Origin: Gammaproteobacteria bacterium
GTDB taxonomy: Bacteria > Pseudomonadota > Gammaproteobacteria > Enterobacterales > Alteromonadaceae
Reading direction: 5' to 3'
NCBI GenBank assembly: GCA_017302255.1
Contig: JAFLDV010000020.1
Location: 1 to 64,000, forward strand
Length of the DNA: 64,000 bases
Positions 1 to 64,000 of this stretch are shown in pieces; position 1 is the first letter of the stretch, and each line of letters starts with the position of its first letter. A program made the position numbers and the translations under genes. The notes beneath the pieces were generated by a model. That model was not told the origin of the DNA. It worked only from the letters and a program-made list of their open reading frames with translations, and did no database searches.

Positions 1-44
1 CGATGTCCGACAGCCCCATTTAATAGCTGATGGCCTGGTTTCAT
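1..44 (-). CDS. DUF1365 family protein, N-terminal fragment (runs off left edge)
   Basis: Only 14 codons and part of a fifteenth are present. The ATG overlaps the TGA of the upstream FAD gene in an ATGA arrangement, which indicates translational coupling. The visible peptide contains LLNGAVGH, which fits the start of DUF1365 proteins (small residue-L-Y/L-x-G-x-V-x-H-R-R). DUF1365 genes commonly sit directly after this type of FAD amine oxidase gene and before a cyclopropane fatty acid synthase gene. The family assignment rests on that context plus a very short match; everything beyond the edge is unseen. Confidence 0.5.
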   Translation of the reverse strand, partial: MKPGHQLLNGAVGH

Positions 45-1297
45 TCAAACGAAACTCCGAGCATGGCAGCAACATCAACCGCGCTGCGCACACCATCTTC
101 ATGAAAACCGTTATACCAATAGGCGCCACAGAAATAACTGCGGTTGACACCATTAATCAACGCGCGTTGTTGCTGCGATGCCAAGGTACTATGGTTGTAA
201 ACTGGGTGGGCATAACTGAATTTACGCAGAATTTTTTCCGGCTTAATCTGTTCGGTCGCGTTTAACGTCACGACAAATGTTGGGCCTTCGGGGATCCCTT
301 GCAAAATGTTCATGTTGTAGCTCAGCGTTGCCGATGTCTTCGAACTGTCACCAAGTAAATAGTTCCAGGCCGCCCAGGCCTTGCGCCGAACAGGCAGCAA
401 CCGCTCGTCCGTGTGCAACACCACCTCGTTCGCTTGATAAGCGATACCACCAAGCACCCGACGTTCTTCTTCTGAGGCATCCGCGAGCATCGCTAGTGCT
501 TGATCACTGTGGCAGGCAAACACAACCTGATCGTAATAGGAAACTGAACCGTCGGCCGCGGTGATAGCCACACCGTCGGCACTTCGGGTGACTTTTGCTA
601 TTGGTCTATCCAAAAGGATCCCTGCCTGGCCGCACTTTTTCAGCATGGCTTTGACATACTCACGCGAACCGCCCTTCACCACTGACCACTGTGGCCTATC
701 AGTGATATTTAGCAAGCCGTGGTTTTTACAGAATTGCAGGAAGAACCGCAGTGGAAAGTCTGGCATTGCCGTTAAGCCGGCGGACCAAATAGCAGCGCCC
801 ATCGGCAACAGATAATGATCGCGTAGTTCTTTGCCAAATTTATGCTTGGTCAAGAAAGTATCGATAGGCAAATCTAAATCAGCGTCATTAGCTTCCAGCA
901 TTGCCTTGGCAGTTTTATTAAATCGCACAATATCACGCAGCATTCGCCAAAAAGACGGCCGCAACAAATTGCGTTTTTGGGCAAACAAAGTGCTTAGGTT
1001 ATTGCCATTATATTCGAGATTAGCTTTAGGTGCTGATACGGCAAAACTCATGGTCGTGTGCTGATAATCAACCCCAAGCTCTAACAAAAACCGATTAAAT
1101 AAAGGGTAAGTCCAGTCGTTGAACACAATAAAACCGGTATCGATAGCATAGTTTTTGCCGCCGACATTCACGTCAACTGTCGCGGTATGACCACCTAAAT
1201 AGGCATTCGCTTCGAATAATGTGACATCATGCTGACGTCGTAATAAATACCAACTCATCATTCCGGCGATACCACCGCCGATCACTGCAATACGCAT
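41..1297 (-). CDS. FAD/NAD-binding amine oxidase-like protein (COG2907 type)
   Basis: A 418-residue flavoprotein of unknown substrate. The N-terminus carries a classical Rossmann dinucleotide-binding fingerprint (VIGGGIAGMMS, residues 5-15) ending in an acidic residue (LFEAN), followed by a GGH motif typical of amine oxidase/phytoene desaturase-like proteins. The C-terminus has the second FAD contact region (FCGAYWYNGFHEDGVRSA). Proteins of this type are usually encoded with DUF1365 and cyclopropane fatty acid synthase and belong to photooxidative-stress gene sets; a role in modifying membrane fatty acids is inferred, not shown. The start has a good AAGGA ribosome site. It is the fourth gene of a tightly packed operon and its stop overlaps the next start. 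Confidence 0.85.
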   Translation of the reverse strand: MRIAVIGGGIAGMMSWYLLRRQHDVTLFEANAYLGGHTATVDVNVGGKNYAIDTGFIVFNDWTYPLFNRFLLELGVDYQHTTMSFAVSAPKANLEYNGNNLSTLFAQKRNLLRPSFWRMLRDIVRFNKTAKAMLEANDADLDLPIDTFLTKHKFGKELRDHYLLPMGAAIWSAGLTAMPDFPLRFFLQFCKNHGLLNITDRPQWSVVKGGSREYVKAMLKKCGQAGILLDRPIAKVTRSADGVAITAADGSVSYYDQVVFACHSDQALAMLADASEEERRVLGGIAYQANEVVLHTDERLLPVRRKAWAAWNYLLGDSSKTSATLSYNMNILQGIPEGPTFVVTLNATEQIKPEKILRKFSYAHPVYNHSTLASQQQRALINGVNRSYFCGAYWYNGFHEDGVRSAVDVAAMLGVSFE

Positions 1298-1306
1298 GGT
1301 AATTCC

Positions 1307-1744
1307 TTATTGATCCGCCATTTTTCGTTTAATTATTGCCGTCAGCCAATTCAGCACTGGCACATGCTGATAAACCATATCCGTCATATCGTAATAATCG
1401 CGATGATGGACGATAAGCCCATCGGCATCAAATTGCAGTGCGCTACAGCCCTCAACACTAATCAATTTGCCATTACCAATCGCTTGATGGCGAAATTTCA
1501 TCGTCCAGTTTACAAAGCCAGATTGTTGCTGACCGGCAGCACTAATAACTTCGAATTGGCAGCTTTGCAGTCGTGCATAGGCGTGGGCAAAATACTCTTG
1601 CAACGCCGGTAACCCTTTGATTTCATGCACTGGGTCGACGAATACCACGTTAGGATGATACACCGCGACTAACGAATCTAAATTGTCCGCAGACAATTGA
1701 TTATAGAAATCCACAAATAGTTGGATCTTTAGTTCAGCAGTCAT
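1307..1744 (-). CDS. NTF2-like (SnoaL-type) family protein
   Basis: A 145-residue single-domain protein with the NTF2-like alpha+beta layout: an N-terminal helix (FVDFYNQLSADNLDSLVAVY), then the conserved strand HPNVVFVDPVHEIKG with its ring-closing DP/H motif. These folds make small-molecule isomerases, hydratases or non-catalytic partners; no specific reaction can be assigned. Its first codons overlap the photolyase gene by 11 bases and it is followed after nine bases by the FAD protein, so it is part of the same transcript. NTF2-like genes are common in photolyase/DUF1365/cfa clusters. Confidence 0.8.
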   Translation of the reverse strand: MTAELKIQLFVDFYNQLSADNLDSLVAVYHPNVVFVDPVHEIKGLPALQEYFAHAYARLQSCQFEVISAAGQQQSGFVNWTMKFRHQAIGNGKLISVEGCSALQFDADGLIVHHRDYYDMTDMVYQHVPVLNWLTAIIKRKMADQ

Positions 1745-3173
1745 GACCTTCTACCTTAGCAAGTTCTGGCTTGCCTTTTACTGCTTTAAACATTGCTAAT
1801 GTTAATTCTCGGGCCTTAGCATGGTCGACAACAGGCTTTGCGTAGACCAACGACATCGGCAATGGATGCGGCCAGTGAATATGTTTGCGAGGAATGGCCG
1901 TTAGTTCGGGTAAATACTGCCGAATAAAACTACCCTCACTGTCAAAACGTTCGCTTTGCGTTACTGGATTAAAAATTCTGAAATAAGGTGCGGCGTCGGT
2001 ACCAGTAGATGCAGCCCATTGCCAGCCACCATTGTTTGCAGCAAAATCACCATCAATGAGTTTGGACATAAAATAACGTTCACCCCAACGCCAATCAATT
2101 TGCAGATCTTTCACTAAGAAGCTGGCAACAATCATTCGCAAGCGGTTATGCATCCAACCGGTTTGATTCAGCTGACGCATCGCAGCATCCACGATGGGAT
2201 AACCAGTTTGACCTTGACACCAAGCATCAAACCAACGCTTGTTATTGCCCCACACTATATTTGCCGTATCCAATTGAAATGGTTGATTTTTAATGAGGTT
2301 TGGATATGCAACTAAGATGTGTTTATAAAATTCGCGCCAGATAAGCTCAGATAACCAGACCGCAGCGCCACTACCTTCCTGCCATAATTGCTGCTGAGCT
2401 TCCAACTGCAACCTAGCAACGGCTTGCTTTGGTGATATCACGCCGATGGCGAGGTATGCCGACAGGGACGATGTTCCGTCTACTGCTGGAAAATCACGTA
2501 AACGTTGGTAATCTTGAACGCGCTCTTTGCAGAACTCGCGAAGTCGCTCCAGCACCACAAGCTCGGCAACCGGATAGGCATTGGAACTACCATCAGGCAG
2601 CTCCATTGCTGGCGCAACAGAACAATCCAAGGTCGGCGCAATTTGTTTGGCGAGCTTACCAGCACAGACCACGCCACTCGCTTGTAACTTAGCCAGCCAC
2701 GTTTTCTTAAATGGGGTGAACACTTTATACGTTTCACCAGTTTTACTTAGCACTGAACCTGGCGGCATGACACACTGACTGTCATGGCTCACCACCGAAA
2801 TTCCGAGCTTATTTAGTGCAACTTCAACCTGTCGATCACGAACTTGCTCACGCAGTTCGTATTCCGTTTGCCAATACACTTGCTCAGCACCCTGCTTGGC
2901 AATATCGCAGATCACTGCAGCACAGTGTTGGTAGCTATCAATTTCAAAAGCTAACAGTGGAATACCAAGGGCAGCCAATTCATCACGCATGGCCAGCACA
3001 CGCCGGCGCAGCAAATCTTGTTTAATTGGCGCCATATCATGCAATGACCAGGTTGTTTTGGTCGCGAGATAAACCGCAACAACCGGCAGTCCTGTTTGCT
3101 GGGCTGCCGTTAATAACGAATTATCGAGCTGCCGTAAATCATTTCGCAGCCACACTAATTGAAAACTAGTCAT
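1734..3173 (-). CDS. phrB: deoxyribodipyrimidine photo-lyase
   Basis: Light-driven flavoenzyme that splits cyclobutane pyrimidine dimers. The 479 residues match the length of class I CPD photolyases. The N-terminal antenna domain begins LVWLRNDLRQLDNSLL; the C-terminal FAD domain has the family signature around WRWGERYFMSKLIDGDFAANNGGWQWAASTGTDAAPYFRIFNP, with the GTDAAPYFRIFNP block that binds FAD and DNA. The ATG overlaps the stop of the DUF523-DUF1722 gene (ATGA). The same ybgA-phr neighbourhood exists in E. coli. Expression is probably from the promoter ahead of the DUF523 gene. Confidence 0.96.
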   Translation of the reverse strand: MTSFQLVWLRNDLRQLDNSLLTAAQQTGLPVVAVYLATKTTWSLHDMAPIKQDLLRRRVLAMRDELAALGIPLLAFEIDSYQHCAAVICDIAKQGAEQVYWQTEYELREQVRDRQVEVALNKLGISVVSHDSQCVMPPGSVLSKTGETYKVFTPFKKTWLAKLQASGVVCAGKLAKQIAPTLDCSVAPAMELPDGSSNAYPVAELVVLERLREFCKERVQDYQRLRDFPAVDGTSSLSAYLAIGVISPKQAVARLQLEAQQQLWQEGSGAAVWLSELIWREFYKHILVAYPNLIKNQPFQLDTANIVWGNNKRWFDAWCQGQTGYPIVDAAMRQLNQTGWMHNRLRMIVASFLVKDLQIDWRWGERYFMSKLIDGDFAANNGGWQWAASTGTDAAPYFRIFNPVTQSERFDSEGSFIRQYLPELTAIPRKHIHWPHPLPMSLVYAKPVVDHAKARELTLAMFKAVKGKPELAKVEGHDC

Positions 3174-4111
3174 GCACGTAAGCCTAATTCAGCTGGAAAC
3201 GGGTCTAGATAACGCTGAGCGGCGACATAATCTGTCGGGTGTAGCCTTAGATGATGTTTCAATAGCGTCAGCGGAGCTAGCAGCGGAGCATGGCCGCGCC
3301 GATATAAGTGGATCAGCTCCAGTAATTCTTGTTTAGCATCGCTAGATAGCACTTTTTTAAAGAAACCCTGCAAGTGCATGAGTACATTGGCATGTTGTTT
3401 ACGGGTCGACACTTGCGATAACGCCCGCATGAAATCAGTAAGATAACGCAGTTGCAGTGCTTCAGGCGCAAACAGTTTTGCCGATGCCACCAATCTACCT
3501 AGCTCACGGTAGGCAACCGGATGATGCGCCATCACTAAAAATTTGTACTGGCTGTGAAAGGCCACCAATTTGCCGACACTAAAGCCACTACTTACCATTT
3601 GCTGCCATTGATGAAGCGCAAACACCCGCACCATAAAACTTTCACGTAAGCCTTCGTCAAACAAACGACCATCTTCTTCAATTGGCAGCCATGGATAGGC
3701 TTGTTGCAACTGCTGAGTGTATAAACCTGTGGCAATTTTTCCGAGAAAACTGCCTTTTTCATCCACCAGCCGGACTCTTTCCATGCCACAACTTGGCGAC
3801 TTCGCGCAGACAATATAACCGCTAATATCAGCAAGCGAGGCCACGGCCTTTTTTGAAAAGGCAATCATTGCTTCTGTATGATCAATTTGCGGATCTTTAT
3901 TATTTACTAAACGAATGTCACCAAGCTCAGTTTTCATTAAACGAATAGCTGGCCTTGGCACAGGCATACCAATCGCCTGCTCGGGACAAATCGGGATGTA
4001 TTGCACCAGCTTACCTAAACGGTCGACACAAAATTCAGATAGCTTATGGCCGCCGTCGTAACGTACTTTTTGGCCAAGCACACAACTGCTGATGCCAATT
4101 TTGATGGTCAT
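3170..4111 (-). CDS. DUF523-DUF1722 fusion protein (YbgA-like; TudS-like desulfidase domain)
   Basis: A 313-residue two-domain protein. Residues 1 to about 155 are DUF523, with Cys10 (SSCVLG), Cys42 (CPEQ), Cys102 and Cys108 (CAKSPSCG). This is the cysteine pattern of TudS-type [4Fe-4S] thiouracil/4-thiouridine desulfidases, including a serine (Ser105) between the last two cysteines. Residues about 190-305 are DUF1722, the YbgA domain of unknown function. It heads the photolyase operon. Desulfidase activity is an inference from the cysteine motif; the biochemical role of the fused form is not established. GGAG lies ten bases before the ATG. Confidence 0.85.
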   Translation of the reverse strand: MTIKIGISSCVLGQKVRYDGGHKLSEFCVDRLGKLVQYIPICPEQAIGMPVPRPAIRLMKTELGDIRLVNNKDPQIDHTEAMIAFSKKAVASLADISGYIVCAKSPSCGMERVRLVDEKGSFLGKIATGLYTQQLQQAYPWLPIEEDGRLFDEGLRESFMVRVFALHQWQQMVSSGFSVGKLVAFHSQYKFLVMAHHPVAYRELGRLVASAKLFAPEALQLRYLTDFMRALSQVSTRKQHANVLMHLQGFFKKVLSSDAKQELLELIHLYRRGHAPLLAPLTLLKHHLRLHPTDYVAAQRYLDPFPAELGLRA

Positions 4112-4140
4112 GTCTATTTTTCTCCGGTAGTGGATACTTC

Positions 4141-4170
4141 AGTTTACAGTCGAAGCGTCAGTTCGGATCA
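4141..4170 (-). promoter_or_regulatory. candidate ECF sigma (RpoE/ChrR-type) promoter of the photolyase operon
   Basis: On the minus strand TGATCC (4170-4165) is followed after exactly 18 bases by TAAACT (4146-4141). TGATCC with a TAAGA-like -10 is the recognised pattern of the singlet-oxygen-responsive RpoE of Rhodobacter (ECF11 group). The inferred transcription start lies about 20-25 bases before the DUF523 gene ATG, leaving room for its GGAG ribosome site. Assignment to this sigma class is an inference from one site. Confidence 0.5.
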
Positions 4171-4242
4171 ATTAAAAAGCGAAAACTTGACTTAAATCAG
4201 CGTTATAAAAAGTGGGGAAATACTGGTCGTAGGTATTTTAAA

Positions 4243-4282
4243 ATAAAAAAAGGAGTGCCTCTTCAGAAGCGCTCCTTTTTTG
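4243..4282 (-). terminator. intrinsic terminator after ihfA (bidirectional shape)
   Basis: Hairpin AAAAAGGAGTGC / GCGCTCCTTTTT with one G-T pair and a short loop, flanked by A-runs and T-runs. Read on the minus strand it ends in TTTTTTATTTT, about 40 bases after the ihfA stop. Confidence 0.85.
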
Positions 4283-4315
4283 TGGTTCACCAACGTTGCC
4301 GTTGATTAAACAGTG

Positions 4316-4612
4316 TTATTTCTTGGCAGTGCCAACTTCAACACGGCTTTTGAGCTTTTGCCCAGGCCGGAAAGTGACGACACAACGCGCAGAGATCGGA
4401 ATATCTTCGCCGGTTTTTGGATTGCGACCAGGGCGCTGATTTTTCACCCGTAGATCAAAATTACCAAAACCGGAAAGTTTTACCTGATCGCCTGCCTCCA
4501 GAGCAATCCGGACCTCTTCAAAAAATGCTTCGACGATCAATTTAGAATCGCGTTTGCTGATCCCAAATTTTGTAAATAAACGTTCTGCTAAATCGGCTTT
4601 GGTAAGCGCCAT
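4316..4612 (-). CDS. ihfA: integration host factor subunit alpha
   Basis: DNA-bending nucleoid protein that pairs with IhfB. The 98 residues begin [13 protein letters not shown], nearly the E. coli start, and contain the HU/IHF signature [21 protein letters not shown] with the RPGRNP tip of the DNA-intercalating beta arm. An upstream in-frame TTG at 4618 overlaps the pheT stop, but the ATG at 4612 has GAGG eight bases upstream and matches the family's start. It is the last gene of the pheST-ihfA operon, as in E. coli, and is followed by an intrinsic terminator. Confidence 0.97.
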
Positions 4613-4614
4613 TC

Positions 4615-7002
4615 TCAATCCCTCAACGTTGCGTTGAACTCATCTCCAAGTGCTTGAACAACGGAAGCCACCACCTGCTGGATGTCTTTATCTTCCAAAG
4701 TTCGCGTCTTGTCCTGCAATGTCAGAGCAATCGCCAACGACTTAGAGCCGTCTGCAATACCCTGTCCGGTGTACACGTCAAATAACTTTAGGTCAACTAG
4801 TTGATTTCCGCCAACTTTTCTAATAGTAGCAAGGATATCGGAAAAACGCACATCAGATTTGACAACAATTGCTAAATCACGACGATTTGCCGGGTATTTT
4901 GATACTTCTTGAGCAGAAACAATGTGTTTTTCGCCGAAAGCGGTCAATTCAAGCTCAAATAAATAAGCTTTTCCTTTAATACCTAGCTTGCGTTCTGCTT
5001 CAGGATGCAATGCACCTAACAAACCAACTGGCGCGCCATTACGCAGCACTGCGGCAGTTTGGCCCGGATGCAAGGCACTGTGCTCAGCTTTAGCAAAGCT
5101 AAATTCTGCAATGGCTGAGGTTTTGCTCAGTAAAGCTTCAACATCACCCTTAACATCATAGAAATCAACTGCGCGCTCAGCAAGTGTCCAATGTTCATTG
5201 CCATAAGAGCCGATAATAACACCGCCGATCACTGGCACTTGGCGAACACCGCCTTCTGCGTTGGCATCAGGGATGAACTTCAGACCATATTCAAACATCC
5301 GGATCCGTGTTTGTTGACGGTTTTGGTTATATTGCACTGATTGCAATAAACCTGGCCATAAATTCAAACGCATCGCCGACATTTCAGAAGAAATTGGATT
5401 TGGAAGCACTAATGCCTCAGCCTGACCAAACAGTACCTGTTGTACTTTTGGATCAACAAAGCTGTAAGTAATAGCTTCTTGATAACCGCGGTCAACTAAT
5501 AAATCGCGCAGACTATGCACCGAAATTTCAGCTTCATGGTGATCACGCATTGCCAAACTAGCCACTGGAGCCACGTTCGGAATGTTGTTGTAGCCATATA
5601 CACGGGCAACTTCTTCAATCAGATCTTCGCCAATGCTGATATCAAAGCGATAGGTTGGCACAACGACTTGCCAGCCTTCGGCAACTTCGGTCACCGCGAA
5701 TCCTAAGCGATTGAAAATTTCGCTCACGGTCGCTGTTTCGATGCTGATACCTAAAATGCGATCTAACTTCTGCCGAGTTAACGTGATAGTTGCAGGCTTT
5801 GGTAAATGCTCTGCAGACTTCGCTTCGACGACTGGACCTGCTTCACCACCGACTATAGCCAACAGCAATTCTGTTGCCCGCGCCATAGCTTTGTGTTGCA
5901 GTTCAGGGTCAACACCACGCTCGTAACGATGCGAAGCATCTGTGTGCAAACCGTATTGGCGAGCTCGACCTGCCATTTCTGTCGGGGCAAAGAATGCGCT
6001 TTCTAGGAAGATATCTCGAGAATCTGCAGTCACACCGCTGTGTAAACCACCGAAAATACCGGCCATTGCCAAGGCTTTTTCTTCATCGGCGATAACCAAA
6101 GTATCGGCATTTAATTTGACTTCAGTGGTATCAAGTAGCACTAAAGTCTCACCAGGGTTGGCGTGACGCACAACGATATCGCCAGCAATTTTGGCTAAAT
6201 CGAAGGCATGCATTGGATGTCCAAGTTCAACTAACACGTAGTTGGTGACATCAACCACCGGATCGATAGCACGAATGCCACTACGACGCAGTTTTTCTAC
6301 CATCCATAACGGTGTTTTCGCACCGACATTGATGTTGCGGATCACTCGACCTAAATAACGTGGGCAAGCTTTTGGCGCTTCTAAACGGATCGCTTTTTGT
6401 TCAGCAATCGTCGGTGTCACTTCGCTAATGGCAGGAACTGCAACATCCAGCTGATTTAATACGCCAACTTCGCGGGCTAAACCTAATAAACCTAAGCAAT
6501 CTGCACGGTTTGGGGTTAAATCCACTTCAATCATTCGATCGTCTAACTGCAAATAGCTGCGAATATCGGTACCGATAGGCGCATCTACTGGTAATTCGAT
6601 AATACCGTCAGAGCTCTCAGCCATGCCAAGTTCTGATAATGAGCACAACATGCCGTTTGATGGTTGGCCACGTAACTTCGCTGGTTTGATTTTAAAATCG
6701 CCAGGTAATACGGCACCAACAGTAGCCACAACTACTTTCAGACCTAAACGACAGTTTGCCGCACCACAAACGATATCAAGCAGCTCTGGGCCACCGATAT
6801 CAACTTTGGTCACTTGTAATTTGTCGGCTTCTGGATGACGAGCACAAGCCACCACTTCACCAACGACCACTGCGTTAAATTCACCGGCGACTGGATCAAT
6901 ACCATCCACTTCCAGACCGGCCATAGAAATTTGTTCTGCTAATTCAAGGGTCGATAACGTCGGGTTAACCCACTCGCGCAACCAGGATTCACTGAATTTC
7001 AT
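4615..7002 (-). CDS. pheT: phenylalanyl-tRNA synthetase beta subunit
   Basis: Large subunit of the alpha2beta2 enzyme that charges tRNA-Phe; 795 residues, the usual bacterial length. The start [14 protein letters not shown] is typical. An EMAP/tRNA-binding domain (residues about 40-150, [23 protein letters not shown]) comes first, then B3/B4 editing and B5 domains, and a C-terminal anticodon-binding FDX-ACB domain ([14 protein letters not shown]). It is 15 bases downstream of pheS and directly abuts ihfA. Confidence 0.98.
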
Positions 7003-7017
7003 TAATGCATTCCCCGC

Positions 7018-8034
<1,017 letters not shown>

Positions 8035-8045
8035 TTAAACCGACA

Positions 8046-8051
8046 ATTCTA
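8046..8051 (-). promoter_or_regulatory. possible -10 element of pheS
   Basis: TAGAAT on the minus strand, about 48 bases before the pheS ATG in the only gap between hda and pheS. No convincing -35 hexamer accompanies it, so this is weak. Confidence 0.25.
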
Positions 8052-8112
8052 CACCAGAATCGCTAATGAAAGGCTGTTTTTACTGAGGATTTTTCGCTAA
8101 ATTGCGCGATTT

Positions 8113-8829
8113 TCAACCGAGAAGCTGGTGCTGAGCCAGCACATCTTTGACAAATGGAATGGTAAGCCGCCGTTGGTGGATCATTGATGCCTTGTCCAAT
8201 AAGTCAAGCAAGCTGACTAAAGCGCGCACGTCACGTTGTTGGCGGTTTAATAAATAACGCGCCACTTCATCGGATAATTCTAAACCGCGGATCCGCGCTT
8301 TTTGCTGCAGCAAGCGTTGCTTGTCATCATCACTGAGTAAACGCAATTGAAAGGCCGTACATGCCTGCAATCTTGACACCAAGTCTGGAAGCGTAATGCC
8401 AAGCTGCGCTGGTGCTTTATCGGCAACGATAATGAGTTTTTTGCCCTGTTCTTGTAAACGGTTATACAGGTCAAACAACGCCACTTGCCAATGACTATCC
8501 CCGGCAATCTGCTGAATGTTATCAAGGCAGACTAAATCCAGTTGCTCAAGGCCATCAAGCATTCGCGGGCTGTATTGTCGAAATTCATCAAGTGTTAGCA
8601 ACTGACTAGTTAGACCAAGTTCTTGAGCATGCACACAAGCGGCATAAAGTAGATGCGATTTGCCACTTCCTGAGGCGCCAAACAGATAGACCGCACTAGG
8701 ATTTTGCAATTGAGGCGAGAGGTATTGCCGAATATAAGCGACTGCGGGGCTAGTATCAGCCCCATAGTAGCTTTGTAGTGTTTCATCATCTGGCAAAGTA
8801 ACCGCCAGCGTATATTGAGTTGGCTGCAT
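8113..8829 (-). CDS. hda: DnaA regulatory inactivator Hda
   Basis: AAA+ protein that, with the DNA-loaded sliding clamp, stimulates hydrolysis of ATP on DnaA and so limits re-initiation. The 238 residues include a Walker A GASGSGKSHLL (about residues 50-60), a Walker B LVCLDNIQ, and the box VII/arginine region LVSRLQA. The N-terminal segment QYTLAVTLPDDET occupies the position of the clamp-binding motif. The start overlaps the stop of the DUF2066 gene (TAATG), so the two are translationally coupled. Confidence 0.95.
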   Translation of the reverse strand: MQPTQYTLAVTLPDDETLQSYYGADTSPAVAYIRQYLSPQLQNPSAVYLFGASGSGKSHLLYAACVHAQELGLTSQLLTLDEFRQYSPRMLDGLEQLDLVCLDNIQQIAGDSHWQVALFDLYNRLQEQGKKLIIVADKAPAQLGITLPDLVSRLQACTAFQLRLLSDDDKQRLLQQKARIRGLELSDEVARYLLNRQQRDVRALVSLLDLLDKASMIHQRRLTIPFVKDVLAQHQLLG

Positions 8830-10151
8830 TAATTGCCAACGAACGTAAAATGGTTGGTTTTAACCAAGGCATCTGCAGCTGGGAGCGCCGGGGTTTGAGA
8901 CTCCGCAGCGCCAGTGTTTACAGCCGGATCTGCCGTTGGCGGTAGATCTGCGGCAACAACAGTTGTGCTGTCAGTAGCTGTTGCGCTGTCAGTAGTACCA
9001 GTCGTTGCCCCAACCGAGTCATTAACCGATGATGGATTAGTTGCCGTTTGGGCGGTGTCTGTAGCGGATGGCTCGATTGAATCAGCTTCTAATTGCGCAT
9101 CCAGCTGAGCTTCCGCAGTCAAAATTCCAGCATCGACTATTGGTTGCAATTGGCTCTCGGCACGAAGCTGAGTAACTAAACTAATATTTCGAAAGAAATC
9201 ATCTTCACTAGCCGCTAAGTGCACGTTAAGAACGGCTTTACCTTGCTGGAATTCTTTCAAACTATAGGACTTCACCGTCAGCATAGATCCGAAAATCTGC
9301 TGAACTTTGACTAAATCTGCCATGTTGCGGATGGCATCGATGGTTAGGGTTAACACCGCACCTTCGGCTTGATTATTGTTAATATTGACTGCGTACTGAC
9401 TGGCTAAATCCGCAGCTAATTGCCGGCTAAATTCAATAGCGAGTTGCCGAGCATCCATATTGGTATATTCGCGGCTTTCCATCTGGCCATTACGCCATTG
9501 TTGCGCAGTTAGACGAAACACCACTGTGCCAGATGCATCGGTAAACTGATCGAATAACAGATTGTGCACATGGCTGGCTTTATAGCGCAGAGAAGCTGAC
9601 TGAATAGCGGTCCATTCGCCAGCCCAGAGGGTTTGCTCATTCACCAAAGCTAAATCATCGACATCATACAATGGGAAGACCAAGCTAAGCGCAAAGATAC
9701 TGGCTTGCTCGTGCAATGCTTTGCGCAATGGATGTTCTGCATCTAGCACATAATGCGGACTATCCTGCATTTTTTCGCTGAACCAAACTAACTGGTCTGG
9801 GCGTCTACTACCCCAAATTGCGATGTGCTCACGTTGCAATAAAGCAGTAATTTTCTGCTCATCTAAATGCACCTGCATCATAGGCTGCGCATTCACTTGC
9901 ATGCTTTGGAACTGCTTGACATAACTCGCGCTATTTTTAAGTTCCACAGCAATCGCCGGATGAGACAGTACAGTTTCACTCCCCGTCAACTTAACGAGCA
10001 CTGCCGACAGCGCAGCACGCTGCCACTGGCTTTGTGATTGCTGAGCAGGCACTTGCGCTTGGAATAAATCAGTGAATTCAGCTGCAGACAGTTTTAAGCT
10101 GCCTGTCACTAAAAAACCTAAGGTGCAAAGAGTTGCAACCAAATAACGCAT
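8829..10151 (-). CDS. DUF2066 family exported protein
   Basis: A 440-residue protein of unknown function with an N-terminal signal peptide (cleavage probably after KLSAA). The DUF2066 core spans roughly residues 25-340 (QRAALSAVLVKLTGS near the start). DUF2066 genes are typically neighbours of hda, as here. Unusually, residues about 350-430 form a low-complexity tail rich in Thr, Ala, Ser and Asp (for example TGTTDSATATDSTTVV), encoded by imperfect repeats such as GCTGTCAGTAG. The tail is likely disordered and may be lineage specific. Function unknown. Confidence 0.85.
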   Translation of the reverse strand: MRYLVATLCTLGFLVTGSLKLSAAEFTDLFQAQVPAQQSQSQWQRAALSAVLVKLTGSETVLSHPAIAVELKNSASYVKQFQSMQVNAQPMMQVHLDEQKITALLQREHIAIWGSRRPDQLVWFSEKMQDSPHYVLDAEHPLRKALHEQASIFALSLVFPLYDVDDLALVNEQTLWAGEWTAIQSASLRYKASHVHNLLFDQFTDASGTVVFRLTAQQWRNGQMESREYTNMDARQLAIEFSRQLAADLASQYAVNINNNQAEGAVLTLTIDAIRNMADLVKVQQIFGSMLTVKSYSLKEFQQGKAVLNVHLAASEDDFFRNISLVTQLRAESQLQPIVDAGILTAEAQLDAQLEADSIEPSATDTAQTATNPSSVNDSVGATTGTTDSATATDSTTVVAADLPPTADPAVNTGAAESQTPALPAADALVKTNHFTFVGN

Positions 10152-10163
10152 GAGATCAAGTCC

Positions 10164-10799
10164 TTATCGAGCCAGTATCGGGAATAACCCCTTTAGCCCT
10201 AAACTGATGAATTCAATCGATATCGCGGCCAGAATCAAACCCATTACCCGGGTGATTATGTTCATACCAGTCTGACCAAGTTGTTTGGCTATTTTACCTG
10301 ATAAGCGCATCAAAATGGCAATAATGATGCCGACAATCACAATTTCCGCAGAAACGATTAAATAATGCTGCCAATCATGGGCCCGATTTCCGTATAAAAT
10401 AATCGAACTGATAGCGCCAGGCCCCGCCAACATTGGCATCGCCAAAGGAACAATAGCGATTGATTCACGGGTACTAGCTTCAACTCGCTCAGCCTCGGTA
10501 TTTTTAGCGCCACTTGTCTGCGCATGCAGCATCGAAATAGCCATCAACAAAATCAGAATGCCACCGCCCACTCGGAATGAGTTCACCGAGATGCCGAAGA
10601 AACTTAAAATCAGTTCACCGAAAAATAGCGTGACTAACAAAATGATAGTCGCAGCCTTCGCTGCAGTCATGGCGACGTATTTTTTATCATGTTCACTGTG
10701 ATGCGCAGTGAGCGATAAATACAAAGGCAAAGCACCCAGTGGATTGAGAATGGCAAAAATACCAATGAAAATTTTTAGATATTCCTGCAGTTCTAGCAT
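10164..10799 (-). CDS. MarC family (NAAT) inner-membrane protein
   Basis: A 211-residue polytopic membrane protein with about six hydrophobic segments. The hallmark PF01914 motifs are present: FAILNPLGALPLYLSLT in the first third and the repeated AMPMLAGPGAISSIIL in the second half. Members are called NAAT amino-acid transporters on the strength of one archaeal homologue; MarC itself is not a multidrug determinant. The substrate here is unknown. It lies 12 bases upstream of the DUF2066 gene and could be cotranscribed with it and hda. Confidence 0.88.
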   Translation of the reverse strand: MLELQEYLKIFIGIFAILNPLGALPLYLSLTAHHSEHDKKYVAMTAAKAATIILLVTLFFGELILSFFGISVNSFRVGGGILILLMAISMLHAQTSGAKNTEAERVEASTRESIAIVPLAMPMLAGPGAISSIILYGNRAHDWQHYLIVSAEIVIVGIIIAILMRLSGKIAKQLGQTGMNIITRVMGLILAAISIEFISLGLKGLFPILAR

Positions 10800-11060
10800 G
10801 AAATTCCCTTGAAAAAGTGATGGTTTAATTAGTCATTGAAACAATTTGCTGAGACGATTGCAATATATTGTCATCGACAGAATGATAAAGATAAGAATGC
10901 TATCTCTAAGCAAAACAATAGCTTTTATGCCCATGCTGCAAATATGCCAGCAAAACTAGAACAGTAAAAACACCATAGCCGTCTTTTGTCGTTCATGATG
11001 AACTGGTATTCGCAGCAGCCTGACTCTGCGCAATTGGCACAATGCCTCGCCAAAAAATAA
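10800..11060. other. intergenic region with no gene recognised
   Basis: About 260 bases between the marC start and the bamC terminator, rich in A and T near marC. It must hold the marC promoter. No open frame with a ribosome site, tRNA-like fold or strong hairpin was recognised. Confidence 0.5.
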
Positions 11061-11084
11061 TAAAGCCACCTCCTGGTGGCTTTA
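11061..11084 (-). terminator. intrinsic terminator of dapA-bamC
   Basis: Perfect nine-pair stem AAAGCCACC/GGTGGCTTT with a TCCT loop, followed on the minus strand by TATTATTTTTT. It lies about 34 bases after the bamC stop. Confidence 0.9.
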
Positions 11085-11117
11085 TGTTAATCAGTGAAGC
11101 ATTCAGCAAAACACAAA

Positions 11118-12179
11118 TTACAATTCGATTTTGTTAGTTCGGATGGCTTCAACCAAAATTGGATATACTGCGTCCATAGTCGCTGCATCCAATGCTTTAC
11201 CTTCGTTGTCACTCAACTGGATCAACGTCCCTTGATCAGACTTGGTTAATTTAACTTGGTATTCTTGTTCCGCTAGTGGCAACTCTGGCGCGGCAGCTTC
11301 ACCCCAAATTGCATCCCAGAAACCAGATTCAGGTTTGGTGAACTTCACGAAGTAGCGGTATTCTGTACGGTTTAAATCCGTCACTTCTAATGACACGCTT
11401 TCAAACAATACTTCCAGTTGTGCCCAAGCAGTATCAATTGGTAGCTTAGTTAACAACACTGCATCCCCTGCTTCAGTGGACACTCGGGTCAATTGTACAT
11501 CCGGCAGCTTAGACTTAGCTTCACGGATCGCCGCAAGCTCAACAGTTGCAATATGGTCAATAATTCGATTTAAAAAGTGAGCTTCTTCCCGGCGCTGAGC
11601 GACAGTGGTCAGTTTCACTTCAGGATCTTGATACTTGAGGGCGGTCAAATGCACGCTCACACCGATGGTGCGGCCATGTGTTTTCGGCTCTAAAGTCACC
11701 ACAAACTGTGCTTGTTGGCTAAGTTCTTGATCTTTCCAAAACCAGAAACCAGTTTCTTCGTACTGATTTACCCAATCAGTCTTGAATTCAAGGGCTTTCT
11801 TTTCAGTAACGTCAATTTTGTTTTCTTGCATAAAACCAGCGATGTTGGTCTGCAAGTATGGTAACAACTCACCAGTATATTCAGAGCGATCAAACCAAAC
11901 GCGCACATTTTTGTCTTCTTCTTCGACACTTGAGTTAGTGGCAACAGACAAAATTTGCACTGGCGGGCGTAAATCAAGATCTTCGCCGCGCTCCCCTGCG
12001 GCAACTTGCGCAGGCAGATCGAATTGACCTGGTTTACGTGGTGCAGACAAACCTTGCGGAATTTGCAATTCAGCAACACGAGTTTCATCAACAACTTTTT
12101 CGGTTTCTTCAAAGCCCAACATCGAGCAACCAGTCAGCAGTACCGTGGCAACCAATGTGCCGGGGATCCAATATTGCAC
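11118..12179 (-). CDS. bamC: outer membrane protein assembly factor BamC
   Basis: Lipoprotein of the BAM complex that inserts beta-barrel proteins. The 353 residues begin with a lipoprotein signal ending in LLTGC (Cys18). The following unstructured segment and two helix-grip domains fit BamC, with LQIPQGLSAPRKPGQFDLP matching the N-terminal strap that contacts BamD. It lies ten bases after dapA in the conserved dapA-bamC operon and ends at a strong terminator. Confidence 0.95.
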   Translation of the reverse strand: MQYWIPGTLVATVLLTGCSMLGFEETEKVVDETRVAELQIPQGLSAPRKPGQFDLPAQVAAGERGEDLDLRPPVQILSVATNSSVEEEDKNVRVWFDRSEYTGELLPYLQTNIAGFMQENKIDVTEKKALEFKTDWVNQYEETGFWFWKDQELSQQAQFVVTLEPKTHGRTIGVSVHLTALKYQDPEVKLTTVAQRREEAHFLNRIIDHIATVELAAIREAKSKLPDVQLTRVSTEAGDAVLLTKLPIDTAWAQLEVLFESVSLEVTDLNRTEYRYFVKFTKPESGFWDAIWGEAAAPELPLAEQEYQVKLTKSDQGTLIQLSDNEGKALDAATMDAVYPILVEAIRTNKIEL

Positions 12180-12189
12180 CTAAAAACTC

Positions 12190-13071
12190 CTAAAATTTTA
12201 AATTCGCTTGGTGTAGCGCTTGTTCGATTGCAGACTGGTGAATTGGTTCCAGCTGTGTGAGCGGTAATCTGGCAAAATCTGAATTAATAAGGCCAAGTCG
12301 CCATAATGCCCATTTTGATGGGATTGGATTACTTTCTATAAATAAGTCTCGATGCAGTCCTTGCAGCGTCTGGTCAATTTGCTCAGCTGTCGTTCTATCT
12401 TGTTGCACTGCCGCCTTAATCATCTGGCTCATCGCCAGTGGCGCTACGTTAGTCGTTACCGAAATAACGCCATGACCACCTTGCAGCAAAAATTCACAAG
12501 CACTGGCGTCATCACCGCTTAACAGCAGGAAATCGTTCGGACAAAGCTTTTGCAACTCAGCTAACCGCGCAAGAGAACCCGTTGCTTCTTTAATACCAAC
12601 GATGTTCGGCACAGCGCTCAGTGTTGCGACTGTTTCCGCCAACATATCAACGCCGGTGCGACCAGGCACGTTGTAGAGCAACACAGGTTTATCAGTTGCC
12701 GCTGCAACCGCTTTAAAATGCGCAACCATACCAGCTTGCGTCGGTTTGTTGTAATAAGGCGTTACTGTCAGAAAACCATCTATCGCCAGCTCGTTGAGCT
12801 GTTTGGTTTTTTCTATTGCTTCAGCAGTAGAATTTGAACCATTGCCAGCGATGATCTTAACGCGGCCCTGCACTTCATCAAGGACAAACTGCATCACAGT
12901 TAATTGTTCGCTAAACGGGATAGTGGCCGCTTCGCCAGTGGTTCCCATGATAACTAAACCGTCTGTACCGTTATCAACCTGATAATTAAGCAGTTTTTTA
13001 AGACTTACATAATCAACCTGCCCATCAGCTAACATAGGGGTGATAATTGCAACAAGACTACCGCTGAACAT
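12190..13071 (-). CDS. dapA: 4-hydroxy-tetrahydrodipicolinate synthase
   Basis: Condenses pyruvate with aspartate semialdehyde in the lysine/diaminopimelate pathway. From the ATG at 13071 it has 293 residues, the family length, beginning MFSGSLVAIITPM. It shows GTTGEAAT (substrate-binding Thr), YYNKPTQAGM with the catalytic Tyr, and GIKEATGS with the Schiff-base Lys (about residue 161). A 30-residue upstream extension in frame has no family similarity and is rejected. Divergent from gcvR, as in E. coli. Confidence 0.97.
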   Translation of the reverse strand: MFSGSLVAIITPMLADGQVDYVSLKKLLNYQVDNGTDGLVIMGTTGEAATIPFSEQLTVMQFVLDEVQGRVKIIAGNGSNSTAEAIEKTKQLNELAIDGFLTVTPYYNKPTQAGMVAHFKAVAAATDKPVLLYNVPGRTGVDMLAETVATLSAVPNIVGIKEATGSLARLAELQKLCPNDFLLLSGDDASACEFLLQGGHGVISVTTNVAPLAMSQMIKAAVQQDRTTAEQIDQTLQGLHRDLFIESNPIPSKWALWRLGLINSDFARLPLTQLEPIHQSAIEQALHQANLKF

Positions 13072-13168
13072 AACCGAGACTCCACAAATTTCAGGCTGCC
13101 TATAGTAATGAGCATGACCGCTTAACACAAGCAACAGCGTTCGGCTCTGATGAATTTTCAATAAATTA

Positions 13169-13177
13169 TGCTAAACT
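13169..13177 (+). promoter_or_regulatory. possible extended -10 promoter of gcvR
   Basis: TGCTAAACT is an extended -10 match (TGnTAnnnT) placed so that transcription would start around 13184, before the GGAGAG ribosome site and ATG at 13213. No clear -35 is seen. Confidence 0.3.
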
Positions 13178-13212
13178 GCGATGCCCTATTCGCCTTGGAG
13201 AGATGCTATCAG

Positions 13213-13740
13213 ATGGCGCAACAATTAGTAGTCACCGCCATTGGTGCCGACCGCACTGGGATCGTCAGTCAACTTGCTCGTTTGGTAAGTGACTGTAATT
13301 GCAATATCGTTGACAGCCGCATGGCAATTTTTGGCAACGAATTCACCTTTATCATGCTACTGTCTGGCGATGCTGCGGCCATAAGCAAAATCGAATATTT
13401 GTTACCGAGTTCAGCGTTTGAACTGAATTTGCTAACCATGACAAAACGCACTTCATCGCGAGTACTACCGCAACTATCGGCGCCTTACATCATTGAATAC
13501 ACTGGTGTTGATAAAGTCGGAACCTTAGGTGCTATTTCTAGTTTATTGGCGGAACACCAAGTCTATATTGGCGCGTTGAGATCTGAAACCATTCATCCAA
13601 CCGTAGATGGCCCTGCCCATACCCACACGGTAATGACGGTACAATTGCCAACTGAGATGGCAGTTGAGCAGTTGCGGGACCTAGTAATGAAAAAGCTAGC
13701 GAAAATGCAACTAACCGGCAATTTTGTCTTGCAGAGCTGA
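13213..13740 (+). CDS. gcvR: glycine cleavage system transcriptional repressor GcvR
   Basis: Two-ACT-domain protein that in E. coli binds GcvA and, with glycine, controls gcv expression. From the ATG at 13213 (GGAGAG upstream) it has 175 residues. ACT 1 begins LVVTAIGADRTGIVSQLARLVSDCNCNIVDSRMAIFGNEF, and ACT 2 begins YIIEYTGVDKVGTLGAISSLLAEHQVYIGALRSE. An ATG 45 bases further upstream would precede the likely transcription start. It sits between divergent dapA and bcp, the conserved order. Confidence 0.93.
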   Translation: MAQQLVVTAIGADRTGIVSQLARLVSDCNCNIVDSRMAIFGNEFTFIMLLSGDAAAISKIEYLLPSSAFELNLLTMTKRTSSRVLPQLSAPYIIEYTGVDKVGTLGAISSLLAEHQVYIGALRSETIHPTVDGPAHTHTVMTVQLPTEMAVEQLRDLVMKKLAKMQLTGNFVLQS

Positions 13741-13813
13741 CAACCGCTAACTGTTGAAGCCGCGACAATCGCCGTTAGTATCAAATTTTTAAATTAATCA
13801 GCGAGATAGCAGC

Positions 13814-14278
13814 ATGCAAACTATTAAACAAGGCGACCTTGCGCCAAATTTCAGCCTTCTCAACCAATTTGGCGAAAGCGTCGAACTTGCCGCGTTACTA
13901 CGTAGCAATAGAGTACTGGTGTATTTTTACCCAAAAGCAATGACTCCAGGTTGCACAGTACAAGCCTGTCAACTGCGTGACCATCAGCCACAATTCGATG
14001 AGAAAAATGTCACTATCGTTGGCATCAGCACCGATCCAGTGAAAAGTTTGTTGAAGTTTAGCGAACGCGACCAATTGAAATTCATTTTGTTATCTGACCC
14101 AAATCATGAAGTTGCCGAAGGATTTGGCGTGTGGGGCGAGAAGAAATTCATGGGCAAAGTCTATGATGGTATCCATCGCACGAGTTTTTTAATCGGGCAG
14201 GATGGCAAAGTTGAGCAAGTGTTTGATACTTTCAAAACATCAAACCATCATGACGTGGTGTTAGCTGCTTTAGCTTAA
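13814..14278 (+). CDS. bcp: thiol peroxidase Bcp (peroxiredoxin Q)
   Basis: Reduces peroxides using thioredoxin. The 154 residues match AhpC/TSA family Bcp proteins. The active-site block YPKAMTPGCTVQACQLRD gives peroxidatic Cys47 and the resolving Cys52 five residues later, the Bcp/PrxQ spacing. Downstream of gcvR in the conserved gcvR-bcp pair. Confidence 0.96.
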   Translation: MQTIKQGDLAPNFSLLNQFGESVELAALLRSNRVLVYFYPKAMTPGCTVQACQLRDHQPQFDEKNVTIVGISTDPVKSLLKFSERDQLKFILLSDPNHEVAEGFGVWGEKKFMGKVYDGIHRTSFLIGQDGKVEQVFDTFKTSNHHDVVLAALA

Positions 14279-14319
14279 GCAGCTTGTCTGCGCTAACTGT
14301 GAAATTGGAGGCAATATCC

Positions 14320-14928
14320 ATGAAACTATTTTATTCACCAGGCGCCTGTTCCATGGCATCGCACATCGCCTTGCATGAATCAGGATTAAAACACGACATT
14401 GCCAAAGTCGATTTACGCAGTAAAACATTGGCAGATGGCAGTGATTACCGCCAAATATGCCCACAAGGTTATGTCCCAGCATTACAGCTAAAAAATGGCG
14501 AGTTACTCAGCGAAGGTCCTGCAATACTGCAATACATTGCTGACCAAGCCCCTGCCGCTAATTTAGCTCCCGCGAATGGCAGTTTTGCTCGCTACCGTTT
14601 ACAAAGCACCTTGAATTACATCGCGACGGAAATTCATAAGAATTTCAGCCCATTGTTTGACCCAACTGCCAGTGCAGATGCCAAAGCAAGCGCAGTAACG
14701 CGACTAAATGCTCGATTCCCACAGTTCGATCAACTGTTGGCCGCGCAAAACTACCTAGTCGGCGATTATTTTACCGTCGCAGACGCATATCTGTTTACTG
14801 TATTGGGCTGGGCGCGGATGGTAAAATTTGATTTAAGCCCATTCGCTAATCTTCTCGCTTATAAAGACCGAATCGCTACCCGACCTTCAGTAATAGCAGC
14901 CATGACTGCTGAGGGATTGATTCGATAA
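14320..14928 (+). CDS. glutathione S-transferase, bacterial beta-class
   Basis: A 202-residue GST. The thioredoxin-like N-domain begins MKLFYSPGACSMASHIALHESG, with the Cys10 of beta-class enzymes. QGYVPALQL carries the cis-Pro, and LLSEGPAILQYIAD binds the gamma-glutamyl group. The alpha-helical C-domain follows, with VADAYLFTVLGWA as its N-cap motif. The ATG at 14320 has a strong GGAGG eight bases before it. It begins the accessory stretch between bcp and perM and lies 12 bases before the PQQ enzyme gene, suggesting cotranscription. Confidence 0.92.
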   Translation: MKLFYSPGACSMASHIALHESGLKHDIAKVDLRSKTLADGSDYRQICPQGYVPALQLKNGELLSEGPAILQYIADQAPAANLAPANGSFARYRLQSTLNYIATEIHKNFSPLFDPTASADAKASAVTRLNARFPQFDQLLAAQNYLVGDYFTVADAYLFTVLGWARMVKFDLSPFANLLAYKDRIATRPSVIAAMTAEGLIR

Positions 14929-14940
14929 CAGGAGTTCAAA

Positions 14941-16056
14941 ATGCGTCTGTCCACTACGATGTTGACTTGTTTATTAGCGGTGAGTGTTCACAGCAAGGCC
15001 GCTGAATCGGCGTTTTTAGCGAGCGAAACGGCCAAATTAAGAATCGACACTGTAGCGTCAGGTCTTTCCCATCCTTGGGGGATAGCCTTTCTGCCGGACG
15101 GCCGCATGCTCGTGACAGAACGTGATGGCCGCCTGCGTATCGTCTCAGCAGATGGCAAACTCGGCGCACCAATTGCTGGTTTGCCGCCAATTGCGGTAAA
15201 CGGACAAGGTGGTTTGCTTGATGTGTTGCTGGACAAGGATTTCGCGACAAATCAAAAAATCTACTTAAGTTTTGCCGAACCAGGTCCAAATAATACCAAC
15301 AGTACTGCCGTGCTAAGTGCAACCCTGATGGATTCTAAGCTGGAAAATAGCCAAGTTATTTTCAGCCAAACCCCAAAATATGACAGCAAATACCATTTTG
15401 GCGGTCGCTTAGTGCAAGAACAAAGCGGCAATCTGTTCGTGACGCTTGGTGACCGAGCAACTCAGCGCGCAGATGTGCAACCTCTGAATACATTAATCGG
15501 CAAAGTTGCTCGGATAACAGCAACTGGTAAAGCGGCTGAGGGTAACCCTTTCACCGCTGATAAAACTGCGTTAGCGGAAATTTGGTCGGTTGGTCATCGG
15601 AATATTCAAGGAGCGACCTTGGATCCGCAAGGCCGGCTATGGACACATGAACACGGCCCGCAAGGTGGTGACGAAATTAACATCACTGCTGCAGGGAAAA
15701 ATTATGGTTGGCCGTTAATCACCCACGGTGAAGAGTATGGCGGCGGTGTTATTGGTAAAACTAGCCAAACTGGTCTTAAGCAACCTATGCATTATTGGGT
15801 GCCATCAATTGCGCCAAGCGGTATGAGTTTTTACCAAGCGCAATTATTCAAAACTTGGCAAAACAATCTCTTAGTGGGCTCTTTAAAGTTTGGCCAGTTA
15901 GTTCGACTTGAAATCAAAGACGACAAAGTTGTACATGAAGAGCGCATTCGAATCGGCAGTCGTATTCGCGATGTGCAGGTAGGCCCGGACGGCGCGGTAT
16001 ATCTGCTCACCGATGAAGACGATGGCAAAATCTTAAAACTAACGCCGTTGCCTTAA
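14941..16056 (+). CDS. yliI: PQQ-dependent aldose sugar dehydrogenase, exported (YliI/Asd type)
   Basis: Periplasmic six-bladed beta-propeller that oxidises aldose sugars with pyrroloquinoline quinone and calcium. The 371 residues start with a signal peptide (cleavage around SKAAES). The core shows LSHPWGIAFLPDGRMLVTER, a catalytic His in HFGGRL (His152), and the PQQ/Ca region GHRNIQGATLDPQGRLWTHEHGPQGGDEIN followed by GKNYGWP. AGGAG precedes the ATG. The gene is directly upstream of a PqqU-like receptor. No PQQ biosynthesis gene occurs in the window, so the cofactor may be imported. Confidence 0.92.
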   Translation: MRLSTTMLTCLLAVSVHSKAAESAFLASETAKLRIDTVASGLSHPWGIAFLPDGRMLVTERDGRLRIVSADGKLGAPIAGLPPIAVNGQGGLLDVLLDKDFATNQKIYLSFAEPGPNNTNSTAVLSATLMDSKLENSQVIFSQTPKYDSKYHFGGRLVQEQSGNLFVTLGDRATQRADVQPLNTLIGKVARITATGKAAEGNPFTADKTALAEIWSVGHRNIQGATLDPQGRLWTHEHGPQGGDEINITAAGKNYGWPLITHGEEYGGGVIGKTSQTGLKQPMHYWVPSIAPSGMSFYQAQLFKTWQNNLLVGSLKFGQLVRLEIKDDKVVHEERIRIGSRIRDVQVGPDGAVYLLTDEDDGKILKLTPLP

Positions 16057-16102
16057 TTGCGTGATAACACATCACTTGTTTTTTGCAGCAAAGCATCCAA
16101 TT

Positions 16103-18175
16103 ATGAGGGCCGCAGCCAGTAACTGCGGCGACTTCCATATCAAGGCCATTCACTGCGGTCAGTTCGCTTTGCTCTTAAGTTTATGTTTTAGCAGCAAGAT
16201 CAGTGCAAACGAATCAGCGCTAACTGACACCGACATAGAACGCATCAACGTTTCTTTTATTGAACACAATTATGCGTGGCTGCGCACTAGCGCTGCGCTG
16301 CAACAACGCGATCTGCGTGGCCAATACCCCCCAATTGACAGCGCCTCTTTATTGCAGGGCATCGCAGGGTTGCAAGCTGATCAGCGTGGCAATTTTGCTC
16401 AAGATAGTCGTATTAGTGTGCGCGGTTTTGGCACTCGCAGTAGCTTTGGTGTGCGTGGCGTGGAAATGACCTTGGACGGCTTGCCGTTATCCACTCCAGA
16501 TGGCCAAGTACAGCCTTCCACTTTAATGCTCGGACAAATACAACAAGTTGAAGTACTCAAAGGTCCATTTGCTGCGCTCTATGGCAACGCCAGTGGCGGT
16601 GTAATCGCATTTGTAAGTAAACCAGCCGTGGCTGGCGGCATACAATTACAACAGCAGCATTCAGCGTTGTTCGACAGCAACAGCCTGTTGATTGGAAACG
16701 ACCTCGGCGAGTTTGCGTGGGCTCAAAGCAAGCATCAAGGTTATCGTGCGCACAACAGCGCTCAAAAAAGACAAGCCTATTGGCGAAAAGCCTTTGAACT
16801 ATCAACCGAACTCTCATTGCACCTGCGCTACGATTGGTCAAATGATCCGCTACTTGAAGACCCACTGGCACTGACCGAAGCCGAATGGCGGCAAGATCCG
16901 ACCCAAACAGCGAACGTCGCCACGCTTTTTGACACGAAAAAATCGTCTGCACAACAAGGCTTGAGTGCCAGATTGAATTTCGACGCTGAAGAATACAATT
17001 GGCAGCTTTCGAGCTGGCAGCAAGAAAGGCAAATTCAACAATATTTGGCGTTTACTGGCGACGCCCAAACCAGTGCTGGCGGGATCGTCGACTTAACTCG
17101 ACGACTCAGGGGCCTAAAAGGGCAATTGCAACACAGTATCGATTGGGGTTTTTGGCAAATAGTGGCCAGCGCCGAGCGCAGCACTGACCAACGTTTGGGT
17201 TTTGTGAATCAATTTGGCAGTCAAGGAGCACTTCGCCGTGATGAAACCGGTGACGTCAGCGCCCAAGATCTCGGAACCAACGTTCATTTGATTGCAAGCA
17301 CCGATCTAGACATATTTGCCGGTGTGCGTGTCAGCCATCAGCGTTTTCGGGTTACCGATTGGTTTATTAATCAAGGGAATCCTGACGATAGTGGCGCAAA
17401 ATCTGAATCACACGCGCACTGGGCTTTGGGAAGCACTTATCAGCTAAGCAATTGGCAAAGCCTCAATCTTAGTGTTGGTGAAGGCTATGAAAGCCCTACC
17501 CTGACTGAAATGGCCTACACAAAAAATGCCGCAGGTTTGAACCTCGGACTGCAGGCCGCAAAGGCGCTGCAATGGCAAGCAGGCTGGAAGTATGCAAAAG
17601 CGCAATCAAGCATTAGCTTTGATCTTTTTCATATCGATACTAATGATGAGCTGTTGATTGATCAGTCGGTCGGCGGTCGCACTAGCTACCGGAATGCGGC
17701 AAGTACCCGCAGGTATGGCGCGGAATTTAGCGCAGAGTGGCATCAAACCGAGTTTTGGCAACATCGGTTGAGCGCTACTGCGATCGATGCTCGTTTCCAA
17801 ACGCCTGATCAGGCATTGATTAATGGCCGACAATTACCCGGATTAGCCAAACATCAGTTCAGTTGGCAGGTCGACTGGTATCCACTGCAAAGCCAGAGTT
17901 GGCAGCTGCAAAGTATTGTTGACTTCAAAAGTAAAATGGCGACCGATGATCGCAATCAGCAATTTGCACCTGCAGCAACACTATGGCGCATCCAAAGCCG
18001 CTGGCAGGGCGAGTTTTTTGCAGGACAATGGCAAGCATGGCTCGCTGGCGAGAACATAGGCAAAAAGCAGTATGTTGGCGCAGTGGTCGTGAATCAAGGC
18101 AATGGCAGAAGTTTTGAACCTGGCCTGCCGCGGCAATGGCTCGCTGGAATTCAGTACAGTTATCAGCTAAATTGA
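16103..18175 (+). CDS. pqqU: TonB-dependent receptor closely resembling PqqU/YncD
   Basis: Outer-membrane beta-barrel with plug domain, about 690 residues. The plug has SIRGFGTRSSFGVRGVEM-like sequence, LDGLPLSTPDGQ and VEVLKGPFAALYGNASGGV. The barrel has GYESPTLTEMAY, LGLQA, GGRTSYRNAASTRRYGAE, and a C-terminal KQYVGAVVVNQGNGRSFEPGLPRQW. These align segment by segment with E. coli YncD as recalled, now known as the PQQ importer PqqU. Adjacent to a PQQ-dependent dehydrogenase, this supports PQQ uptake. The start is uncertain: ATG 16103 gives a long n-region before FALLLSLCFSS; a GTG at 16061 is possible. Confidence 0.8.
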   Translation: MRAAASNCGDFHIKAIHCGQFALLLSLCFSSKISANESALTDTDIERINVSFIEHNYAWLRTSAALQQRDLRGQYPPIDSASLLQGIAGLQADQRGNFAQDSRISVRGFGTRSSFGVRGVEMTLDGLPLSTPDGQVQPSTLMLGQIQQVEVLKGPFAALYGNASGGVIAFVSKPAVAGGIQLQQQHSALFDSNSLLIGNDLGEFAWAQSKHQGYRAHNSAQKRQAYWRKAFELSTELSLHLRYDWSNDPLLEDPLALTEAEWRQDPTQTANVATLFDTKKSSAQQGLSARLNFDAEEYNWQLSSWQQERQIQQYLAFTGDAQTSAGGIVDLTRRLRGLKGQLQHSIDWGFWQIVASAERSTDQRLGFVNQFGSQGALRRDETGDVSAQDLGTNVHLIASTDLDIFAGVRVSHQRFRVTDWFINQGNPDDSGAKSESHAHWALGSTYQLSNWQSLNLSVGEGYESPTLTEMAYTKNAAGLNLGLQAAKALQWQAGWKYAKAQSSISFDLFHIDTNDELLIDQSVGGRTSYRNAASTRRYGAEFSAEWHQTEFWQHRLSATAIDARFQTPDQALINGRQLPGLAKHQFSWQVDWYPLQSQSWQLQSIVDFKSKMATDDRNQQFAPAATLWRIQSRWQGEFFAGQWQAWLAGENIGKKQYVGAVVVNQGNGRSFEPGLPRQWLAGIQYSYQLN

Positions 18176-18235
18176 CTACAAGACTTATCACAAGGAGGCC
18201 GTGATCTAAAATTTCGCATGTAAGTAGGCTGATCG

Positions 18236-19012
18236 ATGAATGTGATAAAACCTCTGGGTTTGCTGTTTTTACTATTATTTAGCCTGTGCAGTGTCGCGGC
18301 AACGCCTCCGACCATTCGACTTGCTCAATACCATAGTCCTCCATATTATTTTGCTGAGAATGAGCTAGCACCGACGGGTTTAGCCATCGATTTATTGCGC
18401 CCTGTTCTGCACCAATTAGGTTGGCAGTTACAGATCGTCGTCTGTCCCTTTCCTCGCTGCTTGAAAATGTTGGAACGTGGCGAAGTTGATGTGATGCCGG
18501 GCCTTTTACGTAACTCAGAACGCGAAATATTCATTCATTTTGTCCAGCCGCCGATGATGAGTTTTCACTCATCTTTTGTATTTTATGCACGCCCGGAAAA
18601 TCCAACACCACTGGCGAGCGAACAACAACTGCAAGGCCATAGCATTGCGGTCATGCGGGACGCCGTTTACTACTCTGGTTTTCAGCAAATTCCGCAATTG
18701 AACAAAATTCCGGTGGTATCTGAGGCAAAAGCCTTAGAAATGGTGCTGCAGAAGCGTGTTGATTTTACCATTATGGTTGAAGAAACCGCGGCGGGAGCTT
18801 TTAACACTGCAGGAATAGCAGAGACAGAATTGGTCAAACAACCGTTTTCTGTGGCCAGCGACATTCTCGGTTATTTCGGTTTTTCAAAACGTTCGGCAAA
18901 TGCTAAGTACTTACCGCAACTCGAACGTGCCATGACTGAGCAACAGAAGCTCGGTCTATATCAGCGCATGTGGCAGCGCTATGACATTGCCGAGCATCCA
19001 CGCACTAAGTAA
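18236..19012 (+). CDS. periplasmic solute-binding protein (SBP_bac_3 family), orphan
   Basis: A 258-residue protein with a signal peptide (cleavage around SVAAT) and the type II periplasmic binding fold: IRLAQYHSPPYYF, PTGLAIDLLRPVLHQLGWQLQIV, and LERGEVDVMPGLLRNSERE in lobe 1. No ABC permease or ATPase gene is nearby. Such stand-alone members in aquatic gammaproteobacteria often have no known partner. Last gene of the accessory block; its 3' end overlaps convergent perM by eight bases. Ligand unknown. Confidence 0.82.
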   Translation: MNVIKPLGLLFLLLFSLCSVAATPPTIRLAQYHSPPYYFAENELAPTGLAIDLLRPVLHQLGWQLQIVVCPFPRCLKMLERGEVDVMPGLLRNSEREIFIHFVQPPMMSFHSSFVFYARPENPTPLASEQQLQGHSIAVMRDAVYYSGFQQIPQLNKIPVVSEAKALEMVLQKRVDFTIMVEETAAGAFNTAGIAETELVKQPFSVASDILGYFGFSKRSANAKYLPQLERAMTEQQKLGLYQRMWQRYDIAEHPRTK

Positions 19013-20075
19013 CTTCGGTAGCCGCTTCATTATGCGCCTGCAATGCGTGATAGGTAGCTTTCACCATAGAAGCTAGTGGTATCGCAAAAAATACCCCCCA
19101 GAAGCCTAGGACTCCACCAAAAAACAACACGGCGATGATGATATAAAGTGGATGTAAATCAACCACTTCAGCAAAGAGTAAAGGGACTAAAATATAGGCA
19201 TCAATCGCTTGAATAATGCAATAAGCCAGCAAAAAGTAACCTGTTGCGGCAGTGGCTCCAAATTGCGAAAACGCCACCAGCACGACAGGGACAGTAACGA
19301 CAAATATTCCGACATAGGGAATGAGCACAGAACAACCGACCAATACTCCTAGTAACAAGGCATATTGCAAATCAAAAAAAACAAACAGCACATAGGTCGC
19401 AGCGCCAACCAAAAACAACTCCAGTAATTTGCCCCGCAAATACCCCATTATTTGGCCGTTCAGTTCTTGCCACCACTGCCGAAGGATGCGCCGTTCTGCG
19501 GGCAATAAAGCAATGATCTGATCAAGAAGTTGTTGTTTATCGTTGAGCATAAAAAGCACCATCATTGGCACTAAAACTAGGAACACTAGGATCCGCGCAA
19601 GGCCAGTGACTCCAGACCAACTAGTCGCAATCATCGCATCTGCCATCGCCAACATGCTGCTTTCGATTTTCACCATAAAGCTTTGGATCTGTTGCTCGCT
19701 GATAACGCCAGGGATGGTCTCCGGCAAACCCTGTAAATAATGTCTAGCGCGAGATAGAATTTGCGGACTTTCTGAGACTAAGGTTTGTCCCTGCTGCATG
19801 ATGACCGGTAACAGCGCTAACACCGCCAGCACCAACGCCAGGATCATAATACTGAGCATCAATGTCACCGCTATACTTCGGTGCATCCGCCATCTGACCA
19901 GCCACTGCACTGGCTTTTCGAGTAAATAGGCTAAGGTCAGAGCCACAATGACCGGCATCAACACATTAGTCCAAAGACTCAACACAGCAATAATAATTGC
20001 CATGACACTGAAGAAAACCCGATATTCGGGTGTTGAATACTGCTGAAGCAGACGGCTATACCAAGTGGAATTCAT
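19005..20075 (-). CDS. perM: AI-2E family permease, PerM-like
   Basis: A 356-residue membrane protein with about eight hydrophobic segments and the PF01594 pattern: N-terminal pairs (VFFSVMAIIIAVLSLWTNVLMPVIVALTLAYLLEKPVQWL), a central soluble region rich in Q and S, and C-terminal LLGVLVGCSVLIPYVGIFV, DLHPLYIIIAVLFFGGVLGFWGVFFAIP. In E. coli the orthologous position (perM next to bepA and yfgD) is the same, supporting the name. Transport function is not firmly established. The ATG at 20075 is preferred over an in-frame TTG at 20090 that lies too close to GAGG. Confidence 0.85.
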   Translation of the reverse strand: MNSTWYSRLLQQYSTPEYRVFFSVMAIIIAVLSLWTNVLMPVIVALTLAYLLEKPVQWLVRWRMHRSIAVTLMLSIMILALVLAVLALLPVIMQQGQTLVSESPQILSRARHYLQGLPETIPGVISEQQIQSFMVKIESSMLAMADAMIATSWSGVTGLARILVFLVLVPMMVLFMLNDKQQLLDQIIALLPAERRILRQWWQELNGQIMGYLRGKLLELFLVGAATYVLFVFFDLQYALLLGVLVGCSVLIPYVGIFVVTVPVVLVAFSQFGATAATGYFLLAYCIIQAIDAYILVPLLFAEVVDLHPLYIIIAVLFFGGVLGFWGVFFAIPLASMVKATYHALQAHNEAATEVT

Positions 20076-20270
20076 TGCGTTAAATCTCAAACCTCGTCAC
20101 TACAACTCTATGACAAAAAACAGAAAATTACATAGGTTCTGCTAGTTAATTCAACTATTCTCGTTAAATAATCAGCAAAACCACAAGATCACTGGCACTA
20201 GTGGCGAATAAAGGCATAAAATTAACTTATTGTGCGCTCAGTTCTAATGCAGGTCAGAGGCAGGTCACCC

Positions 20271-20939
20271 ATGAGTCAATCCGGCAATCGTTCTAAACTA
20301 CCGGCTAATCCGACACTGAAAGATATTAACTGGTACAAAAAGCAAATTAACTGGGGCGATTTACCGCCATTTTATCATATGGTGGCACAGTCGTTGGGTG
20401 AGTCCGAAGGCTTGCTGACCCACGGTTTTGACAATGCGGTTAAACGGATTATCGATAAGCGGAACTGGAATTTGAACCAGCTCGGCGGTCATATCGATGA
20501 TAACAACATCATTCACTGTGATAATAAACCTCGGTTAGCACTTTATCAGGTATTTACTGAGCGCGGATTTGAACTTCATGCGGTTCCATATGCCAAAGAT
20601 CAAGAAATTGACCAATACGTGAAAGGCAATCGCCTGATGGAATTCAATTTGTGGGACCCACTGAACATGCGTCTGATATTACGGGTCAACCAATTACATA
20701 AATTTATCGGCTTTTACTTTGAACATGGTGATGATGCTGACTTTGCGTTGATCTTGCATGCGCATAAAACAGTACATAACGTCATCCAGTTTCTGCAAGA
20801 GCATGTTCATGTAGTAAAAGTCTCTGGGGTGTCCATCCGCAGTTTCTTTGATACCCAAGAACGATTGGTTGGTGAAATAGATGCTGATGCCTTGCAGCTT
20901 TCAGCATTAAAATTAGGGTCTTCTGAGCAGAAAAAATAA
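20271..20939 (+). CDS. unrecognised cytosolic protein coupled to bepA
   Basis: A 222-residue protein I do not recognise. It has no signal peptide or membrane segment. It is rich in His, Asn and aromatic residues, with blocks such as NWYKKQINWGDLPPFYHMVAQ, DPLNMRLILRVNQLHKFIGFYF and FDTQERLVGEIDADALQL. The ATG at 20271 follows a GAGG/AGG run; an in-frame GTG 39 bases upstream is less likely. Its TAA overlaps the bepA ATG by one base, so translation is coupled. It occupies the space between perM and bepA. It may be a lineage-restricted conserved hypothetical. Confidence 0.7.
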   Translation: MSQSGNRSKLPANPTLKDINWYKKQINWGDLPPFYHMVAQSLGESEGLLTHGFDNAVKRIIDKRNWNLNQLGGHIDDNNIIHCDNKPRLALYQVFTERGFELHAVPYAKDQEIDQYVKGNRLMEFNLWDPLNMRLILRVNQLHKFIGFYFEHGDDADFALILHAHKTVHNVIQFLQEHVHVVKVSGVSIRSFFDTQERLVGEIDADALQLSALKLGSSEQKK

Positions 20940-22384
20940 TGATGTATCGATCGAAGTACGCCATCGCCACCTTGGTAATGGCCATGATGTTAGGTCAGCC
21001 GTCTCAGGCTGCCAATGAATTGCCAGATTTAGGAACTAACGCATTTTCTTCACTGACTCCTGAGAAAGAAAAAGTGATAGGCGATGTCATGATGCGCGAA
21101 ACGCTTGGGCGTTTGCCGATGGCACATGATCCGTTGTTAGATGAATACCTCAACACCTTGGGGCAACGATTAGTCGCCAAGGCGGAAGACGTTCGTTTTC
21201 CCTTCAATTTCTACTGGGTTAACAGTAAAGAAATTAACGCATTCGCGACACTAGGCGGCCATGTCGTATCGAATACAGGCACGCTCGCCGTTGCCGAAAC
21301 AGAAAGCGAATTTGCCTCGGTGATCTCGCATGAAATCACCCACATCACTCAGCGTCATATCGCCAGAGCCGTTGAAGCACGCTCGCAATCAGGCCCGTTA
21401 ACTATGGCAAGTTTGTTGGGCTCTATTCTATTGGCAACGGTGAACCCTGAAGCAGGTATGGCAGGGTTAATGGCGACGCAGGGCGCCGCCCAACAAAGCG
21501 CAATAAACTTTACGCGTAGTAATGAACAAGAGGCTGATCGGATTGGCTTGCAATTGTTAGTAAATGCCGGCTTTGATCCTTACGCTATGCCTGAGTTTTT
21601 CAACAAACTGAATGAAAAAACTCGTTTTGCGAACACGCAATTAGCTTTTTTGTATACTCACCCGCTATCTCAGGCGCGGATTGCCGACTCTCGAGTGAGA
21701 GCTCAGCAGTATCCGCAACGATTCATCGCTGATGGCAGTGATTTTCTACTGGCAAAAGCCCGCATTTTCGCGCGTTATCAGTTAAGTCCAAAAGACGCGC
21801 TTAGTTATTTCCAAAAACGCTTGCGCCAACCTGGAGGTAATACCAAAGCCAATCAATACGGCCTCGCCCTCGCCTTTTACGATACTGGCGATATGACCGG
21901 CGCAACCGAAGTGATTGAAGAGCTTTATAAACAAGCTCCAAATAACTTATTTTATATCGACGCTCGGACCGACATTTTGCTTGCGACCAATAAGGTTGAT
22001 GAAGCATTAGCAATGTTGGAAAAAGAATACCTCTTACGGCCTAATAACCAAGTCGTTACTCTTAATTATGCCAACGCCGCTATTAAAGCCAATTCTCATC
22101 GACTGGCACTGCATTTACTAAAGAGTTTGTTGTACTACAAAAACAACAACTATCTCGCGTATGAAATGCTTATTGAGGTCTATCGGCAAATGAACGACAT
22201 GGCAAAATACTACGAAGCCAAAGCCGATCTCTATTACTTACTCGCTATTTATCCAAAAGCTATTGATGAGCTAAATATGGCTCTCAACCAGTTAGCCAAT
22301 AATGATGAGTTGGAAAATCGACGATTAGAGTCGAAGAAAAAGCAATGGAAAACCGAATTTACTCGGTTAAAGCAACTTAATTAA
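20939..22384 (+). CDS. bepA: periplasmic M48 metalloprotease/chaperone BepA
   Basis: Zinc protease and chaperone that promotes LptD maturation and degrades stalled outer-membrane proteins. The 481 residues have a signal peptide (to about AAN), the zinc motif HEITH starting at His131 within FASVISHEITHITQRHIARAVE, and the third ligand region NEQEADRIGLQLLVNAGFDP. A TPR domain fills the C-terminal third (NNQVVTLNYANAAIKAN and similar repeats). Tandem ATGs start it at 20939. Followed by arsC, matching the bepA-yfgD order of E. coli. Confidence 0.95.
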   Translation: MMYRSKYAIATLVMAMMLGQPSQAANELPDLGTNAFSSLTPEKEKVIGDVMMRETLGRLPMAHDPLLDEYLNTLGQRLVAKAEDVRFPFNFYWVNSKEINAFATLGGHVVSNTGTLAVAETESEFASVISHEITHITQRHIARAVEARSQSGPLTMASLLGSILLATVNPEAGMAGLMATQGAAQQSAINFTRSNEQEADRIGLQLLVNAGFDPYAMPEFFNKLNEKTRFANTQLAFLYTHPLSQARIADSRVRAQQYPQRFIADGSDFLLAKARIFARYQLSPKDALSYFQKRLRQPGGNTKANQYGLALAFYDTGDMTGATEVIEELYKQAPNNLFYIDARTDILLATNKVDEALAMLEKEYLLRPNNQVVTLNYANAAIKANSHRLALHLLKSLLYYKNNNYLAYEMLIEVYRQMNDMAKYYEAKADLYYLLAIYPKAIDELNMALNQLANNDELENRRLESKKKQWKTEFTRLKQLN

Positions 22385-22393
22385 GAGGTTGAT

Positions 22394-22738
22394 TTGTTTA
22401 CTATCTACCACAACAATCGCTGTTCAAAAAGTAGAGAAGCTTTAGTATTTTTACAGCACAAAGGTGTCGAATTACAAGTGATTAATTACTTGGAAACACC
22501 ACCAACCGCTACTGAGCTTGCGACTATTTTGCAAAAACTTGGTTACAGTGCTCGCCAATTATTGCGGAGCAAAGAAGCTGAATATTTGCAATTCGGCTTA
22601 GATAATGCTGATTTGACCGATGCCCAGATCATTGCGGTGATGTGTCAATGTCCAAAACTCATTGAACGTCCAATCGTTGTGACTAAAGAACGCGCTGTTG
22701 TGGCACGTCCTACTGAATTATTACAGGATTTCTGTTAA
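22394..22738 (+). CDS. yfgD: ArsC/Spx-family arsenate reductase-like protein (YfgD)
   Basis: A 114-residue thioredoxin-fold protein with the ArsC active site HNNRCSKSREAL (Cys10) and the conserved basic/cis-Pro block ERPIVV near residue 91. YfgD-type proteins of the bepA locus are ArsC relatives whose arsenate activity is not established. The start is a TTG at 22394, nine bases after the bepA stop with AGAGG upstream; no in-frame ATG exists before the catalytic cysteine. Its stop and the wrbA ATG overlap (TTAATG). Confidence 0.9.
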   Translation: MFTIYHNNRCSKSREALVFLQHKGVELQVINYLETPPTATELATILQKLGYSARQLLRSKEAEYLQFGLDNADLTDAQIIAVMCQCPKLIERPIVVTKERAVVARPTELLQDFC

Positions 22739-23316
22739 TGCCAACAGTGCTGGTGTTGTATCACTCTCGCCATGGTTCAGTTCGCGCCTTGGCAGAAAAA
22801 ATAGCCATCGGAGTTGCGGCGACTGGTGCTGTTGCTATGGTGCGTACTGTCGCCAATTTTGAATCGCATGGCCCGCATGCCGACGATGCATTAAATCATC
22901 CAGTAGTGACCATTGCTGAACTGACCCAAGCCGACGCACTAGCTGTTGGCAGCCCAGTGCGATTCGGCCAAATGTCGGCAGAAATGAAGGCATTTTGGGA
23001 CCAAACCACTGCGGTATGGCTCAAAGGTCAACTCATCGATAAACCTGCAGGTGTCTTTACCTCGTCGTCCACGCAACATGGCGGGAATGAAGCAACCTTA
23101 TTAGGAATGATGTTACCGCTATTGCATCATGGCATGGTCATCGTTGGGCAACCATTTGATGCACCAGAACTACACCAAACACAAACTGGTGGTACGCCTT
23201 ACGGCCCAAGCCATGTCACTGGACTGGCCGACAACAAATTGTTAAGTTTACACGAACAACAACTGGCGATTGCCTTTGGTAAACGATTAGCGCAAATCGC
23301 AGGAAAATTAGCATGA
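22738..23316 (+). CDS. wrbA: NAD(P)H:quinone oxidoreductase, WrbA family
   Basis: Flavodoxin-like FMN enzyme that reduces quinones by two electrons. The 192 residues open with the FMN phosphate loop YHSRHGSVRALAEKIA. The middle carries ADALAVGSPVRFGQMSAEMKAFWDQT and VFTSSSTQHGGNEATLLGMMLPLLHHGM, both diagnostic of WrbA. It overlaps arsC by one base and the DUF2069 gene by four, forming the bepA-arsC-wrbA-DUF2069 operon. Confidence 0.93.
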   Translation: MPTVLVLYHSRHGSVRALAEKIAIGVAATGAVAMVRTVANFESHGPHADDALNHPVVTIAELTQADALAVGSPVRFGQMSAEMKAFWDQTTAVWLKGQLIDKPAGVFTSSSTQHGGNEATLLGMMLPLLHHGMVIVGQPFDAPELHQTQTGGTPYGPSHVTGLADNKLLSLHEQQLAIAFGKRLAQIAGKLA

Positions 23317-23741
23317 GCATTTTATTTGAACAGGAATTTCCATTAGCGCCAAGAACACGTATGTTGCTGCGGTTGGGGCAATTGGGCTATGCCATTTTAT
23401 TGGTCTTGATCCCACTTTGGGTCTTGTGGCTTGCGCCACCTGAACTCGGCAGTGCCAGAACTTTACTAATAATTTGGTGGGGACCGCTGTGGTTACCGCT
23501 CTGGGGGATCATCAAAGGCAAAGCTTATACTTTCGCTTGGGCCAATTTCATCGTGATGTGGTACTTTTTGCATAGTTTAACCACACTGTGGGTTGGCGAA
23601 GGGCTGAGCGTATGGCTCGCACTCATCGAGTTAGCCGCGGCTTCGCTGATGTTTTACGGCTGTACCTATTACGCTAAATTCCGCGGGCAAGAGCTTGGGC
23701 TGAAAATCCCAAAACTGAAAGATGATTTAGAACGATCTTAG
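23313..23741 (+). CDS. DUF2069 family inner-membrane protein
   Basis: A 142-residue protein with four hydrophobic segments (about residues 22-42, 50-68, 75-93, 98-118) and the DUF2069 features WWGPLWLPLWGIIKGKAYTFAWANFIVMWYFLHSL. Function unknown. Genes of this family usually follow wrbA, as here. The start overlaps the wrbA stop (ATGA). Confidence 0.88.
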   Translation: MSILFEQEFPLAPRTRMLLRLGQLGYAILLVLIPLWVLWLAPPELGSARTLLIIWWGPLWLPLWGIIKGKAYTFAWANFIVMWYFLHSLTTLWVGEGLSVWLALIELAAASLMFYGCTYYAKFRGQELGLKIPKLKDDLERS

Positions 23742-23759
23742 TCCCCCCACAATTGTTGC

Positions 23760-23799
23760 CGCTGGCATTTCAAATTTGTCGTTGGTATTTCAACTTTTC
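23760..23799. repeat. imperfect tandem repeat of 20 bases between convergent genes
   Basis: CGCTGGCATTTCAAATTTGT is followed directly by CGTTGGTATTTCAACTTTTC (15 of 20 positions equal), then a partial third copy CGTTAGCA. It lies between the ends of the DUF2069 gene and the solute-binding protein gene. Role unknown. Confidence 0.5.
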
Positions 23800-23806
23800 G
23801 TTAGCA

Positions 23807-24592
23807 CTATGGCTTTACTGGCACCGGCTGGTAAGGCTTTAGTTCTGAGACAAAAAATCCTTCACCAGTTAAACGACTAAAAGTTTGCAACAACTGCATT
23901 CTATACTCAGAACTTTGGCTAATTGCACAAAATACCGCTGAGGGCTCAGCCCAAAGCGGATCTGCGGCAAATTTAGTATCGAATCTTTGTGTTTTCATCA
24001 AGTCGCTATAAGTCAAATCGACAGTCATCACTGCATCCAATCGACCTTGCGCCAGTCGCTGTAGGTTGCTCACTAGCGAGTGTGCATCATCGCGGATCAA
24101 CTGCTCTGATTTAAAGGCGGCATCAAGTTCTGGATAACGAAAGCCATGGTTGGTGCCCACGCGTTTTCGATACAAATCCATAATCGAGCGGATTGGCGGT
24201 GAATCTTGTCTTCTAATCACTAATTGTTGGGTGTAAAAAAGTGGGCCTGTCCAATCAAACTGGGCAGCATCGGCAACCCATTCTGGACTCAGAAAACAAG
24301 CGACATCAGCTTTACCTCGGCTAAGCCAAGGCTCAACTCTAGCCCTAGGAACATCCAAATATTCCACTTGCCCGCGCATGCGAGCGGCAACTTCATCAAG
24401 TAGATGTTTACTAATGCCACCAGATAATTTGCCATCCACTGAAAAAAAAGCGTATGGCGCGGTATTACTTTCACTAACAACTGCGCGAATAATTGGCCCT
24501 GATACCCTAACCTCGGGCTCGGTACTTTTAACTGAGCAGCAAAAAACACTGCAAAAGCAACCGATGGAAAGCGCTCGACGCTTGGTTATCAT
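23807..24592 (-). CDS. periplasmic solute-binding protein (SBP_bac_3 family), orphan
   Basis: A 261-residue exported protein. The N-terminal segment (LSIGCFCSVFCCSV) is a signal sequence unusually rich in cysteine; a lipoprotein signal cannot be excluded. The binding-protein fold is visible in APYAFFSVDGKLSGGISKHLLDEVAARMRGQVEYLDVPRARVEPWLSRGKADVACFLSPEW. No transporter genes adjoin it, as with the other family member at 18.2 kb. Ligand unknown. Confidence 0.78.
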   Translation of the reverse strand: MITKRRALSIGCFCSVFCCSVKSTEPEVRVSGPIIRAVVSESNTAPYAFFSVDGKLSGGISKHLLDEVAARMRGQVEYLDVPRARVEPWLSRGKADVACFLSPEWVADAAQFDWTGPLFYTQQLVIRRQDSPPIRSIMDLYRKRVGTNHGFRYPELDAAFKSEQLIRDDAHSLVSNLQRLAQGRLDAVMTVDLTYSDLMKTQRFDTKFAADPLWAEPSAVFCAISQSSEYRMQLLQTFSRLTGEGFFVSELKPYQPVPVKP

Positions 24593-24780
24593 GCAAAAGC
24601 CTCATTAAAATATTAAGTTAGACAACAACTCGTTATTTCAATATAGCAACTAACCAGCAAACGGAACAGCAAAGCAGCGTAAAGACTATCCAGCATTTCA
24701 TTTGATTATTCGAAATCTATCGCGATCTAACCGTTGATACCAAGCGTATAAACCATAGATGTTGTGATACCGGAGAGAAT

Positions 24781-25365
24781 ATGTCGCTCGAAATTGCTTT
24801 ATTCCCGCTCAGTCAGATTGTGTTGCCCGAAGGTGTTATGCAACTGCGGGTTTTTGAGCCACGTTACCAAAGATTGGTTAGAGAAGCAGGAAAGCGGCCT
24901 TTTGCCAGCGCGTTGCTTAATCCCTTTGTACAACAAAAGCACCCACAGCGTATTTACCCAACAATCACGCAAGTGCAAATTTGTGATTTTAGTCAATTAG
25001 ATGACGGCATGCTTGGCATTACCATTCAGGGAACTCAGCGGTTACAGATCATTGAACGTTGGCAAGAAGATGACGGCCTTCACGTTGCAAAAGCAGAAGT
25101 ACTGCCTAATTGGCCTGAATCGAAATTGACTGCTGATGAATTGGTTCTTTCAGCACAACTGGCAGAAGTTTTTGCGCAAAATCCACAATTAAAACAGCTA
25201 TACCCGGATTTCAAATCGCACAACGGTTGTTGGACCGCTCAACGCTGGTTGGAAATTCTTACTATGCAACCGCCGCTTAAGCATCAGTTGATTGCGGCAA
25301 CCGACAGCCAACCGGCGATTGCCATGTTATTGCAATGGCTACAAGAACAGACACCACCGAATTAA
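24781..25365 (+). CDS. LON peptidase substrate-binding domain protein
   Basis: A 194-residue stand-alone version of the Lon N-terminal domain (PF02190): LEIALFPLSQIVLPEGVMQLRVFEPRYQRLV at the start and GMLGITIQGTQRLQIIERWQEDDGLHVAKAEVL. There is no AAA+ or protease domain, so it cannot be a protease by itself. Its role is unknown. GGAGAG lies just before the ATG. The 3' end overlaps queE by four bases on the opposite strand. Confidence 0.9.
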   Translation: MSLEIALFPLSQIVLPEGVMQLRVFEPRYQRLVREAGKRPFASALLNPFVQQKHPQRIYPTITQVQICDFSQLDDGMLGITIQGTQRLQIIERWQEDDGLHVAKAEVLPNWPESKLTADELVLSAQLAEVFAQNPQLKQLYPDFKSHNGCWTAQRWLEILTMQPPLKHQLIAATDSQPAIAMLLQWLQEQTPPN

Positions 25366-26027
25366 TTGATCCCTAGGTATTTGTGCACTTGCACGCTTAG
25401 CCGCCAGTTATGCTGCTTGCACATTTCGATGGCCAACTGAGTAGCTTTTGCTTTTTGCGAAATTGGCTGTAAGTAAACAAGTTTATTTGTTAAATCAAGG
25501 CCTTTTAGTAGCTCAAGTAGCTCTTCGATATGTTTTTCCATGGCTACAGGGTGCTTGATTTCATTCGCGCGAATGAGTGCACTTTGCAGCACGGCATACC
25601 CGCCTTTCATATTAACTTTAGGCGACACTGTAACCCAGGTTGTTGCTGGCGCAAGAATTTCAAAAGTGCCACTGGTCTCAATTTGGGTTGAGAAACCCTC
25701 ATGATGCAGTAGATCACAAAGTGGATTTAAATCATATAAACAAGGCTCGCCACCTGTGATCACAACATGTCTTGCTCGATAACCTTGGTTGCGGATCAAC
25801 TGTAAGAGACCTTGCGCATCGCAATCAGCAAAGTGCTCAGAATCAGCCTTCTTGCGCGCAGTATCGCCAAGTTGAATGAGTAAATCAGTGTTGATTTCCC
25901 AAGTATGTTTAGTGTCACACCAAGCGCAACCAACTGGACATCCCTGCAGGCGAATAAAGATCGCTGGAGTGCCGGTATAACTGCCTTCGCCTTGGATTGT
26001 TTCGAATATTTCGTTTACTTTATACAC
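25362..26027 (-). CDS. queE: 7-carboxy-7-deazaguanine synthase
   Basis: Radical-SAM enzyme that makes 7-carboxy-7-deazaguanine in preQ0/queuosine biosynthesis. The 221 residues begin [19 protein letters not shown]; the cluster motif is Cys30-x3-Cys34-x2-Cys37 (CPVGCAWC), the QueE pattern. [14 protein letters not shown] is the SAM-binding GGE region. The start codon is GTG with AAGGA upstream. It diverges from queC across 87 bases. Confidence 0.95.
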
Positions 26028-26114
26028 GCTGAGTGGATTTCCTTTAGCATCTGGCGAAATTGCAGTACAATGCGCGCCCCAAATTTAGACACCATTATAA
26101 CGGGAGCTTGGCCA

Positions 26115-26771
26115 ATGCCGCAAAAAGTTGTTGTGATTTATTCCGGTGGTATGGATTCTTTCACAGTTTTACATAAAGCCATCCGCGACGGTCACGACGT
26201 CTATGCGCTGTCATTTAACTATGGTCAACGCCACGTGCGAGAGTTGGAATGCGCGAGCAAAGTTTGCGCAGAACTTGGCATAAACCATAAAGTTGTTGAT
26301 ATTTCAGCAATCAATCAACTAATTGGTGGTTCTAGTTTAACTTCCGATATCGAAGTCCCAGAGGGACATTATGCCGCGGATAATATGAAATCGACGGTTG
26401 TGCCAAACCGCAACATGATTTTGCTCTCGCTGGCTGTGGGTTATGCGGTGTCACTCGATGCGAATGCCGTTTATTACGGCGCACATTCCGGCGACCACTT
26501 TATTTATCCTGATTGCCGTCCAGAATTTGTGCAGAAAATGCATGATGTTTGTCAAATCGCTAACTATGAACCAGTAGCAATCGTCAGCCCTTATTTAAAA
26601 GAAACCAAGATCGAAATTCTGCGTGATGGTTTAGCAATGGGACTGGATTACAGTAAAACCTGGACCTGCTACAACGGTCGCGAAAAAGCTTGTGGAAAAT
26701 GCGGTTCTTGCCAAGAACGCTTGGAAGCTTTCACGCTGAATAACGCGACCGATCCACTGCCGTACGAATAA
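26115..26771 (+). CDS. queC: 7-cyano-7-deazaguanine synthase
   Basis: ATP-dependent enzyme converting 7-carboxy-7-deazaguanine to preQ0. From the ATG at 26115 it has 218 residues with the PP-loop [13 protein letters not shown]. The C-terminal zinc site is [22 protein letters not shown] (four Cys). In-frame codons extend far upstream across queE but lack family similarity. It pairs with queE; other queuosine genes are not in the window. No preQ1 riboswitch was seen in the short divergent region. Confidence 0.96.
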
Positions 26772-26861
26772 TTTAGTTGCAATTGGGTGCTTGCCAAACA
26801 AACCGTTGGTAGAGCGCCTGACTGCAAGACTTCTCTCTAGACCGCCCTAGCCCATATAAAA

Positions 26862-26894
26862 AAACCGCAGTTGCATATAGTGCTACTGCGGTTT
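26862..26894 (-). terminator. intrinsic terminator between convergent queC and cysB
   Basis: Ten-pair stem AAACCGCAGT/ACTGCGGTTT with a 13-base loop. On the minus strand it continues into seven T residues, the better terminator orientation, serving cysB; it may also stop queC transcripts. Confidence 0.8.
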
Positions 26895-26939
26895 CGTGTT
26901 ATTGCGGTTTCTTGCCTAACAAGTATCAGATACTTAAAC

Positions 26940-27920
<981 letters not shown>

Positions 27921-28079
27921 TCAGGTTTCCGTTATTGACTTATGATTAACCATAGGCTCGATGCAATGATTTATTCCATTAAATCATATTTCTACGCTAA
28001 GGTATAACAAATAGTAGCAAAAACGCACCGTTTTGCCAGTAACCAAAATTACCCTTTTGCCGAGAGGACAACTACTGCT

Positions 28080-28766
28080 GTGGAACATCCAGAAATAGAT
28101 TTTGCGACTGTACTAGCGTCTGCAGTACATGACATGAAGAACTCGCTGTGTATGTTGATTCAATCCATGGAATCGCTGCAACAGGATTTAGCACCACACT
28201 CCATCAGCGCTTCGCAAGAGCTAGCGCGAATTCATTATGAAGCAAGTCGGCTTAATACCAACCTCCTGCAGTTATTGTCGTTATATCGCATTGAAAAAGA
28301 TCAGTTGCCGCTGCATCTTGATGAATATCCTATAGATGACATTCTAGATGAAATTTTAGTTAAAAATCAGATTTACAGCGAGCAAAAGGCAATTGCGATT
28401 CAGGTTGAGTGTGACCGGCATTTAAGTTGGTTTTTAGATAACGACCTAGTGAGCAACTTGCTGAATGATATTTTTGTGAATGCGTTACGATATTCAAAAT
28501 CGAAATTGCTGCTCAAAGCAGCTGTTCATGCCGAACAGATTTGTTTCGAAATTCATGACGATGGCGATGGTTACCCCGAATTTATGCTCGAAAATGCTGT
28601 CGAACAGATGAATAATCTCAATTTAGCCGCAGGAAGAACCGGACTCGGCCTGTTTTTTGCACATTTAATTGCTGTTGCCCACCAAAATAAAGGCAAACAC
28701 GGTCGGATCGAACTGCGTAATGGTGGCGCATACGGTGGCGGGGTTTTTCGCTTATGGCTACCATAA
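28080..28766 (+). CDS. compact sensor histidine kinase lacking a sensor domain
   Basis: A 228-residue kinase with no membrane segment or recognisable input domain. The H-box is near the start (VHDMKNSL, His17). The HATPase domain has an N-box (LLNDIFVNALRYSKSK), G1 (DDGDGYPEFM) and G2 (RTGLGLFFAHLIA). The start is GTG at 28080 with GAGAGG somewhat far upstream; later starts would lose the phospho-acceptor His. No response regulator gene is in the window, so its partner is unknown. It is followed after 76 bases by a membrane-anchored coiled-coil protein. Confidence 0.88.
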   Translation: MEHPEIDFATVLASAVHDMKNSLCMLIQSMESLQQDLAPHSISASQELARIHYEASRLNTNLLQLLSLYRIEKDQLPLHLDEYPIDDILDEILVKNQIYSEQKAIAIQVECDRHLSWFLDNDLVSNLLNDIFVNALRYSKSKLLLKAAVHAEQICFEIHDDGDGYPEFMLENAVEQMNNLNLAAGRTGLGLFFAHLIAVAHQNKGKHGRIELRNGGAYGGGVFRLWLP

Positions 28767-28842
28767 GTAAACTCAGGCAATAATTGGTAATTTCTCAAAT
28801 TTCTGTTTAATATGCAGTGGTAATACCTATTTTGAGGTTTTG

Positions 28843-29607
28843 ATGGTCATCACGTTAATTATTGTTCTGGTTATCGCACTTCTGGTGATTTCGGTCATTA
28901 TGAATGCCGTGCAACAGCACAAAGAACGATTGGCTACGTTAAAACGTGCTGAGTATTCCAAGCTGCGCGCGATGTTAGAAGACACCGAAGAAATTCTGCT
29001 GAACGCTGCCAATGTGCCATTGACTCCAGGCACAATCAAAATGTTGCTAAATCGTATTGCTTACACATTAAAAGCTATGGTCGAGTTGGAACCTAATTCC
29101 AGAGATCTGAAAAGCCGTCTCAGTGATACCGAAAAACGCATCAACGAGATGGGCAATGTGAATGCACCTCATAATGAAAACATCAGTTTGCCGGATAACG
29201 ACAAACAGATCATCAGCATGATTCAAGGCATTAAAAAATTAAGAACTATTTTGCGTGGCGAACATGCCCGAGGCAATGTCGACACACAATTGGTGGTGCA
29301 AGAAGACCGTCGCCTTGAAAATTTACAGCTACGGATCAACGTTGAGAGCCAAGTCAAACGCGGCAATATGGCACGCAGCAATCATATGCTCGGCTCAGCG
29401 CGCCAATGCTATGAAAAAGCCTTGGCTACATTGGCAAATGCAACCACCGTCGATGAATACGTACAATCTCGTAAAAATGAAGTCAACACCATCCTCTCTG
29501 ACATTGCCGAAGAGTTAAAAGAAGGCAATATGCGCGATCGCCAGAAGAAATTGGAAGCCGAAAACAACGATTTGGATGTGTTATTTGCGCCTAAACGTAA
29601 ATGGTAG
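28843..29607 (+). CDS. membrane-anchored coiled-coil/helical repeat protein, unknown
   Basis: A 254-residue protein with one N-terminal membrane anchor (residues about 2-21, VITLIIVLVIALLVISVIM), then long charged helices predicted to form coiled coil. A TPR-like stretch is near residue 190 (MLGSARQCYEKALATLANA). Function unknown. The ATG at 28843 has GAGG five bases upstream; a TTG three bases earlier is too close. Being next to a sensor-less kinase, it could be a membrane scaffold for it, which is speculation. Confidence 0.72.
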   Translation: MVITLIIVLVIALLVISVIMNAVQQHKERLATLKRAEYSKLRAMLEDTEEILLNAANVPLTPGTIKMLLNRIAYTLKAMVELEPNSRDLKSRLSDTEKRINEMGNVNAPHNENISLPDNDKQIISMIQGIKKLRTILRGEHARGNVDTQLVVQEDRRLENLQLRINVESQVKRGNMARSNHMLGSARQCYEKALATLANATTVDEYVQSRKNEVNTILSDIAEELKEGNMRDRQKKLEAENNDLDVLFAPKRKW

Positions 29608-29701
29608 TTCAATCATCTGCTAGCACGTATCCTAAGCTTAAAAACCAATAATCCTTTCCGGTCCACATTGTCTGATTGATAACAAAACTTAGCTAACCGA
29701 C

Positions 29702-29725
29702 ATATCACCTGCAGATATCACCTGC
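29702..29725. repeat. 11-base direct repeat ATATCACCTGC, two copies
   Basis: Two exact copies of ATATCACCTGC separated by AG in the 259-base gap between the coiled-coil gene and topA. The period of 13 is not helical, and no role is known. The rest of the gap holds only the topA terminator. Confidence 0.6.
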
Positions 29726-29772
29726 CCAAATCAATGACCAAATCACTTAGCGAACAATTTTCCCATAAAAAA

Positions 29773-29801
29773 ATGGCTAGTCGTCTAAAACGACCAGCCA
29801 T
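29773..29801 (-). terminator. intrinsic terminator of topA
   Basis: Stem ATGGCTAGTCGT/ACGACCAGCCAT with one A-C mismatch and a CTAA-type loop. On the minus strand it runs into seven T residues, 66 bases after the topA stop. Confidence 0.8.
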
Positions 29802-29866
29802 CACATAAACACTCTTTAAATTTCGAATAGAACAGGCCTAAATCGAACGCTAAGCGATTTTTACGC

Positions 29867-32461
29867 CTAAGCCTCCGCCTTGCCTTCTACCCATCTGCCA
29901 TCTCGATACCAGACCATCCAGCCCGTTGCTTTGCCATCTTTTTCTGACATCACATATTGCTGCTTGGTTTTTCGGCTCCAGCGGACTATTGCCGGATTCC
30001 CTTCTTTGTCTACTTTCGGCGCATCAGCTAAGTAGAAAAATTTTGGCATCAAGCGATCACGATACATAGCAAGCTCAGCAACTAACGGTGCCCGAGTCTC
30101 ACGTGAACGAGGGAATGTCGATGCGGCAAGGAATAAACCCGCTGCGCCATCACGCAATACAAAATATGCTTCCGATTTTTCGCAACGCAATTCAGGCAAG
30201 TGCACCGGATCTTCTTTTGGCGGCGCTGCTTCGCCATTTTTCAACAGTTTGCGCGTATTCTTACACTCAGCGTTGGTACAGCCAAAATACTTACCAAAAC
30301 GTCCCGATTTAAGCTGCATGTCAGAGCCACACTTCTCACATTCAAGCAATGGACCGTCATAACCTTTAATCTTGAACGCACCACTTTCCACTAAATAGCC
30401 GTCACACTCAGGATTGTTGCCACAGACAAACAACTTACGCTGCTCATCAATTAAATAGGAGTCCATGGCAGTACTGCATTTTGGACAACGTTTTTTGTGG
30501 CGTAACACTTCGGTTTCCAGCTCATCGTCGTCGCTGACTTCAATCGCTTCCTCACCAGACACCAAGTTCATTGTGGTGGTGCAACGCTCTTTCGGTGGCA
30601 GGTTATAACCCGAACATCCTAAAAACACGCCAGTACTGGCTGTGCGGATCCCCATTTTGCGACCGCAAGTTGGGCAATCGATGTCAGTTAACACAAATTG
30701 GTTGGTGCGCATGCCGCCGTCAGTCACTTCGCCTTCTGCCACTTTCAACTGACCGGAGAAATCGCCGTAGAATTCATCAAGAACCTGACGCCACTGCCTT
30801 TCGCCATGAGCGATATCATCGAGTTTGAGCTCCATGTTCGCAGTAAAATCGTAGCTCAGCAGATCAGTAAAATTTTCTACCAATCGATCGGTAACAATTT
30901 CACCCATTTTTTCTGCATAGAATCGTTTGTTGTCGACTTTGACATAGCCACGGTCCTGGATGGTCGAAATAATAGCGGCATAAGTTGAAGGACGACCAAT
31001 ACCACGCTTTTCCAGTTCTTTGACTAAACTTGCCTCGCTGAAACGCGCAGGCGGCTTAGTGAAGTGCTGTGCTGTGTCGAGTGCCTGCAGGCTCAATTTT
31101 TCACCGACCTGCAAGTTAGGTAATTCATTGTCTTCTTCATCTTTGCGTTTTTGTGCTGGTTGCACTCGAGTCCAACCGTCAAAACGAAGCACACGGCCCT
31201 TAGCTCTTAGTTCAAAGCTACCAGCCATTACCGTGATGTTAGTGACATCGTAGAGCGCAGGCGGCATTTGACATGCAACAAATTGCCGCCAAATCAATTC
31301 GTACAACTTGCGGGCATCGGCTTCCATGTCACCAAGTTGACTTGCTTGAACTTGGACATCTGATGGACGAATAGCTTCATGCGCTTCTTGTGCATTCGCT
31401 TTGCTACCATAGACGACTGGTTGTTCCGGCAGATACTGGGAACCGAACTGATCATTAATAAAATCGCGAACCGCACTTACTGCTTCTGCCGACAGGTTAG
31501 TCGAGTCAGTACGCATATAAGTGATGTAACCAGCTTCATAGAGTCGCTGCGCCATCATCATGGTTTTTTTCACGCCAAAACCTAACCTGGTACTGGCAGC
31601 TTGCTGCAAAGTCGAGGTAATAAATGGAGCTTGTGGCTTCGAGCTAGAAGGTTTGTCTTCGCGATCTGTGACTTGATAGCTGGCTTGCTGCAATAAGGCT
31701 TCAGCAGCCTTAGCAGACTTCTGATTAACAGGTCGAAATGCCTTGCCGTCTTGCCGCGCAACTTCTAACTGCAAAGCTGCATTTTTTGCAGTCTGCACAG
31801 CGGCATCAATAGTCCAGTATTCTTCTGGGATAAATGCTTTGATTTCCCGTTCGCGTTCAACTACCAAACGCACAGCCACTGATTGAACACGTCCTGCAGA
31901 AAGACCACGGGCAACTTTTTTCCAAAGTAGAGGCGAGACCATGAAGCCAACAACCCGATCGAGGAAACGGCGAGCTTGCTGCGCATTGACTCGATCTTCG
32001 TTAACTTGGCCCGGTTCTACGAAAGCATTTTTTATTGCGTTTTTAGTGATCTCGTTAAACACGACACGTTTGAACTTCTCCGGTTCACCACCGATGATTT
32101 CACGTAAGTGCCAAGCAATAGCTTCTCCTTCACGGTCTAAGTCCGTTGCCAGATAGATGGTGTCGGCTTTTTCCGCTAAAGTTTTTAATTCCCGTACGAC
32201 TTTTTCTTTATCTTCGAGAATTTCATAACGCGCTTTCCAACCGTTTTCTGGATCGATGCCCATGCGATCGACCAAAGCCAAATAATCTTTTTCGGCCTTT
32301 GTTAGTTTGACAGTTGATGCTTTAGCTTTGTCTTTATTGCTGCTTTTCGGCAGGTCACGGATGTGCCCTACACTACTTTTTACAATAAAATCATTACCCA
32401 AGTATTTATTGATCGTTTTAGCTTTTGCCGGTGATTCGACTATTACCAGTGATTTCGCCAT
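29867..32461 (-). CDS. topA: DNA topoisomerase I
   Basis: Type IA topoisomerase that relaxes negative supercoils. From [16 protein letters not shown] at 32461 it has 864 residues (E. coli 865). The N-terminal Toprim domain includes [17 protein letters not shown]; the catalytic Tyr315 is in [12 protein letters not shown]. Three C-terminal four-cysteine zinc ribbons follow ([24 protein letters not shown]). An ATG six codons earlier is possible, but the later one has GGGAT at better spacing. Confidence 0.97.
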
Positions 32462-32566
32462 CGTTATCCCGAGATCCATTATCCTGTGTGCTGATACAGC
32501 ACGCCCTTTTTAACGTATATCCGCAAACTGAAGTTGTGACAAGTGAATAAACTCATTATTATGCTT

Positions 32567-32610
32567 AAAGCCCTTTTCTGAAGGGTTTTCTGCTGGTTTT
32601 ATCAGCAGAA
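32567..32610 (+). promoter_or_regulatory. two consecutive hairpins ahead of astB
   Basis: AAAGCCCTT/AAGGGTTTT (one G-T pair) followed immediately by TTCTGCTG/CAGCAGAA (eight perfect pairs, seven-base loop). They share bases at the junction, so they may be mutually exclusive. They lie 78 bases before the astB ATG in the divergent topA/astB gap. A 5' UTR control element is conceivable but unproven. Confidence 0.35.
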
Positions 32611-32688
32611 CATAATGAAGCAAACCTAAAAACGGCCGCAATAATAATAAAAACAGTGCCCCTTCCCAATTGAAGGAATAAAGCAAAA

Positions 32689-34029
32689 ATGAAATATTTC
32701 GAAGCAAACTTTGATGGTTTGGTTGGGCCTACGCATAACTATGCAGGGCTCTCCGTTGGTAATGTTGCGTCACTCAACAATGCCAAAAATACTTCAAGTC
32801 CAAGACAAGCCGCACTGCAGGGCTTGCAAAAAATGAAAGCTCTTGCCGACTTGGGCATGGTGCAAGGTGTACTTGCTCCACAAGAACGGCCTGATGTTTA
32901 CACCCTTCGTCGTTTGGGATTTACCGGTACCGATGCTGATGTGATTGCTAAAGCTGCAAAACAAGCTCCTGCGGTACTCCGTGCAGTGTGCTCGGCTTCA
33001 AGTATGTGGACTGCCAACGCAGCAACCATATCGCCAAGCAAAGACACTGCTGACGGTAAAATCCATTTTACTCCAGCCAATTTGACCAACAAGTTTCACC
33101 GCTCGTTAGAGCCTGAAACTACTGGACGGATCTTACAGGCAATGTTTAATGATCCGCAATATTTTGCGCATCATCAACATCTGCCGGACAATGATCACTT
33201 TGGTGACGAAGGTGCTGCGAACCATACTCGCTTATGTGCTGATTATGGCAAAGCTGGTGTGGAACTCTTTGTGTTTGGTCGTTACGCCTTTGACTACAAC
33301 AAGCCTGCACCACGCAACTTCCCAGCTCGTCACACCTTCGAAGCCAGTGAAGCCGTAGCGCGATTGCACGGCCTTTCAGAAGATAATGTCGTATATATCC
33401 AACAGAGTCCTGAAGTTATCGACCAAGGCGTGTTTCACAACGATGTAATTGCTGTAGGCAACCAGAACGTACTGTTTTTCCATCAACAAGCATTTGTAGA
33501 TAGCCAAAACAAACTTGATGAAATTCAACGGAAATTCGGCACTGAGCAAGCACTCCATTTCATTGAAGTGTTGGATCACGAAGTCTCAGTACAAGAAGCA
33601 ATCCAGACCTATTTATTTAATACTCAGGTTATCACGCTGCCATCAGGCGAAATGGCGATTATCGCGCCAACCGAATGTCGCGATCACCCAAGAGTTTCGG
33701 CCTATCTTGCTGAGCTAACGGGACGTGGTACACCAATAAAGCATGTCCACTATTATGATGTGAAGCAAAGCATGCGTAATGGCGGAGGCCCAGCATGTTT
33801 GCGTCTTCGCGTTGCAATGAGTGAAGCTGAGCGCCAAGCGGTGAATCCAAATGTACTGTTAACAGACTCGTTGTTCGCCAAGCTCAACACTTGGGTAGAA
33901 CGTCATTATCGTGACAGTATCAGTGAGGCAGATTTAGCAGATCCATTGTTGTTGGTTGAATCTAGAACTGCACTAGATGAACTTACTAAAATTTTGGGTT
34001 TAGGCTCGGTCTATCCGTTCCAACGTTAA
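32689..34029 (+). CDS. astB: N-succinylarginine dihydrolase
   Basis: Second enzyme of the arginine succinyltransferase pathway; hydrolyses N2-succinylarginine to succinylornithine, CO2 and ammonia. The 446 residues match AstB closely (E. coli 447): [21 protein letters not shown] start, [14 protein letters not shown], and [14 protein letters not shown] with the catalytic Cys. AAGGA sits ten bases upstream. No other ast gene is nearby, so the pathway genes must be elsewhere. Confidence 0.97.
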
Positions 34030-34062
34030 ATTCTAGGGGCTTTTGCTCCTGCTAAAATAGCT

Positions 34063-34090
34063 AAAAGCCTCAGTAATGAGGCTTTTTTTT
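34063..34090 (+). terminator. intrinsic terminator of astB
   Basis: Ten-pair stem AAAAGCCTCA/TGAGGCTTTT with a four-base GTAA loop, ending in a run of eight T residues, 34 bases after the stop. Confidence 0.92.
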
Positions 34091-34235
34091 GGCTTAAAAC
34101 TTGCCATCATAAACTGTTGATTTGGACAGAAGTAAGGCGAAATAAGTAAACGTTGCAGCTGTCTTCACTGAAAATCGAATGACTGCTATGCCGCAAGACT
34201 CAGTGAATAAACGCGCATCTTGGAGGTAAGCCTTG

Positions 34236-34343
34236 ATGTCTATAATGCTTAGCATCAGCTTGAATAAACAGGTTTTTGAACTCCACTATGGCTTTTGGCA
34301 GATGCTAAAAACAAAAAAGCCAGTCCGAAGACTGGCTTTTTAA
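34236..34343 (+). CDS. possible 35-residue small protein
   Basis: ATG at 34236 preceded by GGAGG nine bases upstream, and an open frame of 35 codons ending in TAA at 34341-34343. The peptide is basic at its end (KTKKPVRRLAF) and hydrophobic at its start. The last dozen codons lie inside the bidirectional terminator hairpin, so the coding appearance may be accidental. The preceding 145 bases after the astB terminator show no other feature and no strong promoter. Confidence 0.2.
   Translation: MSIMLSISLNKQVFELHYGFWQMLKTKKPVRRLAF
34314..34341 (-). terminator. intrinsic terminator of the Ig-repeat lipoprotein gene
   Basis: Perfect 12-pair stem AAAAAGCCAGTC/GACTGGCTTTTT with a CGAA loop. It works in both directions; on the minus strand it lies about 32 bases after the lipoprotein stop and ends in TTTTTTGTTTTT. 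Confidence 0.92.
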
Positions 34344-34373
34344 CAAAATTTCTATTCTATCAATCTATACAAC

Positions 34374-37352
34374 TTACGGATTAACAGAACAAATCGCTGT
34401 TGAAGTATAAGCAGTAGCTGAATCGTCACCAGTGTCTGTGGTTGCGTCAATACCGAATGGACTATCCCACGGTCTACTTTCTTCTTTGGTTACGTCAGCA
34501 CTGTCGTAATCCAGCACGAGCTCACGCGAGTAGACGTTTTCAGTACCTGAAGCAATGCCGCTTACAGTTACATCAACTGTCACAAACGCAGCCATTTCTT
34601 TAGGATATGTCAGCGTGAAGTAAGCAATACCATCGGCTCCACCAGTTACAGTGCGTTCTACTGTTGCGACGTTGCCTGGAGTAAGCTGTCCGTCACCGTT
34701 CGCATCTTCACCACCTACACCATTCGGTCCACGGTCAAGTATGCCGTTTTTATTGATGTCTTCGGAAGCACAAGTCGGATCATCAGGGGCATTCGAGTAT
34801 TTAGGTACCCAAGATTTAAACGCTGCGCCAATCGGACTCTTGAACCAACGGCCCTTGGCATAACGTTTTGGCGCAATAGAGACGTTCAACGATTGATTTG
34901 CCACTGGGTTACCTGAAGAGTCAGTTACTAACACAGCATAATCTTTCAGATAAAGAACGCCATTTGTACTGCTACGGATAGTATTGCCTGTAGCAAAACG
35001 GAAGAACAAGGTACGGTTGCCAACAGCGATTGACGTAGAGCCAGTAATAGCATTATCAGCAACTAAAGTTGCCGAAATTTTCAAACCTTTTGGTTCTCCA
35101 CTAGTACCGCCACCAGGAGTGGTTGCATCTGCTAAAAACTCAGTTGCAGCAATACCTTGAGAGTTCGTGATTGCAGTAGCTGGCGATAATTGACCACCAG
35201 CAGCGTCAATCAGAGTAAACGCTACCTGCTGATTCTTCACTGGGTTATTGCGAGAGTCACGAACTATTGCCTGAACAATGGCTTTTTCGCCAACACCAAG
35301 TTGCGCAGGAAATGCTTGAACTTCCAACGGACCACTTGGCACTGTCGCTACGAATTCAACAATTTTTTGAGTCTGTAGCAGCAATGAACCGGTTGTTGAA
35401 GCGGATACGTTCGCTAAACCCGCAAACTCTGACTTCATGAATACTTCGGCTTCACCAGCAGTGTCAGTGGTATTTGATGCGACAATTTTCATGTCATCCA
35501 ATGCCAGTGCTGTGGCACCAACATAACCACGTGTAGTTGCGAACGACACAGGCTCTCCAACCAATGGTGATGCATTACGTGTCCATTTAATTTTCGCGCT
35601 AGCACTAGTGTTTAATGGAATCTCCGGAATCGCGGCTTGATTCGATGGTACAACAAATCCAAACGCATCCGAGTTAACCAGAATGCTGAATGATTTAGTC
35701 ACACCTAAAGCAGTTACAGTCACGATATCGCTACCAGAAGTAGATGCGGTGTATTTGACTACAGCACGACCAGTGCTTGTATCTGTAACAGGACTTGCGT
35801 TACTAAATTGGTTATTCAAACTAGATGTTAACTGCATACCGGTGTTACGAATCGGTTGTGAGGCTGAGTCAATTAAGTCAAAACTTAAATCAACAGCATT
35901 ACCTAGTACTACAGCACTAGGCGCAACAACTTGGATATCGGTTCCGACAACTTTGATTGTTAACACTGATTTCTTCGAAGAAGAGCCTGCAGTCGCACTA
36001 ACAAGAACGTCACGTAATGTCAGGTTGCTGCGGCTTGTTAAAGTAGCAGTTGCTACACCCATGTTATTAGTTGTGCCACTCACTACTTCAAGTTCTGCAT
36101 CTGAGCCACTTTCAATAGCGAAAGTAACTTTTGAATCCTTCAACAGAACTTGATTTGAATCTTTAACGATTGCAGTCAACTCTATCTTGTCTGTTGAGCC
36201 ACTACCTAATTGCAATTTATCTGATTGCAATAGCACTGAGCTCACTGGATCCGAAGTAATAGGGCCACCGTCACCTGCTGAGTCGAAAGGACGACTCGCG
36301 GCAATATTCTCATCAGTGTCCAAACTTGCGGTGATTGTACCAGTACCGTTGGTGGTGCCGGCAGTTAAACCAATTTTGGCCGTACCAGTCGCATCAGTTC
36401 TTGCTGTTGCTGTTTGATTGCCAAAGTATGCCAGACCTGCAATGTTAATTTCGAAATTGATTTGCTTGTCAGCAACCGGAACACCTGTCGCAGATTTTAA
36501 AACAACTACAGCATCAAGCGGAACATCTTTGCTTATCTGCGAGCTAACAACGCCGGTTTTAGTTTGCAATGTTAAAGTAATCACTGCAGCCTGACCAGAC
36601 GGGTCATCACCAGCGGAGTTAAATGCCACTGCAGTGTATGCTTGACCTGCATGGATTGGTGTAATAGTACCGACGCCGTTTTTCGTGCCGACGCTCAATG
36701 CCAACCGGGCTACACCAGTCGAGTCGGTAATTGCAGAGGCAGTTGAATTCGAAAACTTCGCCAAAGCAGAATCGCTTAATTGGAAGGAAATAATCTGACC
36801 GGCCACCGCAACTTTAGAAGAAGTGAAGGTAGCTTCAATCGTCAATGGTGTTGCTATGCTCAAGTCATTGCTAACAGTACCGTCGCTTTTCAGTAAACGT
36901 ACCGACACATTAGACTCAGCGCCAACTACCCCGCCATCGCCCGCGGAAGAAAAAGTAATTTCTGCTTTTTCACCTGAAGCTAATGTCGCAGTAACCATAC
37001 CAGCGCCGCTTTTGTTACCAACCAAAAGGCCGATAGAAGCTTCACCGCTCGCATTTGTTTGTGCCGTACCTGCGCCGTTATTAAAACTCGCAAGTTCACC
37101 ATCATTCAAAGTGAACGTTACTAACTTCCCGGAGATAGCCCCGCCGTTAGTGGCTGACAGTTTAACTGTAACAGTTAACGGCGAAGCCTTACTTACTGTT
37201 GTTGCGGCTTGGCCTGCGGCGTCGGACATCGACAAGGCTAAGGTATAAACAGGAGTGGTTGTCGTACCACCTCCGCCAATACTTCCACCTCCACCACAAG
37301 CGACTACTGCACTCATCAAAAACGCAACGAGAAGTTGCCGGATGTTTCGCAT
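34374..37352 (-). CDS. large surface lipoprotein with bacterial Ig-like (Big_1) repeats
   Basis: A 992-residue lipoprotein. The signal ends in SAVVAC (lipid-modified Cys about residue 19), followed by a Gly/Thr-rich linker. Residues about 35-800 are tandem invasin/intimin-type Ig-like domains, recognisable by recurring TLNDGELASF..., AxTDxTGxAxIGLxxG and AGDDG motifs. Near residue 860 two Asp-rich loops, DINKNGILD and DANGDGQLT, resemble EF-hand/dockerin calcium sites. Probable surface adhesin or structural protein; partner unknown. A GGGAGAG ribosome site precedes the ATG, and a strong terminator follows the gene. Confidence 0.82.
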   Translation of the reverse strand: MRNIRQLLVAFLMSAVVACGGGGSIGGGGTTTTPVYTLALSMSDAAGQAATTVSKASPLTVTVKLSATNGGAISGKLVTFTLNDGELASFNNGAGTAQTNASGEASIGLLVGNKSGAGMVTATLASGEKAEITFSSAGDGGVVGAESNVSVRLLKSDGTVSNDLSIATPLTIEATFTSSKVAVAGQIISFQLSDSALAKFSNSTASAITDSTGVARLALSVGTKNGVGTITPIHAGQAYTAVAFNSAGDDPSGQAAVITLTLQTKTGVVSSQISKDVPLDAVVVLKSATGVPVADKQINFEINIAGLAYFGNQTATARTDATGTAKIGLTAGTTNGTGTITASLDTDENIAASRPFDSAGDGGPITSDPVSSVLLQSDKLQLGSGSTDKIELTAIVKDSNQVLLKDSKVTFAIESGSDAELEVVSGTTNNMGVATATLTSRSNLTLRDVLVSATAGSSSKKSVLTIKVVGTDIQVVAPSAVVLGNAVDLSFDLIDSASQPIRNTGMQLTSSLNNQFSNASPVTDTSTGRAVVKYTASTSGSDIVTVTALGVTKSFSILVNSDAFGFVVPSNQAAIPEIPLNTSASAKIKWTRNASPLVGEPVSFATTRGYVGATALALDDMKIVASNTTDTAGEAEVFMKSEFAGLANVSASTTGSLLLQTQKIVEFVATVPSGPLEVQAFPAQLGVGEKAIVQAIVRDSRNNPVKNQQVAFTLIDAAGGQLSPATAITNSQGIAATEFLADATTPGGGTSGEPKGLKISATLVADNAITGSTSIAVGNRTLFFRFATGNTIRSSTNGVLYLKDYAVLVTDSSGNPVANQSLNVSIAPKRYAKGRWFKSPIGAAFKSWVPKYSNAPDDPTCASEDINKNGILDRGPNGVGGEDANGDGQLTPGNVATVERTVTGGADGIAYFTLTYPKEMAAFVTVDVTVSGIASGTENVYSRELVLDYDSADVTKEESRPWDSPFGIDATTDTGDDSATAYTSTAICSVNP

Positions 37353-37410
37353 GAAAACTCTCCCTAGCTGACTCTTATAATTAGATTTTGTTAATTCTGT
37401 ATCTTATCTG

Positions 37411-37436
37411 ATTAATTTCAAATTAATGAGCATTAA
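37411..37436. promoter_or_regulatory. overlapping palindromes in a divergent promoter region
   Basis: ATTAATTT-C-AAATTAAT (37411-37427) overlaps TTAATG-AG-CATTAA (37423-37436). Both are perfect. They lie midway between the Ig-lipoprotein and symporter starts, where a regulator could act on both genes; the region is very AT-rich, so chance is not excluded. Confidence 0.35.
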
Positions 37437-37521
37437 TTGCTAAAAATAAGCAAATTTTTCTTTTGGAACAGAAACTGTTAAATTACGTGCACTTTTTCTA
37501 AGTTATAACTCAAGTGACCCG

Positions 37522-38829
37522 ATGACTACAAATACTAAATTTAGCCTAACCGCCCGGATCCTGATAGCAATGTTTCTCGGATTAGTGGTTGGTGTACTAA
37601 TTCGCATTGTAATTGGCGATAAACCTGATGCGGTTCTGACAATTGGCAGTCTGCAACTCGGCCTAAAAGCCATTTTAGTCGACGGTATATTTCATGCTGG
37701 CGGCCAGATTTTCCTATCCAGCCTTAAGATGTTAGTCGTTCCATTGGTACTTGTCTCGCTAGTATGCGGAACAGCTTCGTTAAAAGATGTATCGACGCTG
37801 GGCCGGATCGGCCGCAAATCTATGGGATTGTTTATTTTAACTACTGCACTCGCGATTGCCGTTGCAATTGTACTTGCGCTGTTAGTTTCTCCAGGGGTTG
37901 GCGTAGATCTTTCCACTGATGCGAAGTTTGCCCCAGGTGAAATCAAAACAGTGACACAAGTTTTCATTGACATGTTTCCTTCTAATCCAATCAATGCTAT
38001 GGCCAAAGGTGAAATGCTGCAAATCATTGTTTTTGCTGTATTGTTTGGCATTGCCATCACGTTAAGCGGTGCTGTAGGTGAACGTATTCGGTTGTTTTTC
38101 GAAGATATGAACGTGGTTGTGATGAAGCTTGTCGAAATTGTCATGCACTTCTCACCATACGGCGTGTTTTTCTTAATGGCTAAGTTATTCACCACGCTTG
38201 AACTTTCCGACATGGTGAATTTAGGCAAGTATTTTTCGGTAGTGTTTTTTGCGCTGCTATTCCATGGTTTCGTGGTTTACGGCGCGTTTATCATGTTTGC
38301 GGCAAGACTAAATCCATTAACGTTCTTTAAAAAAATGCGCGAAACCGCAATGTTTGCCTTTAGTACCTCGAGCAGCAATGCGACTGTGGCCAGTAACTTG
38401 GCAACCACAACGAACAAGCTTGGCGTCAGCAATAAGGTTTCTTCGTTTACTGTACCGCTCGGTGCAACCATTAACATGGATGGCACTGCGATTATGCAGG
38501 GTGTTGCCACGGTATTTATCGCCCAAGTCTATAATATCGACCTGACGACCTCTGATTATCTGATGGTGATTTTAACCGCTACACTGGCTTCAGTAGGTAC
38601 CGCAGGAGTCCCTGGCGTTGGCTTAGTGATGTTGGCTATGGTGCTTGAACAAGTCGGCTTACCCGTTGATGGTATCGCACTAATTTTGGGCGTCGATCGC
38701 TTGCTAGATATGACTCGGACTGCAGTCAACGTGACTGGCGATGCCATGGTTTCTTGTTTAGTGGCGAAATCCGAGGGTGTGCTTGATGAGAAAGTCTATA
38801 ACGACCCTAATGCTGGTCGCATCGATTAG
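37522..38829 (+). CDS. dicarboxylate/amino acid:cation symporter (DAACS family)
   Basis: A 435-residue inner-membrane transporter of the GltP/DctA/GltT fold, coupling uptake of glutamate/aspartate or C4-dicarboxylates to Na+ or H+. It has the serine-rich hairpin STSSSNAT, the NMDGTA motif on TM7, hairpin 2 SVGTAGVPGVGLV, and DRLLDMTRTAVNVTGD on TM8. The TM8 Arg in MTRTAVNV favours acidic amino acids or dicarboxylates; the exact substrate is unknown. A terminator follows 20 bases after the stop. Confidence 0.92.
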   Translation: MTTNTKFSLTARILIAMFLGLVVGVLIRIVIGDKPDAVLTIGSLQLGLKAILVDGIFHAGGQIFLSSLKMLVVPLVLVSLVCGTASLKDVSTLGRIGRKSMGLFILTTALAIAVAIVLALLVSPGVGVDLSTDAKFAPGEIKTVTQVFIDMFPSNPINAMAKGEMLQIIVFAVLFGIAITLSGAVGERIRLFFEDMNVVVMKLVEIVMHFSPYGVFFLMAKLFTTLELSDMVNLGKYFSVVFFALLFHGFVVYGAFIMFAARLNPLTFFKKMRETAMFAFSTSSSNATVASNLATTTNKLGVSNKVSSFTVPLGATINMDGTAIMQGVATVFIAQVYNIDLTTSDYLMVILTATLASVGTAGVPGVGLVMLAMVLEQVGLPVDGIALILGVDRLLDMTRTAVNVTGDAMVSCLVAKSEGVLDEKVYNDPNAGRID

Positions 38830-38848
38830 TTGATGCTCTGCTATATAT

Positions 38849-38884
38849 AAAAAGGCTGTCAAGTTAACACTGACAGCCTTTTTT
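38849..38884. terminator. bidirectional terminator between symporter and tpm
   Basis: Thirteen-pair stem AAAAAGGCTGTCA/TGACAGCCTTTTT with a nine-base loop, between convergent genes and with A/T runs on both sides. Confidence 0.92.
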
Positions 38885-38908
38885 CATGGCACTTTTTTTG
38901 AATAATCT

Positions 38909-39559
38909 CTAGGTTTGTGATTCCCAGCTGATCAACCAGCTGCTTTCAACCAGCTTAGAGGTTAAAAAGCGTCTTCGTGCAAAACCAGCTCCAGTCAAAT
39001 CAACATCTGCTAATTTGCTGATTTTTGCTCCAGCAAACAATCGAAAAATTTCGGCTTCACTTACACTAAACGGCGGACCGACTTTCTCTTCCTGCGGATA
39101 TTCCAAACTAATGAGCAGCAAAGTCGCTTGAGGCAAATACTGGCGAAGGTTTTGCACATATCGTTCACGCAATTCACTAGGTAAAGCAATCAGAGCTGCT
39201 CTATCGTAAATCAGTTCGACATCTTTAACCGCCGCTGCTGGCAAGGTAAAAAAGTCACCTTGCCAGATAGCGATTTGCTGATGACTAAATAAAACATGCT
39301 CAGCAAAGCTTTCTTGCGCTGGTTCACAACCTGCTTCGGCAAAAAAATCGTTGCAGGCGATTGCTGAAAGCTCAGAGCCGACAACTGAATAATGCTGTGC
39401 GAGCAGATGCAGATCCGGACTTTTACCACATAAAGGGACGAACACTCGTTCTACTTTGGGTAATGTCGGCAATGCTGCCACCAGCAATGGATGCGGCTCT
39501 TCCAGCTGAAACCCCAGATGATTATTCTTCCAACAATTCAACCAGAATTCGGCATCCAT
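38909..39559 (-). CDS. tpm: thiopurine S-methyltransferase
   Basis: SAM-dependent methyltransferase of thiopurines and, in some bacteria, of selenium and tellurium oxyanions. The 216 residues show the TPMT layout: FWLNCWKNNHLGFQLEEPHPLL at the start, RVFVPLCGKSPDLHLLAQH as SAM motif I, VVGSELSAIACNDFF, and LIYDRAALIALPSELRERY. It starts four bases after the sohB stop, so the two are probably cotranscribed. Confidence 0.92.
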   Translation of the reverse strand: MDAEFWLNCWKNNHLGFQLEEPHPLLVAALPTLPKVERVFVPLCGKSPDLHLLAQHYSVVGSELSAIACNDFFAEAGCEPAQESFAEHVLFSHQQIAIWQGDFFTLPAAAVKDVELIYDRAALIALPSELRERYVQNLRQYLPQATLLLISLEYPQEEKVGPPFSVSEAEIFRLFAGAKISKLADVDLTGAGFARRRFLTSKLVESSWLISWESQT

Positions 39560-39563
39560 AGCA

Positions 39564-40556
39564 CTATCGCCAAATGACTAAACGGTTAGCCTGCTGCACC
39601 AATGTGCGCACCGCCAGTGCCGCCGAGAGTCCGGCCTTTTCGGCAAAACTCTTTTTGATTTCATACTTCACTTGAAACACCTGACGCTGGGCCATTTGCG
39701 ACAACAGATAATCATCACTGGTTTTCAGTTCATCGACTAACCGCAACGACAGCGCTTGATAGCCAAACCAATGTTCGCCAGTTGCCACATCATCAATGTC
39801 TAGAACTGGCCGGTGTTGTCGGACAAAGTCTTTAAACAACACATGGGTCTCTTCGAGCTCGCGCTGAAATTTCTCGCGGCCCTTATCGGTATTCTCAGCA
39901 AACATAGTCACTGTCCGTTTAAACTCACCAGCTGTGAATTGCTCGACATCGATTTTGTTCTTTTTCAAAAGCTTATGAAAATTCGGCAACTGCGCGACAA
40001 CACCAATTGAGCCAACAATAGCAAAAGGCGCAGCGATGATACGATCGGCAATACACGCCATCATATAACCCCCGCTGGCTGCAACTTTGTCTACAGCAAC
40101 GGTTAATGGAATTTTATGTTGCTTCAAGCGATCAAGTTGTGATGCGGCTAAACCATAGCCATGTACTACCCCACCACCAGATTCAAGACGTAAAAGCACT
40201 TCATCTTCCGGTTTAGCCACTGCAAGTACTGCGGTAATTTCTTCACGCAATGATGCAACTTCACCTGCATCCATACTGCCATCAAAATCAATCACAAAAA
40301 GCCGGTTATCGTGAACCTTATCTTGCTCTTTTTGAGTCTTAGCCCACTGTTTATAAGCTTTTTTCCCTAGCAACTCTTGTTGTAAACCATTGAGTAAATG
40401 CTGGTAATTTGCACTCAAATCTTCAAAATTCAGATCGCCCTTGCCTGCTTTTGGTTTCATAGCTGCCATCAACGCCATAACTAATACTGCACCAATTGCC
40501 AAAACTATGGTGACGGCCTTCGCCAAAAACATGGCATATTCAATTAAAAAATCCAC
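39564..40556 (-). CDS. sohB: inner-membrane protease SohB (S49 family)
   Basis: Signal-peptide-peptidase-like serine protease facing the periplasm. The 330 residues have an N-terminal hydrophobic anchor (residues about 8-32), a SohB-specific N-terminal domain, and the S49 core: AVDKVAASGGYMMACIADRIIAAPFAIVGSIGVV with catalytic Ser161 and the Lys that follows later (EFKRTVTMFAENTDKGREKF). The start is GTG with AAGGA at good spacing. First gene of sohB-tpm. Confidence 0.94.
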   Translation of the reverse strand: MDFLIEYAMFLAKAVTIVLAIGAVLVMALMAAMKPKAGKGDLNFEDLSANYQHLLNGLQQELLGKKAYKQWAKTQKEQDKVHDNRLFVIDFDGSMDAGEVASLREEITAVLAVAKPEDEVLLRLESGGGVVHGYGLAASQLDRLKQHKIPLTVAVDKVAASGGYMMACIADRIIAAPFAIVGSIGVVAQLPNFHKLLKKNKIDVEQFTAGEFKRTVTMFAENTDKGREKFQRELEETHVLFKDFVRQHRPVLDIDDVATGEHWFGYQALSLRLVDELKTSDDYLLSQMAQRQVFQVKYEIKKSFAEKAGLSAALAVRTLVQQANRLVIWR

Positions 40557-40713
40557 TGTTAATCCTTTTTGCTACCGATATTTGATTATTGTACGCACTG
40601 TTGCCAGATAAAAAAACCTTCTTGCATTCACGTCGAGGATTGCAGCTTAAAAACTCGACCATGCGGGAACTACAGCACAGTTTGCTAGCTTAGCTGTGGC
40701 TATCTCAGAAACA

Positions 40714-40743
40714 AAAAAAGCCCGGCTATGCCGGGCTTTTTTA
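40714..40743 (-). terminator. intrinsic terminator of the lipase gene
   Basis: Thirteen-pair stem AAAAAAGCCCGGC/GCCGGGCTTTTTT with a three-base TAT loop, about 15 bases from the lipase stop on the minus strand and running into A/T tracts on both sides. Confidence 0.93.
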
Positions 40744-40757
40744 TCAAGCTAAATAAA

Positions 40758-43196
40758 TTATTGAGCTTTTAACACTGTTGGATCCGTTACTTGCACCGCT
40801 GCACCGCGAGTTAAGAAGAAACTTGCAGTTTGACGTTGCATCTCAGCAGTTGCTGCAGCGCTTGTTGTTGGGCTTAAGATCGAGCTATGGTCGCCGAAAA
40901 TGAAGCGAGACATTGAAGCACGAGTTACTGCCCAACCACCAGCAGTTGCCGGAACTGTTGCCACACCGATCAAGCGAGCTAACGGCTCAGTACCTGCCAG
41001 TGGCATGTTAACAGCTTGGTTCGGGATAACTTGGTCAGGTAAGCTATTGCCACCTTCAATTGCACCACCACCAACAACTTCTAACACATGAACTTTAGAG
41101 CCTGAAGCAACCAATGCTGCAGCATAGTTGTTCGGGTCGCCTGCGTCAGTCACTGTTTGCGCAGCAAAAGCAAACTGAGTCAGTGTCGCGCTAATAGCTG
41201 CAAGTGTTGCTGTTTTACCGTTGGCAGTCAGAGACGCCAGGTAAGGTGTAACTTTGGTGGAAGCACAGTTAACGTATTGCGCTGGGTTTGAACCATCGCC
41301 ACAGCTTGCACCGATAAAGGTTTTGAAATCACCTGATAAAGTTGCAGAACCTAAAATCACGTTTGCTTTGATCAAGTTACCAAAAGCAGCTGACTCTAAC
41401 AGGAAGTTAGCTACTGCGCCGCCTGGCATTGCCAAAGTAGTTGATTTGATGTTGTATAGGGCATCTGCTTGCGCATTACCAGTGCTGGTATTTGCTAAGG
41501 CAACCATTGAAGTACCAGTAATAGCACCTAACGAGTGGCCTAAGAATTGAACATCTTGAGTATTCAATAAACCAGCTTGGTTGTTGAAGTTCAAACCTAA
41601 ACGTAAGCCAAGCATGTCTGCAACACTTTGACGTAGGTTATCACGAGTAACCAGCAAATCTGCTAGGTTCATGTAGTGAGTCGCGTTGCCGTTGATTGCT
41701 TGACCGTTCTTGAAGCAGCTTGAGCCTGAAGCGTTGATTTCATCAGTACCATCACCAGTGACGTCAAAACCACGGCTGCCATGTAACGGATGGTCAATTG
41801 CGATAGTTGCAAAGCCTTGAGCAGACAATGCACCTGTCACTGCGAGCATATTTTCTTTACAAGAAGTAATGCCGTGCTGAAGAATTACTACTGGCCAACC
41901 AGCTTCTGGTTTAACTAAACCGTAAGCAGTATTTGGCACAGTCATCTGCACTTGCAGGGTTTTCACTGAGTTAGGTTTTGGAATCACGTTGAATTTAGTT
42001 AAGTGACGTTTAGAGTCCAAACCAAAATCACGCAATGCGCCGTTGCTTGCACCTTTACAAATCGCGTTATTTTGCATCTGTGCAGGGTCGGTAATTGCGC
42101 CTTCTAAACCAGCTTTTTGGGCATCAGACAGCGATGCGATGATAGCGCCACTATCACAACGAGCTTTCCAACGCGTGCTTAATGCAGCTGTTGGAGCCGC
42201 TTCGGTTGAATCACCTAGGTAATACGGCAGAGAAATAGTACCAGAGTAAAGCTTCGCCAGTTTAAACAAGAAACGTGGGTCTTGCTGGCTATCCGGAATA
42301 GTTTGGCCAGGGAAAATGGCTTGAGATACTAATAAACCAGTATCAGCAACGCTAACCATTGGCGGCGTGTTGTTATTTAATGGACTTGGCAACATTAACT
42401 GCTTCACAGTCGACAACACGTTGGTTGTTGATTGAGTGGTAATAGCCGCAGTGTAAATAATGGTTTCTTTCGCAATGCTCTGAGTCATTACAGCATTTTC
42501 GTAGCTGTTAATAACACCCTGCAATTGACGCTGAGCTTCAGAACCTAATGGTAAAGTTGCTAAATCTTGTTTAACCAATTCATAAGTGGTCGATGGCGCG
42601 ATTGAACGGCCTTCGGTATCACGCAGGTTATTGGTCAGAACTAAAATATAAGTAGTCGCACCTTTTAACGGCTTCAGTGGGATCACAGCGATGTTGTTAC
42701 CAACAGCTTTGGTGACGAAGTCTGTACCGTAAGTCAATTGACCAACAGATTTACAAGCAACACCACGAGGCACTGCACGACATGCAGCATCACTTGAACT
42801 TGGATCACCCATCAATACTTCAACTAAACGCACTGAGTCCGGACGTGATGCGGTAGCAGCATCAAGTTTAACACCGCCAGGAACAGCTAATTCAATGCTG
42901 AATGGGTTTTGCGTTGACCAACCATCCAACGCGCCTAATGCGGTTTGTGGGTCAGCATAATTTGGTGATGCGACGGCTTCACCTGGCATTACTAAGGTGC
43001 CGTCGGTTGAGCCAGAGAACAACAAGTCGTTTGGTACTGATACTTTACTTGCAGTTGGATCAAACACCACACGACTCAATGGCAACACTTGCCCATCGGC
43101 CACTGCGTCAGTTTTGATATCTTCAAGTTTATCACCACCACAACCTGTCAAACCGAGCGCGCTGGTGACAGCCAAGCTAATCAGAAGCTTCTTCAT
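40758..43196 (-). CDS. surface lipase/phospholipase lipoprotein, Pla-1/cef (VolA) family
   Basis: An 812-residue lipoprotein; the signal ends in LGLTGC (Cys19), then GGDKLEDIK. The N-terminal half is a beta-rich family-specific region. The C-terminal half is an alpha/beta hydrolase with an oxyanion region VVILQHGITSCKENM and the nucleophile elbow FLGHSLGAITGTSM (Ser555). FGDHSS near residue 785 probably carries the catalytic His. Relatives include Vibrio VolA, which cleaves lysophosphatidylcholine at the cell surface. Its own terminator follows; it diverges from yciK. Confidence 0.9.
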   Translation of the reverse strand: MKKLLISLAVTSALGLTGCGGDKLEDIKTDAVADGQVLPLSRVVFDPTASKVSVPNDLLFSGSTDGTLVMPGEAVASPNYADPQTALGALDGWSTQNPFSIELAVPGGVKLDAATASRPDSVRLVEVLMGDPSSSDAACRAVPRGVACKSVGQLTYGTDFVTKAVGNNIAVIPLKPLKGATTYILVLTNNLRDTEGRSIAPSTTYELVKQDLATLPLGSEAQRQLQGVINSYENAVMTQSIAKETIIYTAAITTQSTTNVLSTVKQLMLPSPLNNNTPPMVSVADTGLLVSQAIFPGQTIPDSQQDPRFLFKLAKLYSGTISLPYYLGDSTEAAPTAALSTRWKARCDSGAIIASLSDAQKAGLEGAITDPAQMQNNAICKGASNGALRDFGLDSKRHLTKFNVIPKPNSVKTLQVQMTVPNTAYGLVKPEAGWPVVILQHGITSCKENMLAVTGALSAQGFATIAIDHPLHGSRGFDVTGDGTDEINASGSSCFKNGQAINGNATHYMNLADLLVTRDNLRQSVADMLGLRLGLNFNNQAGLLNTQDVQFLGHSLGAITGTSMVALANTSTGNAQADALYNIKSTTLAMPGGAVANFLLESAAFGNLIKANVILGSATLSGDFKTFIGASCGDGSNPAQYVNCASTKVTPYLASLTANGKTATLAAISATLTQFAFAAQTVTDAGDPNNYAAALVASGSKVHVLEVVGGGAIEGGNSLPDQVIPNQAVNMPLAGTEPLARLIGVATVPATAGGWAVTRASMSRFIFGDHSSILSPTTSAAATAEMQRQTASFFLTRGAAVQVTDPTVLKAQ

Positions 43197-43423
43197 ATAA
43201 TCTCCCCGTGTCCTGATTTTTTATTATTTTTTGCCAAGGTTGTATATCAACCCTGGTTTTAGAATTCCTGTTTCTTTAGCTGCCAACAGCTAAGACCAGT
43301 TAAACTTAACCCAATCAGAAAAAATTCGCTAGGGCTAAACTAAATATCTCTGAAGAAAGGTGCAAATTAACTATAAACGGAGTATTCTGCGCCGGATTTT
43401 TCAGAGGCCCGAGGTTGAATTTC

Positions 43424-44161
43424 ATGCAAAATTTTCAAGCAAAACCCAATGAATTGGCAGGCAAAACTATTTTAGTTACTGGTGCCGGTGATGGTATAGG
43501 TCGACAAGCTGCGCTTAGTTTCGCTAAATATGGGGCCTCTGTGATTTTGCTTGGCAAAACCGTGAAAAAACTTGAGGCGGTTTATGATGAAATATTAGCT
43601 GCCGGTGGCAGTGAGCCAGCCATAGTCCCTCTTGATCTGAATGGCGCTACCAAACAGCACTACATTGATATGGCATCAACCATCGCTGCTGAGTTTGGCA
43701 AATTAGATGGTCTGTTACACAACGCAGGAACCTTGGGGGTATTAACCCCATTCACCCATATTGATTTAGAAACTTGGCAGAAAATTCTGCAGGTCAATCT
43801 AACTTCGGCCATGTTGATGACCCAAGCGTTATTACCGGTAATGGCGAAAGCGCCGAATGCTTCTTTAGTTTTTACCTCTTCGGGTGTCGGTCGTAAAGGC
43901 AAGGCTTATTGGGGAGCATACTCGGTGAGCAAGTTTGCTACTGAAGGCATGATGCAAATCATTGCTGACGAATATGAATCTAGCAACATTCGAACAAACT
44001 GCATTAATCCTGGTGCTACCAGAACTAAAATGCGCAACGCCGCCTACCCTGGCGAAAACCAACAGAGCTTAAAGGCGCCGGAAGACATTATGCCGACTTA
44101 CCTTTATTTGATGTCTGAGGCCAGCATTGAGACCAATGGTCAATCGTTAAACGCGCAGTAA
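43424..44161 (+). CDS. yciK: YciK family short-chain dehydrogenase/reductase
   Basis: NAD(P)-dependent oxidoreductase of unknown substrate. The 245 residues include the cofactor loop TGAGDGIGR, NAG in LLHNAGTLG, the catalytic Ser in VFTSSGVGRKG, and YSVSK with the Tyr-Lys pair. The ATG at 43424 has GAGG nine bases upstream; a TTG at 43415 lies too close to it. E. coli has yciK beside sohB, topA and cysB, and all four are in this window. Confidence 0.93.
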   Translation: MQNFQAKPNELAGKTILVTGAGDGIGRQAALSFAKYGASVILLGKTVKKLEAVYDEILAAGGSEPAIVPLDLNGATKQHYIDMASTIAAEFGKLDGLLHNAGTLGVLTPFTHIDLETWQKILQVNLTSAMLMTQALLPVMAKAPNASLVFTSSGVGRKGKAYWGAYSVSKFATEGMMQIIADEYESSNIRTNCINPGATRTKMRNAAYPGENQQSLKAPEDIMPTYLYLMSEASIETNGQSLNAQ

Positions 44162-44287
44162 TTGTGTTAAAGCTTAAAAGACTATCAGTAGGTGAAACTG
44201 AGCTATAGCTGTCTGTTGCAACCGCCTATGTCAGTCGCTTCAACAATTAAAGTCGGATTCAAAATAGAAGGTTAGCAGATTTTAGAT

Positions 44288-44317
44288 CCAAGCAAAGCGA
44301 TGACTCGCTTTGCTTGG
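44288..44317. terminator. perfect 13-pair hairpin without a T-run between convergent genes
   Basis: CCAAGCAAAGCGA/TCGCTTTGCTTGG with a TGAC loop. It lies between the ends of yciK and the H-NS-like gene. Neither side has a T-run, so it may be a weak terminator, an RNA 3' end stabiliser, or something else. Confidence 0.45.
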
Positions 44318-44365
44318 CTTCTCACGACAATCAAAGATTAAAAAGGCATATTGCCCTCTGTTTGA

Positions 44366-44905
44366 TTAACGCTTTTCCAAAATTTCTTCGTTATTGGCAG
44401 CAGCCCATTCATTCCAAACATCAACTTTTGCATTGAAGTTTGCTAATGCTTGAGTACCAGCGTCAGCTAATAAACCGCTGATTTGTTTTTGGTACTTTTT
44501 CTCAACCTGTTTAAAGCCTACAACCTCAATACCACGGTCATTCAAACCTTTTTTCATGGTATGCGTTTTCAACAGCTGCAAGCTGCCATTTTCAACATAG
44601 AAATATTGGCTTTCTGGGTTGATCGTTTTGAATTTAGGCTTAACTGGACGTTTGCCGCTTTCAACAGCAACTTCAACTTCTTCTGCGATTGGACTAATAA
44701 CGCCATCAGCACTTTGCTTGTAGCCTAATTGCTCAAGCGTATAACCATTTGCTTTTACGTATTCACGCAGCTGAATAATAAATTCTGATTCTTTTTGGCG
44801 TTCAGCCAGAACAGAGTTTAAAACATCGATTACTTCCTGTAATTTGACAACAGACAATTCTTTTGCTGCTTTCTTTAACTCGCGTTTATCAAGTAATAAT
44901 GACAT
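44366..44905 (-). CDS. possible H-NS-like DNA-binding protein
   Basis: A 179-residue protein starting MSLLLDKRELKKAAKEL at 44905, with GAGGAGA five bases upstream (a start eight codons earlier is possible). The N-terminal 60 residues look like a charged dimerising helix, as in H-NS family proteins (ELSVVKLQEVIDVLNSVLAERQKE). The segment PKFKTINPESQYFYVENG followed by helices recalls a degenerate H-NS C-terminal domain, but the usual GRGR-type AT-hook loop is missing. Family assignment is tentative. Confidence 0.55.
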   Translation of the reverse strand: MSLLLDKRELKKAAKELSVVKLQEVIDVLNSVLAERQKESEFIIQLREYVKANGYTLEQLGYKQSADGVISPIAEEVEVAVESGKRPVKPKFKTINPESQYFYVENGSLQLLKTHTMKKGLNDRGIEVVGFKQVEKKYQKQISGLLADAGTQALANFNAKVDVWNEWAAANNEEILEKR

Positions 44906-45124
44906 AAAGCTCTCCTCAAATAGAAACAAAAAATAACCGCTTTATAATATGCGCAATTCAGCAAGAATGAAACTATGATATTAAAATGAAAGGGTAATTA
45001 ATTGTTTCCGAACCTGTCATTTTCTATTTCAGCAACAACATTCCGCAGAACACTCAGCTGGTCGGTGCTGGCTATTTACCTAAAATAAGGTATGGTGTCG
45101 CCATCGTACGACTGAGGAGTTGCT

Positions 45125-45784
45125 ATGCGTTCGTTGAAACACCTGTTTGAAAACAATAAGGCTTGGGCAGACCGGATAGAGTTAGAAGCTCCTGGTTTTT
45201 TCAAAAAATTGTCTGAACAACAAGCTCCTGAGTACCTGTGGATCGGCTGTTCAGATAGCCGAGTTCCTGCGAATGACATCGTAGGCTTATTGCCGGGCGA
45301 ACTTTTCGTCCATCGCAACGTCGCAAATTTAGTCTTACACTCCGATATCAACTGCCTATCCGTTCTGCAGTATGCCATTGATATTCTTAAGGTAAAACAT
45401 ATCATCGTTTGCGGGCATTATGGCTGTGGCGGTATTAACGCCGCTATGAACAAGCAACGTGTTGGCTTTGTTGATAACTGGCTTCGTAACATTAAAGATG
45501 TTTACGCGATGCACCGTGACGAGATTGAGGCGATCCCTGATGATGCGGGTCGACAAAATCGGATGTGCGAACTCAACGTGATCGAGCAGGTTCGCAACGT
45601 CTGCCACACTAGTTTCGTGCAAGAAGCATGGGAACGAGGTCAGCAACTGACAGTCCATGGCTGGGTATACAGCCTTCGCAATGGCCGGATAAAAGACTTA
45701 CGGGTCAGCCATGCCGATGCCAGTCAGATAGATAATATCTATGCACTTGACCTGGCATCAGATGAATTCATCAGTGAAAAATAA
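45125..45784 (+). CDS. can: beta-class carbonic anhydrase
   Basis: Interconverts CO2 and bicarbonate. The 219 residues place the zinc ligands and gatekeepers exactly as in E. coli Can: Cys42 and Asp44 in IGCSDSRVPAN, His98 and Cys101 in CGHYGCGG. VHRNVANLV and VHGWVYSLRNGRIKDL are also typical. GAGGAG precedes the ATG. Convergent with the following gene over 13 bases. Confidence 0.97.
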   Translation: MRSLKHLFENNKAWADRIELEAPGFFKKLSEQQAPEYLWIGCSDSRVPANDIVGLLPGELFVHRNVANLVLHSDINCLSVLQYAIDILKVKHIIVCGHYGCGGINAAMNKQRVGFVDNWLRNIKDVYAMHRDEIEAIPDDAGRQNRMCELNVIEQVRNVCHTSFVQEAWERGQQLTVHGWVYSLRNGRIKDLRVSHADASQIDNIYALDLASDEFISEK

Positions 45785-45797
45785 ACCAATTACGCCA

Positions 45798-46337
45798 TTA
45801 TTTAAATTGAATAGTGGCGTTTTTATCTTCTAAATAAACGGCACTGTGTCCTTTTACCCAAGAGCCTTTTTGTAAATATTCTGCACTTGTTATTAATTTA
45901 CCATCTTCGATTTTTGAAATTGACCGCACTTTTGTAATACCATCAACGTTACCTTTGACCACTTCCTCAGCAATTAATCGCTTTGTCGCTGCGTCATATT
46001 TCATGGTTCCTTGGGTATAGAATCCGGCAGTAGTGAAGTAATAATAAATTAAACTTTGCTGCTCTTTATCCCAAAACAGCATTGTTTCACCACCGTACTC
46101 ACCATTATTTACCGAATGAACAATATTAATTGCAGTACCATTTAAGGCTCGGCGCCATTGCGCGACATCAATCGATTGTTTGCCTTGGCTCTCACTCAAA
46201 CTGCCTCGCCAAGTCGTCGCTAAAAATGGTCGAAGAGGTTCTAATTCCGCACTCAAAGTTCCTGTTTCCGCAGCCTGTACGCAGAAATGGCTAAAAAACG
46301 CCAACCATACCAAGCCTAATAATTGATATAACTTCAT
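45798..46337 (-). CDS. exported protein of unknown function (DUF1579-like beta fold)
   Basis: A 179-residue protein with a signal peptide cleaved around VQAA. The mature part is beta-rich with alternating short strands (GETMLFWDKEQQSLIYYYFTTAGFYTQGTMKYDAATKRLIAEEVV), reminiscent of lipocalin/DUF1579-like proteins that sense or bind small ligands. The family assignment is weak. It lies four bases downstream of the thioesterase gene and is likely cotranscribed. Confidence 0.7.
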   Translation of the reverse strand: MKLYQLLGLVWLAFFSHFCVQAAETGTLSAELEPLRPFLATTWRGSLSESQGKQSIDVAQWRRALNGTAINIVHSVNNGEYGGETMLFWDKEQQSLIYYYFTTAGFYTQGTMKYDAATKRLIAEEVVKGNVDGITKVRSISKIEDGKLITSAEYLQKGSWVKGHSAVYLEDKNATIQFK

Positions 46338-46341
46338 GAGT

Positions 46342-46830
46342 TTACTCTCCCTTTTGCTGATAAAAATCGAGCATTTGCTGTTCGACCGATTGTGAAAAGT
46401 CTTTCATTTGGATCGCGTACTGCTCAAGGAATTTATCTTCTTCGGTAGTCGCAACGAATGCAGGAACTGCTGTTGGTTTGCCCTGCTCGTCTAAAGCCAC
46501 AAAAGTAATGATGCAATGGTTGGTTTCGGCTAATTTTGTATCTTGGGTGGTTCCAGAGCGAACTTGAATAAAGATATGCATACTGCTGGTGCCGGTATGC
46601 ACTACTTTTGCGTCCAATTCAACTAGGTGACCGACCAAGATAGGTCGGCGAAAACGAATGGTTCCGACTGAAACGGTCACACAATATTGGCCGCTCCAAC
46701 GAGCAGCGCAAGCATATGCGGCTTGGTCAATCCATTTCATCACCATACCGCCGTGGACTTTACCGCCAAAATTTACATGAGTTGGCTCGGCTAAAAATCG
46801 AAATTCAACATTACGGACATGATCAGACAT
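46342..46830 (-). CDS. acyl-CoA thioesterase, hotdog fold (YciA-like)
   Basis: A 162-residue single-hotdog thioesterase hydrolysing acyl-CoA. It has the family core NFGGKVHGGMVMKWIDQAAYACAARWSGQYCVTVSVGTIRFRRPILVGHLVELDAKVVHTGTSSMHI, with the catalytic Asp in WIDQAA. It is longer than YciA by a C-terminal helix. Transcribed with the exported protein gene downstream. Chain-length preference is unknown. Confidence 0.9.
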   Translation of the reverse strand: MSDHVRNVEFRFLAEPTHVNFGGKVHGGMVMKWIDQAAYACAARWSGQYCVTVSVGTIRFRRPILVGHLVELDAKVVHTGTSSMHIFIQVRSGTTQDTKLAETNHCIITFVALDEQGKPTAVPAFVATTEEDKFLEQYAIQMKDFSQSVEQQMLDFYQQKGE

Positions 46831-46890
46831 TAGACTTCCTCACCACAAAGGTATAAATCAGCTAGAAAACAACACCATAGCTTAATAGCT

Positions 46891-47724
46891 TCAAAGGATC
46901 ACTGTTTTATTGCCGTGCACAAAAACACGGTCCTCGACCACCTGTTGTAATGCTTTACTCAGCACGTTTTTCTCAACGTCGCGACCGGCTTTTGCCATAT
47001 CTTGTGCGCTGTAGTTGTGGTCAACATTGGTAACCATTTGCTTAATGATCGGACCTTCATCTAAATCGTCGGTAACAAAATGTGCAGTTGCCCCAATAAT
47101 TTTGACGCCACGTTCAAATGCTTGACGATAAGGATTGGCTCCAATAAACGCGGGTAAGAAACTATGGTGAATATTAATAATACGATTAGGATATTGCTTT
47201 ACAAATGCAGGGCTTAATACCCGCATAAATTTCGCTAACACCAAATAATCCGGTTTGTACTCAGCAATTTTTGCCATTAACTGCGCCTCATGCGCTTCTC
47301 GGCTCAACTGCTCGTGGCTGATAAAATGAAATGGGATATCAAATTTCTCAGTCAATTGCTGCAGGTTTGCATGATTACCAATCACCGCCAAAATATCTAA
47401 TGGCAGCGAGCCATCAAAGACTTTAATCAGGATATCACCTAAACAATGGGCTTCTTTAGTCACCAATATGACTACTTTTTTCCGATCATTTCCAACTAAA
47501 CTGCGTTCGCTACCTATTGGCAAGGCACGGTCTAAATCAAATAACAAAGTTTCATCATTAAAAATACCTTCTAACTGGGTACGCATATAAAAGCGTCCGG
47601 TCAGTGGGTCAACATATTCGGTATTTCGAGTAATATTTAATTGGTGCTTGTAGCAAATATTGGTAATTTGCGCGATTAACCCTTTCGAATCAGGGCATTC
47701 AATCAATAACGTTTTTTGTTGCAT
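46891..47724 (-). CDS. purU: formyltetrahydrofolate deformylase
   Basis: Hydrolyses 10-formyl-THF to formate and THF, balancing one-carbon pools and supplying formate for PurT. The 277 residues have an N-terminal ACT domain (LLIECPDSKGLIAQITNICYKHQLNI) and a C-terminal formyltransferase domain with Asn-His in RIINIHHSFLPAFIGANPY and Asp in FVTDDLDEGPII. It diverges from trmO across 137 bases. Confidence 0.95.
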   Translation of the reverse strand: MQQKTLLIECPDSKGLIAQITNICYKHQLNITRNTEYVDPLTGRFYMRTQLEGIFNDETLLFDLDRALPIGSERSLVGNDRKKVVILVTKEAHCLGDILIKVFDGSLPLDILAVIGNHANLQQLTEKFDIPFHFISHEQLSREAHEAQLMAKIAEYKPDYLVLAKFMRVLSPAFVKQYPNRIINIHHSFLPAFIGANPYRQAFERGVKIIGATAHFVTDDLDEGPIIKQMVTNVDHNYSAQDMAKAGRDVEKNVLSKALQQVVEDRVFVHGNKTVIL

Positions 47725-47861
47725 CTCGTCTACTTCGGTTCATTTACTGCGAATAAGCATTTCAATTTAGAGGGCTATCCGTCTATTGGCAAGCAAAGCC
47801 TTGTTGTTTGCGCCTGTGCCATTGATAATATCGACATTCTTGATTATCAAAATGCTAAACA

Positions 47862-48593
47862 ATGTCCGAAATATCTCTGCACATCCTTGGTTATGTGCGC
47901 TCGCCATATAAACAAAAGTTTGCCATACCTCGGCAACCAGGGCTGATAGCTGAAGCTATTGGCGAGCTCGTGTTGCATCCGCCTTTTGCGGATGACGCAA
48001 TAATCCGCGGCATCGACAGCTTTAGCCATTTATGGTTAGTATTCCAGTTTCACGAAACAGCCGATAAAGGTTGGTCGCCATTGGTGCGACCACCTAGATT
48101 AGGCGGCAACCAGAAGAAAGGCGTGTTTGCGACCCGAGCTACCTTTCGTCCCAATCCAATTGGCCTATCGGTAGTCAAGTTTCTCGGCAGCTACCGTGAA
48201 GGTGAAAAGTTGGTGCTGAAACTCGGTGGTATTGATTTGCTTGATGGTACCCCCATCTTAGATATCAAACCATATTTGCCGTATGCTGATTCCCATCCTA
48301 AGGCCGATGGCGGTTTTGCCGACGCTGCTCCAAGCACCGATATGACAGTAAGCTTTTCTCCTGAAGCACTCGCTTTTTGCCAAGCGCAGCGTAAATATCC
48401 TGAATTACAGCAATTTATTGAAAAAGTATTGCGCCAAGATCCGCGGCCACCGTATAAGAAACAAAAAGAAGAGCGCCAGAGTTATGGCATGACGTTGTAT
48501 GAATTTAATATCAAATGGACGGTCGATGAAAATCATAACCATGTTACCCGTATTTGCGAGCTTATTGGTGAGCCAAGCGACGACAGCAATTGA
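47862..48593 (+). CDS. trmO: tRNA (N6-threonylcarbamoyladenosine37-N6)-methyltransferase TrmO
   Basis: SAM-dependent enzyme methylating t6A37 of tRNA-Thr; previously YaeB/TsaA. The 243 residues start with a UPF0066 domain (LHILGYVRSPYKQKFAIPRQPGL), DSFSHLWLVFQFH, and FATRATFRPNPIGLSVVK. The C-terminal domain includes QDPRPPYK. Its last 68 bases also encode the signal peptide of the following Kelch protein in another frame. Confidence 0.95.
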   Translation: MSEISLHILGYVRSPYKQKFAIPRQPGLIAEAIGELVLHPPFADDAIIRGIDSFSHLWLVFQFHETADKGWSPLVRPPRLGGNQKKGVFATRATFRPNPIGLSVVKFLGSYREGEKLVLKLGGIDLLDGTPILDIKPYLPYADSHPKADGGFADAAPSTDMTVSFSPEALAFCQAQRKYPELQQFIEKVLRQDPRPPYKKQKEERQSYGMTLYEFNIKWTVDENHNHVTRICELIGEPSDDSN

Positions 48594-49596
48594 GATCCCG
48601 CAACTCCCTGAGGCTACTAGTAACCAGGTTGTACTAACAACAACGGTTCGAAATAAAACCTATATCACCAGCTTTACCGGTATCGGCAGTAACAAAAACC
48701 AAGCGGCAATCCATAACAAGGTTTGGCAAATTACGCTGGGTGATAGCTCATGGCAGAATGTTACTGCGGTGCCTGCTGCGCGTTCTAACAACGGGCGCAT
48801 TGGCATGACAGGCGTTGCTCTTGAACAAAACTTTTACTTGTTTGGTGGTTATAGTGTGGCCACAGACGGCAAAGAAGTAACGCAACCTGATAGCTATAGA
48901 TTTAGCCCGGTTAGTGGCATCTATAGCAAACTCCCTGATGTGCCTGTGCCTGTTGATGATAGCGTCGCCCTCGCTCACGCCGGCCGTTATATCTATCTGA
49001 TCAGTGGTTGGCACAATGACGGCAACGTCAATCTGGTGCAAATGTTCGATACTTTTAGCCAGCGTTGGTCACAAGCAACGCCATTTGCCGGGACACCAGT
49101 ATTTGGTCATGCCGCAGCCATTAGTGAAGGCGTGATCATTGTCTGCGATGGCGTCAGTACTCAGTGGTCAGCAAAAGGTGAACGCAGCTATCAGCCGGTA
49201 GCCGCTTGTTATCGTGGCGACATTGATACCAAAGCACCAGAAAAAATTCGTTGGCAAGCAATTTCCCACCCGACTGGCAAATCTCGTTATCGTCAAGCTG
49301 CTGTATCCATGGTGCAACCCACTGGTGCTGAGTTTGTTTTTGTCGGCGGAACCGAAACACCCTATAACTTCAATGGCATTGGCTATGACGGTGTTTTAGC
49401 TGAGCCATCTGCAGAGATCTGGCGTTATTCCTTGAATAAAAACCAATGGCACCGCAGTCAAAGTTCAATTGGGGTAATGGATTTACGCAATCTACTGCTC
49501 ATCGACAAACAAATTTACAGCCTCGGCGGGATGCAAACCGGACAAAAAGTGAGTTCTGGCTTGATAAATCACCCACTAGAGCTTCTGCCAAACTGA
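48526..49596 (+). CDS. exported Kelch-repeat beta-propeller protein (NanM-like)
   Basis: From ATG 48526, a 356-residue protein with a signal peptide ending around ATTA. The rest is Kelch repeats ([30 protein letters not shown]), about six blades, as in N-acetylneuraminate epimerase and cyclically permuted mutarotases. No sialic acid genes are nearby, so the substrate is unknown. The start and whole signal peptide lie inside trmO, read in the +1 frame; an ATG nine codons earlier (48499) is an alternative. Neither has a strong ribosome site, suggesting coupling to trmO. Confidence 0.8.
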
Positions 49597-49645
49597 TCCC
49601 CTTGTTAGAATAGGGCTATCCGCGAACATTAGAGTGAATAAAAGA

Positions 49646-51373
49646 ATGCGCACCAGTCAGTACTTATTATCGACCTTAAAAGAAACACCAGCTGATGCTG
49701 AAATTATCAGCCATCAATTAATGTTACGTGCCGGCATGATCCGCCGCGAAGCATCTGGCATGTACACATGGCTACCAAACGGCATCCGCGTGCTACGCAA
49801 AGTTGAAGCCATAGTCCGTGAAGAAATGAACAAAGCTGGTGCTTTGGAAGTGCTGATGCCAATGGTTCAACCAGCAGAATTGTGGCAAGAGTCTGGCCGT
49901 TGGGAACAAATGGACGCCGAATTATTGCGCTTCAAAGACCGTCATCAACGTGATTTTGTACTTGGCCCAACGCACGAAGAAGTTATCACCGATTTAGTTC
50001 GTAAAGAAATCAGCAGCTACAAGCAATTGCCGATCAACTTATACCAAATCCAAACCAAATTCCGTGACGAACGCCGTCCACGGTTTGGTGTGATGCGCGC
50101 TCGCGAATTCCTGATGAAAGATGCCTATTCATTCCATTTAAGTCAGGAATGTTTGGAAAAAACTTATCAAGCGATGTACCAAGCCTATTGCAACATTTTT
50201 ACCCGCTTAGGTCTTGATTTCCGCCCAGTACTCGCTGACACCGGCGCTATTGGCGGCGCGGTATCCCACGAATTCCACGTATTAGCAGCATCAGGCGAAG
50301 ACGCCATTGTGTTTTCAGATGCCAGTGATTACGCAGCAAACATCGAAAAAGCTGAGGCCATTGCACCAACGACCGCGCGCCCTGCCCCAACTGCTGCAGT
50401 CAATGAGGTTGCGACGCCAGGCGCCCACACTATTGCTGAAGTTTCTGCCGCAATGAACGTTGCTGCAACGCAAATCGTCAAAACCTTGTTAGTCCATGCA
50501 AAACCAGCCAACGACAAAGCGCCAACAAGCTTAATCGCTTTGGTGCTGCGCGGTGACCATGAACTGAACGAAGTTAAAGCTGACAAACACCCGTTAATCG
50601 CTTCACCACTGACCTTTGCTTCGGATGACGAAATCAGAGCAGCAACTGGCGCCAACGCAGGTTCATTAGGTCCTGTAGGACTAACTATCCCAGTATTGGT
50701 GGATCACAGCGCAGCTGTACTTGCAGATTTTGTCTGCGGAGCCAATAAAGATGGCTTCCACTTGCAAGGTGTCAATTTTGACCGCGATATCAGTAACTAC
50801 CAAACCGCTGATTTACGTAATGTCGTCGAAGGTGACCCAAGCCCATGTGGTCAAGGCACTTTGGTTATCAAACGCGGTATCGAAGTTGGCCATATTTTCC
50901 AACTTGGTGAGAAATATGCTGCAGCGATGAAAGCTGGCGTGTTGAACGAAGAAGGCAAACACCAAATCATGACCATGGGTTGTTATGGTGTTGGCGTATC
51001 GCGCATCGTGGCGGCAGCGATTGAACAAAACAACGACGCCTATGGCATCATTTGGTCGGATGCTATTGCGCCGTTCCAAGTTGCTATAGTGCCGATGAAT
51101 ATGCACAAATCAGTACGGATCCAAGAAACTGCGGAGCAACTATATCGCGAGTTAACTGCAGCAGGCATCGAAGTACTGTTTGACGATCGTAAAGAGCGTC
51201 CAGGTGTAATGTTTGCCGATATGGAACTATTAGGTGTGCCACACCACATCATCATTGGCGAACGTAATTTGGACGAACGTCAGGTGGAATACAAACATCG
51301 TCGTACCGGTGACAAACAATTACTGAGCATTGACGATGTGGTAGCAAGTTTAAAGCAAAAAATTGCTGGCTAA
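49646..51373 (+). CDS. proS: prolyl-tRNA synthetase
   Basis: Class II synthetase charging tRNA-Pro; 575 residues from [13 protein letters not shown] at 49646 (a GTG four codons earlier is less likely). The core has [19 protein letters not shown], motif 2 [26 protein letters not shown] and motif 3 [17 protein letters not shown]. The insertion at about residues 225-395 is the bacterial YbaK-like editing domain (INS), followed by the anticodon-binding domain. Terminator about 80 bases downstream. Confidence 0.97.
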
Positions 51374-51420
51374 GTAAAAGCTAGGTTGACGGTGTGTTCG
51401 TATGTTAGTTGATGCGGCCG

Positions 51421-51444
51421 CCGTTACAGGCACCGTTACAGGCA
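51421..51444. repeat. perfect tandem 12-base repeat after proS
   Basis: CCGTTACAGGCA occurs twice in direct succession just before the proS terminator. It lies in the 3' untranslated region; no role is known. Confidence 0.75.
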
Positions 51445-51454
51445 ATTGTGTACT

Positions 51455-51478
51455 AGGCCGCCACCAGCGGCCTTTTTT
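51455..51478 (+). terminator. intrinsic terminator of proS
   Basis: Stem AGGCCGC/GCGGCCT with a CACCA loop and a T6 tail. A second GGCCGC at 51416-51421 could compete for the 3' arm. Confidence 0.88.
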
Positions 51479-51518
51479 CAACCCGCGTATTTAATCATCT
51501 GACTTTGCCGGAGAACCC

Positions 51519-51833
51519 ATGCTTTATTGGAATAGTCGATCGATACCTGAACTAAATGAGTTAAATTTTCGCGACCGGATGTCCGTATTGCGCAGGGCAA
51601 CTGACCAGCTGCCGACGCCGAAAAAGTTGGTGTTGAACCTATTAAAGTTGGTGGTATTAATCCCGTTATTTCTTGCTATAGCACGGAGTGGCTCATTGCT
51701 CGAAGGGTTCGGCTGGTGCGTACTGCTAATACTGCTTTATCCGCTGGCAACTCGCCCTGTCACTTTTGCGTTCACCCAACCCTTGTTACGGCAAGCCCGT
51801 TATCAGTTTGAACAACAAAAAGGCAGCGAATAA
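51519..51833 (+). CDS. small inner-membrane protein, unknown
   Basis: A 104-residue protein with a soluble N-terminal third (RSIPELNELNFRDRMSVLRRA) and two hydrophobic segments (about residues 40-60 and 65-82). I do not recognise the family with confidence; similar short proteins occur next to proS in Alteromonadales. The ATG follows GGAGAA. Its stop codon lies in the loop of a terminator hairpin. Confidence 0.7.
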   Translation: MLYWNSRSIPELNELNFRDRMSVLRRATDQLPTPKKLVLNLLKLVVLIPLFLAIARSGSLLEGFGWCVLLILLYPLATRPVTFAFTQPLLRQARYQFEQQKGSE

Positions 51834-51844
51834 TCGCTGCCTTT
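51819..51844. terminator. terminator hairpin carrying a stop codon in its loop
   Basis: Eleven-pair stem AAAGGCAGCGA/TCGCTGCCTTT with an ATAA loop that contains most of the TAA of the preceding small gene. It is placed to serve both convergent genes. Confidence 0.75.
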
Positions 51845-51872
51845 GCTCGCTTCGAGACTTTTATCGTCGTGG

Positions 51873-52859
51873 TTAAGGTGCTTGGATAAACTCAAACACG
51901 CTTGCATAGTAAAGTTCAGCGCTATCTAACCAGCCGTAGTGGGCGCAGTTGGGCATAATCACCAAACGAGCATCAGGAAAACTACTGGCGATAGTCTTCG
52001 CGGTATCGACGCTAATCACGTCCTTGTCGCCTTGCAGCACTAACACCGGTGCCTTGAAGTCGCGAAAACTTGACTTCAAATCAAACTGAATTTTCTCCAG
52101 ATCTTGATATACCAAACCGTTAATCGCCATATTCACTACTTTTAATCGAGCCGCGATTGCCGGTGCTTTGCTTTTATCGATCACGTATGCATGCGCTCTC
52201 ACAAGAGCCAAAGCATCCCGAGTTTCCGCAGAATCATCGCCAGCGGCCTGTTGCAGTTGATAAGCCTGCATTTTTGCTTGTTCGGTTAATGTCAGATTGG
52301 CGTTAAACCGCTTCGAAAACTGCTCACGAAAAGATAAATCAAGACCACCCGCTGAGGAAAAAATAAGCTTTTCAACATGCTCTGGATATTTTGCCGCATA
52401 AGCACCGCCCAGCATGCCACCAAATGAATGACCGAGGATGGTAAGCTTCGGTTGCTTTAGATGACTTCTTAACTTTTCAATATCCTCAACCATCAACGAC
52501 ATTTGAATAGTGCTGCCATCAATTTTCGGTAAAGTTGAGCGACCAGTGCCGCGCTGATCAAATAAGATTGTTTGATAGCCTTTCGCTGCAATAGCTTTGG
52601 CAACAGACTCGAACCCGGCACTATCTAATCCTGGACCGCCATTGATGATAAGCACCGGCCGACCACTGCCAAAAGTTTGATAAAAAATCCCCTCAACCAT
52701 CCCTTCATTGCTCGCCAGACTGGGTTTAGTGATACTGCCAACTGCAGTTTCATTTGCATTTAACGTCGATGGTTTTGCCATCGCAAGCATTGGCAGCAGA
52801 CTAAACAAACAAATGAGAGGAGCTCGGAGCATCGCTTTACAGCTGTATAAGTTGGACAT
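51873..52859 (-). CDS. exported alpha/beta hydrolase, proline iminopeptidase-like
   Basis: From the ATG at 52859, 328 residues with a signal peptide (PLICLFSLLPMLAMA). The fold is clear: PVLIINGGPGLDSAGF at the oxyanion position (GGPG), ILFDQRGTGRST, the nucleophile in LGHSFGGMLGG, a late Asp (LVLQGDKDVIS) and a His (PNCAHYGWLD). The GGPG and DQRG motifs are those of S33 prolyl aminopeptidases, but many relatives cleave other substrates. An upstream TTG at 52877 was not chosen, because GAG lies seven bases before the ATG. Confidence 0.85.
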   Translation of the reverse strand: MSNLYSCKAMLRAPLICLFSLLPMLAMAKPSTLNANETAVGSITKPSLASNEGMVEGIFYQTFGSGRPVLIINGGPGLDSAGFESVAKAIAAKGYQTILFDQRGTGRSTLPKIDGSTIQMSLMVEDIEKLRSHLKQPKLTILGHSFGGMLGGAYAAKYPEHVEKLIFSSAGGLDLSFREQFSKRFNANLTLTEQAKMQAYQLQQAAGDDSAETRDALALVRAHAYVIDKSKAPAIAARLKVVNMAINGLVYQDLEKIQFDLKSSFRDFKAPVLVLQGDKDVISVDTAKTIASSFPDARLVIMPNCAHYGWLDSAELYYASVFEFIQAP

Positions 52860-53068
52860 GATAGTACTCAAAAACAATAAAATTTAATGAGCGCTAAGCT
52901 AGCAGCTTAGCACCGCTAATAGATAGATTTCACTGACGCTGTTTTGTAACTGAAGATGTCGAGCTGAAACAAAGCCATAATGGACAAAACCCGATCACTT
53001 CGGATAATGATTGCCATAAGCTACCTATATTGCATACTATTGATTATTAACAATAAGGAGTGGATAAA

Positions 53069-53398
53069 ATGGAAATTTTGGTATTTTTCGTAGTCATTGT
53101 TTTACTAACTGTGTTTCCGGTGATGGTAGCAGCCAAAATACTTGGCGCCGAAAACAGCTCATTTTTCTCATGTTTATTGGTAGTCATCGCCTCTGTCGTA
53201 GCGAATAAAGTAGGTATTGCAATGGTCGACAATCAACTACTAGCCAATATTATTGCAATTGCCTTTACTGCGTTATGCATCACAATGATTTTGGGAGCTA
53301 AGTATTTTCAAAGCCTACTCATCAGCTTACTTTCCATCGGTTTGCAGTTTGTGATCGTATTGGTATTAGCAACTATCGGCTTCGCAACTTTGCGTTAA
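53069..53398 (+). CDS. small integral membrane protein, unknown
   Basis: A 109-residue protein that is almost entirely hydrophobic, with about four membrane segments (starting EILVFFVVIVLLTVFPVMVAAKILGA). ATG 53069 has AAGGAG eight bases upstream; the GTG at 53060 lies in that site. No family recognised. It stands alone between a divergent hydrolase and a convergent peptide transporter. Confidence 0.65.
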   Translation: MEILVFFVVIVLLTVFPVMVAAKILGAENSSFFSCLLVVIASVVANKVGIAMVDNQLLANIIAIAFTALCITMILGAKYFQSLLISLLSIGLQFVIVLVLATIGFATLR

Positions 53399-53521
53399 AG
53401 CCTTCTAGTTGCTGGCGGTAGACAATCATAAGACCTTTGAGAGCCCTTCAGCTAAATCAATTCGAACTCATTAGATGCTGATGGTTAAAGATATTTGTGG
53501 ATGGTCTAACATCAGCCATAA

Positions 53522-53553
53522 AAAAAGCCAGGAGGTCGCCCGCCTGGCTTTTT
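53522..53553 (-). terminator. intrinsic terminator of the peptide transporter gene
   Basis: Eleven-pair stem AAAAAGCCAGG/CCTGGCTTTTT with a ten-base loop, 18 bases after the transporter stop on the minus strand. The preceding 120 bases hold nothing recognised. Confidence 0.88.
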
Positions 53554-53570
53554 CAGACTAACGACGTAGC

Positions 53571-55079
53571 TTATTTCACGCCGTGCATCAACTTATTAAT
53601 TTGTGGAGCTAATAAAAACAACACAATACCGGTGCCTGTCAGCAGATAGAAACTGAAACTAAAACCATCCAATGCTGATTGCACTGTCATACCAGTTTCG
53701 CCAGAAATGTGTCCAGCTAACAAGCCTGATAAGTTATTGCCCGTTGCAACTGATAAGAACCAGGCACCCATCGCAAGACCAACAAAACGCACCGGAGCAA
53801 GCTTGGTTACCATCGACAGCCCGATTGGCGATAAACATAACTCACCGACCGATTGCAGCACATAACACAACACTAAAGGCCACATTGGGATCAAACCGTC
53901 AGTACCTACAGAGTTTGTCAGCGCATACATCAGCACTAAGAAACCTAAGGCATTACCAAGTAAGCCAAAAGCAAACTTGCGTGGAATTGACGGCTCCATG
54001 CTCATTTTACTGGTAACGTACCAGATGTAACTGATGATTGGTGCAAACAGAATAATTGCCGCAGAGTTAATCGATTGGAACCAGCCAGTAGGTACAACGT
54101 AAGAACCATCGCCAAAAAAGTCGCGATTAACCAAATTATTCGCCAAGAAGTTAAACGAGCTACCTGCTTGTTCAAAGAACATCCAGAAGGTCACATTAAA
54201 GGCAAACAAAATAAGGAGTGCATAAACGCGATGTAACTGCACAGTGCCAGTTTTCTTGCCCTCTGCCAGTAACATAGCGGCAACTATGATAAAGAGTCCG
54301 CCTAGGATCCAAGCTAGAATTTCTGCGCCTAAACCAGCCATCAAGAAATAAACTACAGGCACCGCTAAAATTACGCCGGTAATAACATAGGCTAACATTT
54401 TAGCTGCTGGTTTATCTGTTGGAGCTTCGCCAATACCTTTTAATTGTTTACATCCAAGGAAGAACCAAATAGTCGATATCAGCATGCCGACACCAGCAGC
54501 AGCGAATACCACTTTATAGTTGTCATACTGCGGTGTACCAAATATCTGACTTGCCAGCTGACCGGTAATTATCGGAGAAACCAAACCACCAATATTGATA
54601 CCCATATAGAAAATGGTAAAACCACGGTCGCGACGGTCATCACCTTGCGCATACAGTTTGCCAACTAACGATGAAATATTCGGCTTGAACAGACCGTTAC
54701 CAACAACAATGACAGCAAGACCCAATAAGAACACTTCCTTATTCGGGATCATGATCATAAATAGACCAATCGACATCACCACAGCGCCCAATAAAATGGA
54801 ACGTTGGTAGCCAATCACGCGGTCCGCAACATAACCACCGAAGATGGCTGTCGCATAAACTAGGGCTAAATAAGCACCATAATAACGGTTGGCATCGCCT
54901 TCACCGCTAGCGTTGCCATTGTAAAATTCGGAAACGATATAAAGGGTCAGTGCCCAGCGAATACCGTAAAACGCAAATCTTTCCCAAAATTCCGCCATGA
55001 ATAACATCCAAAGCGGTCTTGGGTGGCCCCATAAGGTGCCGAAATCAGTGTGAGCTGGGGTTGGCGTTGCTGAACTCAT
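53571..55079 (-). CDS. POT/PTR family proton-dependent peptide transporter
   Basis: A 502-residue MFS protein with about 14 membrane segments. The POT signatures are present: MAEFWERFAFYGIRWALTLYIV on TM1 with the ExxER motif, GGYVADRVIGYQRSILLGAVVMSIG, and FYMGINIGGLVSPIITGQLA on TM5. It imports di/tripeptides with protons in family members such as DtpA. Its ATG overlaps the stop of a 25-codon leader ORF, so expression may depend on leader translation. Confidence 0.94.
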   Translation of the reverse strand: MSSATPTPAHTDFGTLWGHPRPLWMLFMAEFWERFAFYGIRWALTLYIVSEFYNGNASGEGDANRYYGAYLALVYATAIFGGYVADRVIGYQRSILLGAVVMSIGLFMIMIPNKEVFLLGLAVIVVGNGLFKPNISSLVGKLYAQGDDRRDRGFTIFYMGINIGGLVSPIITGQLASQIFGTPQYDNYKVVFAAAGVGMLISTIWFFLGCKQLKGIGEAPTDKPAAKMLAYVITGVILAVPVVYFLMAGLGAEILAWILGGLFIIVAAMLLAEGKKTGTVQLHRVYALLILFAFNVTFWMFFEQAGSSFNFLANNLVNRDFFGDGSYVVPTGWFQSINSAAIILFAPIISYIWYVTSKMSMEPSIPRKFAFGLLGNALGFLVLMYALTNSVGTDGLIPMWPLVLCYVLQSVGELCLSPIGLSMVTKLAPVRFVGLAMGAWFLSVATGNNLSGLLAGHISGETGMTVQSALDGFSFSFYLLTGTGIVLFLLAPQINKLMHGVK

Positions 55080-55153
55080 CGCAGGGCCTCCAGTTTTTGC
55101 AGGGCGCGCAATTTCACGCTCTGCTGCGCGAGCGCAGATAATAAGTGGATCAT
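55076..55153 (-). CDS. 25-residue leader ORF translationally coupled to the peptide transporter
   Basis: ATG at 55153 has AGGA seven bases upstream, and the frame ends in TGA at 55078-55076, which overlaps the transporter ATG as ATGA. The peptide starts MIHLLSALAQQSVKL and is amphipathic and helical in character, rich in Leu, Gln and Lys/Arg, without a membrane segment. The transporter ATG has GGAGG six bases upstream inside this frame. Whether the peptide is functional or translation through it only sets transporter expression is unknown. Confidence 0.5.
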   Translation of the reverse strand: MIHLLSALAQQSVKLRALQKLEALR

Positions 55154-55169
55154 GGTGATTTCCTGTTTC

Positions 55170-55181
55170 TAATAATTATTA
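55170..55181. promoter_or_regulatory. 12-base perfect palindrome in the transporter leader
   Basis: TAATAATTATTA, 17-28 bases before the leader ATG. It could be an operator or only AT-rich chance. Confidence 0.25.
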
Positions 55182-55300
55182 AACGAGGGTGTGCAGTGCC
55201 GTTTATACCGCAGTCGGCTAAAAATTAAAAGCAAAACTCAGCTGGTCTGCTTGCAACTAGCGCTAGATGCAAGCAGGGAACGTGCAAAACCATTGATTAA

Positions 55301-55330
55301 TGACCGGAAAGGCAAGTGCCTCACCGGTCA
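55301..55330 (-). terminator. hairpin after mlaA, probable terminator
   Basis: Outer stem TGACCGG/CCGGTCA and inner stem AGGCA/TGCCT. It starts seven bases after the mlaA stop. The T-rich tail on the minus strand is poor, so termination strength is uncertain. The 146 bases between this hairpin and the leader ORF hold only the transporter promoter region. Confidence 0.5.
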
Positions 55331-55336
55331 GTAAGC

Positions 55337-56077
55337 TTATTCGAGGAATTCTTCCAAAGCGGCTTCATCAACTTCTTGTTGCGGTGGCTCGCCATCATAA
55401 AGCTTATACTCTTGGCGCTGAAAATAAGCATCTTTGACAAAAGCATAAGGATCAAGCGAGTCGTTAAGCAACTTTTCTTGTACCATTAGCTGTTCGCGGC
55501 CATCCAAAGCACTAATCACAAACTTCCCGACTGTCAGGTGGCTATTGAGCAACGTCATTGGGAAATATAAGTTATCAGCGACCCGTCCGACTGTGTCACG
55601 CACTGTAGTTGGCCCCATACCTGGGATCATCACGAAAGGTCCGTAGCCAACACCCCAAACGCCTAAAGTTTGGCTGAAATCTTCATTTTGCTGCGCAAGT
55701 TCTAGATGTGTTGCCACATCGAAAAAACCTAAGACCCCGACGGTACTATTCACCAAAAACCGCCCAGTACTGATCGCAGTACTTTTGCCTTTACCCTGCA
55801 AAATGCCATTGAGGGCATTGGCAGGTTCATCAAGGTTGTTCACCATATTAGCCAGCCCAGAACGCACTGGTTTTGGGGTAACTGTCATGTAGCCGACTGT
55901 CGCTGGACGTAATACATAAGGGTCCAAATATTCAAAATTGACGGTCCACATTTTGCGGTTGACCGACTCTAATGGATCGCGTGGGTCGCTATGAGCATCG
56001 GTCTGAGCGGTTTTACTGGCACAGCCAGTTAAAATCAGCGTTGCAAGGGCAAGCAATGTGGTAAGCAAAGTCTTCAT
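55337..56077 (-). CDS. mlaA: outer-membrane lipid asymmetry lipoprotein MlaA (VacJ)
   Basis: Outer-membrane component of the Mla system that removes surface phospholipids. From ATG 56077 it has 246 residues with a lipoprotein signal ending in LILTGC, then DPLESVNRKMWTVNFEYLDPYVLRPATVGY, the MlaA signature, and GYGPFVMIPGMGPTTVRDTVG. An in-frame start 21 codons upstream would put extra residues before a complete signal. It lies downstream of the ccm operon but probably has its own promoter. The mlaFEDCB genes are not here. Confidence 0.95.
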   Translation of the reverse strand: MKTLLTTLLALATLILTGCASKTAQTDAHSDPRDPLESVNRKMWTVNFEYLDPYVLRPATVGYMTVTPKPVRSGLANMVNNLDEPANALNGILQGKGKSTAISTGRFLVNSTVGVLGFFDVATHLELAQQNEDFSQTLGVWGVGYGPFVMIPGMGPTTVRDTVGRVADNLYFPMTLLNSHLTVGKFVISALDGREQLMVQEKLLNDSLDPYAFVKDAYFQRQEYKLYDGEPPQQEVDEAALEEFLE

Positions 56078-56150
56078 CAACAAGGTCCATTCCTGTTCGG
56101 CTGCTCGCAGCGCTGTGCACAGCACCGCAAGCATTTTCAAAAAGTGCAGA

Positions 56151-56156
56151 ATTATA
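56151..56156 (-). promoter_or_regulatory. consensus -10 box ahead of mlaA
   Basis: A perfect TATAAT on the minus strand about 73 bases before the mlaA ATG, in the gap after ccmI. No good -35 is seen at 16-18 bases. Confidence 0.4.
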
Positions 56157-56266
56157 CTGAAAAACCAGCAAATAGATCACTGTTTCAGCTGAAGTCTTGG
56201 CTAAAAGCGGTGCAATTACCGCAAAATTTACCCAATTTTACCTTTGACTCAGTACTCGAGCTGTCG

Positions 56267-57481
56267 TTAGTTAGCCGTTTTGTCAGCAGCAAACTGCAAA
56301 GTCACCTGTTGAAGCCCATCTTTTAACGTCAAAGGTTCACTGCTGATTTCAGGATCATTGGCATCGGCAGCAATAGCCCCGCTGCGGCTCAATCGCACTT
56401 GAACTTGCGCTTGTGCAACTGAATCTAAGCCCCAACCTGCTTGCATTTGCATTTGACTGGTCAGTGCTATCGTTTGGCTGCCACTAAATATCGGCATTTT
56501 GTGCACTGCCAGCGGCATGCCTGAACCCTCAACTGCTTTGGCGAACACGAAGATGGTCGCTTGTGGATTTGCTGCAGCCACTGCCGCATCAATAGTCAGC
56601 ATTACTTCGATGGTGCGTTTAGCTGGCGTCATTAACCGTTGAACTTCAGCGAGTTGCTGCTCGATCCGGCTATACCGTGGATCTTGCGGTTCAATTTGTC
56701 CAAGCAATAATTCCCAAGCGGCTTTTGCTTCTTTGTAATCACCACGCTCTTGCGCCATCAGCGCCAACATTGAAATTGCGTCGGTATTGGTTGGATCTTT
56801 GGTCAGCACTTTACCAAGACTTGCCGCTGCCTTTTGCGCGGCATCAGGTGCATTATTGACTAACAATGCTTGTGCGTAACTCAGCAACATATTGCTGTTA
56901 TCTGGCGCTAATTTTAAGGCTTGCTCAAAAGCATCTAAGGCATCGCTGTTGTGCCCTTGTGAAAACCAAATACGACCAAGCAAAAACCAGCCCATACCGC
57001 CTTGGTCATCTTGTTGCAATAACTTGGTTCGTAAACCCAAAGCAAATTCGTTAATTTCCGCTTCGGTAAGTGGTTCGCCTTTACCTAACAAAGCACGCTC
57101 GCCATAACTTGCGAGGTTCACTACAGCACTGTCCCATTGCTGTAACTGCCGATACTGGCCAGTAACTAAGTAAACTCCAGCAGTTAACACCAGAACGGCC
57201 GCAATTGCACTCAAACGCCATGGCCACATGCCGCCGCTTCGCAGCGAGACTAAACTCGGGTCAGTAACAAACTGTTGCTTGAGCTCAGCGGCAGCCTGAG
57301 CAAAATCATCTTCTGCAAGTTGACCACTGTCACGGGCTTGTACTAAGAGTGCCAGCTTTTCAGCGAATAATTCTTTGCGACTTGCAATAGTTGCGGGCGC
57401 CGCTCGTAATGGCCATACAAATACAACTAACAGCACAACAAGCATCACTGCTGCCGCGAGCAGAAATTGATTCATCATCAT
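56267..57481 (-). CDS. ccmI: cytochrome c maturation protein CcmI
   Basis: Membrane protein with a periplasmic TPR domain that delivers apocytochrome c to the heme ligation complex. The 404 residues have two N-terminal membrane segments (FLLAAAVMLVVLLVVFVWPL, WRLSAIAAVLVLTAGVYLV) flanking a cytoplasmic loop. TPR repeats follow (FLLGRIWFSQGHNSDALDAFEQALKLAPDN), then a C-terminal beta domain. Three successive ATGs open it; the first overlaps ccmH by four bases. Confidence 0.93.
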   Translation of the reverse strand: MMMNQFLLAAAVMLVVLLVVFVWPLRAAPATIASRKELFAEKLALLVQARDSGQLAEDDFAQAAAELKQQFVTDPSLVSLRSGGMWPWRLSAIAAVLVLTAGVYLVTGQYRQLQQWDSAVVNLASYGERALLGKGEPLTEAEINEFALGLRTKLLQQDDQGGMGWFLLGRIWFSQGHNSDALDAFEQALKLAPDNSNMLLSYAQALLVNNAPDAAQKAAASLGKVLTKDPTNTDAISMLALMAQERGDYKEAKAAWELLLGQIEPQDPRYSRIEQQLAEVQRLMTPAKRTIEVMLTIDAAVAAANPQATIFVFAKAVEGSGMPLAVHKMPIFSGSQTIALTSQMQMQAGWGLDSVAQAQVQVRLSRSGAIAADANDPEISSEPLTLKDGLQQVTLQFAADKTAN

Positions 57482-57966
57482 TTTTTCTTCCTTACTGCAT
57501 CAATCATTGCTTGCAAATCAGCATCATCAGTATTTTCAACAGTCGGTTGTTGCCGCTGCTTTTTCAACATCAGCAAAGCCAACATCAGGATCAGCATCAT
57601 TGGCAATAACCATAACCACATAGTGCTAAAACGAAATGGCGGCTGATAATGTACAAAATCACCGTAACGAGTTTTCATGTAATCAATGACTTGGCTCTTA
57701 TCCATTCCCTGCTCAACCAACTGCAATGTCTTATGCCGCATGTCTACCGCAACAACGGCATTGGAATCAGCGATATTTTGATTTTGACATTTAGGGCAGC
57801 GCAATTCAGCAGTCAACTCACGATATAGCTGCTCCTGTTCTGGACTTTTAAAGCTAATGATGTCAGTCAGTGCATGGCTTGGCATAGCAATGAGCATCAT
57901 TGCCACGAAAAAACCGGCGATTAAAGACTTGAAGAACCGGCTCACTGTGATTGTTTGACTACTCAT
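57478..57966 (-). CDS. ccmH: cytochrome c maturation protein CcmH
   Basis: Thiol-reducing component that handles the apocytochrome CxxCH motif. The 162 residues have a signal-anchor, the active site LRCPKCQNQNIADSNAVVA, DMRHKT and YMKTRYGDFVHYQPP, and a C-terminal membrane segment (MWLWLLPMMLILMLALLML). It overlaps ccmG by eight bases. Confidence 0.96.
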   Translation of the reverse strand: MSSQTITVSRFFKSLIAGFFVAMMLIAMPSHALTDIISFKSPEQEQLYRELTAELRCPKCQNQNIADSNAVVAVDMRHKTLQLVEQGMDKSQVIDYMKTRYGDFVHYQPPFRFSTMWLWLLPMMLILMLALLMLKKQRQQPTVENTDDADLQAMIDAVRKKK

Positions 57967-58552
57967 GCGGTCCTCCGCTAGTCACTGGTGCAGCTAGCGC
58001 TGCATATTTGGCACTTAACTCTGGCCAGTTTTGTTCGTTGATGTCGCCGACTAAGTGATGACGGATCACGCCTTGGGCATCGACCAAAAAGGTTTCAGGG
58101 GCGCCGGTAACGCCTAAATCAAAAATCAAACTGCGATGTTCATCAACGATATTAAATTGATAAGGATCACCCTGCTCCGCTAGCTTGCGCGCAACTTCTT
58201 GTTGTAATGCTGCCATCTCGAATTTTTCACCAAAGGCCGCATCTGCAGGTTGCACATAATACAAACCAATAATATTGATGCCTTGTTGACGTAATTTGGT
58301 TAAAAAACCAAGCTCAGCATTACAAGTGGCACACCAAGTGCCCCAAACATTCAGTAAATAAACTTTGCCTTTTAAGTCTTGGTGGGTCACCAATCGGGTC
58401 GGCTCGTTCAGCTCAGGCAGCGAGAACATTGGAATTGGCTGGGTCACTAACGCAGAACCATGGTCGCGTGGGTTAGAAAATAGGCCGCTAAATAGAAAAA
58501 CGGCCAATCCCAAAAACAATGCCAAAGGAATGAAAAATTGTAATTTACGCAT
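57959..58552 (-). CDS. ccmG: thiol:disulfide interchange protein CcmG/DsbE
   Basis: Membrane-tethered thioredoxin-like reductant of the Ccm pathway. The 197 residues have an N-terminal anchor (FFIPLALFLGLAVFLFSGLF), the active site NVWGTWCATCNAELGFL, and the CcmG-specific GVTGAPETFLVDAQGVIRHHLVG with a cis-Pro. It overlaps ccmF and ccmH by eight bases each. Confidence 0.96.
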   Translation of the reverse strand: MRKLQFFIPLALFLGLAVFLFSGLFSNPRDHGSALVTQPIPMFSLPELNEPTRLVTHQDLKGKVYLLNVWGTWCATCNAELGFLTKLRQQGINIIGLYYVQPADAAFGEKFEMAALQQEVARKLAEQGDPYQFNIVDEHRSLIFDLGVTGAPETFLVDAQGVIRHHLVGDINEQNWPELSAKYAALAAPVTSGGPHE

Positions 58553-60503
58553 GTGCGGGATCCTCGCTCACTGATTTGCGGCGATAACGCTTATCAAGCA
58601 GAGCCATCAGAGCTCCGAGCGCCATCAAAATACCACCCAGCCAGACCCACCGAACGAAAGGTTTCACGTAAATCCGCAGAGCCCATGACGGCCCATCCAA
58701 TTCTTCCCCTAACGCAACATATAAATCTCGGCTTAGCTTGGCATCAACAGCCGCCTCAGTCATTACAGTCTGTTGTACTGGATAAAAACGTTTTTCCGCA
58801 TGTAAATGGGTAACTTTCTCGCCATTTTCATAGACTTCAAGTTCAGCGGCTTGGCCGCCGTAGTTTGGTCCTTTTAACGGATAAACTTCCGACAAGGTAA
58901 AGCTATATTGATTAAATTGAACGGTTTCGCCAATTTTCATCCGGACATCTTTTTCCACGCTGTAGGTCTTGGTCATCGCAACGCCAATCACTAACACGGC
59001 AAAACCAAGATGGCCGAGAGTCATGCCCCAATGGCTGGCTGGCAGTTTCCATAACCCAGCAGCACCACCGCCCAGTTGGCGGATGCGCAGTAAAGTTTCA
59101 GCAACAGCAGAAACAGCAACCCATGCACCGAGTAGCAAACCTAACAAACCTAAGTTTGCCGCAAAATCATGAGCCAGAGCCTGATAACCAAGTGCTATCA
59201 CCACCGCAATCATCGCAATATAACTTAATGGTGCGAGCAGTGGATGTAACTGCTGTTGCTTCCAACGGACCCAAGGGCCGACACCCAATAACAAGGCAAA
59301 CGGGATGGTTAAATAATAAAAGAACTGATTGAAAAACGGTTCACCAATTGAAATAGAGCCTAAACCCAGTTCTTTATGCACTAGCGGATATAAAGTGCCT
59401 AAAAACACCACTAAGGTTGCGGTTAATAAAAAGATGTTATTGGACCAAAGCAGTACTTCGCGCGAGAACAGTTGATACCGCGCTTGAGAGCGCACGGCAT
59501 TCATGCGAAGCGCGTACAGCAATAAACTGCCGCCTACCACAACTAGCAAAAATGCTAATAAATACAGGCCACGGTCTGGATCCGCCGCAAACGAGTGCAC
59601 AGAAACCAAGACGCCAGAACGCACTAAAAACGCGCCAAGCAAGCTTAGTGAAAAAGCAGCAATCGCCAGCAAAACAGTCCAAGATTTAAAAGTGCCACGT
59701 TTTTCAGTCACCGCCAGCGAGTGCAATAACGCAGTGCCCACTAACCAAGGCATAAATGAAGCGTTTTCAACAGGATCCCAGAACCACCAGCCGCCCCAAC
59801 CCAATTCGTTGTATGCCCACCAACTGCCTAACATAATGCCCAAGGTCAAAAATAACCATGCAGCTAATGTCCAAGGCCGAGCCCATCGCGCCCAGTTGCT
59901 GTCAAACCGTCCACCCAATAAAGCGGCAATAGCGAAAGCAAAACAAATTGAAAAACCGACATAACCCATATACAGCATCGGCGGATGAATAATCATGCCA
60001 AAATCTTGCAGTAACGGATTTAAATCCCGGCCATCCACTGGATAAAACGGCAAAGTCCGTTCAAACGGATTCGACATAAACAACACAAACGCATTAAAGC
60101 CAACCGCGACCAAACCAAGCACGCCCAAAATTCTGCCGTGCAACAATAAAGGCAACTGTCGCGCGCCGACGGCAACTGCAGCAATCCAACCGGCAAGAAT
60201 TAACACCCAAAACAACATCGAACCTTCGTGTGAGCCCCAGACTGCGGTGAGTCGATAGTACCAAGGCAACATAGAGTTCGAGTTATTCGCAACGTAATAG
60301 ACTGAAAAGTCGTTAACCCAAAACGCATAACTAAGCGCATAAAAAGAAAATGCTGTGGCAATAAACATCAGTAATGCTATTGGCCGGGCGAGCAAAATAG
60401 GCTGTTGTTGCGCACGAACGGCGCCAACAAATGGGAATACCGTCAATAACACTGAAAGTGCTAATGCCAAACATAACGCGAGATGCCCCGCTTCCACCAT
60501 CAT
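58545..60503 (-). CDS. ccmF: heme lyase subunit CcmF
   Basis: Large membrane protein that ligates heme to apocytochrome c. The 652 residues have about 15 membrane segments and the tryptophan-rich WWD domain [22 protein letters not shown]. Conserved His residues of the P-His type occur nearby ([21 protein letters not shown]). The start overlaps the ccmE stop by four bases. Confidence 0.97.
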
Positions 60504-60985
60504 CGGTAAGTCCCCGCAGGTTTTGCAGCATTCGGGTCGACATGCTTAATGCCTTTTACCGCTTCAGCAACTTCAGGTGGCATGTAGTTTTCGTCATGCT
60601 TTGCCAGAACTTCTGTGGCATCAATGTTGGTGGCATCGCGCAGTGTGCCCTGCGCAACGATACCCTGCCCTTCACGGAATAGATCTGGCAAGATCCCTTC
60701 ATAATGCACCGTAACTATTGGCCCGGTATCCACTAAATCAAAACTAACTTTGAGACTTGTCGGATCACGGCGTACTGATCCTTTTACCACCATACCGCCA
60801 ATCCGTAACCGTTGGCCAGGCACTGGTTTCACCTTATCTTTGCCAAGGCCTTCTAATAATTGGGAAGGGGTATAGAACAAATCTACGTTTTCGTTCAGGG
60901 CGTACAACATCGAACCGACGCCACCTCCGATCAATAGTAATACCGCACTAACTGCGAGCAGACGCTGACGACGACGCGGATTCAT
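60500..60985 (-). CDS. ccmE: periplasmic heme chaperone CcmE
   Basis: Binds heme covalently and passes it to CcmF. The 161 residues have an N-terminal anchor ([23 protein letters not shown]), an OB-fold domain, and the heme-binding motif [15 protein letters not shown] with His130 at the same number as in E. coli. Confidence 0.97.
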
Positions 60986-60988
60986 TGG

Positions 60989-61216
60989 TTAAGGCTCCTG
61001 ATCTTGAAAAGGTTGCTGAGATTGATGCTGACGAACCCGCTCTTCACGTGCAAGGCGAACTCGTAATTGCTGATGAAATTGTCGCTGTTGCCGGCTGCTA
61101 ATAAACCAAAGACCTAACAAAACGACGAAAGTAAGGCCAAACGACAACCAGACATAGAGTCCATAAACACCCATCGCCAAGAAATCAGCGAAGCTATTAA
61201 AGTTAAAGCTAGGCAT
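60989..61216 (-). CDS. ccmD: heme exporter subunit CcmD
   Basis: Small membrane protein linking CcmC and CcmE for heme-CcmE release. The 75 residues hold one membrane segment (YVWLSFGLTFVVLLGLWFI) preceded by FADFLAMGVYGLYVWLS, the family pattern, and a charged Q/R-rich tail. It overlaps ccmC by eight bases. Confidence 0.92.
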   Translation of the reverse strand: MPSFNFNSFADFLAMGVYGLYVWLSFGLTFVVLLGLWFISSRQQRQFHQQLRVRLAREERVRQHQSQQPFQDQEP

Positions 61217-61955
61217 CTGACGACTCCTTGACTAAATCCCGCACCCAAGGGCGATGTTGTTCATGCAGCAAAATGGCGGTGCGCAAACGAAGACAAGTCA
61301 GCGCGGCTAACAATAGAGCGAACCCAGTAATACAGATTAACAATGGCCATAACATGCTGGGGTCAATCGACGGCTTAGCAAACTTGGTGATGCTGGCGCC
61401 TTGATGCAGTGTATTCCACCATTCCACCGAGAAATGAATGATTGGTAAATTAACCACGCCAACAATAGCCAATAACGAAGCCGCTTTATCGCCGGTTTCG
61501 CGGTCAGCAAAGGCATTTTGCAAAGCTATCACGCCAACATATAAAAACAGCAGGATAAGCTCAGAAGTTAACCTAGCATCCCACTCCCACCAGGTTCCCC
61601 ACATCGGTTTACCCCAAAATGAGCCAGTAAAAAGCGCAATTAAGGTAAAACAGGCACCAATAGGCGCAATAGCGCCAATTGCCCATTGCGCCACTTTAAT
61701 TTGCCAAACCAAAGCAATAAAAGCGGCAATTGCCATGCTACTGTAGGCGCCCATTGACCAAATAGCCGCAGGAACATGAATGTGAATAATCCGATAGGAG
61801 TCGCCTTGCTGATAATCAGCGGGAGTAAAACCGAGTCCCCAAACTACACCAATCAATAAAGTGAACCATGCCAATGGCATCAGTACTTGCTGCCAAGTCC
61901 CACAAAGTGCATAAAGTCGTTGTGGTTTTGCATAGGGATCAAGCCACTTAAACAT
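61209..61955 (-). CDS. ccmC: heme-handling protein CcmC
   Basis: Membrane protein that attaches heme to CcmE. The 248 residues have six membrane segments with a WWD domain GKPMWGTWWEWDARLTSELILLFLYVG and flanking His residues (IIHIHVPAAIWSMGAY; NLPIIHFSVEWWNTLHQ). Confidence 0.97.
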   Translation of the reverse strand: MFKWLDPYAKPQRLYALCGTWQQVLMPLAWFTLLIGVVWGLGFTPADYQQGDSYRIIHIHVPAAIWSMGAYSSMAIAAFIALVWQIKVAQWAIGAIAPIGACFTLIALFTGSFWGKPMWGTWWEWDARLTSELILLFLYVGVIALQNAFADRETGDKAASLLAIVGVVNLPIIHFSVEWWNTLHQGASITKFAKPSIDPSMLWPLLICITGFALLLAALTCLRLRTAILLHEQHRPWVRDLVKESSDA

Positions 61956-61956
61956 A

Positions 61957-62610
61957 TTACCCCACGTTAAGTTTCAGAGCTTTAAACACGGCAAACGGCA
62001 CTAATGCCAACGCCAAACATAACATTGCCGCGATGATTGCTAATTGCGCGCCATAAGGCAAGCCAAATGCGGCTTGTTCCACCGCTGCGCTGGCAAAAAT
62101 TAATAACGGAATATAAAAAGGTAGGATCACTAAAGCCAGTAAAATTCCGCCTTTATCGGCAGAAAGGGTCAAGGCAGCGCCGAGTGCCGATAACAAAGTT
62201 AAAAGAGGCGTTCCTAGTAATAAGGTTGCCACCACCGCAAAAAACGCCGGCTGACTTAACCCAAGTAACAACGCTAACAATGGCGACACAATAATGAGTG
62301 GTAAACCACTGGCACACCAACTAGCCGCCATTTTCGCCAGCACATAGGCCGGTAGCGGCAAGCGAGCACTGACTAATTGCTCTAGCACGCCATCTCGATA
62401 ATCTTGTTTAAATAAACGCTCAGCACCAAGCAGCACACTTAACAAAGCGGCAATCCAAATGATGCCAGGCGCAATTTCACGCAATAAATTGGGTTTAGCA
62501 CCAATGCCTAATGGAAATAAACTCAGCACTACGAGAAAGAACAACAGAGGGTTTAGCCAATCTGACTTTTGCCGGGCTAATAAGCGCAGATCGCGACGAA
62601 AAGTCGCCAT
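61957..62610 (-). CDS. ccmB: heme ABC exporter permease CcmB
   Basis: Permease of the CcmAB ABC module that drives release of holo-CcmE. From ATG 62610 it has 217 residues (E. coli 220), about six membrane segments, starting MATFRRDLRLLARQKSDWLNPLLFF, with RLPLPAYVLAKMAASW typical. Upstream in-frame codons overlap ccmA and lack similarity. Confidence 0.95.
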   Translation of the reverse strand: MATFRRDLRLLARQKSDWLNPLLFFLVVLSLFPLGIGAKPNLLREIAPGIIWIAALLSVLLGAERLFKQDYRDGVLEQLVSARLPLPAYVLAKMAASWCASGLPLIIVSPLLALLLGLSQPAFFAVVATLLLGTPLLTLLSALGAALTLSADKGGILLALVILPFYIPLLIFASAAVEQAAFGLPYGAQLAIIAAMLCLALALVPFAVFKALKLNVG

Positions 62611-62627
62611 AAAAACAGCGGCTATGC

Positions 62628-63248
62628 TCACCAACGATACTCCAATTCCAGTTGCCGAAGCTGCGACGCTAGCATCGGCAAAGGTTGATGTGTGGTCAAA
62701 ATAATCGCGCCGCCGTTGGCACAATGCTGCTGAAAATGGGCTTGCAATAGGCCAATCGCACTTTGATCCAGTGCAGTAAATGGCTCATCCAAAATCCAGA
62801 TCCGCGCTGGAGTTAACCACAGTCTCGCTAATGAAACCCGGCGCTGCTGACCTGCAGATAAATGCTGGCAAGGAATATCTTCCAAACCAGCAAGCCCCAA
62901 AGTCGCTAACAACTGCCAATCATCGGCGGCCTTTAATTGCCAGCAAGCACGCCAAAATTGCAGATTCTCCAGAGCCGTCAGTTGGCCTTGCACACCACTT
63001 AAATGGCCAATAAAACACAGATCAGCCGCATAATCATCGTGACACTTAGTCAATTCGACAGCTTGGTAATACAAGACCCCTTCGCTCGGCTCACTTAGCC
63101 CAGCTAAAATCCGCAATAAGCTACTTTTACCGGCACCATTGCGACCAGCGATCTGCAAAATATCGCCAGCCGACAATTGAATGTCGACATCGGTAAACAA
63201 TATTCTGTCCTGCCGGACACAACTAAGCTTTGTGGCGTTAAATAGCAT
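62628..63248 (-). CDS. ccmA: heme ABC exporter ATP-binding protein CcmA
   Basis: ATPase of the CcmAB module. From ATG 63248 it has 206 residues (E. coli 207): Walker A GRNGAGKSSLL, the signature HLSAGQQRRVSLARL, Walker B IWILDEPFTALD, and the switch His in LTTHQPLP. It is the first gene of ccmABCDEFGHI. A longer in-frame extension to 63386 overlaps the divergent gene's start and is rejected. Confidence 0.96.
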   Translation of the reverse strand: MLFNATKLSCVRQDRILFTDVDIQLSAGDILQIAGRNGAGKSSLLRILAGLSEPSEGVLYYQAVELTKCHDDYAADLCFIGHLSGVQGQLTALENLQFWRACWQLKAADDWQLLATLGLAGLEDIPCQHLSAGQQRRVSLARLWLTPARIWILDEPFTALDQSAIGLLQAHFQQHCANGGAIILTTHQPLPMLASQLRQLELEYRW

Positions 63249-63345
63249 GCGACTTCGGGTCTGAAAAAAACAGCACGCATAGTAGCATAATGGCGCTAGA
63301 ATACGAATGTGCATCCCATGCATAAAGCGACTAAGCGCCTGAAAT

Positions 63346-64000
63346 ATGAACCAGATCAATATTGATAGCTTGCTGAGCATCGGCAACAGTACAAAAATTG
63401 AGCCGCAGCTGAAGTTAGATACAACTCAGCTCTATCAAGCATTGCTGAAAATAGGGAGTGATGGTAGCGGTCAATTACAAGTAGCCGCAGGCAGCACCCC
63501 CATCAAAATTGCCCTGACCACAGCTGATTTACAACAGTTGGTTCGACCGCAGAATACCGCAAGCACTCAAGTTACTTTGTCCGGTCAAATACAAACTGCC
63601 AATGCAGAGCCAGTTACAACCAGTTTGCCGCAATCAACAGTCAATAGTTATCAGGGGCAACGGTCGGAAATCACTGCACGCTATGCACCAACTAGCGCAA
63701 CAGCCACAGCACAAACTTCAAATCTAGGCAAAGCGTTAGATGGCACGTCCTGGCAAGTGAAACTGCAGCCGGTCAGTGAAAATCAGCTCAGCATTTCCAT
63801 GATGAAACCGGCACAACAATTGCCGCTGACTGAAACTGCGGTATTTAAGCTCATCCAACAAGCCAGCCAACTACCACAGCTGCAAAACAAAACGCGTCAA
63901 CTCGACAATGGCCAACTGCAGATGCAAGTGCAAGTGGTTCGACAGCAAGAACGATTACTACTGAGTATTGACCCAGCAAGACCATTGCTGGCCTTGCCGA
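63346..64000 (+). CDS. FliK-like (hook-length control) protein, N-terminal part, truncated by window edge
   Basis: An open frame begins at ATG 63346 and continues through 64000 without a stop (218 codons seen). The sequence is rich in Gln, Thr, Ser and Ala with low complexity, as in the N-terminal and central part of FliK-type proteins (WQVKLQPVSENQLSISMMK). A FliK-like gene divergent from ccmA is a common arrangement in related gammaproteobacteria. The diagnostic Flg_hook C-terminal domain is beyond the edge, so the name rests on composition and context. Confidence 0.5.
   Translation, partial: MNQINIDSLLSIGNSTKIEPQLKLDTTQLYQALLKIGSDGSGQLQVAAGSTPIKIALTTADLQQLVRPQNTASTQVTLSGQIQTANAEPVTTSLPQSTVNSYQGQRSEITARYAPTSATATAQTSNLGKALDGTSWQVKLQPVSENQLSISMMKPAQQLPLTETAVFKLIQQASQLPQLQNKTRQLDNGQLQMQVQVVRQQERLLLSIDPARPLLALP

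Follow-up and report, generated by a model that had tools for sequence, protein, structure and literature searches.

A conserved ECF11-like promoter site heads a photolyase operon in a Rheinheimera-like gammaproteobacterium and co-occurs with ChrR

The core regulon of the ECF11 sigma factors reportedly goes back to Dufour 2008. We confirm the promoter site described here and find good support for its interpretation, and the type of regulon to which it points is already known from Shewanella, Vibrio and Pseudomonas, including the promoter of the ybgA-phrB-cfa operon of Shewanella oneidensis. Passages of the S. oneidensis report give the form TGATCC...CGTAA for the promoters of SO_3386 (ybgA-phrB-cfa) and SO_4169 (phr) and describe mapped transcription starts for rpoE2 and pgpD (PMC4336711). 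Corresponding passages for Vibrio cholerae give TGATC-N16-18-CGTAW (PMC5241685) and report induction of cry1 by blue light and nitric oxide via RpoE-ChrR (PMC5241685, PMC11976125), and those for Pseudomonas syringae give TGATCC-N16-CGTA from ChIP-seq, together with a phrB locus that was responsive to singlet oxygen in a reporter assay (PMC5507510). In the sections of the literature that concern furan fatty acids, RSP1091 (UfaD), RSP1090 (UfaO, a DUF1365 protein) and UfaM are described as making such a lipid (PMC7380195), and the genes involved are counted among the core targets and as required for ChrR turnover (PMC6852236).

The window analyzed here is a stretch of 64,000 nucleotides, and the preliminary description of it had placed TGATCC-N18-TAAACT on the minus strand, about 30 bases before the ATG of a gene for a DUF523-DUF1722 protein. 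Direct reading of the minus strand confirmed the motif at 4170-4141, with 29 bases between it and the ATG at 4111. The -35 element, TGATCC, occupies 4165..4170 and is followed by an 18-base spacer (4147..4164), the final two bases of which (T at 4148 and G at 4147) are part of a conserved TGTAA. The -10 element, TGTAAACT, lies at 4141..4148, with its core TGTAA at 4148-4144 and TAAACT at 4146-4141. Downstream of it is a short leader (4112..4140, minus strand) which contains a ribosome-binding-like GGAG at 4125-4122 and in which, by analogy with relatives, the transcription start would be expected ~5-8 bases past the -10 element. The layout is that of an ECF11 promoter, in which the -35 element TGATCC is combined with a -10 element of TAA or TAT at N18 (equal to N16 when counted to CGTA), and it is present here as an exact TGATCC-N18-TAA ahead of a core target of such sigma factors (photolyase, cfa, rpoE-chrR). 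At the CGTA position of this promoter, T replaces C.

Motif statistics within the window were not taken as proof, since the count there is no higher than chance: TGATCC-N17..19-TAA had two matches, compared with a mean of 1.10 in shuffled sequence and at least two in 35 of 100 shuffles, and the second match (11197-11224) falls within a 353-aa ORF. That count would be in keeping with a chance match, in which case transcription of the operon would depend on a different promoter or on read-through out of ihfA, but we consider this explanation very improbable. The genes upstream of the photolyase operon are pheT and ihfA, and between ihfA and ybgA is an intrinsic terminator-like hairpin with a U-tract (4246..4281, minus strand), which sets ihfA apart from the operon and makes read-through unlikely; the 96-base stretch that contains the hairpin (4281-4246) has a folding energy of -28.6 kcal/mol (z -5.1). 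No sigma-70-like promoter was matched in 3900-4700, where shuffled sequences averaged 1.2 matches. The motif was taken as real on the basis of its conservation and its co-occurrence with ChrR, both of which speak against a chance match.

The operon, on the minus strand, is headed by a ybgA-like gene (3170..4111), the product of which combines PF04463 (DUF523/2-thiouracil desulfurase) with PF08349 (DUF1722) and has a best identity to relatives of 74%. It is followed by phrB, encoding a deoxyribodipyrimidine photolyase (1734..3173; NF007955, 587 bits against a cut-off of 506), by a gene for a small SnoaL-like protein (1307..1744) and by a gene for an FAD amine-oxidase-like protein (41..1297) that, by its domain and gene order, is likely the counterpart of UfaD (RSP1091). 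The ends of these four genes overlap or nearly touch. As the window starts at the first base of its contig (C13), the operon is cut at the FAD gene. The start of another contig (C6) encodes the final 126 residues of the FAD protein in near-identical form, and then come a DUF1365 gene and a cyclopropane-fatty-acid-synthase-like gene. The end of the FAD gene is thus seen twice, at two contig ends (41-430 of the window and 11-391 of our locus L209, from C6), with few residue changes between the copies, and this probably reflects strain variation or an assembly bubble where the operon breaks. All 22 public loci that were compared (14 entered as Rheinheimera, four from Alishewanella and four from unclassified gammaproteobacterial assemblies) have the order ybgA-phrB-SnoaL-FAD; 21 of them also have DUF1365 and 20 have cfa, the gaps coinciding with contig ends. 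The whole ybgA-to-cfa set was not seen in twelve more distant loci. It is on these relatives that we base the placement of our genome in or near Rheinheimera. In their domains and the order of their genes, the FAD oxidoreductase, the DUF1365 protein and the cfa-like methylase together match UfaD, UfaO and UfaM, and the photolyase operon may therefore also produce furan fatty acids.

Ahead of this operon, TGATCC-N18-TAA was identified in 21 of 21 genomes of the genus, our own included, its first -35 base lying 59 to 70 bases upstream of the ATG (the 22nd genus genome, G018, was left out of this count because its upstream region ends at a contig end), and the four Alishewanella loci have the site 57 bases ahead of the ATG. 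Among these 25 upstream regions, all 11 columns of the site were invariant, compared with one of the 93 other gap-free columns (Fisher p 5e-14). The TGATCC of the -35 element was the same in all 25 and the spacer, of which there were 15 distinct versions, was in every case 18 bases long. Invariance of the site in upstream regions that have otherwise diverged argues strongly against a chance match. The -10 element of the photolyase-operon promoter is TGTAA throughout the lineage (25/25), and in the same genus CGTA is found at the promoter of a second, DPRP-type photolyase and, where sites were found, at those of rpoE and folX. The presence of TGTAA in place of CGTA is mildly unusual and was the one small surprise of the comparison.

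The preliminary description had attributed control of the operon to an ECF11-type sigma factor with its anti-sigma factor ChrR, encoded outside the window. A search of the genome identified an ECF11-like pair of this kind on another contig (C26), and thus outside the window as had been claimed and unlinked to the photolyase operon. The ChrR on C26 scored 177.7 bits with TIGR02451, against a cut-off of 124.5, and is the sole ChrR over the cut-off in the genome; just upstream of chrR, and overlapping it, is an ECF sigma factor gene. Laboratory E. coli, one of the control genomes, had no match to the ChrR family. In searches against solved structures, the ChrR sequence had no match except the ChrR chains of 2z2s and 2q1z; for the sigma factor, the best match was the RpoE of the same two entries (E 5.6e-40, the next match being at 2.5e-15). 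Both entries are, we presume, Rhodobacter sphaeroides proteins. This agrees with passages of a review (PMC6852236) which also list the zinc ligands of ChrR (His6, His31, Cys35, Cys38, His141, His143, Glu147 and His177) and name Glu147 and His177, in the cupin domain, as required for the singlet-oxygen response. By alignment and hand count, all eight ligands are kept in the protein encoded on C26. Based on its nearest solved structure and its ChrR partner, we predict that the sigma factor is ECF11-type.

In 16 of 75 loci from the family and order, rpoE-chrR immediately precedes ybgA and shares its strand. Upstream of the sigma gene in our genome is TAATCC-N16-CGTAT. In the genus, the strict motif had no match upstream of the sigma gene, and with mismatches allowed the site was clear in six of 21 genus members (our own included), borderline in eight and not found in seven. 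A second TIGR02451 match in our genome, a cupin below the cut-off (C77; L002, 1378-2154), was rejected as an anti-sigma factor because there is no sigma ORF in 3.3 kb. As judged by eye, this cupin gene adjoins short-chain-dehydrogenase-like and FAD-amine-oxidase-like ORFs, and similar weak ChrR-like cupin matches recur across the order.

In order to relate the site to the presence of ChrR, 98 genomes were examined for both the ybgA and chrR genes, and the comparison was made on the 71, our own included, in which ybgA had a longer match and its upstream region was available; G018 (a genus member with no ChrR over the cut-off, and with the contig end described above) and genomes whose sole DUF523 match was short were left out. 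The operon head was taken to be the sigma gene where it was chained to ybgA and ybgA itself elsewhere, and the site was sought within 250 bp. With the consensus in a form that was loosened (TA[AT], TGATCY, N17-19) after the data had been seen, and that agrees with the published ones, TGATCY-N17..19-TA[AT] was found in 44 of the 58 genomes that had a ChrR over the cut-off and in none of the 13 that lacked one (p 3.5e-7). Kinship within a genus inflates genome counts, so the fairer comparison is by genus, in which a ChrR genus was scored as site-bearing when the site was present in half or more of its genomes: 21 of 34 genera with ChrR versus none of 11 without (p 2.8e-4). For TGATCC-N18-TA[AT] the counts were 35/58 versus 0/13 by genome and 14/34 versus 0/11 by genus (p 0.0098), and for the strict TGATCC-N18-TAA they were 23/58 versus 0/13 and 3/34 versus 0/11 (p 0.57), the genus contrast being lost in the strict form because the other genera mostly carry TAT. 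Fourteen of the 58 ChrR genomes had no site as defined, some of them having one-mismatch forms, such as CGATCC in G038. Among the 13 genomes without ChrR, some had weak cupin matches below the cut-off, and in some the absence of ChrR may be due to assembly incompleteness (G091 is 75% complete).

The genomes without ChrR also bear on whether the operon is instead switched by light through a regulator of the MerR/LitR type that works at a sigma-70 promoter, in the manner of part of the Vibrio blue-light response. Passages on V. cholerae describe the use of both MerR and ChrR (PMC5241685), and in one relative that has no ChrR over the cut-off (L062, genome G082) repeats resembling TTGTACAA were seen by eye ahead of ybgA. 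At the promoter in the window, however, no TTGTACAA-like repeat was seen, and no sigma-70-like promoter was matched in the interval described above. Moreover, a search of our genome with the PF13411 model found no LitR-type MerR gene, its one match being a 154-aa MerR whose gene is immediately followed by that of an acyl-CoA dehydrogenase, a setting which we take to resemble that of LiuR of leucine catabolism. Given that the one MerR matched adjoins an acyl-CoA dehydrogenase gene, a MerR light switch looks absent, and control of the operon by one seems to us highly unlikely. As a separate observation, TTGTACA- or TGTATA-like stretches were noted by eye ahead of ybgA in L062, L057, L120 and L124. 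Control may have moved between a MerR-type regulator and ECF11 in the course of evolution.

Further sites of the kind would be expected in the genome if an ECF11-type sigma factor reads this promoter, and the preliminary description had suggested looking for them ahead of cfa and similar genes. Such sites were found ahead of further genes of the photo-oxidative kind, most notably a second photolyase; cfa itself follows in the same operon in relatives and, in our genome, lies on C6 behind the copy of the FAD gene end. The pattern TGATCC-N18-xGTAW had eight sites in the genome and the reversed pattern five. Three of the eight do not fall within any ORF of 100 aa or longer, and at two of these three a start codon follows 59-60 nt from the first -35 base, namely at the photolyase operon and at the gene for the DPRP-type photolyase (PF04244). 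The ORF of the latter is overlapped, by four bases, by that of a DASH-like cryptochrome (L211, 494-3327, contig C15), and with both genes behind an ECF11-like site, three photolyase-family genes are in two units with the motif. Supporting the second of these sites, TGATCY-N16-CGTA was identified 54 to 94 bases ahead of the DPRP start in all 16 genus genomes that were searched (of 22 in the genus). As counter-evidence, one genome without ChrR over the cut-off (G064) has TGATCC-N16-AGTAA 168 bp ahead of a DPRP homologue.

A looser pattern gave 18 sites in our genome versus five for its reverse, and these included the following: folX-yfcH, msrA and a DCC1-like gene. At folX, TGATCN-N16-CGTA was present in our genome and in all three genus orthologues, and the site was absent in three other genera, two of them with ChrR. 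The folX-yfcH pair (L221, C26:40596) has an ECF11-like site, and the connection could lie in the supply of pterin to the antennae of photolyases. The DCC1-like gene has the site in our genome and in two of two close orthologues, with unequal spacing; among its more distant genus homologues listed, five combine CGTA with either CGATCC or AGATCC, and in three of the five the match exceeded shuffled sequence at ≤0.01. We rejected msrA as a member of the regulon, as only our genome has its site and the 15 other genus members do not.

Conservation of the site, its co-occurrence with ChrR, the sigma/ChrR pair and the site at the second photolyase all support the earlier attribution of the operon to an ECF11-type sigma factor. 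In our judgment the site very probably serves as promoter for a photo-oxidative-stress operon and is recognized by an ECF11-type sigma factor that is held by ChrR and freed by singlet oxygen or related oxidants. By analogy with the described systems, the zinc-binding anti-sigma factor ChrR would hold the sigma factor in the unstressed cell, and the sigma factor would probably be released upon damage to the cell by light and oxygen, with light, oxygen and cellular pigments giving rise to singlet oxygen or related oxidants upon which ChrR would be lost. RNA polymerase with the sigma factor encoded on C26 would then bind and read the promoter, so that ybgA-phrB-SnoaL-FAD oxidoreductase-DUF1365-cfa would be transcribed, as would the second photolyase pair (DPRP and the DASH-like cryptochrome) from another promoter and, probably, the gene of the sigma factor itself. 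Furan fatty acids, which are needed for ChrR turnover in Rhodobacter, would close a positive feedback loop.

We take the inducing signal, light with oxygen or singlet oxygen, from these relatives. An overlapping explanation keeps the same promoter and sigma factor and has organic peroxide, nitric oxide or hydrogen peroxide as the main signals; published ECF11 systems are described, in the passages cited, as also responding to hydrogen peroxide (PMC4336711), nitric oxide (PMC11976125) and t-butyl hydroperoxide (PMC5507510). We regard this as unlikely given that the best-conserved targets are photolyases and that ChrR has kept Glu147 and His177, the residues which the review passages tie to the singlet-oxygen response (PMC6852236). 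A tentative and more speculative proposal is that the genus and Alishewanella have fixed TGTAA in a way that separately tunes the threshold or strength of this promoter and that, because the UfaD/UfaO/UfaM-like genes share one unit with the photolyase, DNA repair could be coupled with the furan-fatty-acid feedback on ChrR in a non-phototroph.

The open-access literature that was searched contained no item on Rheinheimera or Alishewanella together with photolyase, and for Rheinheimera with ChrR only a heavy-metal review, by title. Our results extend the known response to light and singlet oxygen to Rheinheimera-like bacteria and Alishewanella, and they tie a promoter that was read by eye to an unlinked regulator through comparison alone. 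The contrast, in which the site accompanies ChrR in most genomes and is never seen in those that lack ChrR, is a test that is applicable to other ECF groups, and the conserved odd -10 element lends itself to a simple comparison of promoter strength.

Of the described systems, as far as the passages cited here cover them, RpoE2-ChrR of S. oneidensis resembles ours in an operon that unites the same head gene with photolyase and cfa, in the -35 element, in a second photolyase target (SO_4169) and in a sigma/ChrR pair (rpoE2-chrR, SO_1986-1985) that is separate from the operon. It differs in the -10 element, which is CGTAAT there and TGTAAA here, and the regulon there also has peroxidase and Lon-domain targets. 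SigE-ChrR of V. cholerae is likewise from a non-phototroph and has the TGATC-N16-18-CGTAW promoter and photolyase/cryptochrome targets, but a MerR light regulator is described there, whereas the one MerR found here is in another context. In P. syringae (PSPTO_1043/1042), the passages describe a phrB-to-cfa locus with counterparts of the amine oxidase (RSP_1091) and of RSP_1090, as here; the -35 element of the phrB site is AGATCC there, unlike ours, and the -10 element there stays CGTA (PMC5507510). The founding ECF11 pair, sigmaE-ChrR of R. sphaeroides, provides the nearest solved structures, and in the passages on it photolyase and cfa are direct targets and the pterin gene folE2 is an RpoE target, with folX possibly its parallel here (PMC6852236, PMC7074977). 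In that organism, a phototroph unlike ours, RSP_2143-2144 (photolyase-cfa) and RSP_1087-1091 are separate, whereas here they correspond to one operon.
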